From Sphingopyxis sp. HIX (GTDB taxonomy: Bacteria > Pseudomonadota > Alphaproteobacteria > Sphingomonadales > Sphingomonadaceae): 64,000 nt of DNA. Shown piece by piece: positions 1 through 64,000 of this stretch. The first letter of the stretch is position 1. The number at the start of each line of letters is the position of its first letter. The position numbers and the translations under genes are program-made. The notes beneath the pieces are model-generated. The model worked only from the letters and a program-made list of their open reading frames with translations. It was not told where the DNA came from and made no database searches. The DNA lies in the NCBI RefSeq assembly GCF_001468285.1, contig NZ_LNSB01000010.1:1-64000 (forward strand). The letters are read 5' to 3'.

Positions 1-58
1 CCCCTCCACCACCCTGCGGGTGGTCCCCCTCCCCACGGCTACGCCGCAGGGAGGATTA
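1..58. repeat. Family A palindromic intergenic repeat, right half
   Basis: The first 58 bases match the right half of the element at 14451-14584, 22601-22743 and 38930-39081. They start CCCCTCCACCACC, hold a short hairpin, then CCCCTCCCCACGGC and end GGGAGGATTA. The left half lies outside the window. Bases 59-144 show no gene and no recognisable site beyond the helicase start region. Confidence 0.8.
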
Positions 59-144
59 AGATGGCCGGCTCCCCACCCCAAAGCCGCCACCAGCCCCACA
101 CCCCCACCCTTGCCGCGTTCCTCTTTTGTCCCTAGTCTGCGGCG

Positions 145-2862
145 ATGCTCGCTCCCCTGCCCCTTCCCGCGATCCACGCGAGCCATGTCGGCATCTGGCT
201 CGCCGATGGCGAGGGCCGCGCGCGGCGGGTCGATCGGGGGGCGGCGATCGCGGCGGTGGCCGGGACGCCGCATATCTTCCTCAATGCGCCGCTGACCGGC
301 GACCGGCTGGGGTATCCCGAATTGTCGGGGCTCGACCTGCTTGAGCTTTTCGCTTTCCTCTTTCCTGCGCGTTTCGCGGTGCCGACCCCGGCGGGGCTCG
401 CCGCCGCGCTGGGGCTCGATGCGCCGCAGCGCGAGGACGATGTCGCGGCCTTCCTGCCGCTGGCGGCCGCGGCGATGCTGGCGTGCCTCGACGATCCCGC
501 CTGGCCCGAGCGCGAGGGTGCGTGGCACGGCATGCAGGCGCTGGCGCGGCAGCGCTGGCCGTGGGCGCCGCTCGTGCAGCCGCGCCTCTCCGCCCCCGAC
601 AAGGACGAGCGCTGGCTGTTCACGCGCCTGCCCGACTGGGAGGAAGCGCCCCCACGCCCACAACCGCGGCAGGTGACGCTGAACGCCGACGACGTCAGCG
701 CACGGCTCGACCGGCTGACCGGCGACGGCGCCGAGCGCCGCGCGGGCCAGCAGGATTATGCCCGCGCCGCCGCCGGAATCTTCGCCGCGCGCGAGCGCAA
801 GGATGCGCCGCAGATGCTCGTCGCCGAGGCGGGCACGGGGATCGGCAAGACATTGGGCTATCTCGCCCCCGCCAAACAGTGGATCGACCAGTCGGCGGGC
901 GCCGTGTGCATCTCGACCTTCACCAAGGCGCTGCAGCGGCAGCTCGCGCGCGAGACCGAGCGGCTCTACCCCGACGCGGCGACGCACCGCGAGAAGGTGG
1001 TGGTGCGCAAGGGGCGCGAAAACTACCTCTGCCTGCTCAACCTCGAGGATGCGCTGCAGGGCGGTTTTTCTGGGCGCGCCGCGGTGCTCGCGCAGCTGGT
1101 CGCGCGCTGGGCGGCCTATAGCCGCGACGGCGACATGGTGGGGGGCGACCTGCCCGGCTGGCTGCCCGCGCTGTTCCGCCGCAACGGCACGACCGCGCTC
1201 ACCGACCGGCGCGGCGAGTGCATATATGCCGGCTGCCCGCATTTCCGCAAATGCTTCATCGAGCGCTCGGCGCGCGCCGCCGGGCAGGCCGACATCGTCA
1301 TCGCCAACCATGCGCTGACGATGGTGCAGGCGGCGCGCCCGCGCGACGGCGGCGCGCCCGCGACGCGGCTGATCTTCGACGAGGGCCATCATCTGTGGGA
1401 CGCCGCCGACTCCATGTTCGCCGCGGCGCTGACCGGGCAGGAAGCGATCGAAATCCGCCGCTGGGTGCTGGGGCCCGAGGGCAAGTCGCGCGGGCGGCGG
1501 CGCGGGCTGGCCGCACGGCTGGCGGACGTCGCGAGCTATGACGAGGCAGGCGACAAGGCGATCCAGGCGGCGATCGCCGCGGCGGGCGAATTGCCGGGCG
1601 ACGGCTGGCTCGGGCGGCTCGCCGAGAATGCGCCCTGGGGAGCGGTCGAGCGGCTGCTGGCGGCGGTGCGCGGGCAGGTCTATGCGCGCGGTATCGACGC
1701 CAAGGGCGACAGCGGCTACGGGCTCGAGACCGAACTCGCCGATCCCGACGCCGAGCTGGTCGATGCCGCGGCGAGCGCGAGCGACGCGGTCGAGGCGCTG
1801 CTGCGTCCGCTGATGGCGCTCGGCAAGCGCCTCGACGCCTTGATCGAGGACCCGCCCGACTGGCTCGACGGCCAGGCGCGCGCGCGCGTCGACGGCGCGC
1901 GGCACAGCCTGGGCAACCGCATCGACACGCTCGGCCCCTGGCTGTCGCTGCTCGGGCGCGTCGGCGGGCCCGCCGATCTCGATTTCGTCGACTGGCTCGC
2001 GGTGAACCGCATCGACGGGCGCGAGATCGATGCCGGGCTGCATCGTCACTGGCTCGATCCCGCCAAGCCGATCGCCGACATCGTCTATCGCCCCGCGCAT
2101 GGCGTGCTGGTGACCTCGGCAACCTTGCGCGGGTCGAACGACTGGCACGACGCCGATATCCGCACCGGCGCACGGCACATGGACGGCGGGGTGCAGCATT
2201 TCGCGGTGCCCAGCCCCTTCGACTATGCGCGCCAGTCTGAGGTCATCATCGTCACCGACATCGCGCGCGGCGACCTGCCAGCGCTGGCGGGCGCGTATAG
2301 CCGGCTGATCGAGGCGTCGGGCGGCGGCGGGCTGGGGCTGTTCAGCGCGATCCGGCGGCTGCGCATCGTCCATGCGCGCATCGCCGACCGGCTGGCGCGC
2401 GCGGGGCTGCCGCTGTTCGCGCAGCATGTCGACCCGCTCGATACCGGGACGCTCGTCGATATCTTCCGCGCCGACCCGCACGCTTCGCTGCTCGGCACCG
2501 ATGCCCTGCGCGACGGCGTCGACGTCCCCGGCGATTCGCTGCGGCTGGTGGTGATGGAGGGGGTGCCCTGGCCGCGGCCGACGATCCTCCATGCCGCGCG
2601 GCGCGCGGCGCAGGGCGGCGCGCGCTACGACGATATGGTGATCCGCGGGCGTATCGCGCAGGCCTTCGGCCGGTTGATCCGCCGCAGCGACGATTATGGG
2701 CAGTTCGTGATGCTGTCGCCGAGCTTCCCTTCAAGGCTGCTGTCGGCCTTCCCGCCCGGCACCCCGATCCGCCGCCTGCCGCTCGACGAGGCGGTCAATC
2801 ATGTCGCCGCGGCGAATGTCGAGCGCAGAAAAAGCGCATATCGCGCCTTTTCACCGTCATAA
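145..2862 (+). CDS. ATP-dependent DNA helicase, DinG/XPD (Rad3) family
   Basis: Superfamily 2 helicase of the iron-sulphur Rad3/XPD type, expected to unwind DNA 5'-3' in repair and to resolve R-loops or G-quadruplexes like DinG. Visible parts in order: an N-terminal extension of about 190 residues with no recognised fold; Walker A GTGIGKT at residues 230-236; four cysteines C296, C359, C364 and C370 spaced as in the XPD 4Fe-4S domain; the DEGHH box at 412-416; and motif VI QAFGRLIR at 839-846. Length 905 residues is within the family range. The ATG at 145 is the first start after the upstream repeat. It ends 59 bases before the SixA-like gene on the same strand, so co-transcription is possible. 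Family assignment is firm; the exact substrate is inferred. Confidence 0.92.
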   Translation: MLAPLPLPAIHASHVGIWLADGEGRARRVDRGAAIAAVAGTPHIFLNAPLTGDRLGYPELSGLDLLELFAFLFPARFAVPTPAGLAAALGLDAPQREDDVAAFLPLAAAAMLACLDDPAWPEREGAWHGMQALARQRWPWAPLVQPRLSAPDKDERWLFTRLPDWEEAPPRPQPRQVTLNADDVSARLDRLTGDGAERRAGQQDYARAAAGIFAARERKDAPQMLVAEAGTGIGKTLGYLAPAKQWIDQSAGAVCISTFTKALQRQLARETERLYPDAATHREKVVVRKGRENYLCLLNLEDALQGGFSGRAAVLAQLVARWAAYSRDGDMVGGDLPGWLPALFRRNGTTALTDRRGECIYAGCPHFRKCFIERSARAAGQADIVIANHALTMVQAARPRDGGAPATRLIFDEGHHLWDAADSMFAAALTGQEAIEIRRWVLGPEGKSRGRRRGLAARLADVASYDEAGDKAIQAAIAAAGELPGDGWLGRLAENAPWGAVERLLAAVRGQVYARGIDAKGDSGYGLETELADPDAELVDAAASASDAVEALLRPLMALGKRLDALIEDPPDWLDGQARARVDGARHSLGNRIDTLGPWLSLLGRVGGPADLDFVDWLAVNRIDGREIDAGLHRHWLDPAKPIADIVYRPAHGVLVTSATLRGSNDWHDADIRTGARHMDGGVQHFAVPSPFDYARQSEVIIVTDIARGDLPALAGAYSRLIEASGGGGLGLFSAIRRLRIVHARIADRLARAGLPLFAQHVDPLDTGTLVDIFRADPHASLLGTDALRDGVDVPGDSLRLVVMEGVPWPRPTILHAARRAAQGGARYDDMVIRGRIAQAFGRLIRRSDDYGQFVMLSPSFPSRLLSAFPPGTPIRRLPLDEAVNHVAAANVERRKSAYRAFSPS

Positions 2863-2921
2863 GATTGCGGCACAAGGCCCGATATCACGGGGAAAAAGCG
2901 CGGCGCGCGCGGGGAGAGATT

Positions 2922-3467
2922 TTGAAGACGCTGACGATCCTGCGCCACGCCAAATCGGGTTGGGACGCCCCCGTCGAACGCGATTTCGACCGTCCGATCA
3001 ACGCCCGCGGCAAGCGCGGCGCCGACCTGATCGGCCAATATCTCAAACGTCAGGGTTTTCCGGTCGACCGCATCATCGCCTCGCCCGCGGTGCGCGTGAC
3101 CGAGACGCTCGACATCTTCCAGCCCGCCGCAAACCTCGATGCGCTCGAGCCGCATTGGGACCGGCGCATCTATCTCGCCTCGGCGGCGACCTTGATCGAC
3201 ACGATCCGCGACACCGGGCGCGACGCGCAGCATCTGCTGATCGCGGGGCATAATCCGGGGCTGGAGGACCTGATCCTCGAGCTGGTGCCCGAAAGCGACG
3301 GCGATGAACTCCGCGCCGAGGTCGAGAAAAAATTGCCGACGTCGGCGATGGCGCGGCTGGAGATCGACATCGCCGACTGGCACGACCTCGACACCCGGCA
3401 GGCGCGGATCGTGAACTTCATCCGCCCGCGCGACCTGGACCCGGCGCTGGGTCCGGCGATGGACTAG
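2922..3467 (+). CDS. SixA-type histidine phosphatase
   Basis: Histidine phosphatase superfamily (phosphoglycerate mutase fold). The N-terminal LRHAKSGWD carries the RHG-type catalytic arginine and histidine that becomes phosphorylated, and the second catalytic histidine is in AGHNPGLEDL. Length is about 181 residues. SixA proteins remove phosphate from phosphohistidine proteins, but the substrate here is unknown. The TTG at 2922 is chosen because GGGGAGAG lies seven bases upstream and the conserved strand begins right after it; an in-frame TTG at 2865 would add an unconserved basic stretch. It lies just after the helicase and converges on the MerR gene, whose stop is two bases away. Confidence 0.85.
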   Translation: MKTLTILRHAKSGWDAPVERDFDRPINARGKRGADLIGQYLKRQGFPVDRIIASPAVRVTETLDIFQPAANLDALEPHWDRRIYLASAATLIDTIRDTGRDAQHLLIAGHNPGLEDLILELVPESDGDELRAEVEKKLPTSAMARLEIDIADWHDLDTRQARIVNFIRPRDLDPALGPAMD

Positions 3468-3469
3468 GG

Positions 3470-3859
3470 CTAGACCAGCACCCCGATCGCCTTCGCCAGC
3501 CGCTCACGCAGTGCGATGAGCTCGGCGACGGGCACGGCCGATTGGCCCACCGCCGCCGCCGGATCGAGCTCCTCGCGCGTCAGCGGCGCGCGCGGCGCCA
3601 CCTCTTCCTTGCCGGTCAGCGCCTTGCGCGCGCCCTCGACCGTGAAGCCCTTCACATGGAGCAGCTCGTGGATCTTTTCCGCAAGCGCGACATCCTCGGC
3701 GCGGTAATAGCGGCGGCGGCCCGAACGTTGCAGCGGCTTCAGCTCGGGGAAGCGCGTTTCCCAATAGCGCAGCACATGGGTGGGCACGCCGATGCGGTTC
3801 GCCAGCTCGCCGATCGCGAGCATGGCGCCGTCGGCCTTGCCGCCGTCATCAACATCCAT
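3470..3859 (-). CDS. MerR-family transcriptional regulator
   Basis: A small 129-residue regulator with an N-terminal winged HTH (LAIGELANRIGVPTHVLRYW, then RRYYRAEDV) typical of MerR proteins. The C-terminal half has a short coiled region and no cysteine cluster, so a metal sensor is unlikely. It starts three bases after the ihfA stop, so the two are probably co-transcribed. This ihfA-MerR pairing is common in alphaproteobacteria. An internal ATG at residue 13 (MLAIGEL) is a possible alternative start. The regulated genes are unknown. Confidence 0.88.
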   Translation of the reverse strand: MDVDDGGKADGAMLAIGELANRIGVPTHVLRYWETRFPELKPLQRSGRRRYYRAEDVALAEKIHELLHVKGFTVEGARKALTGKEEVAPRAPLTREELDPAAAVGQSAVPVAELIALRERLAKAIGVLV

Positions 3860-3862
3860 GCT

Positions 3863-4156
3863 TTATCCGCCCGCGACGCGGCCGCGCATCGACTGGCTGG
3901 CGCGGAAGGTCATCACCCGCCGCGGCAGGATCGGAACCTCGACGCCGGTCTTGGGGTTGCGGCCGATCCGCTGCGCCTTGTCGCGCAGCACGAAGGTGCC
4001 GAAGCCCGAAATCTTGACGTTCTGCCCGTCGGCGAGCGCATCGGACATATGGTCGAGGATCGATTCGACGATGCTCGCCGACTCGTTGCGCGACAATCCG
4101 ATCTGATGGTTGATCCGCGCTGCGATGTCTGCGCGGGTGAGCGTGCCTGCTGCCAT
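3863..4156 (-). CDS. ihfA: Integration host factor subunit alpha
   Basis: A 97-residue HU/IHF-family DNA-bending protein. It shows the dimerisation helices, the beta-arm region with [10 protein letters not shown] and the signature GRNPKTG, and a C-terminal basic tail. IHF alpha pairs with IHF beta to bend DNA at promoters, including sigma54 promoters such as the one before fliE in this window. It lies downstream of the plsX-fabH block, separated by a palindromic repeat, and is followed at once by the MerR gene. The [11 protein letters not shown] start and length fit IHF alpha better than HU. Confidence 0.95.
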
Positions 4157-4303
4157 CCTAGTCCCTCCCCTGACGAAGCAAATGCCCGATGGGGTCCCGC
4201 CGGTCCCCCACCGTCGCGAGTCCCACCGCGCCTATGTAACAAAAGCGAATTAATCCGCCAAACTGAAACGGATGGAGCGAGGAGTTAAAGCGGTGGATGT
4301 TGC

Positions 4304-4437
4304 TCCCCTCCCGCAGGCGGGAGGGGCAGCGAGACTTGGAAACTTGTTTCCTAGTCGCAGCGGGGTGGGCAGTCGCGACGCCGCGTGCTCGCTGCGCTCG
4401 CGCCCACCCCTAACCCCTCCCGCCTGCGGGAGGGGAA
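4304..4437. repeat. Family B palindromic repeat after fabH
   Basis: An element of about 134 bases whose two ends are each a hairpin built from CCCCTCCCGC and GCGGGAGGGG, with an inner section that includes GCGACGCCGC and CGCTGCGCTCGCG. It begins within a few bases of the fabH stop codon, so the nearest hairpin could act as its 3' end or terminator. A second copy with the same ends but a different, shorter core lies at 23913-24010. Confidence 0.8.
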
Positions 4438-4440
4438 TTT

Positions 4441-5406
4441 TCAGACGCGCAGGACCGCGGCGCCCCAGGTGAAGCCGCCGCCCATCGCCTCGAGCACGAC
4501 GAGGTCGCCGCGCTTGATGCGGCCGTCGCGCACCGCGAGGTCGAGCGCCAGCGGCACCGACGCCGCCGAGGTGTTGGCGTGCTGGTCGACGGTGAGCACG
4601 ACGCGTTCGGCGGGCAGGCCCAGCTTCTTCGCGGTCGCATCGATGATGCGCTTGTTCGCCTGGTGCGGGACGACCCAGTCGATCTGGTCGGCCGACAGCC
4701 CGACATCGGCCATCACCTCGCCCAGCACCGAGGCGAGGTTGGTCACCGCGTGGCGGAACACCTCGCGGCCCTGCATGCGGACATGGCCGACGGTGCCGGT
4801 GGTCGAGGGGCCGCCGTCGACATAGAGCATGTCGCAATATTGGCCCTCGGCGTGGAGCCGCGTGGCGAGGATGCCCTGGTCGTCGTCGACGTCCTTGGCG
4901 GACAGGACGGCCGCGCCCGCGCCATCGCCGAAGAGGACGCAGGTCGTGCGGTCCTCCCAGTCGAGGATGCGGCTGAAGGTCTCGCTGCCGATCACCAGCG
5001 CATGCTTCGCGGCGCCGGTGCGCAGCATCGAGTCGGCGACCGACACCGCGTAGAGGAAGCCCGAGCATACCGCCGCGACGTCGAACGCGATGCAGTCGGG
5101 TGCGCCGAGGATCGCCTGCACCTTGGTGGCGCTGGCGGGGAAGGTGTTGTCGGGGGTCGCGGTGGCGACGATGATCAGGCCGATGTCGGCGGGCTCGAGC
5201 CCTGCGGCGGCAAGCGCCTGCTTCGCGGCATCGGCGCCGAGCGTCGCGGTCGTTTCGTCGGGTTCGGCGATGTGGCGGAAGCGGATGCCGGTGCGCTCGA
5301 CGATCCATTCGTCGCTGGTGTCGACACGTGTCGCGAGCTCGGCGTTCGAGACGCGCGTGCGCGGCAGCGCCGAGCCGGTGCCCGCGAGAATCGCGCGCAG
5401 CGTCAT
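4441..5406 (-). CDS. fabH: Beta-ketoacyl-ACP synthase III
   Basis: Condenses acetyl-CoA (or another acyl-CoA) with malonyl-ACP to start type II fatty acid synthesis in the cytoplasm. The thiolase-fold catalytic triad is intact: Cys114 in [10 protein letters not shown], His247 in VVPHQANKR and Asn277 in QHANTSA. Length of 321 residues is normal for FabH. The start overlaps the plsX stop by four bases (ATGA), so translation is probably coupled. The plsX-fabH order is the usual one. Confidence 0.97.
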
Positions 5407-6437
5407 GTCGCAGTGTCCCGGCGGAAATTGGCGAGATCCTCGGTCACCTGACGCGTGATATCCTTTTCGACCAGTTCGGCGCAGACATGGACCGCGTTGG
5501 CGACGCCCTTGTCGTTGGCGCTGCCATGGCTCTTGAGCACGACGCCGTTGAGCCCGAGGAACACCGCGCCATTGTGATTGTTGGGATCGAGATGGTGGCG
5601 CAGCAGCTCGGTCGCGGGGCGCGAGATCAGGAAGCCGATCTTCGAACGCACCGACGAGGTGAAGGCGCGGCGCAGGACGTCGGTGACGAAGCGCGCGGTG
5701 CCCTCGATCGTCTTCAGCGCGATATTGCCCGAAAAACCGTCGTGTACGATCACGTCGACCTCGCCGCGCGACAATTTGTCGCCTTCGATGAAGCCGGTGA
5801 ACTCCATCGGCAGATGCGTCGCGGCGCGCAGCAGGGCGGCGGCCTCGCGAATCTCGTCGGTGCCCTTGAGTTCCTCGGTGCCGATGTTGAGCAGCGCGAC
5901 GCGCGGGCGTTCGAGCCCCATGACGGTGCGCGCATAAGCGGCGCCCATCACCGCGAATTGGGTGAGGTTGTTGGCATCGCAGTCGGTATTGGCGCCGAGG
6001 TCGAGCATGACGACGTCATTCTCGCCGAGCGAGGGCAGCAGCGCCGCGAGCGCCGGCCGGTCGATCCCCGGCATCGTGCGCAGCGCAAGCTTCGCCATCG
6101 CCATCAGCGCGCCGGTGTTGCCCGCCGACAGCGCGCCGCCGGCATCGCCGCGCTTCACCGCGTCGATCGCCAGCCCCATCGAGGTGGTCTTCGCCTTGCG
6201 GATGGCCTGACTGGGCTTGTCCTCGCCGGTCACCACGCCATCGGTGTGGATGATGTCCGACGCGGCGCGCAGGTTCGGATGGTTTTCCAGCGCGGCCTTG
6301 ATCTGCACCTCGTCGCCGACGAGGAGGAAACGCAGGCCGTCGTGCTGGTGACGCGCCATCGCGGCGCCGGCGAGCATCACGCGCACGCCGACGTCACCGC
6401 CCATCGCATCGATCGCGATTCGCGGTGTGAGGCTCAT
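5403..6437 (-). CDS. plsX: Phosphate acyltransferase PlsX
   Basis: Converts acyl-ACP to acyl-phosphate, the acyl donor for PlsY in phospholipid synthesis, at the inner face of the membrane. It begins with the diagnostic DAMGGDVGV segment and has the family length of 344 residues. Conserved blocks such as [10 protein letters not shown] and [16 protein letters not shown] are visible. It sits 22 bases after rpmF and overlaps fabH by four bases, forming the classical rpmF-plsX-fabH unit. Confidence 0.97.
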
Positions 6438-6459
6438 CCGAACGCTTTCCGGTTAGGGC

Positions 6460-6639
6460 TTAGGCGCCGACCGAGACGACTTCGCGGCCGTTGTAATGGC
6501 CACAAGCGTTGCAGAGGTTGTGCGGGCGCTTGAGCTCGCCGCAGTTCGGGCATTCCTGATAGGCTTCGACCTTCAGGCTGTCGTGGCTGCGACGCATGCC
6601 GCGCTTCGAGGGCGAGGTTTTTCGCTTGGGGACGGCCAT
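6460..6639 (-). CDS. rpmF: 50S ribosomal protein L32
   Basis: A 59-residue ribosomal protein that begins [20 protein letters not shown] and carries the zinc-ribbon cysteines in CPNCGE and CNACG. AGGA lies a few bases upstream of the ATG. It is the first gene of the rpmF-plsX-fabH group, with 22 bases to plsX. All four zinc cysteines are present, so this is the zinc-containing form. It was found by direct reading because it is so short. Confidence 0.97.
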
Positions 6640-6941
6640 GATATTTCCTGCATATTTAGACGTTTATACGAATCGGCTACCCGGATTTGTCGTCCCCGTC
6701 GCCGGGAATGACTGGCCCGCCCGCCGTGCCGAAGCCCGTCCTGCCTTGAAATGACAAGAAAATCTTCTGCCGGAGGGTGCCTCAACGCCTGTCGGTGTCG
6801 GGTGCCGGATCGGGCGGGGCTATAGCGTTTTTGCCCGCAAAGGCAAGCCCCGAGCACGGCTTGCCGCACGCACGCGGGAATGCCACATGTCGGCCACCGC
6901 CGCGCGCTTGATGCCGCGGCCAACGACATGGGGGAAGCGAG
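6640..6941. other. Divergent intergenic region between rpmF and the MAPEG gene
   Basis: About 300 bases without a credible gene. It must hold the rpmF promoter on the reverse strand and probably a promoter for the MAPEG gene. A partial match to the family C inverted repeats (CGTCCCCGTCGCCGGGAATGAC, split by mismatches) is seen near 6689. No clear -35/-10 pair, riboswitch or small RNA could be supported by eye. Confidence 0.5.
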
Positions 6942-7376
6942 ATGACGATATTGCCGATCAGCCTGACGATCGCCGCGGGGGCGGCGCTGCTCAACCTGTG
7001 GCTTTCGATGCGCGTCGGACGCGTGCGCGGGCAGGAGAAGGTCTGGGTCGGCGACGGCGGCAACGAGCGGGTGACGCGCCGGATGCGCGCGCACAGCAAT
7101 TTTGTCGAGAATACCGCTTTCGTGCTGATCCTGCTCGCGCTGGTCGAGCTCGCCGCGGGGTCGTCGACCTGGCTGTGGGCGGTCGGTGCGCTCTATCTCG
7201 TCGGGCGCATCCTGCACGCCATCGGCATGGACGGGATGATGTGGGGCCGCATGGCCGGCACCACGATCACCATGCTGGTCCAGCTCGGGCTGGCGGGCTT
7301 CGCGCTGTTCACCGTCTATTCGGCGCCGACCAACATCACCTCCACCGTGACCGAGACGGTGGTGGTCGACAAATAA
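6942..7376 (+). CDS. MAPEG-family membrane protein
   Basis: A 144-residue integral membrane protein with four hydrophobic helices at about residues 3-22, 55-75, 78-95 and 106-125. The cytoplasmic loop holds the MAPEG signature RAHSNFVENTAF, whose Arg, Asn and Glu positions are conserved in the membrane-associated eicosanoid/glutathione metabolism family. Bacterial members are often glutathione-dependent transferases or of unknown substrate. It starts with ATG after GCGAG, stands alone, and converges on the MBL hydrolase gene eight bases away. Confidence 0.88.
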   Translation: MTILPISLTIAAGAALLNLWLSMRVGRVRGQEKVWVGDGGNERVTRRMRAHSNFVENTAFVLILLALVELAAGSSTWLWAVGALYLVGRILHAIGMDGMMWGRMAGTTITMLVQLGLAGFALFTVYSAPTNITSTVTETVVVDK

Positions 7377-7383
7377 GGAGGGA

Positions 7384-8049
7384 TCAGGCACCCATCGCCA
7401 TGTCGCTGACATAGGGGTTGGTGCGCCGTTCCTGGCCGAATTTGCTGTGCGGGCCGTGGCCCGGCAGGAAGACCGTGTCGTCGCCGAGCGGCCAGAGCTT
7501 CTGCGTGATCGAATCGAGCAGTTGCTGGTGGTTACCGCGCGGGAAATCGGTGCGGCCGATCGATCCCTGGAACAGCACGTCGCCGACGATCGCGAGCTTC
7601 GAGGGCTCGTGGTAAAAGACGACGTGGCCGGGCGTGTGCCCCGGGCAGTGGATCACGTCGATGCTGAGGTTGCCGACGGTCACCTTATCGCCGTCGACCA
7701 GCCAGCGGTCGGGCTCGAAGGGCTCGCCCTCCATGCCGAAGCGTTCGCCCGCGGTCGCGAGACCCTCGATCCAGAAGCGGTCGTCCTCGTGCGGACCCTC
7801 GATCGGCACGCCGAGTTCCTTCGCCAGCACCCCCGCCATGCCGCAATGGTCCATATGGCCGTGGGTGACGAGGATCTTCTCGACCTCGACCCCGGTCTGG
7901 CGGACGGCTTCGCGCAATTTGTCGAGGTCGCCGCCGGGATCGACGAAGGCGGCCTTGTTGGTCTCGGTACACCACAGCAAAGTGCAATTCTGCTGGAAGG
8001 CGGTAACGGGGACGATCGCGGCGCGCAGCGGCGGATTGGGAGCGTTCAT
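7384..8049 (-). CDS. MBL-fold hydrolase, glyoxalase II-like
   Basis: Metallo-beta-lactamase fold hydrolase. The metal motif HxHxDH is seen as THGHMDHCG, with a further ligand histidine in HCPGHTPGH, Asp in VGDVLFQGSIGR and a last His in PGHGPHS. This arrangement is that of the YcbL/glyoxalase II-like thioester hydrolases. Length is about 221 residues. The ATG at 8049 (MNAPNPP) was chosen over 8085 because the family begins near the PPLRAAIVPV strand; the shorter start is a judgement. Substrate is not determined from sequence. Confidence 0.88.
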   Translation of the reverse strand: MNAPNPPLRAAIVPVTAFQQNCTLLWCTETNKAAFVDPGGDLDKLREAVRQTGVEVEKILVTHGHMDHCGMAGVLAKELGVPIEGPHEDDRFWIEGLATAGERFGMEGEPFEPDRWLVDGDKVTVGNLSIDVIHCPGHTPGHVVFYHEPSKLAIVGDVLFQGSIGRTDFPRGNHQQLLDSITQKLWPLGDDTVFLPGHGPHSKFGQERRTNPYVSDMAMGA

Positions 8050-8103
8050 GGCTTGCCATTTGGGCAAAGCCGACGGGATTGGCAAGGTTTTGCCGACCGC
8101 GCC

Positions 8104-8649
8104 TCAGCGCAGCGTCATCGTGTCGCCCTCGACATTCACCGCGTCGAGCTTGGCGAGATAGCTTTGGCCGAGCAGCGAGACGCCCATGTCGGCGTCGACC
8201 ACCGCGGCCTCGACGCGGCGCACCTCGATGCCGTCGATGTCGACGCTGTCGAGCACCACGCGGCGCATCGGGACGTCGCCGCCCGCGGTGCGCGCCATGC
8301 CCGCGACGGGCAGGCTGTCGACGTCGATCCCGACCGCCTCGGCATCGCGGCGCGTCAATGCGACGACCGAGGCGCCGCTGTCGACCATCATGCGGATATT
8401 GGTGCCGTCGACATTGGCGTCGGCATAGAAATGCGAATCGCCCGCGCGGCCGAGGCGGACCTCGCCCGACGAGGAGACGCTTGGTCCCGACGACGATCCG
8501 CCGCCGCGCTCGCTCCAGCCGCCGTCGTCCTTCGGCTTCGCCGCGGCAATCTCGGGCGCCTGCGAATCGGTCGAGCGAATCGCCACCCCGGCCACGCCGA
8601 CCGATATCGCCGCGATGCCCGCGACCAGCAGGATGAAACGCCCCAGCAT
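8104..8649 (-). CDS. Membrane-anchored retropepsin-like aspartic protease
   Basis: A 181-residue protein with one N-terminal membrane helix (residues about 4-24), a Ser/Gly-rich linker, and a clan AA retropepsin-like domain. The catalytic signature is VDSGASVVALT (DSGAS in place of the retroviral DTGA), and SLLGQSYLAKLDAV is the typical C-terminal strand. This resembles the TIGR02281 family, common in proteobacteria, whose physiological substrate is unknown. The protease domain should face the periplasm. It is separated from the next reverse gene by 45 bases. Confidence 0.87.
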   Translation of the reverse strand: MLGRFILLVAGIAAISVGVAGVAIRSTDSQAPEIAAAKPKDDGGWSERGGGSSSGPSVSSSGEVRLGRAGDSHFYADANVDGTNIRMMVDSGASVVALTRRDAEAVGIDVDSLPVAGMARTAGGDVPMRRVVLDSVDIDGIEVRRVEAAVVDADMGVSLLGQSYLAKLDAVNVEGDTMTLR

Positions 8650-8694
8650 CGCCCTGTCCTAGCCCGACATCCTTGGTTTTGCGTTAAGCGCGGG

Positions 8695-9321
8695 TCAGGA
8701 CCGCCCCGCCCCCGGCTGTTCGATGAAGGCGCGCCAGCCGGGCGCCTCCTCGCGCATATTGAACACGATCCGCGCGCAGGCATAGCGGCCCGGCTCGGTG
8801 TCGGCTTCGCGCGCGGTCGCGGGCCAGGCGCCGTCGCCGTTGCCGCCCGCCGACCAGCAGACGAGCGCCTCGGCCTCCTCCCCCGCCTCGATCGCGGCGC
8901 GTTCGCCGGCGTCCATCGCGGCGGGTGCGCTCCATCCGAGGATGCGCTGGTGGGTGAAGCCTTGCGCGAAGAGCGCGTGCCGGAACGGGCCTTTGGGATC
9001 GGCGAGCAGGCCGCGGACACGCGCGCGGTCGGCGGCGGCGAGCCACCGGCCGCCGAGCATCGGCCCCCAGCGCGCCTCGTCGCGCGACCGCAGCGCCGCG
9101 ACGAGTTCGGCGGCCGCCGCCTCGAAGCGCGGGGTCCACACCGAATCACTGGCGAGCGGCGCAAGCGGCGACGCGGGCGACGCCGCCTCGGCTTCGACGG
9201 GCAAGAGCGAGGCCGGCGCCGCATGGGCGGGCGCGGCCAGGACGAAAGCGGCGACGAGCGCCGATGGCATCGACTTCGCAAGCATGGCGGTGAGCCTAGC
9301 AGCAAAGCCTGTACCTGTCAT
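8695..9321 (-). CDS. Exported hypothetical protein coupled to ygfZ
   Basis: Unrecognised protein of about 208 residues. The N-terminus has a basic segment followed by a hydrophobic run and AHAAPA, a likely signal peptidase I site, so it should be periplasmic. Ala/Glu-rich helical stretches follow and the region with CWSAGG and YACARIVFNM could form a small core. The ATG at 9321 overlaps the ygfZ stop by four bases (ATGA), suggesting translational coupling; a second ATG 33 bases on (MLAKSM) would give a cleaner signal peptide. It may be one of the sphingomonad-restricted exported families, but no family is claimed. Confidence 0.7.
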   Translation of the reverse strand: MTGTGFAARLTAMLAKSMPSALVAAFVLAAPAHAAPASLLPVEAEAASPASPLAPLASDSVWTPRFEAAAAELVAALRSRDEARWGPMLGGRWLAAADRARVRGLLADPKGPFRHALFAQGFTHQRILGWSAPAAMDAGERAAIEAGEEAEALVCWSAGGNGDGAWPATAREADTEPGRYACARIVFNMREEAPGWRAFIEQPGAGRS

Positions 9322-10043
9322 GACTCGACCGCGAGCCCCGCGCGCATCCATTCGGGCGCGCTCGCGGGGTCGATAGTCTCGACGCGGCGATGCTCGACCG
9401 ACAGGCCGAGGTCGGGACAGGCGATCAGCTGGCGCTTTTCGTCGGCCTCGGTCAGCGGCACGACGACGAGCCGCCGGTTGACCTTTTGCCGCCAGTTCAT
9501 CCGCGCGGTATTTTCCTGGCCGACATAGCAGCCCTTGGTGAAGCTGACGCCGTTCAGCTCGGCGGCATTGCATTCGAGCCAGAGCGTCGCGCCGTCGCCG
9601 AGTTCGGCGCGGCCTTCGGTGACGCCAAGCGACAGGCGGTGGGCGCGCCATGCGGCATCGGCGCCCTCGCCGTCATCGGCGGGAGCGAGCCAGCGCTGGC
9701 CGAGGTCGGCGAGGCGCGGGTCGACGGCGCCAAGGTCGCCTTCTCTCGCCCAATGCACCGCGAGCGTCTCTTCGGGCGCGATCGTGATTGCCCGGCGCAG
9801 GCGGTAGAGGGTGAGGCGCTTGATGAGGTCGGCCACAGCGGCGCGCTCGCAGTCGATGAGGACATCGTCGCCATCGCCCCAGATCAGGAAGTCGAACAAG
9901 GCCTTGCCCTGCGCGGTCAGCAACGCGGCCCAGACGGGCAGATTGCCGGCGGTGTCGTTGGTGACGAGCCCCTGCAGGAAGCTGCGGACGTCGTCGCCCG
10001 TCAGGCGGATCAGCGCGCGGTCGTGAAGGGTTGTGTTGGGCAT
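9318..10043 (-). CDS. ygfZ: Folate-binding protein YgfZ
   Basis: Belongs to the YgfZ/GcvT-like group (also known as IBA57-like), needed for maintenance of some iron-sulphur enzymes such as MiaB and radical-SAM proteins. The diagnostic motif KGCYVGQE is at residues 170-177 with the key Cys172. An N-terminal block LTGDDVRSFLQGLVTND is also typical. Length of 241 residues is short but normal for alphaproteobacteria. Divergent from pyrC. Confidence 0.93.
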   Translation of the reverse strand: MPNTTLHDRALIRLTGDDVRSFLQGLVTNDTAGNLPVWAALLTAQGKALFDFLIWGDGDDVLIDCERAAVADLIKRLTLYRLRRAITIAPEETLAVHWAREGDLGAVDPRLADLGQRWLAPADDGEGADAAWRAHRLSLGVTEGRAELGDGATLWLECNAAELNGVSFTKGCYVGQENTARMNWRQKVNRRLVVVPLTEADEKRQLIACPDLGLSVEHRRVETIDPASAPEWMRAGLAVES

Positions 10044-10110
10044 GCACCGACAATAGGGAGCGCGGGAACCAACTTAAAGCCCCTCCCCTTCAGCGGAGGC
10101 GGAGATTGAT

Positions 10111-11130
10111 ATGACCGACCGCCTGACCATCCGCCGCCCCGACGACTGGCATGTGCATCTGCGCGACGGCGCGATGCTCGATCATGTCGCCAAATATACC
10201 GCGGCGCAGTTCGCGCGCGCGATCATCATGCCCAACCTCTCGCCGCCGGTGACCACCGCCAAGGAAGGCGCCGCCTATCGCGACCGCATCCGCGCCGCGG
10301 TGTCGGGCATGGACTTCACCCCGCTGATCGTCGCTTACCTGACCGACAACAGCGATCCCGACGAAATGGCGCGCGGGCACAGCGAGGGCGTGTTCACCGC
10401 GGCGAAGCTCTATCCCGCGCACGCGACGACCGGCAGCGCGCATGGCGTTACCGACATCGGCAAGATCATGCCCGTGCTCGAACGCATGGCCGAGATCGGC
10501 ATGCCATTGCTGATCCACGGCGAGGTCACCGACCATGACGTCGACATCTTCGACCGCGAGGCGGTGTTCATCGAGCGCACGCTGAAGGGGCTGGTGCGCA
10601 ACCTGCCGAGCCTGAAGATCGTCTTCGAGCATATCACGACGTCCGAAGCGGTCGATTTCGTGAAAGCCGCGCCCGCCAATGTCGCGGCGACGATCACGCC
10701 GCAGCATCTGCACATCAACCGCAACGCGATGCTCGTCGGCGGCATACGGCCGCACGCTTACTGCCTGCCCGTCGCCAAGCGCGAGCAGCACCGGCTCGCG
10801 GTGCGCGCGGCGGCGGTGTCGGGTTCGCCCAAATTCTTCCTCGGCACGGACAGCGCGCCGCACGCGGTGCACACCAAGGAAGCCGCCTGCGGCTGCGCCG
10901 GCATCTTCAACGCGCCCTATGCGCTGGAGAGCTATATCGCCGTGTTCGACGACGAGGGTGCGCTCGACAAGTTCGAAGGGTTCGCCAGCGAGCATGGCCC
11001 GAATTTCTATGGCCTGCCGCTGAATGGCGGGACGGTGACGCTGGAACGCGGTGAGACGGTGGTGCCCGATCGCTGCGGCGAGGTCGTGCCCTTCCACGCG
11101 GGTGAGACGCTGGGGTGGCGGCTGGTCTGA
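10111..11130 (+). CDS. pyrC: Dihydroorotase (class II)
   Basis: Third step of pyrimidine synthesis: cyclises carbamoyl aspartate to dihydroorotate. The binuclear zinc site is complete: HVHLRDG near the N-terminus, the lysine to be carboxylated in [31 protein letters not shown] and the catalytic Asp in GTDSAPH. Length of 339 residues is that of E. coli-type PyrC. GGCGG precedes the ATG. A nested inverted repeat begins eight bases after its stop. Confidence 0.97.
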
Positions 11131-11138
11131 ATTTTTTC

Positions 11139-11294
11139 GCACAAAGCCACGAAGCCACAAAGGGGCTTATCCCGATCCGTTCGTGCTGAGCTTGTCGAAG
11201 CACCGCCCTTCGCCGTCCTCAAAGAGGAGAACGGCCCTTCGACAAGCTCAGGGCGAACGGGAAAAGCTATCTTTGTGGCTTCGTGGCTTTGTGC
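11139..11294. repeat. Nested inverted repeat (family D) between pyrC and rarD
   Basis: Two perfect 24-base outer arms at 11139-11162 and 11271-11294, reading GCACAAAGCC and ending CCACAAAG on the left and exactly complementary on the right. Inside are two near-perfect 24-base inner arms at 11177-11200 and 11237-11260, built around GAGCTTGTCGAAG. The inner arm resembles a repeat seen widely in sphingomonad and other genomes. It fills nearly all the space between convergent pyrC and rarD, so it may end both transcripts. Confidence 0.9.
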
Positions 11295-11303
11295 GAGCCA
11301 GAA

Positions 11304-12221
11304 TCACGCAATCTCGATCATCCGCTCGGCGCGCATCTTGCGCCACATGTCGAAGCTGAACACCGCGATGCTGGTCCAGATCAGCAGGAAGCAGGCGAGT
11401 TGCGCGGGCTTGAGCGGTTCGTCGAAGACGAAGAGGCTCAAGAGGAAGGCGATGCTGGGCGCCAGATACTGGACGAAGCCGAGCGCGGCATAGCTCATCT
11501 TGCGCGCAGCGGTCGCGAAGAGCAGCAGCGGTACTGCGGTGACGACGCCGCCCGCCGCGAGCAGCCAGCTGATTTCGGCTCCCGACCCGAAACCGCGCCC
11601 GTCGCCGAGCCAGATATAATGGGCGGCCGCCGCCAGCGAGAGCGGCAGCAGCAGCGTGGTCTCGATCGCGAGGCCCGGCAGCGAACCCACCGGCGCGACC
11701 TTGCGGATCAGGCCGTAGGTTCCGAAAGTGACGGCGAGCGTCAGGCTGATCCACAAGGTGTCGAGCGCGCCCGCGAGCAGGATCGCGACGCCGACCCCGG
11801 CGATCGCCACCGCGACCGCCTGGAGCCGGCTCAATCTTTCGCCGAGGAAGATCATGCCGAGCAGCACGTTGATCAGCGGGTTGAGATAATAGCCGAGGCT
11901 CGCCGCGAGCACATGGTCGGTGAAGATCGCGAAGATATAGACGAGCCAGTTGACCGCGATCAGCACCGAGCTCGCGAGGAGCAGGCGCAGCGCGCGCCAA
12001 TCCTTCAGCGCCGCGAAATATTCGCCGATCTGGCGGCGGAACGCCATGATGAGGAAGCAGAGTGGCAGCGACCAGACGATGCGCTGCGCCAGCACTTCGA
12101 CCGGCGGCACGGTCGTGAGCAATTTGAAGAAGAGCGGGACGAAGCCCCAGATCGCATAGGCGCCGAGCGCATAGGGCAAGCCGCCCTGATTGCTCCCCGC
12201 GGGGGCCGGTGCCTGCGCCAT
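11304..12221 (-). CDS. rarD: RarD-type EamA/DMT permease
   Basis: A 305-residue inner-membrane protein of the drug/metabolite transporter superfamily with about ten hydrophobic helices in two EamA halves. The start region GLPYALGAYAIWGFVPLFFK and the block VLAQRIVWSLP are characteristic of the RarD subgroup (named from chloramphenicol-sensitive mutants). Transported substrate is unknown. It stands alone on the reverse strand and converges with pyrC across the nested repeat. Confidence 0.9.
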   Translation of the reverse strand: MAQAPAPAGSNQGGLPYALGAYAIWGFVPLFFKLLTTVPPVEVLAQRIVWSLPLCFLIMAFRRQIGEYFAALKDWRALRLLLASSVLIAVNWLVYIFAIFTDHVLAASLGYYLNPLINVLLGMIFLGERLSRLQAVAVAIAGVGVAILLAGALDTLWISLTLAVTFGTYGLIRKVAPVGSLPGLAIETTLLLPLSLAAAAHYIWLGDGRGFGSGAEISWLLAAGGVVTAVPLLLFATAARKMSYAALGFVQYLAPSIAFLLSLFVFDEPLKPAQLACFLLIWTSIAVFSFDMWRKMRAERMIEIA

Positions 12222-12241
12222 GTCGGAAACCGCCGCTTAGG

Positions 12242-12463
12242 TCAGATGATGCCGCCGCCGAGCATCAGGCGGATCACGCCGATGACGATGACGACGATGT
12301 TGAGGTTCCGGCCGCTCGTCTTGTCCGACATCGCGCCGAGCGCGAGGCCGACGACCGCAAAGGGAATGATCACCCAATTCGCCAAGCCGAGGAAGGGAAT
12401 GAAGGCAATAACCACCAGAATGAGCGCGATGACGCCGATGACGAGCGAGCCGATGTTGAGCAT
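12242..12463 (-). CDS. Small two-helix membrane protein
   Basis: A 73-residue protein, starting MLNIGSLVIGVIALIL at the ATG at 12463, with two or three hydrophobic stretches (about residues 3-22, 26-45 and 55-70) and a short basic loop SDKTSGRN. An upstream in-frame start at 12526 would add 21 non-conserved-looking residues before it. Family unknown. It lies 20 bases upstream of the rarD start on the same strand and may be co-transcribed. Confidence 0.65.
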   Translation of the reverse strand: MLNIGSLVIGVIALILVVIAFIPFLGLANWVIIPFAVVGLALGAMSDKTSGRNLNIVVIVIGVIRLMLGGGII

Positions 12464-12657
12464 GTGCGGAGTGTCGCACGGCGTCCCGCGCGCCGCAAGG
12501 GGGCTGTTTGACGCAACTCGTTTCATCGACGATATCGCTCGCCTCGTCTTGTTGCCGGGCGTTCATGCAACGCCCGCCGCGATCGGCTCGTTCTCCCCTC
12601 GTAGCGCCCGATGCCACCGTGCGGGGTCGGGACGCCGAACCAGGAAAGGACATTTCG

Positions 12658-13056
12658 ATGAATATTCTGACCAAGGGCCTGCTGGGCGCCTTCGCCGCAA
12701 TCAGCGTCACCGCGACGGCGCCGGTCTATGCCGGCATCACCGCGACCCCGGCCAAGAGCGAGGGCTTTTACAAGCTCGAGCAGGAAAGCGGCTTTCACAA
12801 GCGCAACAAGCGTCACCGTCATTATTCCGACCAGCGCGTCGGTGCGAACACGCGCATCTGGCGCGGCGATGACGGCCGTTATCGCTGCAAGAAGGACAAT
12901 GGCACCACCGGCCTGCTGATCGGCGGTGCGGTCGGCGGCCTTGCCGGCCACGAGATCGCGGGCAATGGCGACAAGCTGCTCGGCACCGTGCTCGGTGCCG
13001 CGGGCGGCGCGCTGCTGGGCCGCGAGATCGACCGCGACAAATATCGCTGCCGCTAA
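12658..13056 (+). CDS. Glycine-zipper 2TM-like envelope protein
   Basis: A 132-residue exported protein with a signal peptide ending near PVYAGI. A basic His/Arg/Lys-rich segment (HKRNKRHRHYS) follows, then a glycine zipper GLLIGGAVGGLAG ... GTVLGAAGGALLG and a C-terminal cysteine. This matches the Rickettsia 17-kDa antigen/glycine-zipper 2TM family, though without a clear lipobox. Such proteins insert in or bridge envelope membranes; the exact job is unknown. The ATG at 12658 follows AGGAAAGG. Confidence 0.85.
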   Translation: MNILTKGLLGAFAAISVTATAPVYAGITATPAKSEGFYKLEQESGFHKRNKRHRHYSDQRVGANTRIWRGDDGRYRCKKDNGTTGLLIGGAVGGLAGHEIAGNGDKLLGTVLGAAGGALLGREIDRDKYRCR

Positions 13057-13182
13057 GCGGCCAGAGCAACCGTTACGGGTGCGGGTCCGAGACCCCTCCG
13101 CCCGCATACGTGATGGAAGAGGGCGTCGGTCGCAAGGCCGGCGCCCTCGACTGTTTGGGGCGCTAAACCATCGCCCCCGCCC

Positions 13183-13527
13183 TCACAAAATCTCGTAAAC
13201 CTTCTCCATCGGCCGGCACAGCCGCACTCCCCTGTCGGTCTCGACGAAGGGCCGTTCGACATAGGCGGGATTCGCCGCCATCGCCGCGACGATCGCATCC
13301 TCGCTCCACTCGGTCATCCCGCGCTCCTGCGCATCGGTGCCGCGCAGGCGGAGCGCGTCGCGCGCGCTGAGATTGGCGGCCGCGAACAGCTGGCGCAACT
13401 TGTCGGCCGCATAGGGCGCCTTCAGATATTCGACGACGGTCAGCTCGACGCCGGGAGTTTCTTGCAGCACGGCGAGCGTCTTGCGCGAGGTGCCACAGGC
13501 GGGGTTGTGCCAGATGGTTGCTTTCAT
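13183..13527 (-). CDS. ArsC/Spx-family reductase, arsenate reductase-like
   Basis: A 114-residue thioredoxin-fold protein. The active-site cysteine is C11 in NPACGTSRKTL, and the C-terminal RPFVETDRGVRLCRP matches the glutaredoxin-linked ArsC segment that binds oxyanion. The enzyme would reduce arsenate with glutathione, but many ArsC-like proteins have other roles and no ars operon is seen nearby. The ATG at 13527 (MKATIWHN) fits the family start better than upstream in-frame starts. Confidence 0.88.
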   Translation of the reverse strand: MKATIWHNPACGTSRKTLAVLQETPGVELTVVEYLKAPYAADKLRQLFAAANLSARDALRLRGTDAQERGMTEWSEDAIVAAMAANPAYVERPFVETDRGVRLCRPMEKVYEIL

Positions 13528-13693
13528 GCCCCGCCCTATCGCGCCGAAGGTTGCCGTGTAAACCCGCCGTTCATGGCGATTATGCCACAGTTCGCGGTAT
13601 GACGAACGCATTGCGGCTTGCCTTTGCAAGCGAAGCTGCGGCTAATAGCCCCACGAGGGATCGCCAGAGGCGACAGACGGGGTTGGGTTGCAA

Positions 13694-14443
13694 GTGAACA
13701 AACTGATCGATCGCCGATCGATGCTGGGTGCGGTGGCCGCCGGTGCGGGAGCATTGGCCGCGATGCCGCTGCGCGCGCAGTCGCTGCCGGGCTGGATCCG
13801 GCAGCCGGCGCCTTTCGTGCCGCCGCCGGTCGACTATGTCGCCGTCGCCAAGGCGCAACTGGGCCTGCAGGGCCGCAACATCACGCAGACCGACCGCGTC
13901 GGCATCGTCGATTTCGGTTTGCCTTCGTCGCGCCCGCGCTTCGCGCTGGTCGATATCGTCGCGGGCAAGGTCGACATGTTCCCGGTCACCCACGGCCGCG
14001 GGTCGGACCCGCAGCACGACGGCTGGCTCAAGAGCTTCTCGAACCGCGTCGGATCGCTGGCGAGCTCGCGCGGCGCGTACCGGACCAGCGACTATTATTG
14101 GGGCGCCAACGGGTCGTCGATGCGGCTTGCGGGTCTCGAGCCCGACAACAACAATGCCGACGCGCGCGCGATCGTCGTGCACGGCGCCTGGTATGCCGAA
14201 CCGTCGCTGATCGCGACGCAGGGCAAGCTGGGGCGGAGCGAAGGCTGTTTCGTCTTCGGCGAGGAACTGCTGCCGCTGATCCTCTACAAGCTGGGACCGG
14301 GGCGGCTGCTGTTCGCCGACAAATTGAGCCTGCCGCCGCCGGCGCCGGTGCCGTTCGAACTGCCCGGCACGCCCGCGCCGGGGACCGAGAATATGGTGCG
14401 CACCGGTGCGCAGCAGGGTGTTTTTCCGAAGACGGCGGATTGA
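13694..14443 (+). CDS. Murein L,D-transpeptidase-like protein (YkuD_2 type)
   Basis: Exported protein of about 249 residues. It starts with a twin-Arg-like signal (DRRSMLGAVAAGAGALAAMP). The catalytic region VHGAWYAEP ... GKLGRSEGCFVF contains the conserved His and the SxGC cysteine of the YkuD_2 family, which is distant from classical YkuD. Expected to act in the periplasm on peptidoglycan cross-links or lipoprotein attachment. The GTG at 13694 is preferred over a TTG at 13688 because GGG lies about six bases before it, but both are possible. It converges on a second L,D-transpeptidase, with a family A repeat between. Confidence 0.85.
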   Translation: MNKLIDRRSMLGAVAAGAGALAAMPLRAQSLPGWIRQPAPFVPPPVDYVAVAKAQLGLQGRNITQTDRVGIVDFGLPSSRPRFALVDIVAGKVDMFPVTHGRGSDPQHDGWLKSFSNRVGSLASSRGAYRTSDYYWGANGSSMRLAGLEPDNNNADARAIVVHGAWYAEPSLIATQGKLGRSEGCFVFGEELLPLILYKLGPGRLLFADKLSLPPPAPVPFELPGTPAPGTENMVRTGAQQGVFPKTAD

Positions 14444-14450
14444 GTCTTTA

Positions 14451-14584
14451 TAATCCTCCCTGTCGCGCAGCGATGGGGAGGTGGCAGCGCGTAGCGCTGA
14501 CGGAGGGGCAATCACGCAACGGCCCCTCCACCACCCGCTTCGCGGGCGGTCCCCCTCCCCACGGCTTCGCCGCAGGGAGGATTA
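14451..14584. repeat. Family A palindromic intergenic repeat, full copy
   Basis: A full copy of about 134 bases that begins TAATCCTCCC and ends GGGAGGATTA, with the two halves roughly inverted: GATGGGGAGGTGGC on the left against CCCCTCCCCACGGC on the right. It fills the gap between two convergent L,D-transpeptidase genes. Three other copies or part copies are at 1-58, 22601-22743 and 38930-39081. Confidence 0.9.
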
Positions 14585-14588
14585 GGAA

Positions 14589-15920
14589 TCAATTCCCGAC
14601 GCTGACCCCTGCCGCCTTGCTCGCCACGGTCGGCACCACCGGCGGCGCGATCATCGTCGCGGCGGGGCGGCCGGGCTTGGCAAAGCTCGCCACCACCGGC
14701 GCGTCGCGGCCATAGATGTCGGCGAGCTTCTTCACGCCGCCCTTCTCGCCCGGGATCATCGTCCAATAGGCGACATAGACGGGGAAAGGCTTTTCGAAGC
14801 CGAAGCGCGTCGTCTCGCCGCTGGCGATCGCCTCGCCGAATTCCTCGGGGGTCTTGCCCGCGAACCACACGGTCATCAGGCCCGAGAATTTCAGCGCCTT
14901 TTCGGTGCGGATGCAGCCGTGGCTGAACGCCCGCGTCGCCGAAGCGAAGGCGCCCTGCGACGGCGTGTCGTGCAGGTAGATGGCGTGCGGGTTGAGCATT
15001 TCGAGCTTCATCACGCCGAGTGCGTTGTTCGCGCCGGCCTTTTGCACCACCGACAGCGTCTTGCCGCTGCCTGTCCAAGTATAGCCCTGCGCGCGTGCGG
15101 CAGCGGGATTGCGCGCGATCGTCGCGCCGATGCCCTCATTGATGATGCTACGCGGCAGCGTCCACGTGGGGTTGACGATCACGCCCGTCGCCATCGGGTT
15201 GAGCTGCGGCGTCGCGGTCGACGGCTTGCCGACCACCGCCTTGTGCTCGCCGATCTTGACCCCGTCGAAGATGACGCGCGTCTGATATTCGGGGACGTTG
15301 GTGACGATATAGGTCGGGCCCAGGTCGCGCGGCATCCAGCGCCAGCGCTCCATGTTGACGCGGATCGCATTGGCGTCGGCGGTGGTCTTGGCGTTCGCGA
15401 GCGCCGCCTTCAGCGCCGCGAAATTGGCGTGCGTCGGCTCGAAACCCGCAAGCGTCTCGGGGATCGTGCCTGCGAGAAGCGCCGAGGTGAGCATCGAGAC
15501 GAGCGGCATGCTGTCGGCGTCGCTGTCGGTCATGAACCACTGTTTGCGCGCCGCGTTGGGCGTGCGCCCGTCGCGCAGGTGCGTCGCGAGCAGCAGGAAG
15601 CTGTCGGTCGCGACACGGTCGAGATGCGCCTGGTCCTCGCCGATGATCGCCGCGGCGAGCCCCTGCGGGTTATAATCCTTGGCGAACAGCCCCTCGGCGC
15701 CGGCGCCCTCGATCGCGCGCAGCAGCGCCTCGGCGTTGGCTTTCGACCAGCTCGGCAGATTGGCTTCGGCGGCGCTTTCGATCTCGGGCGCGTCGTCGGT
15801 GACCTTGTCGGGCTGGACGACGACCGAGTCTTCCTTGACGTTGGTCTGGGCGAACGCGGGGATCGCCGCGAGCAAGAGCGGCAGGATCAGCGGGGCGGCG
15901 ATGGGGGAGATTTTGACCAT
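14589..15920 (-). CDS. L,D-transpeptidase of the YcbB/LdtD type
   Basis: A 443-residue periplasmic enzyme with a signal peptide ending AFAQT, an N-terminal domain of about 200 residues (DGRTPNAARKQWF and other YcbB-like blocks), and a C-terminal YkuD catalytic domain. The active site is seen as HDTPSQGAF and SHGCIRTEKA, with the nucleophile Cys. It forms 3-3 cross-links in peptidoglycan or attaches proteins to it. The reverse gene stands alone; its 3' end touches the family A repeat. Confidence 0.93.
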   Translation of the reverse strand: MVKISPIAAPLILPLLLAAIPAFAQTNVKEDSVVVQPDKVTDDAPEIESAAEANLPSWSKANAEALLRAIEGAGAEGLFAKDYNPQGLAAAIIGEDQAHLDRVATDSFLLLATHLRDGRTPNAARKQWFMTDSDADSMPLVSMLTSALLAGTIPETLAGFEPTHANFAALKAALANAKTTADANAIRVNMERWRWMPRDLGPTYIVTNVPEYQTRVIFDGVKIGEHKAVVGKPSTATPQLNPMATGVIVNPTWTLPRSIINEGIGATIARNPAAARAQGYTWTGSGKTLSVVQKAGANNALGVMKLEMLNPHAIYLHDTPSQGAFASATRAFSHGCIRTEKALKFSGLMTVWFAGKTPEEFGEAIASGETTRFGFEKPFPVYVAYWTMIPGEKGGVKKLADIYGRDAPVVASFAKPGRPAATMIAPPVVPTVASKAAGVSVGN

Positions 15921-16016
15921 AGGCCAAGGGCTATAGTCAAAAAACCGCGCTAGTTAAAGTGATGCAGCGCACAACTCGTCGCTAGTAGAGAAGAGCCGTG
16001 CGCCCCCGTTGAAAGA

Positions 16017-17378
16017 TTAGGCCGAAGCGTCCCCGTCCTGCCGCGCCAGCCATTCCTCGAGCCACTTGATCGTATAGTCGCCGTGGATAACGTCGGGGTC
16101 AGCGAGCAGCGCCTGATGCAGCGGGATGTTGGTCTTGACTCCGCTCACCACCATTTCCTCGAGCGCGCGGCGCATCCGCATCATGCAGCTTTCGCGGCTG
16201 CGGCCATAGACGATCAGCTTGCCGATCATGCTGTCGTAATAGGGCGGGATCGCATAGCCGGCGTAGAGCCCGCTATCGACGCGCACGTGCATGCCGCCCG
16301 CGGGATGATATTGCGTGACCTTGCCCGGCGAGGGCAGGAAGGTGCGCGGATCCTCGGCGTTGATGCGGCATTCCATCGCATGGCCCCGGAATTCGAGGTC
16401 CTCCTGCCGCACCGACAGGCCGCGGCCGTCGGCGATGCGGATCTGTTCGCGGACGAGGTCGAAGCCGGTGATCATCTCGGTCACCGGATGCTCGACCTGG
16501 ATGCGCGTGTTCATCTCGATGAAGAAGAATTCGCCATTTTCCCACAGGAACTCGATCGTGCCCGCGCCGCGATAATGCATCTTGGCCATCGCGTCGGCGC
16601 AGACCTTGCCCATGCGCGCGCGTTCCTCGGCCGAAATGACGGGCGACGGGGCTTCCTCGAGCACCTTCTGGTGGCGGCGCTGGAGCGAGCAGTCGCGCTC
16701 GCCCAGATGGATGGCATTGCCTTGCCCGTCGCCGAAGACCTGGAATTCGATGTGGCGCGGATTGCCGAGATATTTTTCCATATAGACGGTCGGATCGCCG
16801 AACGCCGCCGCGGCCTCGCTCGACGCCTGCCCCATCAGGCTTTCGAGGCTGTCCTCGTCGGGAACGACCTTCATGCCGCGCCCGCCGCCGCCCGACGCGG
16901 CCTTGATCAGCACCGGATAGCCGATCGCCTCGGCGAGCTTCTTGGTCTCTTCGCCATAGGTCACCGCGCCCGGCGAACCTGGAACGACGGGAAGACCCAG
17001 CGCAACCGCGGTGCGCTTCGCCTCGACCTTGTCGCCCATGGTGCGGATATGCTCGGGCTTGGGGCCGACGAAGCAGATATTATGCGCCTCGATGATCTCG
17101 GCGAAACGCGCGTTTTCCGACAGGAAGCCATAGCCCGGGTGGATGGCGTTGACGCCGGTGACCTCGGCCGCCGAGATGATCGCGGGGATGTTGAGATAGC
17201 TGTCCTTCGCCGCGGGCGGGCCGATGCACACCGCCTCGTCGGCGAGGCGGACGTGCATTGCGTCGGCATCGGCGGTCGAGTGGACCGCGACGGTCTTGAT
17301 GCCCATTTCGTGGCAGGCGCGGTGGATGCGCAGCGCGATCTCGCCGCGGTTGGCGATCAGAAGCTTTTCGATCGACAT
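16017..17378 (-). CDS. accC: Acetyl-CoA carboxylase, biotin carboxylase subunit
   Basis: Carboxylates biotin on AccB with ATP and bicarbonate, the first half-reaction of malonyl-CoA formation. ATP-grasp signatures are clear: [30 protein letters not shown] and [14 protein letters not shown]. Length of 453 residues is normal. The start is eight bases after the accB stop, and the genes accB-accC follow aroQ on the reverse strand. Confidence 0.98.
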
Positions 17379-17386
17379 ATTTGGGC

Positions 17387-17872
17387 TCAGCCGATGGTGA
17401 ACAGCGGCTGGTCATATTCGACCGGCTGGCTGTTCTCGACATGCACGGCCTTGAGCGTGCCCGCGGCGGGCGCGGTGATCGGGTTCATCACCTTCATCGC
17501 CTCGATGATCAGGATCGTGTCGCCGGCCTTCACCGCCGAACCGGGGCTGGCGAAATTGGGCGCGCCGGGTTCGGGCGACAGATAGACGGTGCCGACCATC
17601 GGCGACTTCACCGCGTCGGCAAAATTGTCGGCGGCGGGGGCTGCCGGAGCGGTGGCAGCCGGGGCGGCGGGCGCGGCAGCGGCAGGCGCGGCGACCGGCG
17701 CGGGCGCATAAGCGACGGGCGCCGCGGCGGCGGTAAGCGTGCGCGCGACGCGAACCTTGCGGTCGCCGTCCTCGACCTCGATTTCCGAAAGCTGCGTATC
17801 GTCGAGCAATTCCGCGAGCGCGCGGACGAAGGCCGGATCGATGTTGATGCCATTATCCTTATGGTCACCCAT
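17387..17872 (-). CDS. accB: Acetyl-CoA carboxylase, biotin carboxyl carrier protein
   Basis: Carries biotin on Lys127 in the motif EAMKVMN. The order is a short N-terminal region, an Ala/Pro-rich linker (about residues 48-82) that works as a flexible arm, and the biotinyl domain (about 85-161). Length of 161 residues is typical. The ATG at 17872 (MGDHKDNG) is chosen because AGGA lies nine bases upstream; an upstream in-frame start at 17905 is less likely. Confidence 0.97.
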
Positions 17873-17948
17873 GATGATTTTCCTGCTTGTTGCGGCGTCT
17901 TTCATGACGTGAAGACGCGCGGACCCCTGTTTTCGATGCCGCCTCTTG

Positions 17949-18389
17949 TCAGAGAGAGGCGGCGGCGTCCAGCGCCAGCGTGTAGCTCGCTGCGCCGTGC
18001 CCCGCGAAATGCAGCGCGGCGGCCATGCCTACATAGCTGATATGGCGAAAGGATTCGCGCTTCATCGGGTCCGACAGGTGGACTTCGATCACCGGCACCT
18101 TGATCGACTTGATCGCGTCGTGGATCGCCACCGACGTGTGCGTATAGCCCCCGGCGTTGAGCAGCACCGCCTTCGCGCCCGCGATATAAGCCTCATGCAG
18201 CCAGTCGATCAGCACGCCCTCATGGTTGGTCTGGCGGCATTCGATCCGCAGCCCAAGCCCCTCCGCCTGCGCCTCGAGCCGCGCGTGAATGTCGTTCAGC
18301 GTGTCATGGCCATAGATTTCAGGCTCGCGCGTGCCGAGCAGGTTGAGATTGGGGCCGGAGAGGACATAGACGGTCGGCTTGTCGGTCAA
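17949..18389 (-). CDS. aroQ: 3-dehydroquinate dehydratase, type II
   Basis: Third step of the shikimate pathway. The 146-residue protein has the family blocks [18 protein letters not shown] (with catalytic Tyr), [33 protein letters not shown] (substrate-binding) and EVHLSDP. It is the first gene of aroQ-accB-accC on the reverse strand and is divergent from thiS, with 81 bases between the starts. Confidence 0.96.
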
Positions 18390-18470
18390 AGGGCGGGCTT
18401 TCGGTTGCGACGTTCGGCGCTCCCCCTATATGGGCTGCTCGGCAAAAGGCAAAGCGAGGCGGACACTCCC

Positions 18471-18674
18471 TTGATCTCGATCATCCTCAACGGCGACCCG
18501 CGGCAGGTGCGCGCAGGCAGCATCGCCGATCTGGTCGCGTCGCTGGGGCTCGACGTGAAGAAGGTCGCGGTCGAGCGCAACCGCGAGATCGTGCCGCGCT
18601 CGACTCTCGCCGACGTCGCGCTCACCGAGGGCGACGCGCTGGAAATCGTGCATTTCGTAGGAGGCGGTTGTTGA
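18471..18674 (+). CDS. thiS: Sulphur carrier protein ThiS
   Basis: A 67-residue beta-grasp protein ending in the diagnostic FVGGGC region; the usual ThiS ends in GG, here followed by one extra Cys. It donates sulphur from a C-terminal thiocarboxylate to thiazole formation by ThiG. The start is a TTG at 18471 with GAGG eleven bases upstream, read as [13 protein letters not shown]. The gene overlaps the thiG start by four bases. The Cys after the Gly-Gly is unusual and would need removal or means the terminus is GGGC. Confidence 0.85.
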
Positions 18675-19441
18675 CCGACAATTGGAGCGTTGCCGGACGG
18701 ACTTTCACCTCGCGGCTGATCGTGGGGACCGGCAAGTACAAGGATTTCGAGCAGAATGCCGCGGCGGTCGCGGCGTCGGGGGCGGAGATCGTCACCGTCG
18801 CGGTGCGCCGCGTCAATGTGTCCGATCCGACCGCGCCGATGCTCACCGACTATATCGATCCCAAGAAGATCACCTACTTGCCCAACACCGCGGGCTGCTT
18901 CAACGCCGACGATGCGATCCGGACTTTGCGGCTGGCGCGCGAGGCGGGGGGCTGGGATCTCGTCAAGCTCGAGGTGCTCGGCGAGGCGAAGACGCTCTAC
19001 CCGAACATGCGCGAGACGCTGGAGGCGACCGAGGTGCTCGCGAAGGAGGGCTTCCTGCCGATGGTCTATTGCGTCGACGATCCGATCGCCGCGAAGCAGC
19101 TCGAGGACGCCGGCGCGGTCGCGATCATGCCGCTGGGTGCGCCGATCGGCTCGGGCCTCGGCATCCAGAACCGCGTGACGATCCGGCTGATCGTCGAAGG
19201 CGCGTCGGTGCCGGTGCTCGTCGATGCCGGGGTCGGCACCGCGAGCGACGCCGCGGTGGCGATGGAGCTCGGCTGCGACGGCGTGCTGATGAACACCGCG
19301 ATCGCCGAAGCCAAAGACCCGGTGCTGATGGCGCGCGCGATGAAGCGCGCGGTCGAAGCGGGGCGCGATGCCTATCTCGCGGGTCGCATGGGACTGCGCA
19401 AATATGCCGACCCGTCGAGCCCGCTCGCGGGGCTGATCTGA
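18671..19441 (+). CDS. thiG: Thiazole synthase ThiG
   Basis: Makes the thiazole phosphate of thiamine from deoxyxylulose phosphate, dehydroglycine and ThiS thiocarboxylate. The 256-residue TIM-barrel shows [44 protein letters not shown] and [26 protein letters not shown] lies six bases before the TTG at 18671, so this start is chosen over the TTG three bases earlier. Translation is coupled to thiS. No other thi genes are in the window. Confidence 0.96.
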
Positions 19442-19452
19442 GGAGCGTCGCC

Positions 19453-20304
19453 GTGAGAGTCCTGTCCGCCCTCGCCGCAACGCTCCTGCTTCTTCCGGCC
19501 GCCGCGAGCGCCCAGCCGGTGTTCGACACGCATGTCCATCTTTGGGACGGCGAGAAATCGCTCGGCGAGTATCAGGCGCAGGTGAAGGCCGCGGGGCTGA
19601 CCACGAGCGGGCTCGGCGTGATGTGGTTCGGCGGGCCGAACCAGGCGCGCGAGGGCAATCCCGCCGACATCGCCGCGCGCAACGATGCGCTGATCGCGCT
19701 GGCGGCGAAGCATCAGGGCGTGGTACCGATCGCGACGGTGCATCCTTATGACGGGCAGGCGGCGCTCGATGAACTGGCGCGCGTCGCGGGGCGCGGTGTG
19801 CGGCTGCTCAAGATCCACCCGCACACCCAGCGCTTCGACCCCGCCGACCCGCGCGTACTGACGCTGGTCAGGCGCGCGGGCGAATTGGGCCTGATCGTCG
19901 TGATGGACAATGCGAACATCGTCCCCGGCGGCGACAGCGAGAAATTGTTCAACCTGGCGCTCGCGGCGCCGAAGACGAAGTTCGTCTTCGCGCATATGGG
20001 CGGGCTCAACTTCCGCTTCTGGAACATGCTGAAGCTCGCGCGCACCGCCGAGGGCCTGTTCGGCGACAATATCTATTTCGACATTTCGGCGATGGTGGTG
20101 GTCGCCGCCGACGCGCCGATCGAGGAAGAGTTTATCTGGACGATGCGCAACGTCGGGATCGAGCATGTCCTGCTCGCGTCGGACTATCCGCAATTCTCGC
20201 TGAAGCAGACGCTCGACGCCTTCGAGCGGCTCGACCTGACGGCGGAGGAGAAGGAAAAGATCCGCGAGGATAACGCCCGGAGGCTCCTCGGGCGCGCGCC
20301 TTAA
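19453..20304 (+). CDS. Exported amidohydrolase 2-family protein
   Basis: A 283-residue TIM-barrel amidohydrolase with a signal peptide (RVLSALAATLLLLPAAASAQ). Metal-site features: DTHVHLWDG near the mature N-terminus, a later KIHPHTQ, HMGGLNFRFW and a C-terminal LLASDYPQFS with the catalytic Asp. The amidohydrolase-2 family includes decarboxylases and lactonases, so the substrate is open. The GTG start at 19453 follows AGGAGCG and comes 11 bases after the thiG stop, so it is probably transcribed with thiSG. A link to thiamine is only positional. Confidence 0.82.
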   Translation: MRVLSALAATLLLLPAAASAQPVFDTHVHLWDGEKSLGEYQAQVKAAGLTTSGLGVMWFGGPNQAREGNPADIAARNDALIALAAKHQGVVPIATVHPYDGQAALDELARVAGRGVRLLKIHPHTQRFDPADPRVLTLVRRAGELGLIVVMDNANIVPGGDSEKLFNLALAAPKTKFVFAHMGGLNFRFWNMLKLARTAEGLFGDNIYFDISAMVVVAADAPIEEEFIWTMRNVGIEHVLLASDYPQFSLKQTLDAFERLDLTAEEKEKIREDNARRLLGRAP

Positions 20305-20314
20305 CCCAGGTTAA
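20301..20314. promoter_or_regulatory. Palindrome TTAACC-CA-GGTTAA at the amidohydrolase stop
   Basis: Perfect six-base arms around a two-base centre overlap the stop codon of the amidohydrolase gene. It could be a small operator or part of the transcript end. A second imperfect palindrome ACGGTTTAACCCGT follows about 20 bases on, upstream of csbD. Confidence 0.35.
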
Positions 20315-20350
20315 AAGGGCTTTGCGATGAACGGTTTAACCCGTTTTGCC

Positions 20351-20375
20351 GGAACATAGCCCGCCCCCGTGTGTT
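20351..20375 (+). promoter_or_regulatory. EcfG-type general stress promoter upstream of csbD
   Basis: GGAAC at 20351-20355, a 17-base spacer, and GTT at 20373-20375 match the alphaproteobacterial EcfG consensus (GGAAC-N16/17-GTT). It lies about 55 bases upstream of the csbD start. csbD homologues are known members of general stress regulons, which makes the match more likely real. Confidence 0.65.
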
Positions 20376-20430
20376 GATCCTGCAAGAGGCCTTGCCCCCT
20401 CGGGCCTCTGACGAGAAAGGATATTTCCCC

Positions 20431-20613
20431 ATGGGTGAACTCAAGGAAAAATCGAAAGGCATCGCCAACGAAGCCGCCGGCAACGTCAAGCAGGCCGTCG
20501 GCAAGGCGACCGACAACGAGCGGCTGCGCGCCGAAGGCGAAGCGCAGGAGCGCAAGGGCGAGGCCCAGAATCTGAAGGGCAAGGTCGCGGGCGCGCTCGG
20601 CGACAAAATCTGA
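20431..20613 (+). CDS. CsbD-family stress protein
   Basis: A 60-residue hydrophilic, Lys/Glu/Ala-rich protein with the family pattern KGIANEAAGNVKQAVGKATD and KGEAQNLKGKVAGALGD. CsbD proteins are induced by general stress; molecular function is unknown. The ATG at 20431 follows GAGAAAGG. It has its own EcfG-like promoter upstream and a strong terminator downstream, so it is a single-gene unit. Confidence 0.95.
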   Translation: MGELKEKSKGIANEAAGNVKQAVGKATDNERLRAEGEAQERKGEAQNLKGKVAGALGDKI

Positions 20614-20650
20614 CCCTCCTTTCCGACGAAGTCCGCTTCGTCACGCACGG

Positions 20651-20681
20651 AAAAGGCCCCGGAGCGATCCGGGGCCTTTTT
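20651..20681. terminator. Bidirectional intrinsic terminator
   Basis: AAAAGGCCCCGGA, a short loop and TCCGGGGCCTTTTT form a strong GC stem with A and T tracts on both sides. It ends csbD and, on the other strand, the convergent lipoprotein gene. Confidence 0.9.
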
Positions 20682-20704
20682 CACGTCCGCAATGGATGCG
20701 GGGC

Positions 20705-21451
20705 TCAGCGGCCGCCCGAGGCCACCAGGTCGACGTCGGTCATGCCGCCGTCGGCGCGCGCCATCACGACATAGGCGAGGTCGCCCTTGGTGCCGCCCAG
20801 CATATGCTCGCGGCCGTTGACGCGGTGGTCGCTCGAATAGCCCGCGCGCACCGCCATGGTGTGATAATAGTCGAGCACCGCCTGCAGCGAGGCCGCGGTC
20901 TGGAAATTGACGACGCGGATGTTGCACTTGCCGCCCGCAATGCCCGCGGCCTCGCGCAGCGTCGCGCGCGGATACACCTTGAACGCGGCGGGCAGGCGAT
21001 CGGCCCAGGAATTGTTGTAGGTGAGCTTGGCGTCGCAGCTGCCCTTGGCCTGGTCCTTGGCGAGCGCGCCGATGGTCACCGGGCGCTTCGCATCGCAGCC
21101 GTCGCAGCCGGCTTCGAAGGGCAAGGCCTTGGGCGCCGCGAGCAGCTTGCCCGCGCTCAGCGCCGCGGCGGCCTCGGCGGCGGTCGCCGCCTTGCCGCCC
21201 GCGACCGCGGGGACACCGCCGGCGACCGGCTGGTTGCCCGGGGTCACCGCATTCTTGTTCGCCTGGCCCGCGAGCTTGGGATCGACCATGATCTTGTCTT
21301 CGAGCGAGCCCTTGATCGCCGGATCGGCGTTGGTCAGCCCGTCGTCGAGCGGCGACAGTTCGGCCTTCGCATCGGGATTGTCCCGGCACCCCGCCAGCGG
21401 GGCCGTCGCCATCAGCAGGCCGGCGACCAGCCATTTACCGCGCAAGATCAT
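20705..21451 (-). CDS. Hypothetical lipoprotein
   Basis: A 248-residue exported protein with a lipobox (LMATAPLAGC), then a long Ala/Pro/Gly-rich low-complexity linker (about residues 25-105). A more folded C-terminal half holds a CDGCDAK pair, CDAKLTYNNSWADRLP and NIRVVNFQTAASLQAVLDYYHT. No family is recognised. The ATG at 21451 has GGGAG eight bases upstream and is preferred over the GTG at 21460. Probably an outer-membrane or periplasmic lipoprotein. Confidence 0.75.
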   Translation of the reverse strand: MILRGKWLVAGLLMATAPLAGCRDNPDAKAELSPLDDGLTNADPAIKGSLEDKIMVDPKLAGQANKNAVTPGNQPVAGGVPAVAGGKAATAAEAAAALSAGKLLAAPKALPFEAGCDGCDAKRPVTIGALAKDQAKGSCDAKLTYNNSWADRLPAAFKVYPRATLREAAGIAGGKCNIRVVNFQTAASLQAVLDYYHTMAVRAGYSSDHRVNGREHMLGGTKGDLAYVVMARADGGMTDVDLVASGGR

Positions 21452-21537
21452 CGCTAACACTCCCTTAACAGACCAAAGGGAATGCCCGATCCTGGTAAAG
21501 AAGGCGCGAATAAAGAGTCTTAATGGGTAACGCTTTG

Positions 21538-21978
21538 TTAGCCGAAAACTGTCTCGCCCTGAGACGTATTTGGGGCGCAGCGGATCAGCCGCGAGGTTTC
21601 GACCGCCGCCTGGCGATGCTTCACCGCCTGCCGGTACACAGGGTCGGTGACCATGTCCATGAAGGCGCTGCTATTGGGATATTCGGCGATGAACATCGCG
21701 TCCCAGCGCTCGCCGTCGGGGCCGATCAGCATCGCCTCCATACTGCCGCGCCAGACGATCGCACCGCCGACGCGCTGGAACACCGGGCCGCTGTCGGTGC
21801 CGTAATGGCGATAGGCCTCGGCGCCCGACAGCCCCTGCCCCGCCAGCGCATGGCCTTCCTCATAGGTCGCCCGCTCCTTGAAGCGCACGAGGTTGAGCAT
21901 ATGGATCTTCGTGTCGCGCGGCAGCGCCTTGAAGGCGTCGAACTGCGCGCGTTCGGGGTCGATGTGCTGGTCGGTCAC
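21538..21978 (-). CDS. DUF1330-type ferredoxin-like fold protein
   Basis: A 146-residue cytoplasmic protein with the DUF1330 alpha/beta barrel pattern: IHMLNLVRFKERATYEEG, AYRHYG, VFQRVGGAIVWRGSMEAMLIG and WDAMFIAEYPNSSAFMDMVTDPVY. Function is unknown in the family. It begins with a GTG at 21978 that overlaps the stop of the GNAT gene by four bases (GTGA), so the two are translated together. Confidence 0.85.
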   Translation of the reverse strand: MTDQHIDPERAQFDAFKALPRDTKIHMLNLVRFKERATYEEGHALAGQGLSGAEAYRHYGTDSGPVFQRVGGAIVWRGSMEAMLIGPDGERWDAMFIAEYPNSSAFMDMVTDPVYRQAVKHRQAAVETSRLIRCAPNTSQGETVFG

Positions 21979-22526
21979 GGCAGAAACTCCTTGCGCTTCG
22001 CGCGCCAGGCGTCGGCGCTCTGCGTCCAGGCGTCGACCGGCGCGTCCTGAAAGGGTTCGGGCAGCCGCGTCGGGCCGCTGTTGCTCGCGCCGAGCCGCCT
22101 CGCCAGCGCCTGCGAGCGCGTGTTGGCGGGGTCGATGCTGTGCATCAGTTCGGGCCATTTCAGGAACTCGACCGCGAAGTCGCACGCCGCGACCGATCCT
22201 TCGAAGGCATAGCCCTTGCCCGCGAATTTCGCGCGCACGCCATAGCCGATCTCGGGCGCGGGCCAGCCGTCGGGCTCCCACGGCCCCAGCCGCCCTACCC
22301 ATTCGCCGGTCGCACGCTCGATCACCGAGAACATCGAGAAGCCGCGGATGTGCCACGCGCCCGCGAGGGTGCACCACAGCCGCCACGCCTGCGCACGCGG
22401 CGCGACGCCGCCGATGTAGCGCATCGTGTCTTCCTCGACGCACATGCCGGCGAAGGCGTCGAAATCCTCGGTCGCGGGCGGGCGGAGGATCAGTCGCTCG
22501 GTGACGAGCAGCGGGCCGTTGAGCAT
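21975..22526 (-). CDS. GNAT-family N-acetyltransferase
   Basis: A 183-residue GCN5-related acetyltransferase of the RimJ/RimL-like group. It opens LLVTERLILRPPATEDFDAF, has the acetyl-CoA-binding stretch EIGYGVRAKFAGKGYAFEG and HSIDPANTRSQALARRLGA, which mark the subgroup acting on N-terminal or small-molecule amines. GGGGAGGA precedes the ATG at 22526. It is joined to the DUF1330 gene by a GTGA overlap. Substrate is unknown. Confidence 0.9.
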   Translation of the reverse strand: MLNGPLLVTERLILRPPATEDFDAFAGMCVEEDTMRYIGGVAPRAQAWRLWCTLAGAWHIRGFSMFSVIERATGEWVGRLGPWEPDGWPAPEIGYGVRAKFAGKGYAFEGSVAACDFAVEFLKWPELMHSIDPANTRSQALARRLGASNSGPTRLPEPFQDAPVDAWTQSADAWRAKRKEFLP

Positions 22527-22600
22527 CTTGTCCTCCCCAGTGTGGCCGACGCTTCTGCGGCAGGACGAAAGGGAGGGCAAGCGAAAGCCGGGTCTATTCC

Positions 22601-22743
22601 AATCCTCCCCGCTCGCGGGGAGGTGGCAGCGCGAAGCGCTGACGGAGGGGGGGCGCGTCCTTGCGCGACGTCGCTGCAGGCCGATGGCCCCCTCCACCAC
22701 CGCCTTCGGCGGCGGTCCCCCTCCCCACAGAGTGGGGAGGATT
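22601..22743. repeat. Family A palindromic intergenic repeat, full copy
   Basis: About 143 bases from AATCCTCCCC to GGGGAGGATT, lying between the GNAT gene and recF. The right half has CCCCCTCCACCACCG and CCCCCTCCCCACAG as in the other copies, while the centre differs (GGGGCGCGTCC... GTCGCTGCAGG). The 3' end of recF (22754) is ten bases away. Confidence 0.88.
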
Positions 22744-22753
22744 TTGTCGCGCC

Positions 22754-23863
22754 CTAGCCCGCCGCGATCCGGCCGCCCGCGATGCGGAAGCGCGTCACCG
22801 GGCCCGGCATGTCGCCAAACAGCGCCGCCTCGGTTCCCGTCAGCCACGCCTGACCGCCCTGCCCCGCGAGCCGGGCGTAGAGCGCGGCGCGGCGCGAGGG
22901 GTCGAGGTGCGCGGCGACCTCGTCGAGCAGCAGGATCGGGCGCTGCCCGCGCAGCCGCGCGACGCAGTCGCTGTGCGCGAGAACGAGCGAGAGCAGCATC
23001 GCCTTCTGCTCGCCGGTCGAGCAGCGCGCGGCGCTGCGCCCGCTCGCGGCGTGGACGGCGGCAAGGTCGTCGCGGTGCGGCCCCGCGGTCGCGCGGCCGG
23101 CGGCGGCGTCGATGCGGCGGCGCGCGGCGAAGAGCGCCTTCAGCTCCCCGGCGGTCCAGACCGTATCGCGCGGGGCGCCGTCGGCGTCGACGAGCGTCAG
23201 CAGCGGGCGCGCGAAGGGCGCGTCGGGCTGCGCCGAGAGTTCGGCCGAGAGCGCGGCGAGCGTGGCCTGCCGCGCGGCATCCATCGCCGCGCCATGCTCG
23301 GCGAGCTGCGCCTCGAGGCTGGCCAGCCATTGCTGGTCGGCACTCGCGAGATCGGCGAGCAACTTCCCCCGCGCGCGCAGTGCCGCCTCGTAACGATTGC
23401 CGTGCTGCGCGTGGCGCGGATCGAGCGCGAGCACCAGCCGGTCGAGAAATCGCCGCCGGTTGCCCGCGGTCTCGACGAACAGCCGGTCCATCGCGGGGGT
23501 GAGCCACAGCACCGCGAGCCAGTCGCCCAGCGCCGTCGCCGCCGCCGACGCGCCGTTGATGCGGACGATGCGCCGCCCGGGGTGCGCGGGCTCGATCCCG
23601 GTGCCGAGCGCGACCGGCGCGAGTTCGTCGCCCGCCGCCACTTCGGCGAACACCGCGAAGCCGCCGGTCGCGCCGTCGCGCACCATGTCCGAAAGTGCCG
23701 CGCGGCGCAGCCCGCGCCCGGGTGCGAGCAGCGAGATCGCCTCGAGGATGTTGGTCTTGCCCGCGCCATTGTCGCCGTGCAGCGCGACGAGGCCCGGCCC
23801 GGCGCCCATCTCCGCCGCGGCATGATTGCGAAAATCGGTGAGCGAGAGGCGCGCGATCGTCAT
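22754..23863 (-). CDS. recF: DNA replication and repair protein RecF
   Basis: SMC-like ATPase that loads RecA at single-strand gaps. Walker A is GDNGAGKTN near residues 30-38, Walker B is in [13 protein letters not shown], and the signature [15 protein letters not shown] is present. Length of 369 residues is typical. No dnaA, dnaN or gyrB is adjacent, so recF is detached from the classical dnaA-dnaN-recF cluster. It begins with ATG at 23863 next to a family B repeat region. Confidence 0.96.
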
Positions 23864-23912
23864 CTGGGGCCTGCCCTAGGGGATTTGGGGCGGAGAGGGA
23901 AAGGGCCCTTTC

Positions 23913-24010
23913 TCCCCTCCCGCTTGCGGGAGGGGTTAGAGGAGGGCCTGTAACGATACCACGCGAAAAAACATGTCCTCCCCTAGCCCCTCCCGCAGGC
24001 GGGAGGGGAA
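23913..24010. repeat. Family B palindromic repeat upstream of recF
   Basis: About 98 bases bounded by CCCCTCCCGCTTGCGGG and CCCGCAGGCGGGAGGGG, each end a hairpin. The same ends are found at 4304-4437 with another core. It lies between the recF start and the sigma54-like promoter of the small peptide/PspC unit. Confidence 0.8.
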
Positions 24011-24133
24011 TGGCCGACTAACCCATGTTAGAATTTTCCATTCATCGGGAATTAATCCCGATATAGCGGATTTTTCCCGTTGAAATAATCTTTCGATTTC
24101 CAATAATCCCCAGAAAACCGCCGCGAAAGCAAA

Positions 24134-24150
24134 TTGGCACGCCTCCTGCA
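24134..24150 (+). promoter_or_regulatory. Sigma54-like promoter upstream of the peptide/PspC unit
   Basis: TTGGCACG at 24134-24141 is a perfect -24 element and CTGCA at 24146-24150 a near-perfect -12 element, with the required ten bases between GG and GC. Upstream DNA is AT-rich for this genome and has the short inverted repeat CGGGAATTAATCCCG, a possible activator or IHF-linked region. It is 57 bases before the 42-residue ORF. Confidence 0.6.
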
Positions 24151-24206
24151 TTACCCTTGGCATCCACCGGATGGTCCGGTCGGAAGGTTTCAGGAAGGAC
24201 AAAATC

Positions 24207-24335
24207 ATGGCTCACTTCAACGTTCACGCCGTCAAGAGCTACGCGCTCGCTGCTTTCGCTTCGGTCTATGCCTCGGTCATGCTGCTCGCGATCGTCGGTC
24301 AGAATGGTGCGCAGGTCGGTTCGCTGGTCATCTGA
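24207..24335 (+). CDS. Small single-helix membrane peptide
   Basis: A 42-residue ORF that reads MAHFNVHAVKSYALAAFASV, continues with a hydrophobic stretch of about 20 residues (YASVMLLAIVG) and ends QVGSLVI. AGGAAGG lies nine bases before the ATG, an excellent ribosome site. It is followed 61 bases later by a PspC gene, and a sigma54-like promoter lies upstream. No family is recognised; a role with PspC in envelope stress is inference from position. Confidence 0.6.
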   Translation: MAHFNVHAVKSYALAAFASVYASVMLLAIVGQNGAQVGSLVI

Positions 24336-24396
24336 CCGGCGAACCCCACCCCCCACCGAAACGCCGGTCCCACGGGCCGGGATGGAAAGGAAAGAA

Positions 24397-24576
24397 ATGA
24401 AACAGGGTTTTCGCAAGAATCGTCGCGATGGCATGGTCTTCGGCGTCTGCGCCGGCATGGCCGACCACTTCGGGATCGACGTCTTGTGGACGCGCGTCGG
24501 CTTTGTCGCGCTGACTTTGCTGGGCTTCGGCCTGCCGCTGCTGCTCTATATCACGGTCGCGATCCTCGCGCCCTAA
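24397..24576 (+). CDS. PspC-domain protein
   Basis: A 59-residue PspC-domain protein: a short charged start (MKQGFRKNRRDGMVFGVCAG) and one hydrophobic helix (ALTLLGFGLPLLLYITVAIL). The PspC domain is usually in the inner membrane and acts in the phage shock response; full PspC is longer, so this is a minimal form. GGAAAGGAAAG precedes the ATG at 24397. Co-transcription with the 42-residue peptide is likely. No pspA, pspB or pspF gene is in the window. Confidence 0.88.
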   Translation: MKQGFRKNRRDGMVFGVCAGMADHFGIDVLWTRVGFVALTLLGFGLPLLLYITVAILAP

Positions 24577-24639
24577 GCAGCACCGGGCCGGGACGCCTTT
24601 CAGGCGCCGTCGCATCCGGCCCGCATATTCCCAAGATCG

Positions 24640-24672
24640 AAGGCCCGCCGGCCCAACCGGCGGGCCTTTTGC
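24640..24672. terminator. Intrinsic terminator after PspC
   Basis: AAGGCCCGCCGG, loop, then CCGGCGGGCCTTTT. It ends the peptide/PspC transcript and on the other strand lies at the end of the convergent SIMPL-like gene. Confidence 0.85.
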
Positions 24673-25398
24673 TTATGCGCCCTTCGGCAGCACGGTGAAG
24701 CTGTAGGGAATGTACAGGAACACCTCATTCTCGCTCGCCTGGTTCCACACCAGATGCCGGTCGAGCCCGCTGACCGTCACGCCGTAATCGGCACCGAAGG
24801 CGCTGCTGGTGCGGCGCGATTCCTCGGCGATCAGCTGGACGACCTGCGCGCGATACTGGTCGGGGTTGACGATGGTCAGCTGCATCGCGCCATTCTTCTC
24901 GACCAGCGAGCGCCCCGTCGCGGGAACCGCCTTGATAAAGCCCTCGATCCGCCGGAGCGCGCTGTCGGCGGGGCCCGCGAGCCTGGTCTTCACGACGACC
25001 TCGATCTCGCTGGTGTCCGAGCGGCGCCCCATGCGCAGCGGCAGCTCGCGATAATTGGCGAGCGTCACCGGGGTCAGCTCGAAACTGCCGGTGACCAGTT
25101 CGACCCCCGCGGCGTCGGCGCGGCGGATCGCCGCCTCCAGCATCGCGTGGATTTCCTGCCGCCGCACATTGGCGTCGCGCGAATCCGACGTGACCACTAT
25201 GTCCTGGATCGCGCCGTCGGCGAGCCGCCGCAGCCCGATGACGGGCACGCTTTCCTTGAAATAGCCGTCGCCCGACCCGCGCGTCGACGACACCCGCACC
25301 TCGCCGCGGATATTGCTGCTGTCCTGCGCCACCGCGCCGCCAGCGGTCACCGCGAGCAGCAAGGCCGCGGACATCGCCCATGTCTTTCCGATTTTCAT
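24673..25398 (-). CDS. Exported SIMPL-like (DUF541) protein
   Basis: A 241-residue exported protein with a signal peptide ending AVAQDS. The mature part has an N-terminal strand with DGYFKESVPVIGLRRLADG and a C-terminal segment QVVQLIAEESRRTSSAFGADY before a hydrophobic beta stretch VFLYIPYSFTVLP. The alternating Ala/helix then beta pattern resembles SIMPL-domain proteins, but the match is weak and could be another exported family. The ATG at 25398 has GAGGTGG upstream and is preferred over 25416. Confidence 0.6.
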   Translation of the reverse strand: MKIGKTWAMSAALLLAVTAGGAVAQDSSNIRGEVRVSSTRGSGDGYFKESVPVIGLRRLADGAIQDIVVTSDSRDANVRRQEIHAMLEAAIRRADAAGVELVTGSFELTPVTLANYRELPLRMGRRSDTSEIEVVVKTRLAGPADSALRRIEGFIKAVPATGRSLVEKNGAMQLTIVNPDQYRAQVVQLIAEESRRTSSAFGADYGVTVSGLDRHLVWNQASENEVFLYIPYSFTVLPKGA

Positions 25399-25580
25399 AT
25401 ATCCACCTCGCAACAAAAGAGTTGCGACCCGGAGGCGGGATATCAGGAGGCGCCCTGCCCTGAGATGAACGGCGAGCCGCAGATCAGAACGGCGTACGCG
25501 GGAACGTTAGATTATCCATTTCGGCGCAAGATGGCGCCGCGAGGGATGCCCCAAGTCGCGGCACCTGTCATGAGGTAGAG

Positions 25581-26354
25581 ATGATCCATATCGTTTTCGG
25601 CTCTTCCGCCGCCGGCATGTTGCGACAATTGCTCGTTTCGCGCGGCCTCCGGCAACGCGTCGTCGATCTGCAGGATTGCCTCCATTGGGGCCCGATTTCG
25701 AGCGGGCACTTTCAAAGCCGCGGGGCTTGGCTGGACGAGCACTCGCCCTGCGAGCTTGGCAGCCATGGGTGGCTGGATGAAGCGACCGCCAAATTCTGCC
25801 AGCGCGTCGAAGCCGACGACGACCGGCTGATCTGGGTTGCGCCGCGCTGTGCCGCCGAATTGTCGGGACTCTATTGGTTTCTGGCGCAATTCGGCGGTGC
25901 GGGCGCGCGGATGGTGATCGCCGACTATCACCTGGGCGGCTGGAACGAAGCCCCGCCGACGCTCGGCATGCTCGACGAGAAGGCGATCGGCGAATTGTTC
26001 GACGGCACGCCGAGCACGTGGGACGAGCAGCGCTTTCCCCGAGATCGCTGGTTCGGCTTGATGGCCGAGGATGCGCTGCTGCGCATCGTCGATGCCGGAA
26101 AGCTTCGCAGCGCGCCCGAGAATTCTTTCGACGACTTCATCTGGCAGCAGGTGCCCGACCGGCCGACCAATGTGCGACGCGTCGTCGGCAACATCATGGT
26201 CGCGTCCTTCGATCTGGAAAATTCGCTGCACGATGACTTCATCATCTGGCGCCTGCGCGAGCTTTTTCGAAAAGGGAAGATTCGCTCCGAGGGCGGACCG
26301 CCACGACAGGTCGTCGATGCCGAAAGCGTGCCGATAATCCAGCGCATCGATTAG
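25581..26354 (+). CDS. DUF1835/DUF3658 protein
   Basis: A 257-residue cytoplasmic protein that begins MIHIVFGSSAAGMLRQLL, matching the DUF1835 N-terminus. It continues with WVAPRCAAELSGLYWFLAQF and ends with a DUF3658-like region (NSLHDDFIIWRLRELFRKG). Function is unknown in the family. The terminator at its end is shared with rpoC on the other strand. Confidence 0.88.
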   Translation: MIHIVFGSSAAGMLRQLLVSRGLRQRVVDLQDCLHWGPISSGHFQSRGAWLDEHSPCELGSHGWLDEATAKFCQRVEADDDRLIWVAPRCAAELSGLYWFLAQFGGAGARMVIADYHLGGWNEAPPTLGMLDEKAIGELFDGTPSTWDEQRFPRDRWFGLMAEDALLRIVDAGKLRSAPENSFDDFIWQQVPDRPTNVRRVVGNIMVASFDLENSLHDDFIIWRLRELFRKGKIRSEGGPPRQVVDAESVPIIQRID

Positions 26355-26371
26355 CCTTCCGCTCAAAGAAA

Positions 26372-26401
26372 AAGCCCCGCCGGATCGCTCCGGCGGGGCT
26401 T
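26372..26401. terminator. Intrinsic terminator between DUF1835 gene and rpoC
   Basis: AAGCCCCGCCGGA and TCCGGCGGGGCTT form a 13-base stem with a four-base loop, with A's before and T's after. It serves both convergent genes; for the rpoB-rpoC transcript it is the 3' end. Confidence 0.9.
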
Positions 26402-26432
26402 GTTTCATAGGCTAGGCCATGACGCCGAGGAT

Positions 26433-30713
<4,281 letters not shown>

Positions 30714-30755
30714 GTCTTTGTCCTCAATCGAGGGAAAATCTTCAAATGCTTCAGT

Positions 30756-30834
30756 TGCCGGTGGTTGGGACTTGAACCCACACCCCTTTCGGGGACCACT
30801 GTAGTGATACGTCTACCAATTCCGTCACACCGGC
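30756..30834 (-). tRNA. Deviant tRNA-Leu-like element between rpoB and rpoC
   Basis: A 79-base sequence read on the reverse strand. It begins GCCGGTGTGACGG and ends CCACCGGCA, with a perfect 7-bp acceptor stem (GCCGGTG/CACCGGC). It has a leucine-type D arm (GAATTGGTAGA), a T loop TTCAAGT in the stem TGGG/CCCA with an extra A after it, and a 4-bp CCCC-GAAA-GGGG variable-like arm. Between D arm and variable arm only about 13 bases remain, too few for a 5-7-5 anticodon arm, so no normal anticodon is visible. Either it is a tRNA-Leu pseudogene or a tRNA-like structure with another role, such as RNase P or Z processing of the rpoBC message. No CCA is encoded. Confidence 0.6.
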
Positions 30835-30844
30835 ATCTGATCCA

Positions 30845-35023
<4,179 letters not shown>

Positions 35024-35201
35024 AAGTGATTGTCTCGCCTTGATAAATTAGCTCGCGGATGCGATAGAGACGCAAAAAGGCCGCAAGCAACCGTTGCCGG
35101 TTTACCGCAGCTTCTTGACGCATCTCGAAATCCCCGCCGACCTATCCGTACAGCCTGCCGCGCAAAGTCAGGCTCTATCTCGGACGGTGGGGTGTGCGGG
35201 C

Positions 35202-35230
35202 GATATAGGTTTCGGGTCCTATTTTGTCAA
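35202..35230 (-). promoter_or_regulatory. Sigma70-type promoter for rpoB
   Basis: On the reverse strand TTGACA (35225-35230) and TATATC (35202-35207) are separated by exactly 17 bases. The -35 is perfect and the -10 has four of six consensus bases. The transcript would have a leader of about 170 bases before rpoB. The rest of the region up to the ArsR start shows no gene. Confidence 0.7.
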
Positions 35231-35313
35231 CGCGGGGGCGATGTCTAATTGCGCCCGAACGCAGCCGCTCCCCCCTACCGAAAAACAGTTTGCCAATCAG
35301 CAAAGTTTCTATC

Positions 35314-35673
35314 ATGGTTCGCCATATGGCAAACCAACGACCCGCGCTCGACCCGATCTTCCACGCGCTCGCCGATCCGACGCGGCGCGCGGTGATCGGC
35401 CGGCTGATGCAGGGCGCGGCGCCGGTCAAGGAACTCGCGCAGCCCTTCGCGATGGGCCTGCCCGCCTTCCTCAAGCATCTCGGCGTGCTCGAGGCGGCGG
35501 GGCTGATCCATAGCGAAAAGCAGGGCCGCGTGCGCACCTGCCGCGTCGACGCCGCGCGGCTCGCCGCGGCCGAGCAGTGGCTCGCCGAACAACGCGCCCT
35601 CTGGCAGGGGCGCGCCGACCGCCTCGCCGCCTTCGTCGAATCGCAAAATCCCCCAAATCCCCCCAGCGAATGA
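35314..35673 (+). CDS. ArsR-family transcriptional regulator
   Basis: A small winged-helix regulator of about 119 residues: LDPIFHALADPTRRAVIGRL and VKELAQPFAMGLPAFLKHLGVLEAAGLI (recognition helix), then a wing EKQGRVRTCRV. No metal-binding cysteine pair is visible; this matches the ArsR subgroup that pairs with AHSA1/SRPBCC genes. The ATG at 35314 or the one at 35326 may be used. A 20-base palindrome covers this region, suggesting autoregulation. It overlaps the ATG of the next gene region. Confidence 0.9.
   Translation: MVRHMANQRPALDPIFHALADPTRRAVIGRLMQGAAPVKELAQPFAMGLPAFLKHLGVLEAAGLIHSEKQGRVRTCRVDAARLAAAEQWLAEQRALWQGRADRLAAFVESQNPPNPPSE
35316..35335. promoter_or_regulatory. Palindromic operator candidate at the ArsR start
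   Basis: GGTTCGCCATATGGCAAACC is a near-perfect 20-base inverted repeat (18 of 20 positions) spanning the alternative ATG at 35326. Such a symmetric site at the start codon of an ArsR gene fits an autorepression operator. Binding is inferred. Confidence 0.5.
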
Positions 35674-35687
35674 ACCAGGAGCCCTTC

Positions 35688-36152
35688 ATGTCCGACAAAA
35701 CCGAACTCACCATCGCGCGCCAGATCGCCGCGCCGCCAGCGGCGGTGTGGGATGCATGGAGCGACCCCGCCAAACTCGCGCAGTGGTGGATCCCCGGCCC
35801 GATGGCATGCCAGGTCGTCAAGCTCGACCTGCGTCCCGGCGGCGGTTTCGAGACGCTGATGCGCGAAGAGGACGCCGTCAGCTTCCAGCCGCACGTCGAG
35901 GGCTGCTTCCTCGAGGCGATCCCCGAGCAGCGGCTTGTCTTCACCACAGTGCTCAAGGAAGGCTGGCAGCCGATCGAACCCTGGCTCGCGCTCACCGCGA
36001 TCCTGACCTTCGAGGCGAAGGACGGCGGCACGCTCTACACGTCGCGCGTGCTGCACCGGAATCCCGAGGAGAGCCGCAAGCATGAAGAAATGGGCTTCTA
36101 CGAAGGTTGGGGCGCCGCACTCGGCCAGCTGGCGGCGCTGCTGGAGCGGTAA
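35688..36152 (+). CDS. SRPBCC/AHSA1-family protein
   Basis: A 154-residue START-like (Bet v1 fold) protein with ARQIAAPPAAVWDAWSDPAKLAQWWIPGP, the typical opening of the AHSA1 group, and a C-terminal helix HEEMGFYEGWGAALGQLAALLE. Such proteins bind hydrophobic ligands or act as co-chaperones. AGGAG at 35677 and six bases spacing favour the ATG at 35688; the alternative ATG at 35670 overlaps the ArsR stop. ArsR-AHSA1 gene pairs are common, so the two are likely one operon. Confidence 0.9.
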   Translation: MSDKTELTIARQIAAPPAAVWDAWSDPAKLAQWWIPGPMACQVVKLDLRPGGGFETLMREEDAVSFQPHVEGCFLEAIPEQRLVFTTVLKEGWQPIEPWLALTAILTFEAKDGGTLYTSRVLHRNPEESRKHEEMGFYEGWGAALGQLAALLER

Positions 36153-36194
36153 GACGGGGTTGCACGCGCGCGGCGCCAACGCCATAGCGCGCGC

Positions 36195-37475
36195 ATGCAC
36201 GATATCCGCTTGATCCGCGAAAACCCGCAAGCCTTCGACGCCGGCCTCGCCCGCCGCGGGCTCGCGCCCCTGTCCGCCGAAATCCTGAGCATGGACGCGT
36301 CGCTGCGCGCGCTCCAGACCGAGATGCAGGCCGCGCTGGCGCGCCGCAACGAAGCGTCGAAGCTGATCGGCCAGGCGATGGCGCAGGGCGACAAGGACAA
36401 GGCCGAGGCGCTGAAGGCCGAGGTCGCGGGCCTCAAGACCGCGCTCCCCGCGCAGGAAGAGGCCGAGCGCGAGCAGCTCGCCGCGCTGCACGACAAGCTC
36501 GCCGCGCTCCCCAACCTTCCCGCGGGCGAAGTCCCCGATGGCGACGACGAGGAAGGCAATGTCGAGATTGCGCGCTGGGGCACGCCCCGAACGTTCGACT
36601 TCGAACCGCAGGAACATGCCGATTTCGCCCCCGCGCTGGGCCTCGATTTCGAGACCGCGGCGAAGATGTCGGGTGCGCGCTTCGCCTTTTTGAAAGGCCA
36701 GATGGCGCGGCTCGAACGCGCGCTCGGCCAATATATGCTCGACCGGCAGACGATCGAGCAGGGCTACACCGAATGCGCGACCCCGCTGATGGTGCGCGAC
36801 GAGGCGGCGTTCGGCACCACGCAGCTCCCCAAGTTCCGCGAGGACCTGTTCCAGACCACCGACGGCCGCTGGCTGATCTCGACCTCCGAGATGAGCCTGA
36901 CCAATGCGGTGCGCGAGGACATCCTGACCGAAGAGCAGCTGCCGATGCGGATGACCGCGCTCACCCCCTGCTTCCGCTCGGAGGCGGGATCGGCGGGGCG
37001 CGACACGCGCGGCTATATCCGCCAGCACCAGTTCTGGAAGGTCGAGCTCGTCTCGATCGTCCGGCCCGAGGAGAGCGACGCCGAACTCGAACGCAAGACG
37101 CGCGCCGCCGAGCTGATCCTCGAAGGGCTCGGCCTGCCGTACCGCAAGATGCTGCTCTGCGCCGGCGACATGGGCTTCGCCGCGCGCAAGACCTATGACC
37201 TCGAGGTCTGGCTGCCCGGGCAGGACAGCTACCGCGAGATTTCGAGCTGCTCGAACTGCGGCGATTTCCAGGCGCGGCGCATGAACACGCGCTTCCGCCG
37301 CGAGGGCGTCAAAGGCAATGAGTTCGTCCATACGCTGAACGGCTCGGGGCTCGCGGTCGGGCGGACGCTGGTGGCGATCCTGGAGAATTACCAGCAGGCC
37401 GACGGGAGCGTCACGGTCCCCGAGGCGTTGTTGCCGTACATGGGCGGGATCACCAAGCTGGAACCCGCCAACTGA
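36195..37475 (+). CDS. serS: Seryl-tRNA synthetase
   Basis: Class II synthetase of 426 residues that charges tRNA-Ser. The N-terminal coiled-coil arm (about residues 30-105, rich in Ala/Glu/Lys) binds the long variable arm. Class II motif 2 is seen in [19 protein letters not shown] and motif 3 in [19 protein letters not shown]. It starts at ATG 36195 and is followed by a family C repeat and surE. Confidence 0.98.
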
Positions 37476-37480
37476 ATTAT

Positions 37481-37555
37481 CGTCACCCCGGGCTCGACCC
37501 GGGGTCCAGCTGATCGCCGTGGCCAAGCGGGACCCCGGGTCAAGCCCGGGGTGGC
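37481..37555. repeat. Family C inverted repeat between serS and surE
   Basis: Two hairpins, ACCCCGGGCTCGACCCGGGGT near the left end and GACCCCGGGTCAAGCCCGGGG near the right, flank a short non-palindromic core. It resembles alphaproteobacterial repeats with the core CCCGGGCTTGACCCGGG. The other copy is at 42219-42295. It extends to within 20 bases of the surE start. Confidence 0.85.
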
Positions 37556-37574
37556 GCAAGAAGAAAGAAAAACA

Positions 37575-38348
37575 GTGCGCATCCTCCTCACCAACGACGA
37601 CGGCTACCACGCCCCCGGCTTCGCGGTCCTCGAAGCGATCGCGCGGCAGCTCAGCGACGACATCTGGGTGTGCGCCCCCGCCGAGGAACAGTCGGGCGCG
37701 GGCCATTCGCTGACCCTGTCGCGCCCGGTGCGTATTCGCCAGCATGGCGAGCGGCGCTGGTCGTGCACCGGCACGCCGACCGATTCGGTGATGATGGCGA
37801 TCGGCAAGCTGATGCCCGAAAAGCCCGACCTGATCCTCTCGGGGGTCAACCGCGGCGCGAACCTCGGCGACGACATCACTTATTCGGGCACGGTGTCGGC
37901 GGCGATCGAGGGGGCGCTCGCGGGCATCCGCTCGATCGCGCTGAGCCAGGTCTATGCGAAGGAAGGCATGGGCGACGCCGTGCCCTTCGGCGCGGCCGAG
38001 GCGTGGGGCGCGAAGGTGCTGCGCCCGCTGCTCGACATGGAGATGCCGCCGCGCACGCTGGTGAACGTCAATTTCCCCGCGATCGCCGCCGATGCGGTCA
38101 AGGGCATCCGCGTCACGCGGCAGGGCTTCCACGATTACGGCCGCGGCTCGATCGTCGAGGGCACCGACCCGCGCGGTTATCGCTATTACTGGTTCGGGCT
38201 GCACGGCATCGAGCACAGCTTGGGCCACGACAGCGACCTCGAGGCGATCGACGACGACTATATCTCGGTCACCCCGCTCCAGCTCGACCTGACCCACGAC
38301 GCGTCGCTGGCGGCACTGCGCAGCGCGTACGGAGTGGCGTCGGCCTGA
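37575..38348 (+). CDS. surE: 5'/3'-nucleotidase SurE
   Basis: Survival protein of 257 residues: a metal-dependent nucleotidase. It starts MRILLTNDDGYHAPG with the DD pair of the metal site; a conserved Asn lies in VNRGANLGDDITYSGTVSAA. The GTG at 37575 is chosen since the GTG at 37551 lies inside the family C repeat. It forms the head of surE-SRAP-LysM/M23, where enterobacteria have surE-pcm-nlpD. Confidence 0.95.
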   Translation: MRILLTNDDGYHAPGFAVLEAIARQLSDDIWVCAPAEEQSGAGHSLTLSRPVRIRQHGERRWSCTGTPTDSVMMAIGKLMPEKPDLILSGVNRGANLGDDITYSGTVSAAIEGALAGIRSIALSQVYAKEGMGDAVPFGAAEAWGAKVLRPLLDMEMPPRTLVNVNFPAIAADAVKGIRVTRQGFHDYGRGSIVEGTDPRGYRYYWFGLHGIEHSLGHDSDLEAIDDDYISVTPLQLDLTHDASLAALRSAYGVASA

Positions 38349-38932
38349 CCCGCCTCTATCGCCTCGACGTCCCCGCCGCCGACATCGCGGCGCGTTTCGG
38401 CGCCGAGGCGGGCAAGGATCCCTGGACCGGCGACTATGTCGCGCCCGGCCGCCCCGCGCCGGTCGTGATCCGCGACGAAAAATGGCGCGTGCGCCGCGTG
38501 CGGCCGATGTTCTGGGGCGTGCCGCCGCCGCCGCGCGGCACCGACCCGATCACCAGCGTGCGCAACCTGGACAGCCCCTTCTGGGTCGGCACCTTGCGTC
38601 ACACCGAATTCCGCTGCCTGATCCCCGCGACCAGCTTCGCCTTATGGTCGGGACCCGCGGGCGCGCGGCGCCAGCATTGGTTCGCGGTCGCGGAGCAGCC
38701 GATCTTCGCGATGGCGGGCATCGTCCGCTTCGCCGACGAGATCCCGACCTTCGCGATGCTGACGACCGATCCCAACCGGCTGGTCGCGCATCACCATCCG
38801 GGCGCGATGCCGCTGATCCTGCCCGCCGAGGCGCACGAGCGCTGGCTGACCGCCGACTGGAAGGATGCACAGGGCCTCGTCACCCCCTTCCCCGGGCAGG
38901 CAATGACGGTGTCGGACGCGCCGCCATTTTAA
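38345..38932 (+). CDS. SRAP-fold protein lacking the catalytic cysteine
   Basis: A 195-residue protein of the SOS response-associated peptidase fold (HMCES/YedK type). The usual start MCNLYR appears here as (start)TRLYR: the catalytic Cys2 is Thr2. The FYEW glutamate position is leucine (SFALW, Leu100), while Asn74 (SVRN) and the histidines HHHPGAMPLIL near 150 are kept. So the autocatalytic abasic-site cross-link residue is missing. No ATG, GTG or TTG fits; a CTG at 38345-38347 overlaps the surE stop (CTGA) and may be the start. Its stop codon lies at the edge of the next repeat. Confidence 0.75.
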   Translation: MTRLYRLDVPAADIAARFGAEAGKDPWTGDYVAPGRPAPVVIRDEKWRVRRVRPMFWGVPPPPRGTDPITSVRNLDSPFWVGTLRHTEFRCLIPATSFALWSGPAGARRQHWFAVAEQPIFAMAGIVRFADEIPTFAMLTTDPNRLVAHHHPGAMPLILPAEAHERWLTADWKDAQGLVTPFPGQAMTVSDAPPF

Positions 38933-39081
38933 TCCTCCCTGTCGCGAAGCGATGGGGAGGGGGACCGCTCGCGAAGCGAGTGGTGGAGGGGCCGATGCCA
39001 TGAGCGTCGGTCTAAGGCCGCCGCCCCTCCACCATGCTTCGCATGGTCCCCCTCCCCACGGCTTCGCCGCAGGGAGGATTA
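38930..39081. repeat. Family A palindromic intergenic repeat, full copy
   Basis: About 152 bases from TAATCCTCCC to GGGAGGATTA. The left half (GATGGGGAGGGGGACCGCTC) is nearly the inverse of the right (CCATGGTCCCCCTCCCCACGG type). Its first TAA is the stop codon of the SRAP-fold gene, so the repeat touches a coding end. Confidence 0.9.
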
Positions 39082-39147
39082 TTACGTCGGCTCCCAATAA
39101 CAATGTCCCCGCTGGTCAAGCGCGCAAGGCTTTGGCAGATAAGGCGC

Positions 39148-40212
39148 ATGGGGGACCGGCGCCGCATCTTGACCATCCTGCTGCTGACGGCGCCGCTCGC
39201 CGCCTGCATCCCCGCCTCGACACCGCCGCAGCGGCCCGTAGCGCCCGCGACGACCGCCCCCGCACCCGGCGCACCGCTATCCTATGACGATGTCGCGGGA
39301 GGCGACAGCCAGCCGACCTGGACGCTGAAGCCCGTCGCCACCAACGCCGCCACGGTGACCGCTACGACCTACACCGTCCGCTCGGGCGACACGCTGCGCG
39401 CGATCGGCGAGATGACGCGCGCTGGGTCCGAAGCGATCGCGATGGAGAACGACCTCGCACCGCCCTATACGCTCGTTCCCGGCCAGCGGCTGCGCATTCC
39501 CGCCGGCCTCTATCACCGCGTCGCGGCGGGCGAGACGGGGATCGGCATCGCCAGCGCCTATGGCGCCGACTGGGGCGAGATCGTGACGATCAACGCGCTC
39601 AGCGAACCCTATATCCTCCGCGTCGGCCAGCGGCTCCGCCTCCCCGCCGACGCGCGCCCGCTGCCGAAGAAAGAGGTCGACATCGCGGCGCGCGCCGCGG
39701 CCTTCACGCTCGACATCGACGATATCGCGACGGGCAGCCAGCCCGCGCTCGCCGCGAACAAGGCGCCGGCTCCCGCCAGCGCCGCGCCGCGCGGGCCGGT
39801 CACCGCCGCGATCGCCACCCCCGCCGCCTTCACCGGCCGCTTCGTCTGGCCGCTGCCCGGCAAGGTCATCGCGCGCTTCGGCCCGCTCGCGCCGGGCAAG
39901 GTCAGCGACGGCATCAACATCGCGGCGGCCGCGGGCACGCCGATCCACGCGACCGCCAATGGCGTGGTCTCCTACGCCGGCGATCAGATCGCGGTCTATG
40001 GCGGGCTGATCCTGATCGATCACGGCAGCGGCTGGGTCAGCGCCTATGGCCATGCGCAGCAGATCGACGTCCGCCGCGGCCAGGCGGTCAAGGCGGGCGA
40101 CATCATCGGCCTCGCGGGCGCCAGCGGCCAGGTCCAGACCCCGCAGCTGCACTTCCAGCTCCGGAAGAACCGCATCCCCGTCGACCCGCTCAAACAATTG
40201 CCCGCGCGATGA
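39148..40212 (+). CDS. LysM/M23-like lipoprotein, NlpD type
   Basis: Outer-membrane lipoprotein of 354 residues. A lipobox LTAPLAAC, a Pro/Ala-rich spacer, two LysM-like repeats (YTVRSGDTLRAIGEM and YHRVAAGETGIGIASAYG), a second linker and a C-terminal M23 domain are present. The usual HxxxD zinc motif is absent: SDGINIAAAAG replaces HKGIDI; HFQLR is kept. So it should not cut peptidoglycan but may activate amidases, as NlpD does. ATG at 39148 after AAGG. The next gene overlaps its stop by four bases. Confidence 0.9.
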   Translation: MGDRRRILTILLLTAPLAACIPASTPPQRPVAPATTAPAPGAPLSYDDVAGGDSQPTWTLKPVATNAATVTATTYTVRSGDTLRAIGEMTRAGSEAIAMENDLAPPYTLVPGQRLRIPAGLYHRVAAGETGIGIASAYGADWGEIVTINALSEPYILRVGQRLRLPADARPLPKKEVDIAARAAAFTLDIDDIATGSQPALAANKAPAPASAAPRGPVTAAIATPAAFTGRFVWPLPGKVIARFGPLAPGKVSDGINIAAAAGTPIHATANGVVSYAGDQIAVYGGLILIDHGSGWVSAYGHAQQIDVRRGQAVKAGDIIGLAGASGQVQTPQLHFQLRKNRIPVDPLKQLPAR

Positions 40213-41264
40213 GCCGCAAGCCGAACGAGAAGCTGCATTTGCAGCATATCTTCCGCCCGCTCAAACGCGCGAGCAAATGGCCGATCTGGGCCGATGTCAT
40301 CGCGCGGCTCGGCCTCGCCTTCTTCCTGATCGGCATCGTCGTGCTCGTCCACTGGATCGACCGCGCGGGGCTGAAGGACAGCCACGACGGCCAGATCAGC
40401 TTCCTCGATGTCGTCTATTTCACGATGATCTCGGTCACGACGACGGGCTTCGGCGACATCGCCCCGGTGTCGGACCGCTCGCGATTGATCGAGGCGGTGA
40501 TCGTCACCCCGATCCGCATAGCAGTGCTCTTCATCTTCGTCGGCACCGCCTATAATTTCGTCCTCAAGCGCACATGGGAAAAATGGCGTATGGCCCGCAT
40601 CCAGGCAAAGCTCACCGACCATATCGTCGTGCTCGGTTACGGCACCAGCGGCGCCGAGGCGGTGCGCGAACTCATCGCGCGCGGTACGCCGCCGCACTGC
40701 ATCGTCGTCATCGACCAGGCGGGGAACCGCATTGCGGAGGCCGAGGCCGCGGGCTGCAACGTGCTCCAGGGCGACGCGTCGAACGACGACACCCTGCTCG
40801 ACGTCCATGTCGCGCGCGCGCAGAATGTCCTCGTCTCGGCGGGGCGCGACGACACCTCGATCCTGATCGTGCTCACGGTCCGCCACCTCGCGCCGAACGT
40901 ACCGATCAGCGTCGTGATCCGCGCGCAGGACAACGAGTTGCTCGCGCGGCAGGCGGGCGCCAGCAACGTCATCAACCCGGTCAGCTTCACCGGACTGCTA
41001 CTCGCCGGATCGGCGCAGGGCGAGCATGTCGCGAGCTATATGGCCGACCTCGCGGCGGTCGGCGGCAAGGTGCAGCTGCGCGAGCGCCCGGTCAGCGCCG
41101 AGGAAGTCGGCCGCAGCCTCGACCAGCTCGCCAGCGGCGGCCGCGGCCTGCGCATCTACCGCGACGGCAAGCCGCACGGCTTCTGGGAAGACGAAGTGCG
41201 CGTGCTGCAGGCGGGTGACGTGGTGGTCGAAGTCATCCCGTGCGAGGTGTGCGAGGCCGACTAG
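40209..41264 (+). CDS. Potassium channel with RCK (TrkA-N) domain
   Basis: A 351-residue inner-membrane protein. Hydrophobic helix (about residues 30-50), pore with [15 protein letters not shown] (selectivity filter TTTGFGD close to TVGYGD), a second helix, then a cytoplasmic Rossmann-like RCK domain starting [21 protein letters not shown]. Likely a ligand-gated K+ channel related to Kch. It overlaps the LysM/M23 stop by four bases, suggesting co-translation. It converges with the DUF423 gene (overlap of four bases). Confidence 0.9.
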
Positions 41265-41590
41265 GCCTTCCAGTATATCCACGCCGCCCACAACCAGCCG
41301 ATGATCAGCAAGGTCCCGCCGATCGGCGTGACCGCGCCCAGCCATTTCGGCGCACCGAGCGCCATCGCATAGAGCGTCACCGCAAAGATCGCCCCGCCCG
41401 CCAGCAGCAGCATCGCCGGCCCGCGCGCGAAGCTCATGATCGCGAGCGCCGCGACCGCGTGGATGAGCTGGTAGAGCCCGCCGGTGCGCAGCCATTCGGC
41501 CTGCTGCGGCCCCGCGGCGCCATGCGCGCCGAACGCGCCCGCCGCCACCGCCATCGCCGCCGAAATCGCAGCCAATACGCCCATCATCAT
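41261..41590 (-). CDS. DUF423-family small membrane protein
   Basis: A 109-residue membrane protein with four hydrophobic stretches. The start [27 protein letters not shown] carries GAFGAHG, the mark of the DUF423 (YgdD) family. The first of three tandem ATGs at 41590 has AGGGG six bases upstream. The function is unknown. Its stop overlaps the stop region of the K+ channel gene. Confidence 0.9.
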
Positions 41591-41744
41591 TCGATACCCC
41601 TGCAAGGCCTTACGACGCGCCGCGCTGTCATCGCGCGCGAGGGGGACCATGATCGTCCTACGGTTGGATCGCAACGCCTGCGGTGATAAATGGGCAACGG
41701 GGACGGGTGCACAAGCCGTGCGCCGGCCGCGGAGGGGAATGAGG

Positions 41745-42146
41745 ATGTGGGAAATCAGCTGGCTCGCGGTGGTCTTGGCCGCACTGGTAACCTTTGTGGT
41801 CGGGGGTCTATGGTACGGCCCGCTGTTCCTGAAGGTCTGGCAGCGCGAGGCCGGCGTCACCGAAGAATCGATGCAGAAACGCCATCCTGCCTATGTGTTC
41901 GGCGGGGCGTTCCTGCTCAACCTGTTCGCCGCCTATATCCTTGGCCATGTGCTTGCGACCTATGGCCGGCCGCCACTTGGCGTCGATATCATGATCGCCT
42001 TCGGCGTCGCCGCGGGGTTCATCGTCACCGCCTTCGGGGTCAATTATCTGTTCGCGGGCAAATCCTTCACGCTGTTCGCCATCGACGCGGGCTATTGGAT
42101 CGTGACCTATAGCCTGATGGGCGTGATTTTCGGCTATCTCGGCTAG
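41745..42146 (+). CDS. DUF1761-family membrane protein
   Basis: A 133-residue membrane protein with four hydrophobic helices, starting [20 protein letters not shown]. The segment [19 protein letters not shown] and the end [27 protein letters not shown] match DUF1761. The ATG at 41745 has GGAGGGG about seven bases upstream and is preferred over the ATG at 41739. Its function is unknown. Confidence 0.88.
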
Positions 42147-42218
42147 GCTCTCGCCGCAAGGTCAGGAGCCAGCGGGGAGAGTTAGCCCGCAAAAGCGACG
42201 CGCGACTCTCCTCCTTCC

Positions 42219-42295
42219 GTCACACCGGGGCTTGACCCGGGGCCTGCCTTTTCTTGAAGAAAGAGGCGGATCCCGGATCAAGTCCGGGATGACGA
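42219..42295. repeat. Family C inverted repeat before rimO
   Basis: Starts CGTCACACCGGGGCTTGACCC and ends GTCCGGGATGACG, with an imperfect second hairpin. It shares its form with the copy at 37481-37555. It lies in the space between the DUF1761 gene and rimO; that whole 222-base gap holds nothing else recognisable. Confidence 0.8.
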
Positions 42296-42368
42296 AGACA
42301 AGCATGGGCGGCGCCAAGCACAGCCATGGTGACAAAGTGCGAAAAATCCCCTATGCGCCCCGCCAATC

Positions 42369-43739
42369 ATGACAATCAAAACCCTCCCCACCCAGCCGAA
42401 GGTCGGCATGGTGTCGCTCGGCTGCCCCAAGGCGCTCGTCGACAGCGAACGGATTCTGACCAAGCTGCGCGCCGACGGCTACGGCCTGTCGCCCGACTAT
42501 GCGGGCGCCGACGTCGTGCTCGTCAACACCTGCGGCTTCCTCGATTCCGCGAAGGAAGAAAGCCTCGAGGCGATCGGCGAAGCGATGGCCGAAAACGGCC
42601 GCGTCATCGTCACCGGCTGCATGGGCAACGAGGCCGAGGTCATCCGCGCGCGCTTTCCCAACGTCCTCGCGGTTACCGGCGCGCATCAGTACGAGCAGGT
42701 CGTCGACGCGGTCCATGACGCCGCGCCGCCCACCCAAGGCCCCTTCGTCGATCTCGTCCCCGAGGGCGGGCTCAAGCTCACCCCGCGCCACTACAGCTAT
42801 CTGAAGATCAGCGAAGGCTGCAACCACAGCTGCTCCTTCTGCATCATCCCGGACCTTCGCGGCAAACTCGTCAGCCGCCGCATCGACGCGGTGCTGCGCG
42901 AGGCCGAAAAGCTCGTTGCCGCGGGGACCAAGGAACTGCTGGTGATCAGCCAGGACACCTCGGCCTATGGCGTCGACATCCGGCACGACCCGCGCCAGTG
43001 GCACGGCCGCGAAGTGCGCGCGCACATGACCGACCTCGCGCGCGAACTCGGCCAATTGAAGACCGGCGAAGGCCGGGCTCCGTGGGTGCGCCTCCACTAT
43101 GTCTATCCCTATCCGCACGTCGATGCGGTGATCCCGCTGATGGCCGAGGGGCTGCTGACGCCCTATCTCGACATCCCCTTCCAGCACGCGAGCCCCAGCG
43201 TTCTCAAGCGCATGAAGCGCCCCGCGAACGAAGCGAAGGTGCTCGAACGGCTCAAGAGCTGGCGCGCGATCGCCCCCGACATCTCGATCCGCTCGAGCTT
43301 CGTCGTCGGCTTCCCCGGCGAGACCGAAGAGGATTTCCAGTACCTCCTCGACTGGCTCGACGAAGCCCAGCTCGACCGCGTCGGCGCCTTCCGCTTCGAG
43401 CCCGTCGCGGGCGCGCAGGCGAACGCGCTCGACAACCCGGTGCCCGAAGCGGTCAAGGAAGAACGCTACCAGCGTATCATGGCGAAGACCGCCGCGATCA
43501 GCGCGGCGAAGCTCGAAGCCAAGATCGGCCGTACCTTGCCGGTGATCATCGACGAGGTCGGCGAGGCGGACGAGGATGGCAGCATCGGCGCGACTGGTCG
43601 CTCACAGGCCGACGCGCCCGAGATCGACGGCCACGTCTATCTCCGCGACGTGGCGGAAACGCTGAAGGCCGGCGACATCGTCGATGTCGACATCGAGGAC
43701 GCCGACGAGCATGACCTGTTCGGGGTGGTCGCGGACTAA
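42369..43739 (+). CDS. rimO: Ribosomal protein S12 methylthiotransferase RimO
   Basis: Radical-SAM enzyme that adds a methylthio group to an Asp of ribosomal protein S12. The N-terminal UPF0004 domain has cysteines in [18 protein letters not shown] and TGCMGNE; the SAM cluster CxxxCxxC is in [13 protein letters not shown]; a TRAM domain ends the 456-residue protein. It starts at ATG 42369 and stands alone between repeats and the small genes. Confidence 0.98.
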
Positions 43740-43749
43740 ACCCGCGGCG

Positions 43750-44034
43750 TCAGCCCGCGGTCCGGCGCGTCTCGCGCAGCGCCGCGGGACAGGCGGCATG
43801 GCACGGCGCCTGCTCGTGGCGCCCCGGCCCCTCGCCGCGCGGCTCACCCAGCGGCAGTTGCATGACGATATATTCGCCGGGCTCGCCCGAACAGACACGC
43901 ACCACCAGCCCGCCCGGCTCCGCGGCCGCCGGCACGCTCGTCGCGGCCAGCATCGCAAGCGCGGGGATCAGATGCAGCGGGCTACGCCGCCGCGGCACTA
44001 TCTCTTCCTCGTCGCGGACATCGGCATGCGTCAT
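43750..44034 (-). CDS. Small exported protein, Cys-containing C-terminus
   Basis: A 94-residue hypothetical protein. A charged N-terminal part precedes a hydrophobic run (LHLIPALAMLAATSVPAAAEPGG) that fits a signal peptide. The mature part has a VCSGEPGEYIVMQLPLGEP segment and a Cys-rich tail HEQAPCHAACPAALRETRR. It could bind metal, but no family is known. It overlaps the next gene start by four bases (ATGA), so the pair is co-transcribed and lies next to the tyrosinase gene. Confidence 0.55.
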   Translation of the reverse strand: MTHADVRDEEEIVPRRRSPLHLIPALAMLAATSVPAAAEPGGLVVRVCSGEPGEYIVMQLPLGEPRGEGPGRHEQAPCHAACPAALRETRRTAG

Positions 44035-44444
44035 TTCGCCGCGTCCTGCCGCACCGCGATGAACGACGCCGTCACCCCGGCGGGCGACTTCGGGCCATGC
44101 GCGAGCACGCGGACGACGGTGCCGAGCAGCGATGGCACCTGGTCGATGCCATCGGGCCAGTCGTAGCCGGGCCCGCCATGATAATCATAGCGCCACCCCT
44201 CGGTCGCGGTCCCCGCGATGCCGAGGCCGATGAGCGCGAAGCCGCCCCGCGCCTTCTCCTCGCCGCTGATCGTCAGCGCATAGCCCGCCCCCATGTCGAG
44301 CCGCCCCGCGACCGCGCCGTCGCCATCGACCGTGAAGTCGAAAACCCCCTCGCCGAAGATCAGCGCCAGCGCCGCCTGGGCATCGCTGCCGACCAGCGCC
44401 GGGGTGTTGACGAAACTGCGATAGGTCCATTGGCCGGCCAGCAT
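44031..44444 (-). CDS. Hypothetical beta-rich protein beside tyrosinase
   Basis: A 137-residue protein from the ATG at 44444 (MLAGQWTYRSFVNTPALVGS), with GGGAG eight bases upstream; an in-frame start at 44522 would add 26 residues. The sequence GQWTYRSF, ALALIFGEGVFDFTVDGDG, TISGEEK and GLGIAGTATEGWRYDYHG alternates glycine and aromatic residues like a small beta-barrel (lipocalin or avidin-like), but this is a guess. No signal peptide is seen. It is divergent from the tyrosinase gene across an AT-rich region. Confidence 0.6.
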   Translation of the reverse strand: MLAGQWTYRSFVNTPALVGSDAQAALALIFGEGVFDFTVDGDGAVAGRLDMGAGYALTISGEEKARGGFALIGLGIAGTATEGWRYDYHGGPGYDWPDGIDQVPSLLGTVVRVLAHGPKSPAGVTASFIAVRQDAAK

Positions 44445-44528
44445 GTACAGGGCTCCCGCAACAGCTTGGCCGCGCCTGCATCGGGCGACCGATGGAGGCT
44501 CATAGAGCGAAACGCGCGCCATAAAAAG

Positions 44529-44547
44529 TAATGATTGCCAGTCATTA
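44529..44547. promoter_or_regulatory. Inverted repeat in tyrosinase divergent promoter
   Basis: TAATGA and TCATTA with a seven-base spacer (TTGCCAG) form a perfect inverted repeat. The surrounding 200 bases between the divergent hypothetical gene and tyrosinase are more AT-rich than the rest. A regulator could bind here; no regulator gene is near. Confidence 0.4.
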
Positions 44548-44715
44548 TTTCGACATTTTCCTGAAACTCTTGGTAAACACTCAAGAAATCAAAGTATCTC
44601 TCTCATCTACGTTGCTTTCATCGCGAATCGCCCTAATCTTCGGCACATTGCGATTCGGGGACGCAAGAAAGCCTGCCGAAATAACCATTGGCCCAGCCCC
44701 GCCGGGAGAAATATC

Positions 44716-46359
44716 GTGCAAAAGATTGCGCCGAATACCCGCTATTCGATTTCCGACCTGCAGCGCGAATATGACGATGGCAATAAGGCACCGCTCGAAA
44801 ATCTGATGCGCGCGTGGAAGGGAATCAAGGAACTCGACCCGCAGGACCCGCGGTCCTTTTTCAACTTGGGCGGCTTCCACGGCGAACCCTTTCGCGGTCC
44901 CGGCACGACCGACCCCGCCTGGTGGGGCGGCTATTGCCAGCATGGCACGGTGCTGTTCCCGACCTGGCACCGCGTCTATCTCTACAAGCTCGAAAAGGCG
45001 CTGCAGAGCATCCCCGGATGCGAAGATGTGATGCTCCCCTTCTGGGACGAATGCAGCGACGAATCGCGGCTGAACGGCATCCCGCGCGCGCTGACCGACG
45101 AATTTTTCACCCTCGACGGCGAACAGATCCCCAACCCGCTGCGCTCCTTCGTGCTGCCGATGGCGATCGACGACCAGGTGTCGAACGACGGCAAGCTGTA
45201 CAGCAAGCCGCTGCATTACGAGACGGTCCGCTTCCCGCTATCGGGGCTGGTCGGCACGCCCGAAGCCATCGCGGCAACGGCGGCGCACAATGCGCAGTAC
45301 AGCAATTATGAAGACCGCACGAAGCTGCTCAACATCAACATCTCGGCCTGGCTCAACTTCGCCTTCGAGATCGACGGAAGCCCGCGCGGCGAGATCTATT
45401 CCAAATTCGTCGCCTGCCTTGATGCGCCCAACTACACGCTCTTCTCGAACACGACCTCGATGGGCGCGTGGAACAAGGCGAACCCCGCGAACAAGATCAT
45501 GGCGCTCGAATCGCCGCATAATTTCATGCATCTCGCGGTCGGCGGCTATGACGTCCAGAACAACCCCAACCCGGGCAACGATGGCGACAGCACGCTGATC
45601 GCGGGCGCCAACGGCGACATGGGCGAGAACGACACCGCGGCGCTCGACCCGATCTTCTTCTTCCACCACTGCTTCATCGATTACACCTTCCATGTCTGGC
45701 AGGTGCGCAATTTCGCGTTCGGGGGGTTCACGATCGACACGAACGACCCGGGCGCGCATTACAGCAGCAACAGCCCGCCGCCCGCCGACGGCAACCCCGA
45801 CGATGTCTTGTCGATGGACAGCCCGCTCCAGCCCTTCATGCTCGACGACGGGTCGCGCTATTTCACGTCGGCCGATTGCGTCCAGATCCTGAACCAGCTC
45901 GGCTACAGCTATGGCCCCGGCTCGCTCGACAAATATATGACGCGCGACGCGCCGACCGAACTCGCGGCGATCGCGGGCGCCCCGGGACGTACCGTCCGTG
46001 TCGACGGCATCGACCGATCGAAAATCCGCGGCTCCTTCATCATCGAGGCCTATGCCGAAGTCGACGGCGAGCTGAAATCGCTCGGCCACGAACCGGTGCT
46101 CAGCCGCTGGCAGGTCGGCGGCTGCGCCAATTGCCAGACGCACCTCAAGGTCCGCGCCGACTTCAACCTGCCGCCCGCCCCCGCGGCCCAGCTCGACGCG
46201 CTGGCGAGCACCGCGCCCGACTCGCCGCCGGTCTATGTGTCCGTGCGCACCCGCGAGGGTTCGCTCCACCATAATATCGGCGGACCCGCGCTGCTCGGCG
46301 CGGCCGATGATGCCTCGCTCGCCGAGGCCCAGCCGGCCTTCACGGTCGACATCGTGTGA
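44716..46359 (+). CDS. Tyrosinase/polyphenol oxidase
   Basis: Type-3 copper oxidase of 547 residues acting on phenols. CuA: His55 (GGFHGEP), His76 (GGYCQHGTVL) and His85 (FPTWHRV). Cys74-x-His76 matches the Cys-His thioether pair of fungal and plant enzymes. CuB: His268 and His272 (HNFMHLAVGG) and the His317/318 pair (FFFHHCFID). The C-terminal domain (about 400-547) carries GCANCQTHLKV and looks like the beta-domain of plant polyphenol oxidase. No signal peptide is seen. The GTG start at 44716 follows GGGAGA. A PfpI-type gene follows. Confidence 0.92.
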   Translation: MQKIAPNTRYSISDLQREYDDGNKAPLENLMRAWKGIKELDPQDPRSFFNLGGFHGEPFRGPGTTDPAWWGGYCQHGTVLFPTWHRVYLYKLEKALQSIPGCEDVMLPFWDECSDESRLNGIPRALTDEFFTLDGEQIPNPLRSFVLPMAIDDQVSNDGKLYSKPLHYETVRFPLSGLVGTPEAIAATAAHNAQYSNYEDRTKLLNINISAWLNFAFEIDGSPRGEIYSKFVACLDAPNYTLFSNTTSMGAWNKANPANKIMALESPHNFMHLAVGGYDVQNNPNPGNDGDSTLIAGANGDMGENDTAALDPIFFFHHCFIDYTFHVWQVRNFAFGGFTIDTNDPGAHYSSNSPPPADGNPDDVLSMDSPLQPFMLDDGSRYFTSADCVQILNQLGYSYGPGSLDKYMTRDAPTELAAIAGAPGRTVRVDGIDRSKIRGSFIIEAYAEVDGELKSLGHEPVLSRWQVGGCANCQTHLKVRADFNLPPAPAAQLDALASTAPDSPPVYVSVRTREGSLHHNIGGPALLGAADDASLAEAQPAFTVDIV

Positions 46360-46385
46360 GCGGCGCCAAGCAGGAGGGTTCGACC

Positions 46386-47015
46386 ATGCGCATCGTCATC
46401 CCCGTCTATCCCGAGGTCGACCTGCTCGACGTCTGCGGGCCGTCCGAAATGTTCAACTGGGCGAAGTTCGACGTCGCGCTGGTCGCGGCCGACCCTGGCC
46501 CGATCACCTTCAACAACGGCTTCCAGTTCAACGTCACCGCAGGGCTCGACAGCGTCACCCCCTGCGACGCGCTCTGGGTGCCGGGCGGCGAGCCCGACGC
46601 GCTGCAGGCGATCATGTTCGGCAGCGACCGCCGCTACCAGCAGTTCATCACCGCGCAGGCGGCGCAGGCGCGCTATGTCTGCTCGGTATGCGAGGGCGCG
46701 CTGCTCGTCGCCCACGCGGGGCTGCTCGACGGCTATAATGTCACGACGCACTGGGCCTTCATTCCCTATCTGCTGCAAAATTACCCGGCGATCAGCGTCG
46801 CGCCCGGCCATCCGCGCTTCGTCCTCGACCGCAACCGCCTGACCGGCGGCGGCATCTCGTCGGGGCTCGACGAGGCGCTGCAGCTCATCGCGCTGCTCGG
46901 CGGCGAAGAGCTTGCGGTCGACGTCCAGCAATCGACGCAATATTATCCGCAGCCTCCGGTCCACAGCGAGATCCCCAATATCATCCAGTCGCCGATGCCG
47001 CCGGTGCCTGCCTGA
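46386..47015 (+). CDS. DJ-1/PfpI family protein
   Basis: A 209-residue protein with the DJ-1/PfpI fold: MRIVIPVYPEVDLLDVCGPSEM, WVPGGEP and the nucleophile elbow VCEGALL with Cys102. This resembles the isonitrile hydratase/GATase1 branch (InhA-like), which hydrates small isonitriles, though a glyoxalase or chaperone role is also possible. ATG at 46386 follows AGGAGGG. It lies 26 bases after tyrosinase, so the two are probably co-transcribed. Confidence 0.88.
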   Translation: MRIVIPVYPEVDLLDVCGPSEMFNWAKFDVALVAADPGPITFNNGFQFNVTAGLDSVTPCDALWVPGGEPDALQAIMFGSDRRYQQFITAQAAQARYVCSVCEGALLVAHAGLLDGYNVTTHWAFIPYLLQNYPAISVAPGHPRFVLDRNRLTGGGISSGLDEALQLIALLGGEELAVDVQQSTQYYPQPPVHSEIPNIIQSPMPPVPA

Positions 47016-47103
47016 CAATCGGCCGAACGCGCCGATTGGGGCGGCCGCGAGCGGGCCAGAAATCGCTGTCCTAACGCCCGTGGCCGTCCTAGCCTTTGCC
47101 GCG

Positions 47104-48603
47104 ATGGATCGAACCGCTCCCAAAAGGCGTTCGCCGCTGCCCGCCGCCCTGCTGCTGGCGGCGGTCGCGCTTACCGGCTGCAACCCCGCCAAGGGCGGCG
47201 ACGAGGCGCCGCCGCGCGCGACCGATACCGCGCCCTCACCCTCGCAGACCTCGCTGATCGCAGTGCCGATCGACGCCGACATCGGCCCGCTGAAGCGCGA
47301 ACTCGAGCGCGCGGTGCCGCGGACCCTGTGGACGATCGACCGCCGCGAGAAAGCGTGCGTCGCGCCGCAGCGGGTCAAGGTCTTCGGCAAGAAGGTCAAG
47401 GTCACCCCCGCCATCCCCTGCACCATCGTCGGGCAGGTGACGCGCGGACCGCTGCGGCTGCGCGGCGAGGGCGACGAGATCGTCGTCGACGTGCCGATCA
47501 ACGCGACGATCAGCGCGCGCGACGTCGGCGGGGTGCTGAAGGGCGAGACCGCGACCGGCGCCGCGCTGGCGCATGCGCGCGTGCGGATCGAGCTGACCCC
47601 CGACTGGAGGACCCGCGGCCGCGCGCGCATCACCTATGGCTGGACCAGGACGCCGGGGATCGATTTCCTCGGCAAGAGGATCACCTTCACCGACGAGGCC
47701 GACGCCAAGCTCAAACCCGTCGTTGCGGGGGTCGAGCGCGAGGTGAACCGCGAAATCGCGAAGATCGACATCCGGCGACAGGCGGCCGAGGTCTGGCGCC
47801 AGAGCTTCACCACGCTCGAGCTCAACCGCGAGAACCCGCCCGTGTGGATGCGCGTGACGCCGCAGCGCATCCTCTACGGCGGCTATCGGCTGAACGGGCA
47901 GAAACTGAACCTCAACCTCGGGATCGAGGGGATTACCGAGACCTTCGTGTCGAGCCGCCCCGCCAACCCCTCGCCCACCCCGCTGCCCCGGCTGGTGCGC
48001 GAGGCGCCCAAGCCGCATCTCGACGTGCGCGTGCCCGTGATCGCCGACTATGCCCAGCTCCAGCCGGTGGTCGACCGCGCGCTCGCCAAGCGCGCCAAGC
48101 GGCCCTTCGTGCTGCCCGAGCTGGGGCCGATGGACGTCGCCTTCGGCAAATCGACCATCTATGGCGCACCCGGCGGGCGGATCGCGGTCGGGGTCGATGT
48201 CGAGGCGCGGCTGCAGAGCCGCAAGGGCGAGCCGACGCGCGGGCGCATCTGGATGACCGCGATCCCGCGCAACGAAGCCGGGTCGGCCGAGGTTCGCTTC
48301 ACCGACATATCGATCAACGGCGACAGCGACGGCGTCGGCGGCGACTTGCTGATCCTGCTCGGGCGCAGCGAGGGTTTCGCACCGCTGATCGCCGATGCGC
48401 TGACGCAGAATTTCACCCGCGACCTTGAGGAGCTGCAGGGCAAGATCCGCCGCGCGGTGGGCCAGCGGCGCGAGGGCGCCTTCGTCATCCGCACGCATAT
48501 CGACGGCTTCGCGACCGGCGAGATCAAGGCCTATGGCAACGGCCTCTACCTGCCCGTCCAGATGACCGGCGGCGCGGCGGTCGACTACCGGCCGGTCAAA
48601 TAG
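47104..48603 (+). CDS. DUF4403 lipoprotein
   Basis: A 499-residue outer-membrane or periplasmic lipoprotein. The lipobox is AVALTGC, followed by a Pro/Thr-rich spacer. The body alternates strand-like segments (IAVPIDADIGPLKRELERAVP, FLGKRITFTDEADAKLKPVV), matching the DUF4403 family with its lipid-transfer-like (BPI/TULIP) character; function is not established. It abuts the PiT gene end by one base (convergent). Confidence 0.85.
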   Translation: MDRTAPKRRSPLPAALLLAAVALTGCNPAKGGDEAPPRATDTAPSPSQTSLIAVPIDADIGPLKRELERAVPRTLWTIDRREKACVAPQRVKVFGKKVKVTPAIPCTIVGQVTRGPLRLRGEGDEIVVDVPINATISARDVGGVLKGETATGAALAHARVRIELTPDWRTRGRARITYGWTRTPGIDFLGKRITFTDEADAKLKPVVAGVEREVNREIAKIDIRRQAAEVWRQSFTTLELNRENPPVWMRVTPQRILYGGYRLNGQKLNLNLGIEGITETFVSSRPANPSPTPLPRLVREAPKPHLDVRVPVIADYAQLQPVVDRALAKRAKRPFVLPELGPMDVAFGKSTIYGAPGGRIAVGVDVEARLQSRKGEPTRGRIWMTAIPRNEAGSAEVRFTDISINGDSDGVGGDLLILLGRSEGFAPLIADALTQNFTRDLEELQGKIRRAVGQRREGAFVIRTHIDGFATGEIKAYGNGLYLPVQMTGGAAVDYRPVK

Positions 48604-48604
48604 G

Positions 48605-49618
48605 TCAGAACAGCCGCGTGATCGCGTAGAAGAGCGCCGCGACGATCGCGCTCGCCGGGATGGTGATGAACCACGCCGCGATGACATTGCCCGCGACGCC
48701 CCAGCGCACCGCACTCGCGCGGCGCGCGACGCCGGCGCCGATGATGCTGCCGGTGATCGTGTGCGTCGTCGATACCGGGATGCCGAGCAGGCTGGCGGTG
48801 AAGACCATGATCGACCCGCCGGTCGAGGCGGCGAAGCCCTGGTGGTGCGACAGCTTGGTGATGCGCCCGCCCATCGTCTCGATGATCTTCCACCCGCCCG
48901 ACAGCGTACCCAGCGCGATCGCGACATAGCAGCTGAACGCCACCCAGTGCGGGACATGGAATTCGCCCTGCAGGTAGCCGGTCGAATAGAGCAGCACCGC
49001 GATGATCCCCATCGTCTTCTGCGCGTCGTTCAGCCCGTGGCTGATCGAATAGGCCGCCGACGAAAAGAGATGGAGATGCCGGAAGGTCTTTTCGGCGAAT
49101 TTCGCGGTCGCCCGGTGCAGCGCCCAGCTGCTGACCAGCATCACCAGCATCGCGAGCAACATGCCGAGCATCGGCGACAGGAAGATCGCGATGACGGTCT
49201 TGTTGAGCCCGGTCCACTCGATCCCCTCGAACCCCGCATGCGCGACGCCCGCGCCGACGATGCCGCCAACGAGCGCATGGCTCGACGAGGAGGGGATGCC
49301 CTTGAGCCAGGTCACGACGTTCCAGAACATCGCGCCGACCAGCGCGCCGAACACTACCGCGGGGGTCACCAGATCCTTGTCGATGATCCCCTTGCCGATC
49401 GTCTCGGCGACCTTGTGCAGCTCGGGGAAGATGATCGACAGGAAGTAAGCGGCGAAGTTGAAGAAGGCGGCGAAGAGCACCGCCTGCACCGGGCGCAGCA
49501 GCCGCGTCGCGACGACCGTCGCGATGCTGTTCGCGGCGTCGTGCAGCCCGTTCAGGAAGTCGAATGCCAGCGCCAGGATGACGAGGCCGACGAGGAGCGG
49601 AAAAGCGAGTTCGTGCAT
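48605..49618 (-). CDS. pit: Inorganic phosphate transporter, PiT family
   Basis: Low-affinity phosphate symporter of 337 residues with about ten membrane helices. The two PiT signature motifs are GLHDAANSIATVVATRL at the start and SHGLNDAQKTMGI later. It lies 15 bases downstream of the DUF47-containing gene; PiT and DUF47/PhoU-like genes are commonly paired. A Pho-box-like site lies in front of that pair. Confidence 0.94.
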   Translation of the reverse strand: MHELAFPLLVGLVILALAFDFLNGLHDAANSIATVVATRLLRPVQAVLFAAFFNFAAYFLSIIFPELHKVAETIGKGIIDKDLVTPAVVFGALVGAMFWNVVTWLKGIPSSSSHALVGGIVGAGVAHAGFEGIEWTGLNKTVIAIFLSPMLGMLLAMLVMLVSSWALHRATAKFAEKTFRHLHLFSSAAYSISHGLNDAQKTMGIIAVLLYSTGYLQGEFHVPHWVAFSCYVAIALGTLSGGWKIIETMGGRITKLSHHQGFAASTGGSIMVFTASLLGIPVSTTHTITGSIIGAGVARRASAVRWGVAGNVIAAWFITIPASAIVAALFYAITRLF

Positions 49619-49633
49619 GAAGGGCGCCCCCGC

Positions 49634-50758
49634 CTAGGCGTGGTCGATGACCAGGCCGTCGATCTCGTTCGCGACATCCTCGAAGCTGTCGGTGACGCGT
49701 TCGAGGTGGCGGAACAGTTCGCGCGCGATCAGGAAGCGCGTCGGGTTCGCCTCGCCATGCTCGCGGAACAGGCGCTTGAGCCCGGCGGCGTGGATCTCGT
49801 CGGCATGGCCCTCCATCCGCACCAGCCGCTCGGTAAGCTCGTGGAGGCGCGGGCCGTTGGCGCCGATGTTGCGCAGCAGCGGCAGCGCCTCGGCGGTCAG
49901 GCGCGCGGCGTCGACGATGATCCCCGCGATGTCGCGCATCTCGGGCTCGAACTCGGTGACGTCGTACAGGTCGACCGCGCCCGCGGTCTTCTGCATCTCG
50001 TCGATCGCGTCGTCCATCGAGGCGATCAGGTCGGTGATCGCGCCGCGGTCGAACGGGGTCAGGAAGGTCCGGCGAACGGTCTGCAGCACTTCGCGGGTGA
50101 TCGCGTCGGCGTCATGCTCGCGCTCGATGATCTCGCGGACATGGTCGGCCATGCCCTCGCCGCCCTGCAACATGCGCGACAGCGCATTGGCCCCTGCTAC
50201 CAGCGTCGCGGCGTGGCTTTCGAACAATTCGAAGAAATTTCCCTGTCGCGGCAGCAAACGCTGAAACCATGCGAACATCCAGCTAACCCCTGTCTTGTCG
50301 GCCACATTTTGAACGGCGCCGCGCGGCTGGGCGACGGCACGAAAGCCCCCGTCGCCGAACGAGCGGATCATCGCCTGCAGGTCGGGTTCCTCGACCGCCG
50401 CGGCGGCGTCGCGGAACGAAAACCACCGCCGGTCGCGTTCGTCCATTTCTTTCCACTCGGCGAGTTCGTTGGTCACGGCGAGCGGAAACACCTCGACCTG
50501 GTACATGATCGACGCGCCATTGGCGCGGCGCTTGCGATATTCATAGCTGCCGATCGGCGTCGGGCACACCGCGCCGATCACCCCCGCTTCCTCCTCGGCC
50601 TCGATCGCCGCGGCGGCATGGCGCTCCATGCCGGTCAGCGGATTGCCCTTTGGCACCACCCAGCGCTTGGTCTCGCGCGAGGTGATCAGCAGGATCTCGG
50701 TCGGCCCGTCCTGCGCGGGTCCGCTGAACCGATAGGGAAGGACGGCAATCTGACGCAA
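49634..50758 (-). CDS. NUDIX hydrolase-DUF47 (PhoU-like) fusion
   Basis: One open frame of 374 residues holding two domains. Residues about 1-150: NUDIX fold with WVVPKGNPL and the Nudix box core ERHAAAAIEAEEEAG (the usual Arg is Ile). Residues about 165-374: DUF47 PhoU-like helices starting MFAWFQRLLPRQGNFFELFE. The join has no stop; an internal ATG at 50278 with AGGGG in front could start a separate DUF47 protein. Known DUF47 proteins regulate PiT transporters, and PiT follows at once. The NUDIX part may act on a diphosphoinositol- or nucleotide-like signal (speculative). Confidence 0.85.
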   Translation of the reverse strand: MRQIAVLPYRFSGPAQDGPTEILLITSRETKRWVVPKGNPLTGMERHAAAAIEAEEEAGVIGAVCPTPIGSYEYRKRRANGASIMYQVEVFPLAVTNELAEWKEMDERDRRWFSFRDAAAAVEEPDLQAMIRSFGDGGFRAVAQPRGAVQNVADKTGVSWMFAWFQRLLPRQGNFFELFESHAATLVAGANALSRMLQGGEGMADHVREIIEREHDADAITREVLQTVRRTFLTPFDRGAITDLIASMDDAIDEMQKTAGAVDLYDVTEFEPEMRDIAGIIVDAARLTAEALPLLRNIGANGPRLHELTERLVRMEGHADEIHAAGLKRLFREHGEANPTRFLIARELFRHLERVTDSFEDVANEIDGLVIDHA

Positions 50759-50827
50759 GGAATCGATCCCTTTCTAAAGGGGCTTGGGGCGGGTCGCGGC
50801 CGCATGGTTACAAATTGGTTTCGCCTC

Positions 50828-50845
50828 TATGACGATTTTGTGACA
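50828..50845 (-). promoter_or_regulatory. Pho-box-like site upstream of the NUDIX-DUF47/PiT unit
   Basis: On the reverse strand two 7-base PhoB-type half sites, CTGTCAC and TCGTCAT, are spaced by AAAA as in the Pho box (11-base period). The site is about 70 bases upstream of the gene for NUDIX-DUF47. Phosphate regulation of a phosphate transport pair is plausible; the divergent monooxygenase is also near. Confidence 0.55.
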
Positions 50846-50956
50846 GCCACAAGCGAAGCCGGTGGCGCTAGCCTCACTTTCCGTAAACGTCAATTCGATT
50901 GCAAAATGCAACGCGGTGCGTAAGCTGCCTCCTAACGACAAATGGGAGACGAGATC

Positions 50957-52516
50957 ATGGCAGATAGTGCGACCATGGAACGCGCGAGCGGCGCGGCGGC
51001 TGCACCGGTCGATCAGGATGTGCTGATCGTCGGCGCGGGCATTTCGGGCATCGGCATGGCCGTGCACCTGCAGGCGCACAGCCCCGACCGCAGCTTTACG
51101 CTCGTCGAGCGCCGCGCCGACCTCGGCGGCACCTGGGACCTGTTCCGCTATCCCGGCATCCGTTCGGACAGCGACATGCACACGCTGGGTTTCGTCTTCG
51201 AACCGTGGAAGCATGAAAAGTCGATCGCCGACGGCCCCGCGATCCTCGAATATCTGAACCGCATCGTCGACGAGCGCCACATCCGCGAGCGCATCCGCTT
51301 CGACCGCAAGGTCGTCGGCGCCGACTGGGACAGCGCGGCGGCGCGCTGGACGGTGACGATGGAGGATGCGGCCGGCGGCACCTCGACCACCACCGCGCGC
51401 TGGCTGTACCTCGGCGCGGGCTATTACGACTATGACTCGCCCTTCGACGCCAATTTCACCGGGCGCGACGATTTCCAGGGGCAGATCGTGCATCCGCAAT
51501 TCTGGCCCAAGGACCTCGACTATGTCGGCAAGAAGGTCGTGGTGATCGGGTCGGGCGCAACCGCGGTGACGATCGTCCCCGCGATGACCGATCCCAAGAA
51601 CGGCCCCGGCGCGGCGCATGTCACGATGCTGCAGCGCACGCCGACCTGGTTCGCGATCCGCCCCGCAAAGGACGGCCTCGCCAATTTCCTGCGCAAGATC
51701 CTGCCCGAGCAGCTCGCGTACAAGATCACGCGCTTCAAGAATGTGAAGATGCAGGACATCGTCTTCCAGAAGGCGCGCGACAAGCCCGAGAAGGTCCGCG
51801 ACTTCCTGACCAAGCAGGTGAAGAAGAACCTCGGCGACCGTTATGACGCCGAAGCCTTCACCCCGCCGTACAACCCGTGGGAGCAGCGGCTGTGCCTGGT
51901 CCCCGACGCCGATTTCTTCGAGGCGATCAAGCGCGACAAGGCGTCGGTGGTCACCGACCATATCGAGCGCTTCGATGCGACGGGCATCCAGCTCAAATCG
52001 GGCAAGCATCTCGACGCCGACATCATCGTCACCGCGACGGGGCTCAGCCTCGCGGTCGCAGGCAAAATTCCGGTGCGCGTCGACGGCGACCTCGTCGACT
52101 GGAGCGAGCATTTCTACTACAAGGCGTGCATGTTCTCGAACGTGCCGAATTTCTCGGCGGTGTTCGGTTATCTCAACGCCAGCTGGACCCTGCGCGCCGA
52201 TATCGTCGCCGAATATGTCTGCCGCGTGCTCAACCATATGCAGGCAACGGGGACGACGGTCGCGACGCCCGTCCTCGCCGATCCGGCGAGCCTGACCGAG
52301 GAGAATATCTTCGATTTCTCGTCGGGCTATATCCAGCGCTCGCTGCACATCATGCCCAAGAATGCCGACAGGCTGCCGTGGCGGCTCAACCAGAATTACC
52401 TGCAGGACCGCGTCGACATGCGCACCGGCGCGATCGAGGACGGCGTGCTCGGCTTCGGCAATGCCCGCGCTCCGGCCGCCGAGACCGAAGCCCCGGCGCT
52501 CGAAGCCGCCGAATGA
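50957..52516 (+). CDS. Flavin monooxygenase, Baeyer-Villiger type
   Basis: A 519-residue FAD/NADPH monooxygenase. First Rossmann motif LIVGAGISGIGMA near residue 25; the Baeyer-Villiger fingerprint FQGQIVHPQFWP (FxGxxxHxxxWP) around 173-184; second nucleotide motif VVVIGSGATAVT just after. Baeyer-Villiger enzymes insert oxygen next to a ketone; substrate is unknown. The ATG at 50957 (MADSATME) with GGGAG eight bases upstream is preferred over the ATG at 50942. Stands alone. Confidence 0.92.
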   Translation: MADSATMERASGAAAAPVDQDVLIVGAGISGIGMAVHLQAHSPDRSFTLVERRADLGGTWDLFRYPGIRSDSDMHTLGFVFEPWKHEKSIADGPAILEYLNRIVDERHIRERIRFDRKVVGADWDSAAARWTVTMEDAAGGTSTTTARWLYLGAGYYDYDSPFDANFTGRDDFQGQIVHPQFWPKDLDYVGKKVVVIGSGATAVTIVPAMTDPKNGPGAAHVTMLQRTPTWFAIRPAKDGLANFLRKILPEQLAYKITRFKNVKMQDIVFQKARDKPEKVRDFLTKQVKKNLGDRYDAEAFTPPYNPWEQRLCLVPDADFFEAIKRDKASVVTDHIERFDATGIQLKSGKHLDADIIVTATGLSLAVAGKIPVRVDGDLVDWSEHFYYKACMFSNVPNFSAVFGYLNASWTLRADIVAEYVCRVLNHMQATGTTVATPVLADPASLTEENIFDFSSGYIQRSLHIMPKNADRLPWRLNQNYLQDRVDMRTGAIEDGVLGFGNARAPAAETEAPALEAAE

Positions 52517-53086
52517 TCAGGCGGGCGGAGCGGCGCGCTTGGCGCGGCTCCGCCTGACCAGCCAGAAGATCAGCCCGCCGATCGCGAGCAGCAGCAGTGG
52601 CGCAACGATCCGCGCCGTCTTCGCGCCCGCCTCATAGCTTTCGATGAGGGCCAGCGCCTCGGGCTTGGTCGAACTGCCGAGGACATTCCACTCGGTGATC
52701 TGCAGCGGCGCGTCGTTCTCGGCGAAGAAGCGCAGCGACACCGTGGTCCATTTCGCGCCCGAATGGCCGACGACGACGACCTCCTCCTGCCGCTGTTTGA
52801 TGCCCGGTTCGGCATTGGTTTTCCACTCATAGGAAGCGAGCTGCCACGTCGCTTTCCCTTCGGGGCATTCGCGCGGGAGCAGCGGCGCGGCCTCGACCGC
52901 GGTGTTCGCGATCTCGGGATGGAGCAGGCTCACCGTGCTCGCGGGGTCGGTGCAGAAACGCTCGGCGATGCCGATGATCTCCTTCTGCCGCTCGGGCGAG
53001 ACCAGCTTGTCGAGCGTCGCCTGGAAACTGCATCCCGCCATCAGCAGGGCCAGCAGCCCCAGAATGCCCGTAAAAATCGTCCGCAT
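52517..53086 (-). CDS. Hypothetical lipoprotein with C-terminal membrane helix
   Basis: A 189-residue protein with a lipobox ALLMAGC, a soluble region with two cysteines (ERFCTDPAS, LLPRECPEG), and a C-terminal hydrophobic helix ARIVAPLLLLAIGGLIFWLV followed by RRSRAKR. Both ends should therefore be membrane attached. No family recognised. The ATG at 53086 has GGGGAGG upstream; longer starts are less likely. It is divergent from the c-haem lipoprotein gene and converges with the monooxygenase. Confidence 0.75.
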   Translation of the reverse strand: MRTIFTGILGLLALLMAGCSFQATLDKLVSPERQKEIIGIAERFCTDPASTVSLLHPEIANTAVEAAPLLPRECPEGKATWQLASYEWKTNAEPGIKQRQEEVVVVGHSGAKWTTVSLRFFAENDAPLQITEWNVLGSSTKPEALALIESYEAGAKTARIVAPLLLLAIGGLIFWLVRRSRAKRAAPPA

Positions 53087-53322
53087 CGCAACCTCCCCCT
53101 GATGCCCGACCCGTGCCGATGATGACGAATCGCAGCCCGTGAATCCAGCGCCTTTGTGCCTGGTCCGCCGCACTCCCGCTGTGCCGCGGCGCACAGGCGG
53201 TCGCGCGATCCAACCATATTGGCAGCAATATTGTCGCGCTCCCGACTTTCTGGACACGCCAACGATATTTACTCTATTCACAAACTATAATAGTCTGCCT
53301 GCGATCAGGGGGAGGTCGCATC

Positions 53323-54804
53323 ATGAAATTTTCGGAAACGATATTTGCTCGATTACCGCTTCGCGGCGCTGCGCTCGCGTTGGCGGCACCGCTGCTGCTC
53401 GCAGGCTGCCAGGACGGCGGCTATGGTGAGAAGGAAGTCGCCGCCGCGGGCAGCTGTCCCGAGGGTTTCGGCTGGGCCGAGGGGTTGCAGGCTTATCTCA
53501 GCCCGACCGCGACGATGCCCACCGCGATGAGCGCCGATGCCGACGACTGCCTGTTCAACCAATGGTCGTGGGAGGCCTTCGTCTGGGCCAATGCGCCGAT
53601 CGACGGCACCCCGCGCTTCCTGACCTGGCAGGTGCCCGACGACCTGCTGACCAACACCAGCGAAGTGCCGCGCACCTCGCTGCTGCGGCTCGACGTGCAT
53701 ATGAAGCCGATCCACATGGGCGCGAACGCGCCCAGCCAGGACGGCGCGATCGTCGAGGCCGACGGCAGCATGCTGATCGGGCCGAACGGCTATCCGGTCT
53801 ATGCATCGAGCCATATGACCTCGAATTATTTCGATACGGTCAAACGCAATCTGATCGCCACCGGTGCCTATCAGAACAACCCCAACCAGGACGATTATTT
53901 CAGCGTCGGCGACGCGATCGTGAAGGCGACCTGGTACCGGCTCGCCGCGGGCGAGGCCGCGCCCGCGGGCGCCTATACGACGCAGGCCGAGGTGCCGGTG
54001 CTGCAGAATAACTGCACCGGCGGCAGCTGCGCCGTGGTGCCGAGCGGGAAATATGAGACGGTCACCGTCGCGCTCGTCGGCATGCACGTCGTCGGCTATA
54101 CCGAAAACCATCCCGAGTTCGTCTGGGCAACCTTCGAGCACAAGCTCAATGCGCCGATGTTCCCGGACAATACCTTCGTGTTCGACGCGAGCCAGAGCAA
54201 CCCGAACAACTTCACCTTCTACAAGGCGGGGACGCCCTATTCGCAGGCCGCCTTGCTGGTCGAAACCAACACCAACCCGGCGACGGTGACCTTCGATGGC
54301 ACGACGGGCAAATTCTCGCCGGTGACGCAGGTCGTCCAGATGAACCAGACCGGCGGCGACACCCAGCCGAACGGCCCCGCGAACATCACCGCGATCAACA
54401 CCGCGTCGCAGGGCGCAGCGAAGAATTTCCCGAACAACTCACCGCTCCAGAATTACAATCTGATCGGCACCGCATGGTTCAAGCCCAACACCTATGTCAC
54501 CACCAATCCGAATTGGGCGAACCTCAACCAGACCAACGCGGTCGGCGCGATCAGCCTGATGAACACGACGGCCGAGACTTTCCTGCAAAGCGCCAAGGGG
54601 CAGCAGGGCAATAATTGCTTCGAATGCCACAGCGCGACGAGCTTCTCCTACAACGGCATCCAGCCCAAGGCGCTGACGCCGCGCCGCGTCGCGATCAGCC
54701 ACATGGTCGCGATGGGCTCGCCCTATGAGGTGCCCAACACGCTGCCGGTGAAAGCGGGCGGAGCCGCACCGGCGCCGGCCGCGAAAGCGCCGCCGAAAAA
54801 ATAG
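53323..54804 (+). CDS. c-type haem-binding lipoprotein of unknown family
   Basis: A 493-residue lipoprotein: lipobox PLLLAGC, an early conserved-looking WSWEAFVWANAP segment, many Asn/Gly/Thr-rich beta-like stretches, and one CxxCH haem motif at 432-436 (NNCFECHSATSF), with a Pro/Ala/Lys-rich tail. It is probably exported and anchored to a membrane, with covalent haem. An axial Met could be in IQPKALTPRR...HMVAMG. Family is not recognised; redox role is inference. The ATG at 53323 lies after GGGGGAGG, with a TATAAT box at 53286-53291 upstream. Confidence 0.75.
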   Translation: MKFSETIFARLPLRGAALALAAPLLLAGCQDGGYGEKEVAAAGSCPEGFGWAEGLQAYLSPTATMPTAMSADADDCLFNQWSWEAFVWANAPIDGTPRFLTWQVPDDLLTNTSEVPRTSLLRLDVHMKPIHMGANAPSQDGAIVEADGSMLIGPNGYPVYASSHMTSNYFDTVKRNLIATGAYQNNPNQDDYFSVGDAIVKATWYRLAAGEAAPAGAYTTQAEVPVLQNNCTGGSCAVVPSGKYETVTVALVGMHVVGYTENHPEFVWATFEHKLNAPMFPDNTFVFDASQSNPNNFTFYKAGTPYSQAALLVETNTNPATVTFDGTTGKFSPVTQVVQMNQTGGDTQPNGPANITAINTASQGAAKNFPNNSPLQNYNLIGTAWFKPNTYVTTNPNWANLNQTNAVGAISLMNTTAETFLQSAKGQQGNNCFECHSATSFSYNGIQPKALTPRRVAISHMVAMGSPYEVPNTLPVKAGGAAPAPAAKAPPKK

Positions 54805-54828
54805 AGCTGCACTGGGTCGCAGTCGCGT

Positions 54829-54857
54829 AACCCCGGGTCCAACATGGGCCCGGGGTT
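54829..54857 (+). terminator. Terminator-like hairpin after the c-haem gene
   Basis: AACCCCGGG, a short loop and CCCGGGGTT make a strong stem; a modest T-rich tail (TGTGTTTT) follows. Strength as a terminator is uncertain. Confidence 0.5.
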
Positions 54858-54962
54858 ATGTGTTTTGAGGCGAATGGCCGGTTTGAGGTGGGAAAAAGAC
54901 GCTCTTAATCCGCCTCCGCCCCTATGCGCCCCTTCATCCCGGCCGCCGGGCCGATCCAACGC

Positions 54963-56174
54963 TCAGCCCGGATTCGCATTCTTCCAGTCGCGCCGGATCT
55001 TCTTGGCGAGGCTCCATTTATGGACCTCGGTCGGGCCGTCATAGATGCGAAAGGCGCGGACTTCGCGGAACACCTGTTCGACGATCGTCTTGTCGGTGAC
55101 CCCGGTGCCGCCCATCACCTGGACGCAGCGGTCGGCGATGCGCATCAGCGCCTCCGACACCGCGACCTTCGCCATCGAGCTTTCGGCGGTGCCGAGATCG
55201 CCGGTGTCGAGCACCTCGGCGCACCAGCGGATCATCAGTTCGGCCTGCTTCAGGTCGATCAGATTTTCGGCGAGCATGAAGCCGACGCCCTCATGGTCGA
55301 TCAGCGGCTTGCCGAAGGCGGTGCGGCGGTTGGCATAGTCGGTCGCGATCTCGTGCGCGCGCTGGCAGGCACCGTGCCAGCGCATGCAGTGCGAGAGGCG
55401 CGCGGGGCTGAGGCGCACCTGTGCATATTTGAAGCCCTCGCCCGCCTCGCCGAGCATCTGGTCGGCGGGAACGCGCAGATTGTCGATGATCACGGTGGCA
55501 TGGCCGCCGGGCATCGAGCTGTCGATCGTGTTCGGCACATGCTCGATGCGGATCGCCGGATCGGGCAGGTCGACGAGGAACATGCACGCACCGCCGCCCG
55601 CGGCGACATCCTCGGCCCTGGCCATGACGATGCCGACCTTCGCGCCGTCGGCGCCGGTGATGAAGCATTTGCGGCCGTTGATCACCCAGTGATTGCCGTC
55701 CATGCGGCAGCTGGTCTTCATCATCGACGGGTCGGAGCCCGCGCCGCCCTCTTCGGCGGGTTCGGTCATGAAGAAGGCCGAGCGCGCGTGACCCTGCACC
55801 AGCTGGTCGAGGAAGCGCGCCTTGAGCTCGGGACTGCCGACCTTGCCGAGGAGGTACATATTGCCCTCGTCGGGCGCCGCGGTGTTGCACGCGAGCGGGC
55901 CGAGCGGCGAGAGGCCGGTCTTCTGCAGCACATACGCCGTCTCGACCTGCGTCAGATGGTCGCCATCGGACAGGATATGCGGAGTGAGCACCCCCGCGGC
56001 GCGCGCCCTGGCCTTGAGTTCGTCGACGAGGTCGTCGGTCGGGGCGCCGTGATGATCGCGGCGCGGGTCGCTCTCATAAGGAGCCACGACGGTGCGGACG
56101 AAGGCTTCGACGCGTTCGCCGATCTCGAGCGCACGATCCGAGACGGTCGCGGCGGCGGCTTGCTGATGGCTCAT
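54963..56174 (-). CDS. Acyl-CoA dehydrogenase family protein
   Basis: A 403-residue FAD-dependent acyl-CoA dehydrogenase-like protein: helical N-terminal domain, beta domain with FFMTEPAEEGGAGSDPSMMKT and INGRKCFITGAD, and a C-terminal helical domain with ANRRTAFGKPLIDHEGVGFML and VMGGTGVTDKTIVEQVFREVRAFRIYDGPTEVH. The FAD/CoA binding residues look intact. The ATG at 56174 (MSHQQ) is chosen; longer starts would run over the flagellin terminator. Acyl substrate is unknown. Confidence 0.93.
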   Translation of the reverse strand: MSHQQAAAATVSDRALEIGERVEAFVRTVVAPYESDPRRDHHGAPTDDLVDELKARARAAGVLTPHILSDGDHLTQVETAYVLQKTGLSPLGPLACNTAAPDEGNMYLLGKVGSPELKARFLDQLVQGHARSAFFMTEPAEEGGAGSDPSMMKTSCRMDGNHWVINGRKCFITGADGAKVGIVMARAEDVAAGGGACMFLVDLPDPAIRIEHVPNTIDSSMPGGHATVIIDNLRVPADQMLGEAGEGFKYAQVRLSPARLSHCMRWHGACQRAHEIATDYANRRTAFGKPLIDHEGVGFMLAENLIDLKQAELMIRWCAEVLDTGDLGTAESSMAKVAVSEALMRIADRCVQVMGGTGVTDKTIVEQVFREVRAFRIYDGPTEVHKWSLAKKIRRDWKNANPG

Positions 56175-56255
56175 TACCTGGCTCCCCAAATTGTCGGGGA
56201 CCCGTTGGATCATTTGATCCGGCAGGGCAAGCGCTTCGCCATCGAAGCATCGCGC

Positions 56256-56295
56256 AAAAAAAAAGGATGCCCCGGTCGTGGGGGACCGGGGCATC
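56256..56295 (-). terminator. Intrinsic terminator of flagellin
   Basis: On the reverse strand GATGCCCCGGTC, a loop and GACCGGGGCATC are followed by nine T residues. It is the textbook 3' end of the flagellin transcript and separates it from the acyl-CoA dehydrogenase. Confidence 0.9.
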
Positions 56296-56354
56296 GCATC
56301 GGGCTACTTAAGGGACCAACCAAATATAGCCCGAACTCGGGTACTCTTTACCGC

Positions 56355-57167
56355 TTAGCGCAGCAGGTTCATCACGCCCTGCTGGCTCTGGTTCGCCTGG
56401 GCGAGCATCGCGGTCGACGCCTGGGCCAGGATGCCGGCGGCGGCGAGGTTGGTCGATTCCACCGAGAAATCGGCGTCTTCGATGCGCGACTTCGATTCCG
56501 ACAGATTCGTGACGGTCGCCGTCAAATTGTCGACAGCCGAAGTCAGGCGGTTCTGCTGGGCACCCAGGTTGGCGCGTTCGGTGGCGATCGTCTGGATCGC
56601 GGTGTCGAGCGTCGCGAGCGCACCCGACGCACCGGCCGCGGTCGAGAAGTCGAGGCCGTCGACGCCGAGGCCGGCGGCCTGGAGGTCGGCGATCGCGACG
56701 TTCACGACTTCGCCGTCGTTGAGGCCGGTCTGGATGTCGAGGTCGGCAGTGCCGTCGAGCAGCGCGGTGCCGTTGAAGGTCGTGCGCGTCGCAACGTCGT
56801 CGATCTGCGCGATCAGCGCGGTGACTTCGGTCTGGACCGCAGTGCGGTCGTCGTCGCCCATCGTGCCGGTCGAAGCCTGCATCGCCAGTTCGCGCATACG
56901 GACCAGGATGTCCGCGATGCTGCCGGCGGCGCTGTCGGCGGTCTGCGCCAGCGAGATGCCGTCATTGGCGTTGCGGACCGCCTGCGTCAGGCCACGGACG
57001 CTGGCGTCCATGCGGGTCGCGATGGCGAGGCCGGCAGCGTCGTCCTTGGCGCTGTTGATGCGCTTGCCGCTCGACAGGCGTTCCATCGCCTGCGACTGCA
57101 TGCGCTCGGCAACACGCGAGTTATTCTGGGCGCGAAGCGCGCTCACATTGGTGTTGATAACAGTCAT
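56355..57167 (-). CDS. fliC: Flagellin
   Basis: A 270-residue flagellin with the conserved N-terminal D0/D1 region ([43 protein letters not shown]) and C-terminal D1/D0 ([20 protein letters not shown] ... [18 protein letters not shown]). The variable D2/D3 region is nearly absent, so it is a minimal flagellin. The ATG at 57167 follows AGGGAAC. It is transcribed opposite to fliE-fliK. Confidence 0.97.
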
Positions 57168-57234
57168 AAGTTCCCTTTCCGGCCCCCCAAGGGCCATTCC
57201 CATGGTGTGCGGCTCGGCGAGCTTCACGATTGCA

Positions 57235-57260
57235 GTAACGGCGGGGGCGCCGGGGGCTTA
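57235..57260 (-). promoter_or_regulatory. Possible sigma28-type promoter for flagellin
   Basis: On the reverse strand TAAG, 14 bases, then GCCGTTAC resemble the FliA (sigma28) consensus TAAA-N15-GCCGATAA, with six of eight bases in the second box. It is 68 bases upstream of the flagellin ATG. The spacing is one base short, so confidence is low. Confidence 0.4.
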
Positions 57261-57346
57261 AGCGCGGCACGTCAAAAAATTGCCGGACAGGGTTAATCGC
57301 GCTGGCCGATCGCAGCCATGCCCATGTTTTCCAACGATATAAATTT

Positions 57347-57364
57347 TTGGCACGCGCTTTGCAT
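57347..57364 (+). promoter_or_regulatory. Sigma54 promoter upstream of fliE
   Basis: TTGGCACG at 57347-57354, four bases, then TTGCAT from 57359: GG and GC are spaced by exactly ten bases. It is a near-perfect -24/-12 site about 50 bases before fliE. Flagellar basal-body genes are often sigma54 dependent. Confidence 0.85.
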
Positions 57365-57412
57365 TACTCTCTGCGTGCGGCGCGATGCCGCGTCTCGAGA
57401 CGGATGAAAGCC

Positions 57413-57754
57413 ATGAGCACGATTGACCAGAGCCGGCTGCTGCAGATGCGCAGTTCGATCCTCAATCAGAACGAAGCGCTGCAGCGCGCCGCCGGCCGCG
57501 GCGCCGCCGGCGGCGTCGACAGCGCCGCGGGAACCCCCGATTTCGGATCGGCGATCTCGGCCGCGCTGCAACAGGTCAACGCCCAGCAGTCGAAGGCGAG
57601 CGAGATGACCGAAGCCTATGAGCGCGGCGACACGCACGACATCGTGAGCGTGATGATCGAGCGCCAGAAGGCCTCGCTCGGCTTCGAGACCACGTTGCAG
57701 GTCCGCAACAAGCTGTTGTCCGCGTACCGCGACATCATGAACATGCCGGTGTAA
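57413..57754 (+). CDS. fliE: Flagellar hook-basal body protein FliE
   Basis: A 113-residue flagellar rod adapter joining the MS ring and the rod. The C-terminal half with YERGDTHDIVSVMIERQKASLGFETTLQVRNKLLSAYRDIMNMPV is diagnostic. An ATG at 57404 is a possible alternative start. It is the first gene of fliEFGHIJK. Confidence 0.93.
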   Translation: MSTIDQSRLLQMRSSILNQNEALQRAAGRGAAGGVDSAAGTPDFGSAISAALQQVNAQQSKASEMTEAYERGDTHDIVSVMIERQKASLGFETTLQVRNKLLSAYRDIMNMPV

Positions 57755-57757
57755 TCC

Positions 57758-59413
57758 ATGTCCGATACCCAGATCCTGAGCCCCGTCGACGCGGGCGCCG
57801 ACCGCCGCCTCCCCGTCCCTGCCATGGGCGGCCGTTTCGCCCCCGTGCAGCAGTTCATCCGCCAGCCCGCGGTCCAGCGCGCTTTGCCCGCGATCGCCAC
57901 GACTGCCGCGATCGGCATCGCCGCGCTCGCCTATTTCGCAACCGCCGCGGCGCCGCAGACGCAGCTGTTCGCCGGACTCGCCGACGCCGACAAGGCCGCG
58001 GTCGCCGACGCGCTGACAGCGCAGGGCATCGGGCATACGATCGATCCCACCACCGGCGCGCTCACCGTCGACGCCGACAAACTCCACCAGGCGCGCATCG
58101 CGCTCGCCGGCCAGGGCCTGCCCAAGGCGTCGGCCGACGGCAGCGAGATGATCGGCGCTTTGCCGATGGGCGCGAGCCGCGCGATCGAGGGCGAGACGCT
58201 GCGCGGCGCGCGCGAAGCCGACCTCGCGCGCACGATCGAAGCCATCGACGCCGTCAAGGGCGCGCGCGTCCATATCGCCGCCGCGGAACCCAGCCTGTTC
58301 GTCCGCGAGGACAAGCCCGCCACGGCCTCGGTGATGCTCACGCTCCAGAACGGCCGCAGCCTCAGCGACGGCCAGGTGCAGGCGATCCGCTTCCTCGTCG
58401 CCTCGTCGGTGCCGGGGATGAACGCCGACCAGGTGTCGGTGATCGACCAGCGCGGCGCGCTCCTCTCGGACTCGGCGACGTCGGGCGACATGCAGGCGTT
58501 CCAGCTCCAGACGCAGATGGAGGACCGCTACCGCCGCGCGCTCGACAGCCTGCTCGGCCCGATGCTCGGCGCCGGCAACTACACCGTCGAGGTCCACGCC
58601 GACGTCGACATGTCCGAAAGCCAGGCGACGCGCGAAAGCTTTCCCGAAAACGACCGCGCGCTCACCAGCGAGATGGTCACCCGCTCGGTCAGCGGCCAGG
58701 GCGACGTGCCCGCGGTCGGCATCCCCGGCGCGCTGTCGAACCAGCCGCCGCCGGCCTCGGCGCTGAACCAGACCCCGAACGGCACCGCCCCCGGCGCCCC
58801 CGCCCCGACGACGCAGAGCAACGAGAATGCCCAGCGCGCTTACGAAGTCGGCCGCGAGATTTCGGTCACCCACCGCCCGCAGGGCCAGCTGCGCCGCGTG
58901 TCGGTCGCGGTCGCGCTCAACCAGGGGCCGAAGGCGCTGACCCGCGCCGACATCACCAAGATCGACGGCCTCGTGAAGGGCGCGGTCGGTTTCGACGCCG
59001 CGCGCGGCGACCAGGTCGCGATCAGCCAGCGCCCCTTCGCCAAGGTCGAGGACATGTCGCCCGCCTTCTACGAACAGGGCTGGTTCCTGCCGCTGGTCAA
59101 GCAGATCGGCGCCGTGCTCGTCGCGCTCCTCGCCTTCTTCTTCATCGGCCGCCCGCTGATCAAGGCCGCCAAGGCCCGCGCCGCCGCGCGCGCGGAACGC
59201 GACGCTGCGCTCGAGGAATCGCTGATGGCGGCGGCCGAGGGCGGTAACCCCGCCCTGCCCCGTCCGCGCGGCCGCGAAATCACGCTCGAGATGATCGAGG
59301 CCGCGCCGAGCTACGAAGACCGCGCCAATCTGGTCCGCGCTTTCGTCCGCCAGGACTCGGCACGCGCGGCGGTCGTCGTGCGCCAGCTGATGCAGGAGGG
59401 CGCCCGTGGCTGA
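57758..59413 (+). CDS. fliF: Flagellar MS-ring protein FliF
   Basis: A 551-residue membrane protein forming the MS ring and housing the export gate. Two hydrophobic segments are seen, near residues 45-62 and 450-468. Periplasmic ring-building parts include LFAGLADADKAAVADALTAQG and ARVHIAAAEPSLFVREDKPATASV, with a Pro-rich disordered linker (about 325-365). The C-terminal ARLIEAAPSYEDR-like stretch binds FliG. It begins three bases after fliE and overlaps fliG by eight bases. Confidence 0.97.
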   Translation: MSDTQILSPVDAGADRRLPVPAMGGRFAPVQQFIRQPAVQRALPAIATTAAIGIAALAYFATAAAPQTQLFAGLADADKAAVADALTAQGIGHTIDPTTGALTVDADKLHQARIALAGQGLPKASADGSEMIGALPMGASRAIEGETLRGAREADLARTIEAIDAVKGARVHIAAAEPSLFVREDKPATASVMLTLQNGRSLSDGQVQAIRFLVASSVPGMNADQVSVIDQRGALLSDSATSGDMQAFQLQTQMEDRYRRALDSLLGPMLGAGNYTVEVHADVDMSESQATRESFPENDRALTSEMVTRSVSGQGDVPAVGIPGALSNQPPPASALNQTPNGTAPGAPAPTTQSNENAQRAYEVGREISVTHRPQGQLRRVSVAVALNQGPKALTRADITKIDGLVKGAVGFDAARGDQVAISQRPFAKVEDMSPAFYEQGWFLPLVKQIGAVLVALLAFFFIGRPLIKAAKARAAARAERDAALEESLMAAAEGGNPALPRPRGREITLEMIEAAPSYEDRANLVRAFVRQDSARAAVVVRQLMQEGARG

Positions 59414-60440
59414 TCTCGACGCCGACCTCGGCACCCCGCCCGCCAAGGCCGAGGTCGAAGGATCGGCCGCCGCCGCGATCCTGCTGATGCTGCTCGACGA
59501 GAGCGAAGCGGCGACGATCCTGAAGCATCTCGATCCCGCCGAAGTGCGCCAGCTCGCCAAGGGCATGTTCGACGCCGCCAACGCCACCGAAGTGCAGATC
59601 GAGCATGCGCTCGACCGCTTCGTGACGCGCAGCCGCTCGGTGAGCGCGCTCAGCGTCGGCGCCGACACGCGCATCCGCACCGTCATCAACCAGGCCGTGG
59701 GCAACGTCCGCGCCGACAATATCCTCGCCGCCGTCGCGCCGCAATCGAGCGCCGCGTCGCTCGAAATGCTGCGCTGGATGGATGTCGATGCCATCAGTGG
59801 ATTGCTCGCCAGCGAACATCCGCAGGTCGGCGCGCTGATCCTGTCGGTGCTGGTCCCCGACATTGCGGCGCGCGCGATCGAGACGCTCGACGAAGTGCTG
59901 CAGGCCGATCTGGTGCTGCGCGCGGCGCAGCTGTCGTCGGTCCCTGCCGCGGCGATCGAGGATCTGGAATCGGTGCTCGCCGCCGCCAATGTCGGCGGCC
60001 AGCGGGTGGCGAAGCAAGCGATCGGCGGCCCGAGCGACGTCGCCAAGATCATGAAGAAGATGCCCAAATCGCTGTCGGAACGCACGATCCGCAACCTGAA
60101 GAAGGCCGACCGCCAGCTCGCTCAGACGATCGAGGAAGAGATGTTCATCTTCGAGAATCTCCGCGACCTCGACCTCCGCAGCCTCGGCACCATCCTGCGC
60201 GGCGTCGATGCCTCGCAGCTGTCGATTGCGCTCAAGGGTGCCGACGACGACATGGTCGACCTCTGCCTCTCGACGATGTCGCAGCGCGCGTCGGAAACGA
60301 TCCGCGACGAAATGGCCGAGATGACGATGGTCAAGCGCACCGACGTCGACGACGCGCAGAAGGCGATCATGACGATCGTCCGCCAGATGGCCGCCTCGGG
60401 CGAGATCATGATCGCGGGCGCGGGCGACGATTATGTCTGA
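59406..60440 (+). CDS. fliG: Flagellar motor switch protein FliG
   Basis: Rotor protein of 344 residues, in the C-ring below FliF. Domains: N-terminal FliF-binding (AAILLMLLDESEAATILKHL), middle with EHPQVGALILSVL (the EHPQ motif) and C-terminal torque domain with FIFENLRDLDLRSLGTILR and the ridge of charged residues. GTG start at 59406 overlaps fliF. It overlaps fliH by eight bases. Confidence 0.97.
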   Translation: MADLDADLGTPPAKAEVEGSAAAAILLMLLDESEAATILKHLDPAEVRQLAKGMFDAANATEVQIEHALDRFVTRSRSVSALSVGADTRIRTVINQAVGNVRADNILAAVAPQSSAASLEMLRWMDVDAISGLLASEHPQVGALILSVLVPDIAARAIETLDEVLQADLVLRAAQLSSVPAAAIEDLESVLAAANVGGQRVAKQAIGGPSDVAKIMKKMPKSLSERTIRNLKKADRQLAQTIEEEMFIFENLRDLDLRSLGTILRGVDASQLSIALKGADDDMVDLCLSTMSQRASETIRDEMAEMTMVKRTDVDDAQKAIMTIVRQMAASGEIMIAGAGDDYV

Positions 60441-61032
60441 CCCGCATTTCGCCCCCACCCCGCTCGCGATGGCGATGGCGCGTCAGGGCGGCTTCCGCCC
60501 GATGTCCTTCGACCCTGCGGTGCGCGACGCCGAGGCCGAAGCCGCCGCGCATGTGCCCGCCGAGGTCGAAGCCGGCGAAGACCCCTTCGAAAAGGGCCTC
60601 GCCGAGGGCCAGCGCCTCGCCGAAGCGGGTTTTGCGGTCGAGCGCGGCCAGCTGCTCGCGCTCGTCGCGGGCGCCGAGGCGCTGCAGGACGAACCGAGCG
60701 AAGAACTGGCGCAGCTGATCGCCGAGACCGTCGAGCGGCTGGTGCGCCAGATCGTCGCCGAAGCGCCGATCGACGCCATGTGGCTCAAGGATCAGGCCGA
60801 AACCGCCGCCGCGCTGGTATCGGAAGCCGACAAGGCGCGCACCCTGTGGGTCCACCCGCAGGACGCCGCGTTGCTGATGGACGCCGACATTCGCCTGCCC
60901 GTCGCCGCCGACCCCGTCATGATGCGCGGAACCGTGCGCATCGAGAGTTCGGCGGGCTGGATCGAGCACGGCCGCGCCGTCTATCTGGGCGAACTCCGCG
61001 CCGCATTGGGCCGCGAGGAAGCCAGCGCATGA
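60433..61032 (+). CDS. fliH: Flagellar assembly protein FliH
   Basis: A 199-residue regulator of the FliI ATPase, acting in the type III export apparatus. It is recognised by position (between fliG and fliI), length, and the C-terminal segment TLWVHPQDAALL ... SSAGWIEHGRAVYLGELRAAL, typical of FliH/YscL. It overlaps fliG by eight bases and fliI by four (ATGA). Confidence 0.85.
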   Translation: MSDPHFAPTPLAMAMARQGGFRPMSFDPAVRDAEAEAAAHVPAEVEAGEDPFEKGLAEGQRLAEAGFAVERGQLLALVAGAEALQDEPSEELAQLIAETVERLVRQIVAEAPIDAMWLKDQAETAAALVSEADKARTLWVHPQDAALLMDADIRLPVAADPVMMRGTVRIESSAGWIEHGRAVYLGELRAALGREEASA

Positions 61033-62360
61033 CGCGCCGCCTCGCCCTGTCGGCGCAGCAATTGCTCGCCCCCGTCGATATCGCCAAGGCGAGCCCGCGC
61101 CGCATCGGCACGCTCGTCGCGCACGAGGGCATCATGCTCGAAGTGTCGGGTTTCCCGCAGCCGCTGGGCAGCAACGTCCGAATCAAGTCGGCCGACAACG
61201 ACTATGTCTATGGCGAGGTCGTCGGATTCCGCGGCCACCGCAGCCTCGTCCTGCCCTTCGACATGAACAAGCCGCTGGTCACCGGCGCGCCGGTCGAGCC
61301 GCATGGCGCGAGCTCGATGGTCCCCGTCGGCAAGGCCTTGCTCGGCCGCATCATGGACGCACAGGGCAATCCGCTCGACGGCCGCCCGCCGGTCAAGTCG
61401 CAGTTCACCTGGCCGCTCGCCGGGCGCAAGGTCAACCCGCTGCGCCGCGGCCGCGTCACCCGCCCGCTCGACATGGGCGTGCGCGCGATCAACGGGCTGC
61501 TTACCGTCGGCGAAGGCCAGCGCGTCGCGATCATCGCAGGCTCGGGCGTCGGCAAATCGGTGCTGATGGGCCAGATGATCGCGGGGACCGACTGCGACGT
61601 GATCGTCGTCGGGCTGATCGGCGAGCGCAGCCGCGAAGTCAGCGACTTCGTCGAGACCAAGCTGCCCCCCGAAGTGCGCAAGAAATCGGTCGTCGTCGCG
61701 GTCCCCGCCGACCACCCGCCGCTGCTGCGCCTGCGCGCCGCGATGCGCGCGACCGCGATCGCCGAAGCCTTTCGCGACGAGGGCAAGAAGGTGCTCCTGC
61801 TGATCGACAGCCTGACCCGCGTCGCGCATGCGCAGCGCGAGATCGGGCTGACCTTGGGCGAACCGCCGACGATGAAGGGCTATCCGCCCTCGGTCTTCGC
61901 GCTGATCCCCTCGCTGTGCGAACGCGCCGGCATCGACAAGGCGACCGGCGGATCGGTCACCGCGCTGTACACGGTGCTCGCCGACGGCGGCGACATCGAA
62001 GATCCGGTGGTCGACAGCGCGCGTGCGATCGTCGACGGCCACATCATCCTGTCGCGCGCCATGGCCGAACAGGGCGTCTATCCCGCGATCGACGTCGCGC
62101 GCTCGCTCTCGCGCACGATGGTCGACTCGGTCGACCCCGAGCATGCCGCCGCCGCCGCGCGCTTCCGCCAGCTCTGGTCGGCGTATGAAGAGAACCGCGA
62201 TCTGATGCTGATGGGCGCCTATGTCGCCGGCGGCGACCCGGTGCTCGACGAGGCGATCATGCGCCGCGCCGACCAGCTCGCTTTCGTATCGCAGGGCGCC
62301 AAGGCCCAGGTCGATTTCACCACCTCTCGCCAAACCCTAGTTGAAGGATATAGTGCATGA
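61029..62360 (+). CDS. fliI: Flagellum-specific ATPase FliI
   Basis: A 443-residue F1-like ATPase powering flagellar export. Walker A GSGVGKSV at residues about 171-178, Walker B LLLIDSLTRVA and the arginine-finger region near the C-terminus. The start is ATGA-overlapped with fliH. Longer in-frame starts would run into fliH. It precedes fliJ with another ATGA overlap. Confidence 0.97.
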   Translation: MTRRLALSAQQLLAPVDIAKASPRRIGTLVAHEGIMLEVSGFPQPLGSNVRIKSADNDYVYGEVVGFRGHRSLVLPFDMNKPLVTGAPVEPHGASSMVPVGKALLGRIMDAQGNPLDGRPPVKSQFTWPLAGRKVNPLRRGRVTRPLDMGVRAINGLLTVGEGQRVAIIAGSGVGKSVLMGQMIAGTDCDVIVVGLIGERSREVSDFVETKLPPEVRKKSVVVAVPADHPPLLRLRAAMRATAIAEAFRDEGKKVLLLIDSLTRVAHAQREIGLTLGEPPTMKGYPPSVFALIPSLCERAGIDKATGGSVTALYTVLADGGDIEDPVVDSARAIVDGHIILSRAMAEQGVYPAIDVARSLSRTMVDSVDPEHAAAAARFRQLWSAYEENRDLMLMGAYVAGGDPVLDEAIMRRADQLAFVSQGAKAQVDFTTSRQTLVEGYSA

Positions 62361-62797
62361 CCTCTCGCACCGCGCGCCGCAAACGGATCATCCGCGTGCG
62401 CAGCGTCGAACATCAGATGGCGGAGGCCAATCTCGCGCGCGCCACCAGCGAGCTCGCGAACCTCGTCGAGCTCGGCAAGCGCCTCGAGACGCTGCGCACC
62501 GACCTCGCGATGGCGAAGGGCGCGGTCGCCGGCCGCGCGCTCAACACGATCGGCGAACTCGGCATGCGGCTCGACATGGCGAAGGAAAATCTGGTCGCGC
62601 CGACAGCGGGCGCCAGCGCGCGCCGCGACCAGATGGGCGCGCTCGCCCAGCGCGCGATGGTCAAGGAAGAATCGGCGGTGCGCCTCTACGAGCGCAGCCG
62701 CAAATCGGCCGAGCAGGAAATGGAACGCCGCGCCGACGCCAACCGCCCGTTCCGCACCGGCATGCGCCTGCGCCTGATCGACGGGGGCATCGCATGA
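62357..62797 (+). CDS. fliJ: Flagellar export chaperone FliJ
   Basis: A 146-residue, almost all-helical coiled-coil protein, rich in Ala/Glu/Arg, in the expected place between fliI and fliK. It binds FliI and FlhA in the export apparatus. FliJ sequences are poorly conserved, so the call rests on position, size and coiled-coil character (LVELGKRLETLRTDLAMAKG). ATGA overlaps at both ends. Confidence 0.8.
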   Translation: MTSRTARRKRIIRVRSVEHQMAEANLARATSELANLVELGKRLETLRTDLAMAKGAVAGRALNTIGELGMRLDMAKENLVAPTAGASARRDQMGALAQRAMVKEESAVRLYERSRKSAEQEMERRADANRPFRTGMRLRLIDGGIA

Positions 62798-64000
62798 TGC
62801 CTGCGCTGCCGCAGACCTCCACGGCGCCGATGCCCTCGCTGCTCGCGATGCTGACCCAGGTACAGGGCGGCGACGCGGGCGAAGCAGGTGCGTTCGACCA
62901 GCTCGTCGCGGCGCAGGGCCGCGGCGCGGCTCCGGCGGCCGCGCCCGTGGTTCCGACTGCGGCGCCGACTGCTGCGCCCATTATGCCGATCACCGTCGCG
63001 GCGCCCGCCGTGCCGGCCCCGGCCTCGCGGAATGCTCCGGTTCCGGCGCTGCCGATGGCGATCACCGCCGAAATGCCTGCTGCCGCGGCGCCGGTAGAAT
63101 TCGCACCCGCCACGCCGATCCAGTTTGCGTCCGTGGCGATCCCGGCTGCACCGCTGGCTCCTGCAATCGTGCCGCAGCCCGTGCGCCCTGCCCTGCCGCT
63201 TCGTACGCCGCAGGCGGCCCTGCCGCAGGAGCTCGCTCCGACCGAAGACCTGCCCGTCAAAACCGCGACGCCGGGGAAGCCCGAGGCCGCGCCGACCGAC
63301 AAGGCGATCCTCGCCGCGAACGAATTGCTCGCGACGCTGGCGCAGTTCGCCGTTCCCGCCGGCAAACCCGCCGCCACCAAGCCCGCAATCGCCCTGCCCG
63401 CCACCGAAGGCGAAGCCGCGAGCGAGGGCGAAACTCAGGTTGCTGCCGAAGCCGCGCCCATCACGGCCTTGTTGGCCTCGGCCGTCGCGCCCATCGAAAC
63501 GCGCCCCGTCGGCAAGCCTGCCGCCGACATGCCACCCGCTGCAAAACCGCGCCGCGACGACGCGCCCGCGCTGCCGGCCGCCGCGCCCAAGGTCCGCGGC
63601 GATGCGCCCGCGCTTCCCATGATGGCCGCGCTCGAACCCGCCGCCGCCAAGCCCACCGCCGAGCCGTCGATGACGATACTCTTCGCGCAGCCCACTACCA
63701 CCGCGACCACCGCACTCGCCGCCGCGCCCGTCGGGACGATCGCCGAACGCACGCTCGACCTCAGCAGTGACGACGCCTGGATCGAACAGCTCGCCGCCGA
63801 TATCGCCGCGACCAAATCGGCGTCGGGGGACATCAGCTTTCGCCTGATGCCGCGCCACCTCGGCCGCCTCGACGTGTCGATGACGGCGGGCGACGAGGGC
63901 GTGTCGGTCAAGCTCGACACCCAGCATGAGGCGACCGCGACGATCGTCACCGCGGCGCAGACGCGCCTCGCCGACGATCTCCGCCAACAGGGCGTGCGCG
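62794..64000 (+). CDS. fliK: Flagellar hook-length control protein FliK, partial
   Basis: Continues past the window; about 402 residues are visible. The N-terminal two-thirds are a long Ala/Pro-rich low-complexity ruler. The end visible here has SGDISFRLMPRHLGRLDVSM and VSVKLDTQHEATATIVTAAQ, which match the start of the FliK C-terminal (Flg_hook) domain. The ATG at 62794 overlaps the fliJ stop (ATGA). FliK measures the hook and switches export from hook to filament proteins. Confidence 0.88.
   Translation, partial: MMPALPQTSTAPMPSLLAMLTQVQGGDAGEAGAFDQLVAAQGRGAAPAAAPVVPTAAPTAAPIMPITVAAPAVPAPASRNAPVPALPMAITAEMPAAAAPVEFAPATPIQFASVAIPAAPLAPAIVPQPVRPALPLRTPQAALPQELAPTEDLPVKTATPGKPEAAPTDKAILAANELLATLAQFAVPAGKPAATKPAIALPATEGEAASEGETQVAAEAAPITALLASAVAPIETRPVGKPAADMPPAAKPRRDDAPALPAAAPKVRGDAPALPMMAALEPAAAKPTAEPSMTILFAQPTTTATTALAAAPVGTIAERTLDLSSDDAWIEQLAADIAATKSASGDISFRLMPRHLGRLDVSMTAGDEGVSVKLDTQHEATATIVTAAQTRLADDLRQQGVR

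Follow-up and report, generated by a model that had tools for sequence, protein, structure and literature searches.

A tRNA-Leu-like element of 79 nt, lying between rpoB and rpoC in the window (the whole stretch of 64,000 nucleotides of DNA analysed here), belongs to a family of RNAs that keep the body of a leucine tRNA and carry a clipped anticodon arm. The family comprises 50 distinct sequences including the window's own, 11 of them in the rpoB-rpoC (rpoBC) spacer and 39 elsewhere, and is almost certainly a real, conserved RNA that does not decode. These figures derive from the 51 loci (11 rpoBC and 40 stand-alone) left after second copies had been removed; the stand-alone set leaves out the four second copies L086, L087, L132 and L133. 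For the window element we propose that it is a member of this non-decoding family and may bind an enzyme that recognizes the tRNA body, with LeuRS considered first, a reading that as a whole and from the sequences compared we rate slightly short of an even chance. The parts of the element and their surroundings are listed in Table 1.

Table 1. Coordinates of the tRNA-Leu-like element, its parts and the adjoining genes in the window.
Feature	Position	Strand	Remark
Whole tRNA-Leu-like element, 79 nt	30756..30834	-	RNA position 1 = 30834
Acceptor stem, 5' strand GCCGGUG	30828..30834	-	7 bp; both-sided changes in two pairs
D arm ACG-GAAUUGGUAGA-CGU, leucine type	30809..30825	-	highly conserved, partly demanded by the pattern-scan query
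Clipped anticodon arm AUCAC-UACA-GUGGU, 5-bp stem	30795..30808	-	stem covaries
4-nt loop UACA of the clipped anticodon arm	30800-30803	-	whole arm = RNA positions 27-40
Variable arm CCCC-GAAA-GGGG, 4 bp and GNRA-type tetraloop	30783..30794	-	8 to 21 nt long in 43 relatives
T arm GUGGG-UUCAAGU-CCCAAC	30764..30781	-	one extra A (30766), 3' side
Acceptor stem, 3' strand CACCGGC	30757..30763	-	
Discriminator base A73, then no encoded CCA	30756..30756	-	
Stalk, 5' strand UCAG, upstream of the element	30837..30840	-	
Stalk, 3' strand CUGA, downstream of the element	30751..30754	-	
rpoB, upstream gene	30845..35023	-	ORF; Pfam-confirmed
rpoC, downstream gene	26433..30713	-	ORF; Pfam-confirmed

The element begins 10 nt past the stop codon of rpoB and ends 42 nt ahead of the rpoC start on the minus strand, and the ORFs and Pfam matches of the two genes bear out the earlier note, which had placed it between them on the coding strand. 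The perfect 7-bp acceptor stem, the leucine-type D loop and the CCCC-GAAA-GGGG arm described there were likewise found, with U8-G9 between acceptor stem and D arm, and the single extra A reported for the T arm proved to sit on the 3' side of the T stem. In the same-genus relative G007, the T stem shows a change from U-A to C-G that fits a pairing in which the extra A is left unpaired. The description of the anticodon arm as absent has to be corrected: the arm is clipped and not lost, since a 5-bp stem (AUCAC/GUGGU) is kept through two-sided changes in relatives and closes a loop of 4 rather than 7 nt.

When the region alone was scanned with permissive filters, as a covariance-model check of the kind proposed earlier, the Rfam tRNA model spanned the element from end to end with 34.0 bits (gathering score 29). 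An Rfam scan of the entire window at gathering scores did not list it, presumably because the fast filters dropped the candidate, and ARAGORN called neither the element nor any tmRNA in the window. Among 55 family copies ARAGORN overlaps a single one, which it reads as tRNA-Arg. Rfam at gathering scores gave no match in those 14 of the 43 pattern-scan loci (see below) that were submitted to it, and no Rfam family other than tRNA reaches its gathering score in the window or in these 14 loci. The folding energy of the element is unremarkable (z -1.4; 19 of 200 shuffles were equally stable). A chance cloverleaf is ruled out not by this energy but by relatives, that is by covariance-model matches and by a copy at the same place, the rpoB-rpoC spacer, in G007; the element goes beyond chance because relatives carry it and its pairs covary.

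A covariance model (R1) built from the window element and three same-genus relatives scores the window element at 105.9 bits. Searched against the taxonomic family with the best 11 candidates per genome scored, it found members scoring 78-106 bits in at least 9 of 397 genomes, one of them the window's own. The best score below these was 63.7 bits, and all 21 loci fetched from among the lower-ranked matches (63.7 bits or less) are tRNA-Leu genes by ARAGORN. In a class-wide search, 1 of 385 genomes matched among the best 12 candidates scored per genome, namely the window's own. A scan with a sequence pattern through a single genome of each GTDB 220 species yielded 43 records from 41 genomes (28 isolates and 13 metagenome-derived), every one of which is matched by a second model, R2, at 68.6-103.9 bits. 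Sphingomonads predominate among them, with records in Sphingomonas, Sphingobium, Novosphingobium, Hephaestia, Citromicrobium and Porphyrobacter; a few come from Brevundimonas, Rhizobium, Azospirillum and unnamed alphaproteobacteria. Since the pattern demanded GGAA within the D arm and a loop of 4 nt with A as its last letter, the 43 records are no proof that these features are constant. A 4-nt loop is found in all 12 sequences obtained without that pattern, four from the finding itself and BLAST and eight from R1, a model itself trained on 4-nt loops. Among the family members found, none has a full anticodon loop, nor was any orthologue seen with the complete anticodon arm by which the earlier note would have judged the window copy merely decayed.

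Of the 80 genomes of the genus, four have the element, always as a single copy: the window's own genome (G000) and G007 in the rpoBC spacer and G075 and G080 elsewhere. Absence from close relatives, which the earlier note had counted against its proposal when joined with a lack of transcript ends at the element, therefore holds for most of the genus, whose rpoBC spacers carry the element in two of the 80 genomes. The window element occurs once in its own genome, and there is likewise a single copy in each of 12 carriers searched as whole genomes and in 39 of the 41 pattern-scan genomes. Two different stand-alone copies each were seen in Sphingobium lactosutens xwAA3 (L110 and L114) and in Novosphingobium sp. 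SG919 (L099 and L128). Phages and viral contigs held no match to the family. Plasmids gave no match to the window's own element; a family query was matched over 78% of its length on two Sphingomonas paucimobilis plasmids.

Selection on the fold is apparent from the pattern of substitution. With a hand-set structure, standard pairs fill 100, 99.7 and 97.9% of the pair cells in alignments of 4, 12 and 42 distinct sequences, the 42 coming from the pattern scan, and 6, 8 and 11 of the 24 pairs show two-sided change, values matched by 15, 3 and 0 of 500 shuffles, respectively; the 12- and 42-sequence alignments were fitted to the model structure and are biased towards it, whereas the 4-sequence MAFFT alignment is not. 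The covariation score was equalled by none of 500 shuffles in each of the three alignments, and sliding the partners by 1-3 columns left 26-51% of the cells paired. For further standard pair types, 443 and 485 of 500 shuffles reached or exceeded the observed count with 4 and 12 sequences, and 1 of 500 did so with 42. Two-sided changes also separate the stem variants AUCAC/GUGGU and AUCGC/GCGAU at the anticodon position, while the letters of the clipped loop vary (UACA in 25, CACA in 5, AACA in 4 and others in 9 of 43 sequences). Elsewhere the letters are held: the T loop reads UUCRA in all 51 loci though the pattern did not demand it, GGUAGAC occurs in the D loop of 50 of 51, and 46 of 51 have a U where U48 would be. 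A73 is present in 41 of 51 (11 of 11 rpoBC and 30 of 40 stand-alone loci). A small protein was rejected: a frame is open through some copies, but variable arms of 12, 14, 19, 20, 21, 13, 18, 11, 9 and 8 nt break it, so that no frame is kept.

Measured against a functional tRNA-Leu, the cloverleaf with its 7-bp acceptor stem and its D, variable and T arms is present, and the 7-nt anticodon loop with a leucine anticodon is absent, the loop having 4 nt both in the window element and in the other members identified, which is too short for the usual codon reading. CCA after the discriminator is encoded by none of the 51 family loci and by all 35 ordinary tRNA-Leu genes of relatives, so that charging would need the CCA-adding enzyme. 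A dead tRNA-Leu gene, which the earlier note had also considered, would account for the missing codon-reading loop and for the invisibility of the window copy to ARAGORN. Yet a pseudogene should be under relaxed constraint with its stems free to break, and here pairing holds in 97.9% of the cells, with two-sided change in 11 of 24 pairs. This strong covariation over 42 distinct sequences, the 4-nt loop shared by the 12 sequences found without the pattern (eight of them through R1, with its 4-nt training set) and the upstream motif common to many copies leave a dead gene scarcely credible. That the element has been kept for some purpose other than decoding, the alternative put forward at the same time, gains support from the covarying fold, from the lack of a full anticodon loop in every member found and from promoter-like sequence before the stand-alone copies.

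This upstream sequence was counted in 37 stand-alone loci, i.e. the 50 loci less eight in rpoBC and five with near-identical upstream sequence. A -10-like motif, [GC][CT]TA, lies 7-16 nt before the RNA in 27 of the 37 (against a mean of 0.9 and at most 5 in 2000 control draws from the same loci), TT[GC]-N19-21-[CT]TA in 20 (control 0.2) and GGAC[AG]TT near -40 in 13 (control 0.0), the motifs having first been read off these same sequences and then counted, and being promoter-like by sequence alone. The -10-like motif is present in none of the eight rpoBC loci. In stand-alone loci such as L136, L108, L094, L103 and L124 a CCGGAC[AG]TTG-like motif was noticed about 35-48 nt before the RNA, where it overlaps the expected -35 box; it may bind a regulator or belong to a dispersed repeat.

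The genes next to the copies have little in common. ORF clustering within 4.5 kb of the 50 loci, to the extent of the DNA fetched and for clusters of three or more loci, disclosed no shared neighbour besides rpoB and rpoC and the frames that run through the element itself. With 127 of 130 neighbour proteins scanned (three long ones were left out), no Pfam or PADLOC family, and thus no linked transposase or integrase family common to the copies, occurs in more than two of the 127; the PADLOC matches are to the mad1, mad2 and PDC-M08B models, with one or two members each. By crude gene calls, in which open frames were ranked by third-position G+C, 21 of 36 stand-alone loci have a convergent next gene. 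A cis-acting leader was rejected for the stand-alone copies, whose next genes are mixed in direction and kind and include no common neighbour; a fixed position upstream of co-oriented genes holds for the rpoBC subfamily and not for these copies. Because they have promoter-like sequence, no shared neighbour and often a convergent next gene, the stand-alone copies look like genes for trans-acting RNAs and not like leaders.

The copies in the rpoBC spacer form a subfamily, in which the acceptor strand GCCGGUG is found in 11 of 11 sequences versus 0 of 40 stand-alone loci. All rpoBC copies read lie on the coding strand in the same spacer, and in nine of the 11 the flanks pair with one another into a stalk of at least 4 bp (shuffled expectation 2.4; several of these flanks are near-identical), whereas the same test on stand-alone copies gave 18 of 40 (expectation 14.6). 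A comparison of the rpoB-rpoC gap among sphingomonads, as had been suggested, finds the element in 11 distinct spacers and a plain hairpin in most relatives without it. In this comparison 51 distinct gaps were kept, the rpoC start not having been located in 4 of 25 loci (L154, L163, L165 and L169). Among element-free relatives, many of them near ones, 34 of 40 distinct spacers fold with z below -2 (median -3.4); the 11 element-bearing spacers have a median z of -2.2, with two at about -0.4 and no better than shuffles. The spacer seems to be a slot where some structure matters.

In mitochondria, tRNA punctuation separates mRNAs, and RNase P cuts at the junction of MALAT1 and mascRNA. By analogy, the rpoBC element could be a processing or insulation signal at which RNase P and RNase Z, or RNase III acting on the stalk, separate the rpoB message from that of rpoC. 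Such a role would suit the constant strand and spacer of the rpoBC copies, the hairpin that mostly fills the slot in the near and other relatives that lack the element, and the weak similarity of the window element to the mascRNA model (14.4 bits, below the gathering score of 42.5). It agrees poorly with the 39 of 50 distinct members that lie outside rpoBC, most with promoter-like sequence, and the stalk formed by the rpoBC flanks is expected to impede both RNase P and RNase Z. RNase P cleavage is thus disfavoured by the stalk and by the existence of stand-alone copies, and we consider the signal a doubtful alternative, with perhaps a minor share of the probability. The earlier proposal that the element was kept to cut the rpoBC message accordingly finds no support as a general role and may apply to the rpoBC subfamily.

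Some element-free spacers have peculiarities of their own. Those of L006 (G023), L025 (G004), L158 (G433) and L167 (G305), 207-220 nt long, contain putative open frames of 49, 71, 58 and 70 codons with hydrophobic-looking stretches, and those of L011, L166, L168 and L171 contain long paired repeats, 127-198 nt including the stop codon, which form highly stable hairpins (z of -5.5 to -6.8) and give the impression of being REP-like.

The carriers are dispersed over the tree of a flanking gene. On an rpoC tree of 57 distinct rows, 10 carriers require 10 changes (mean with shuffled labels 9.4); this tree leaves out L141, and a version with L141 and without L154, L165 and L169 gave the same count. 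Carriers make up 3 of 10 genomes in the genus of G311 and 2 of 11 in that of G326. In the genus of G311, non-carrier G348 is the partner of carrier G453 (98/97; 94/97 in a tree of sequence distant from the spacer), and carriers G311 and G263 fall together with non-carriers G411 and G109 (99/99; 100/99 in the distant-sequence tree); the G348 row is partly N, and the distant-sequence trees were cut to leave that part out. The spacers are nevertheless nearly alike among the carriers G311, G263 and G453, as are the 74-nt spacers among the non-carriers G411, G202, G348 and G109. Within 300 nt of the spacer, G453 agrees at 99.0 and 98.0% with carrier G263 versus 97.7 and 96.0% with G348, and further out at 88.3 and 93.7% with G263 versus 98.0 and 96.3% with G348. 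A tree from the 600 nt flanking the spacer gave no resolved grouping. Because spacer types cut across the flanking-gene tree in this genus, the spacer seems to exist as alternative alleles, probably swapped by short-tract recombination.

A different reading is that of a selfish or hitch-hiking RNA gene which moves between genomes by horizontal transfer and recombination and brings its host no advantage. Its patchy presence, with as many changes as carriers on the rpoC tree, the spacer types that cross the flanking-gene tree in one genus, the different sites in different genomes and the broken-looking copy on one S. paucimobilis plasmid, with the same match on a second, can all be read in that way. 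Mobile genes shared among the neighbours and matches in phages or viruses are wanting, the copy number is one in the 12 carriers searched as whole genomes and in nearly all pattern-scan genomes, and both the compensatory changes and the upstream motif that copies share suggest that it is the RNA itself that is under selection. A purely selfish RNA is therefore, in our estimate, unlikely.

We return to the reading proposed at the outset. The parts that make up the L shape are kept (the 7-bp acceptor stem, the leucine-type D loop, the UUCRA T loop and the long variable arm), and the RNA may act in trans as a tRNA mimic, occupying an enzyme that reads the tRNA body and not the anticodon; on the sequences compared, a trans-acting mimic stands at about even chances. 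In bacteria, LeuRS recognizes tRNA-Leu through A73 and the tRNA core and makes no use of the anticodon. LeuRS would thus be the first candidate enzyme, because a leucine-type D loop and, mostly, A73 are kept, and this choice of partner is a tentative one that will probably need revision; against it, 10 of 40 stand-alone loci lack A73, no locus encodes CCA, and 12 carriers and 12 non-carriers are alike in having one LeuRS gene per genome above the family cut-off. A second LeuRS in carriers was thereby ruled out at that cut-off; in the non-carrier G193 the gene scores as two pieces of one frame. No genetic partner came to light, and the small number of genomes with the element (at least 9 of 397 in the taxonomic family, 4 of 80 in the genus) and the two element-bearing spacers that fold no better than shuffles also count against the mimic reading. 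In rpoBC, the copy would be co-transcribed with the two genes and fill the slot for a structured spacer that a plain hairpin occupies in relatives; depending on its folded or bound state, it could adjust rpoC with respect to rpoB. A bolder possibility, which we regard as a long shot, is that mimics regulate the leucine-charging or tRNA-maturing machinery in trans in alphaproteobacteria, the rpoBC subfamily being an exchangeable spacer allele that makes the output of RNA polymerase subunits depend on the status of tRNA or leucine.

The same leucine-type body could serve another end, that of a charged non-ribosomal donor to which LeuRS attaches leucine that the ribosome cannot use and a transferase such as Aat then spends. 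A73 in 41 of 51 loci is consistent with this, as is the dispensability of the anticodon for leucine recognition. CCA is not encoded, A73 is not universal, and the copies have no common neighbour gene; a cyclodipeptide synthase (CDPS) gene was detected in 0 of 24 genomes, a weak argument since the controls were equally silent. We hold a leucine donor to be quite improbable and prefer the mimic.

In kind the family is tRNA-like, or pseudo-tRNA; what is new is its conservation as a family with a clipped anticodon arm, promoter-like sequence upstream and a subfamily in rpoBC. Bacterial tRNA-Leu (class II, RF00005) is alike in the 7-bp acceptor stem, the D arm GGAAUUGGUAGAC, the long variable arm, UUCRA and, mostly, A73; the family differs in its 4-nt anticodon loop, in encoding no CCA and often in one extra base on the 3' side of the T stem, and R1 separates its members (at least 78 bits) from the next matches (at most 63.7). 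The mascRNA of MALAT1 (RF01684) has a tRNA-like fold with a reduced anticodon region inside a long transcript, features that recall the rpoBC copies, but it is an animal RNA whose model matches the window element below the gathering score, and most family copies stand alone. The tRNA-like domain of tmRNA is a tRNA body without a decoding anticodon and has alanine features, whereas the family is of the leucine type and only about 80 nt long. Allo-tRNAs, which are also non-canonical, keep an anticodon, while the anticodon loop of the family is shortened. Among allo-tRNAs and other non-canonical bacterial tRNAs, reviewed in PMC7609411, one reportedly carries an extra bulged base in the acceptor/T branch. 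The pseudo-tRNA 'tRNAOther' of Bacillus cereus is likewise a tRNA-like RNA outside translation, which may lie within a larger regulatory RNA, but as presented in an extract of PMC3399842 it is a single element adjoining a genomic island in an unrelated lineage. Full-text searches of open-access literature, which leaves out most subscription papers, listed no description of the family.

Annotation of tRNAs tends to discard candidates without a readable anticodon, so that conserved non-decoding tRNAs can go unseen; the exclusion of pseudogene-labelled tRNAs and those of undetermined anticodon from a survey of 42,109 genomes, described in an extract of PMC13092985, illustrates how such RNAs escape notice. 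The 28 isolate genomes from the pattern scan alone offer test beds for non-decoding roles of the tRNA body, and the rpoBC spacer constitutes a natural experiment in which closely related species carry either a tRNA mimic or a plain hairpin.

Two minor observations concern the surroundings of copies outside rpoBC. The broken-looking S. paucimobilis copy (plasmid NZ_CP065669; L146, 4001-4063) has no 5' acceptor strand and lies in an unannotated stretch bordered by a hypothetical gene and a gene of the Fic family, about 2 kb from a Tn3-family transposase; that on the second plasmid (NZ_CP065714; L147) was recognized from match and annotation. A repeat-like sequence, GGGGTGGGAAGC, adjoins the copies of G080 and G075 and occurs at four places in the window's genome.
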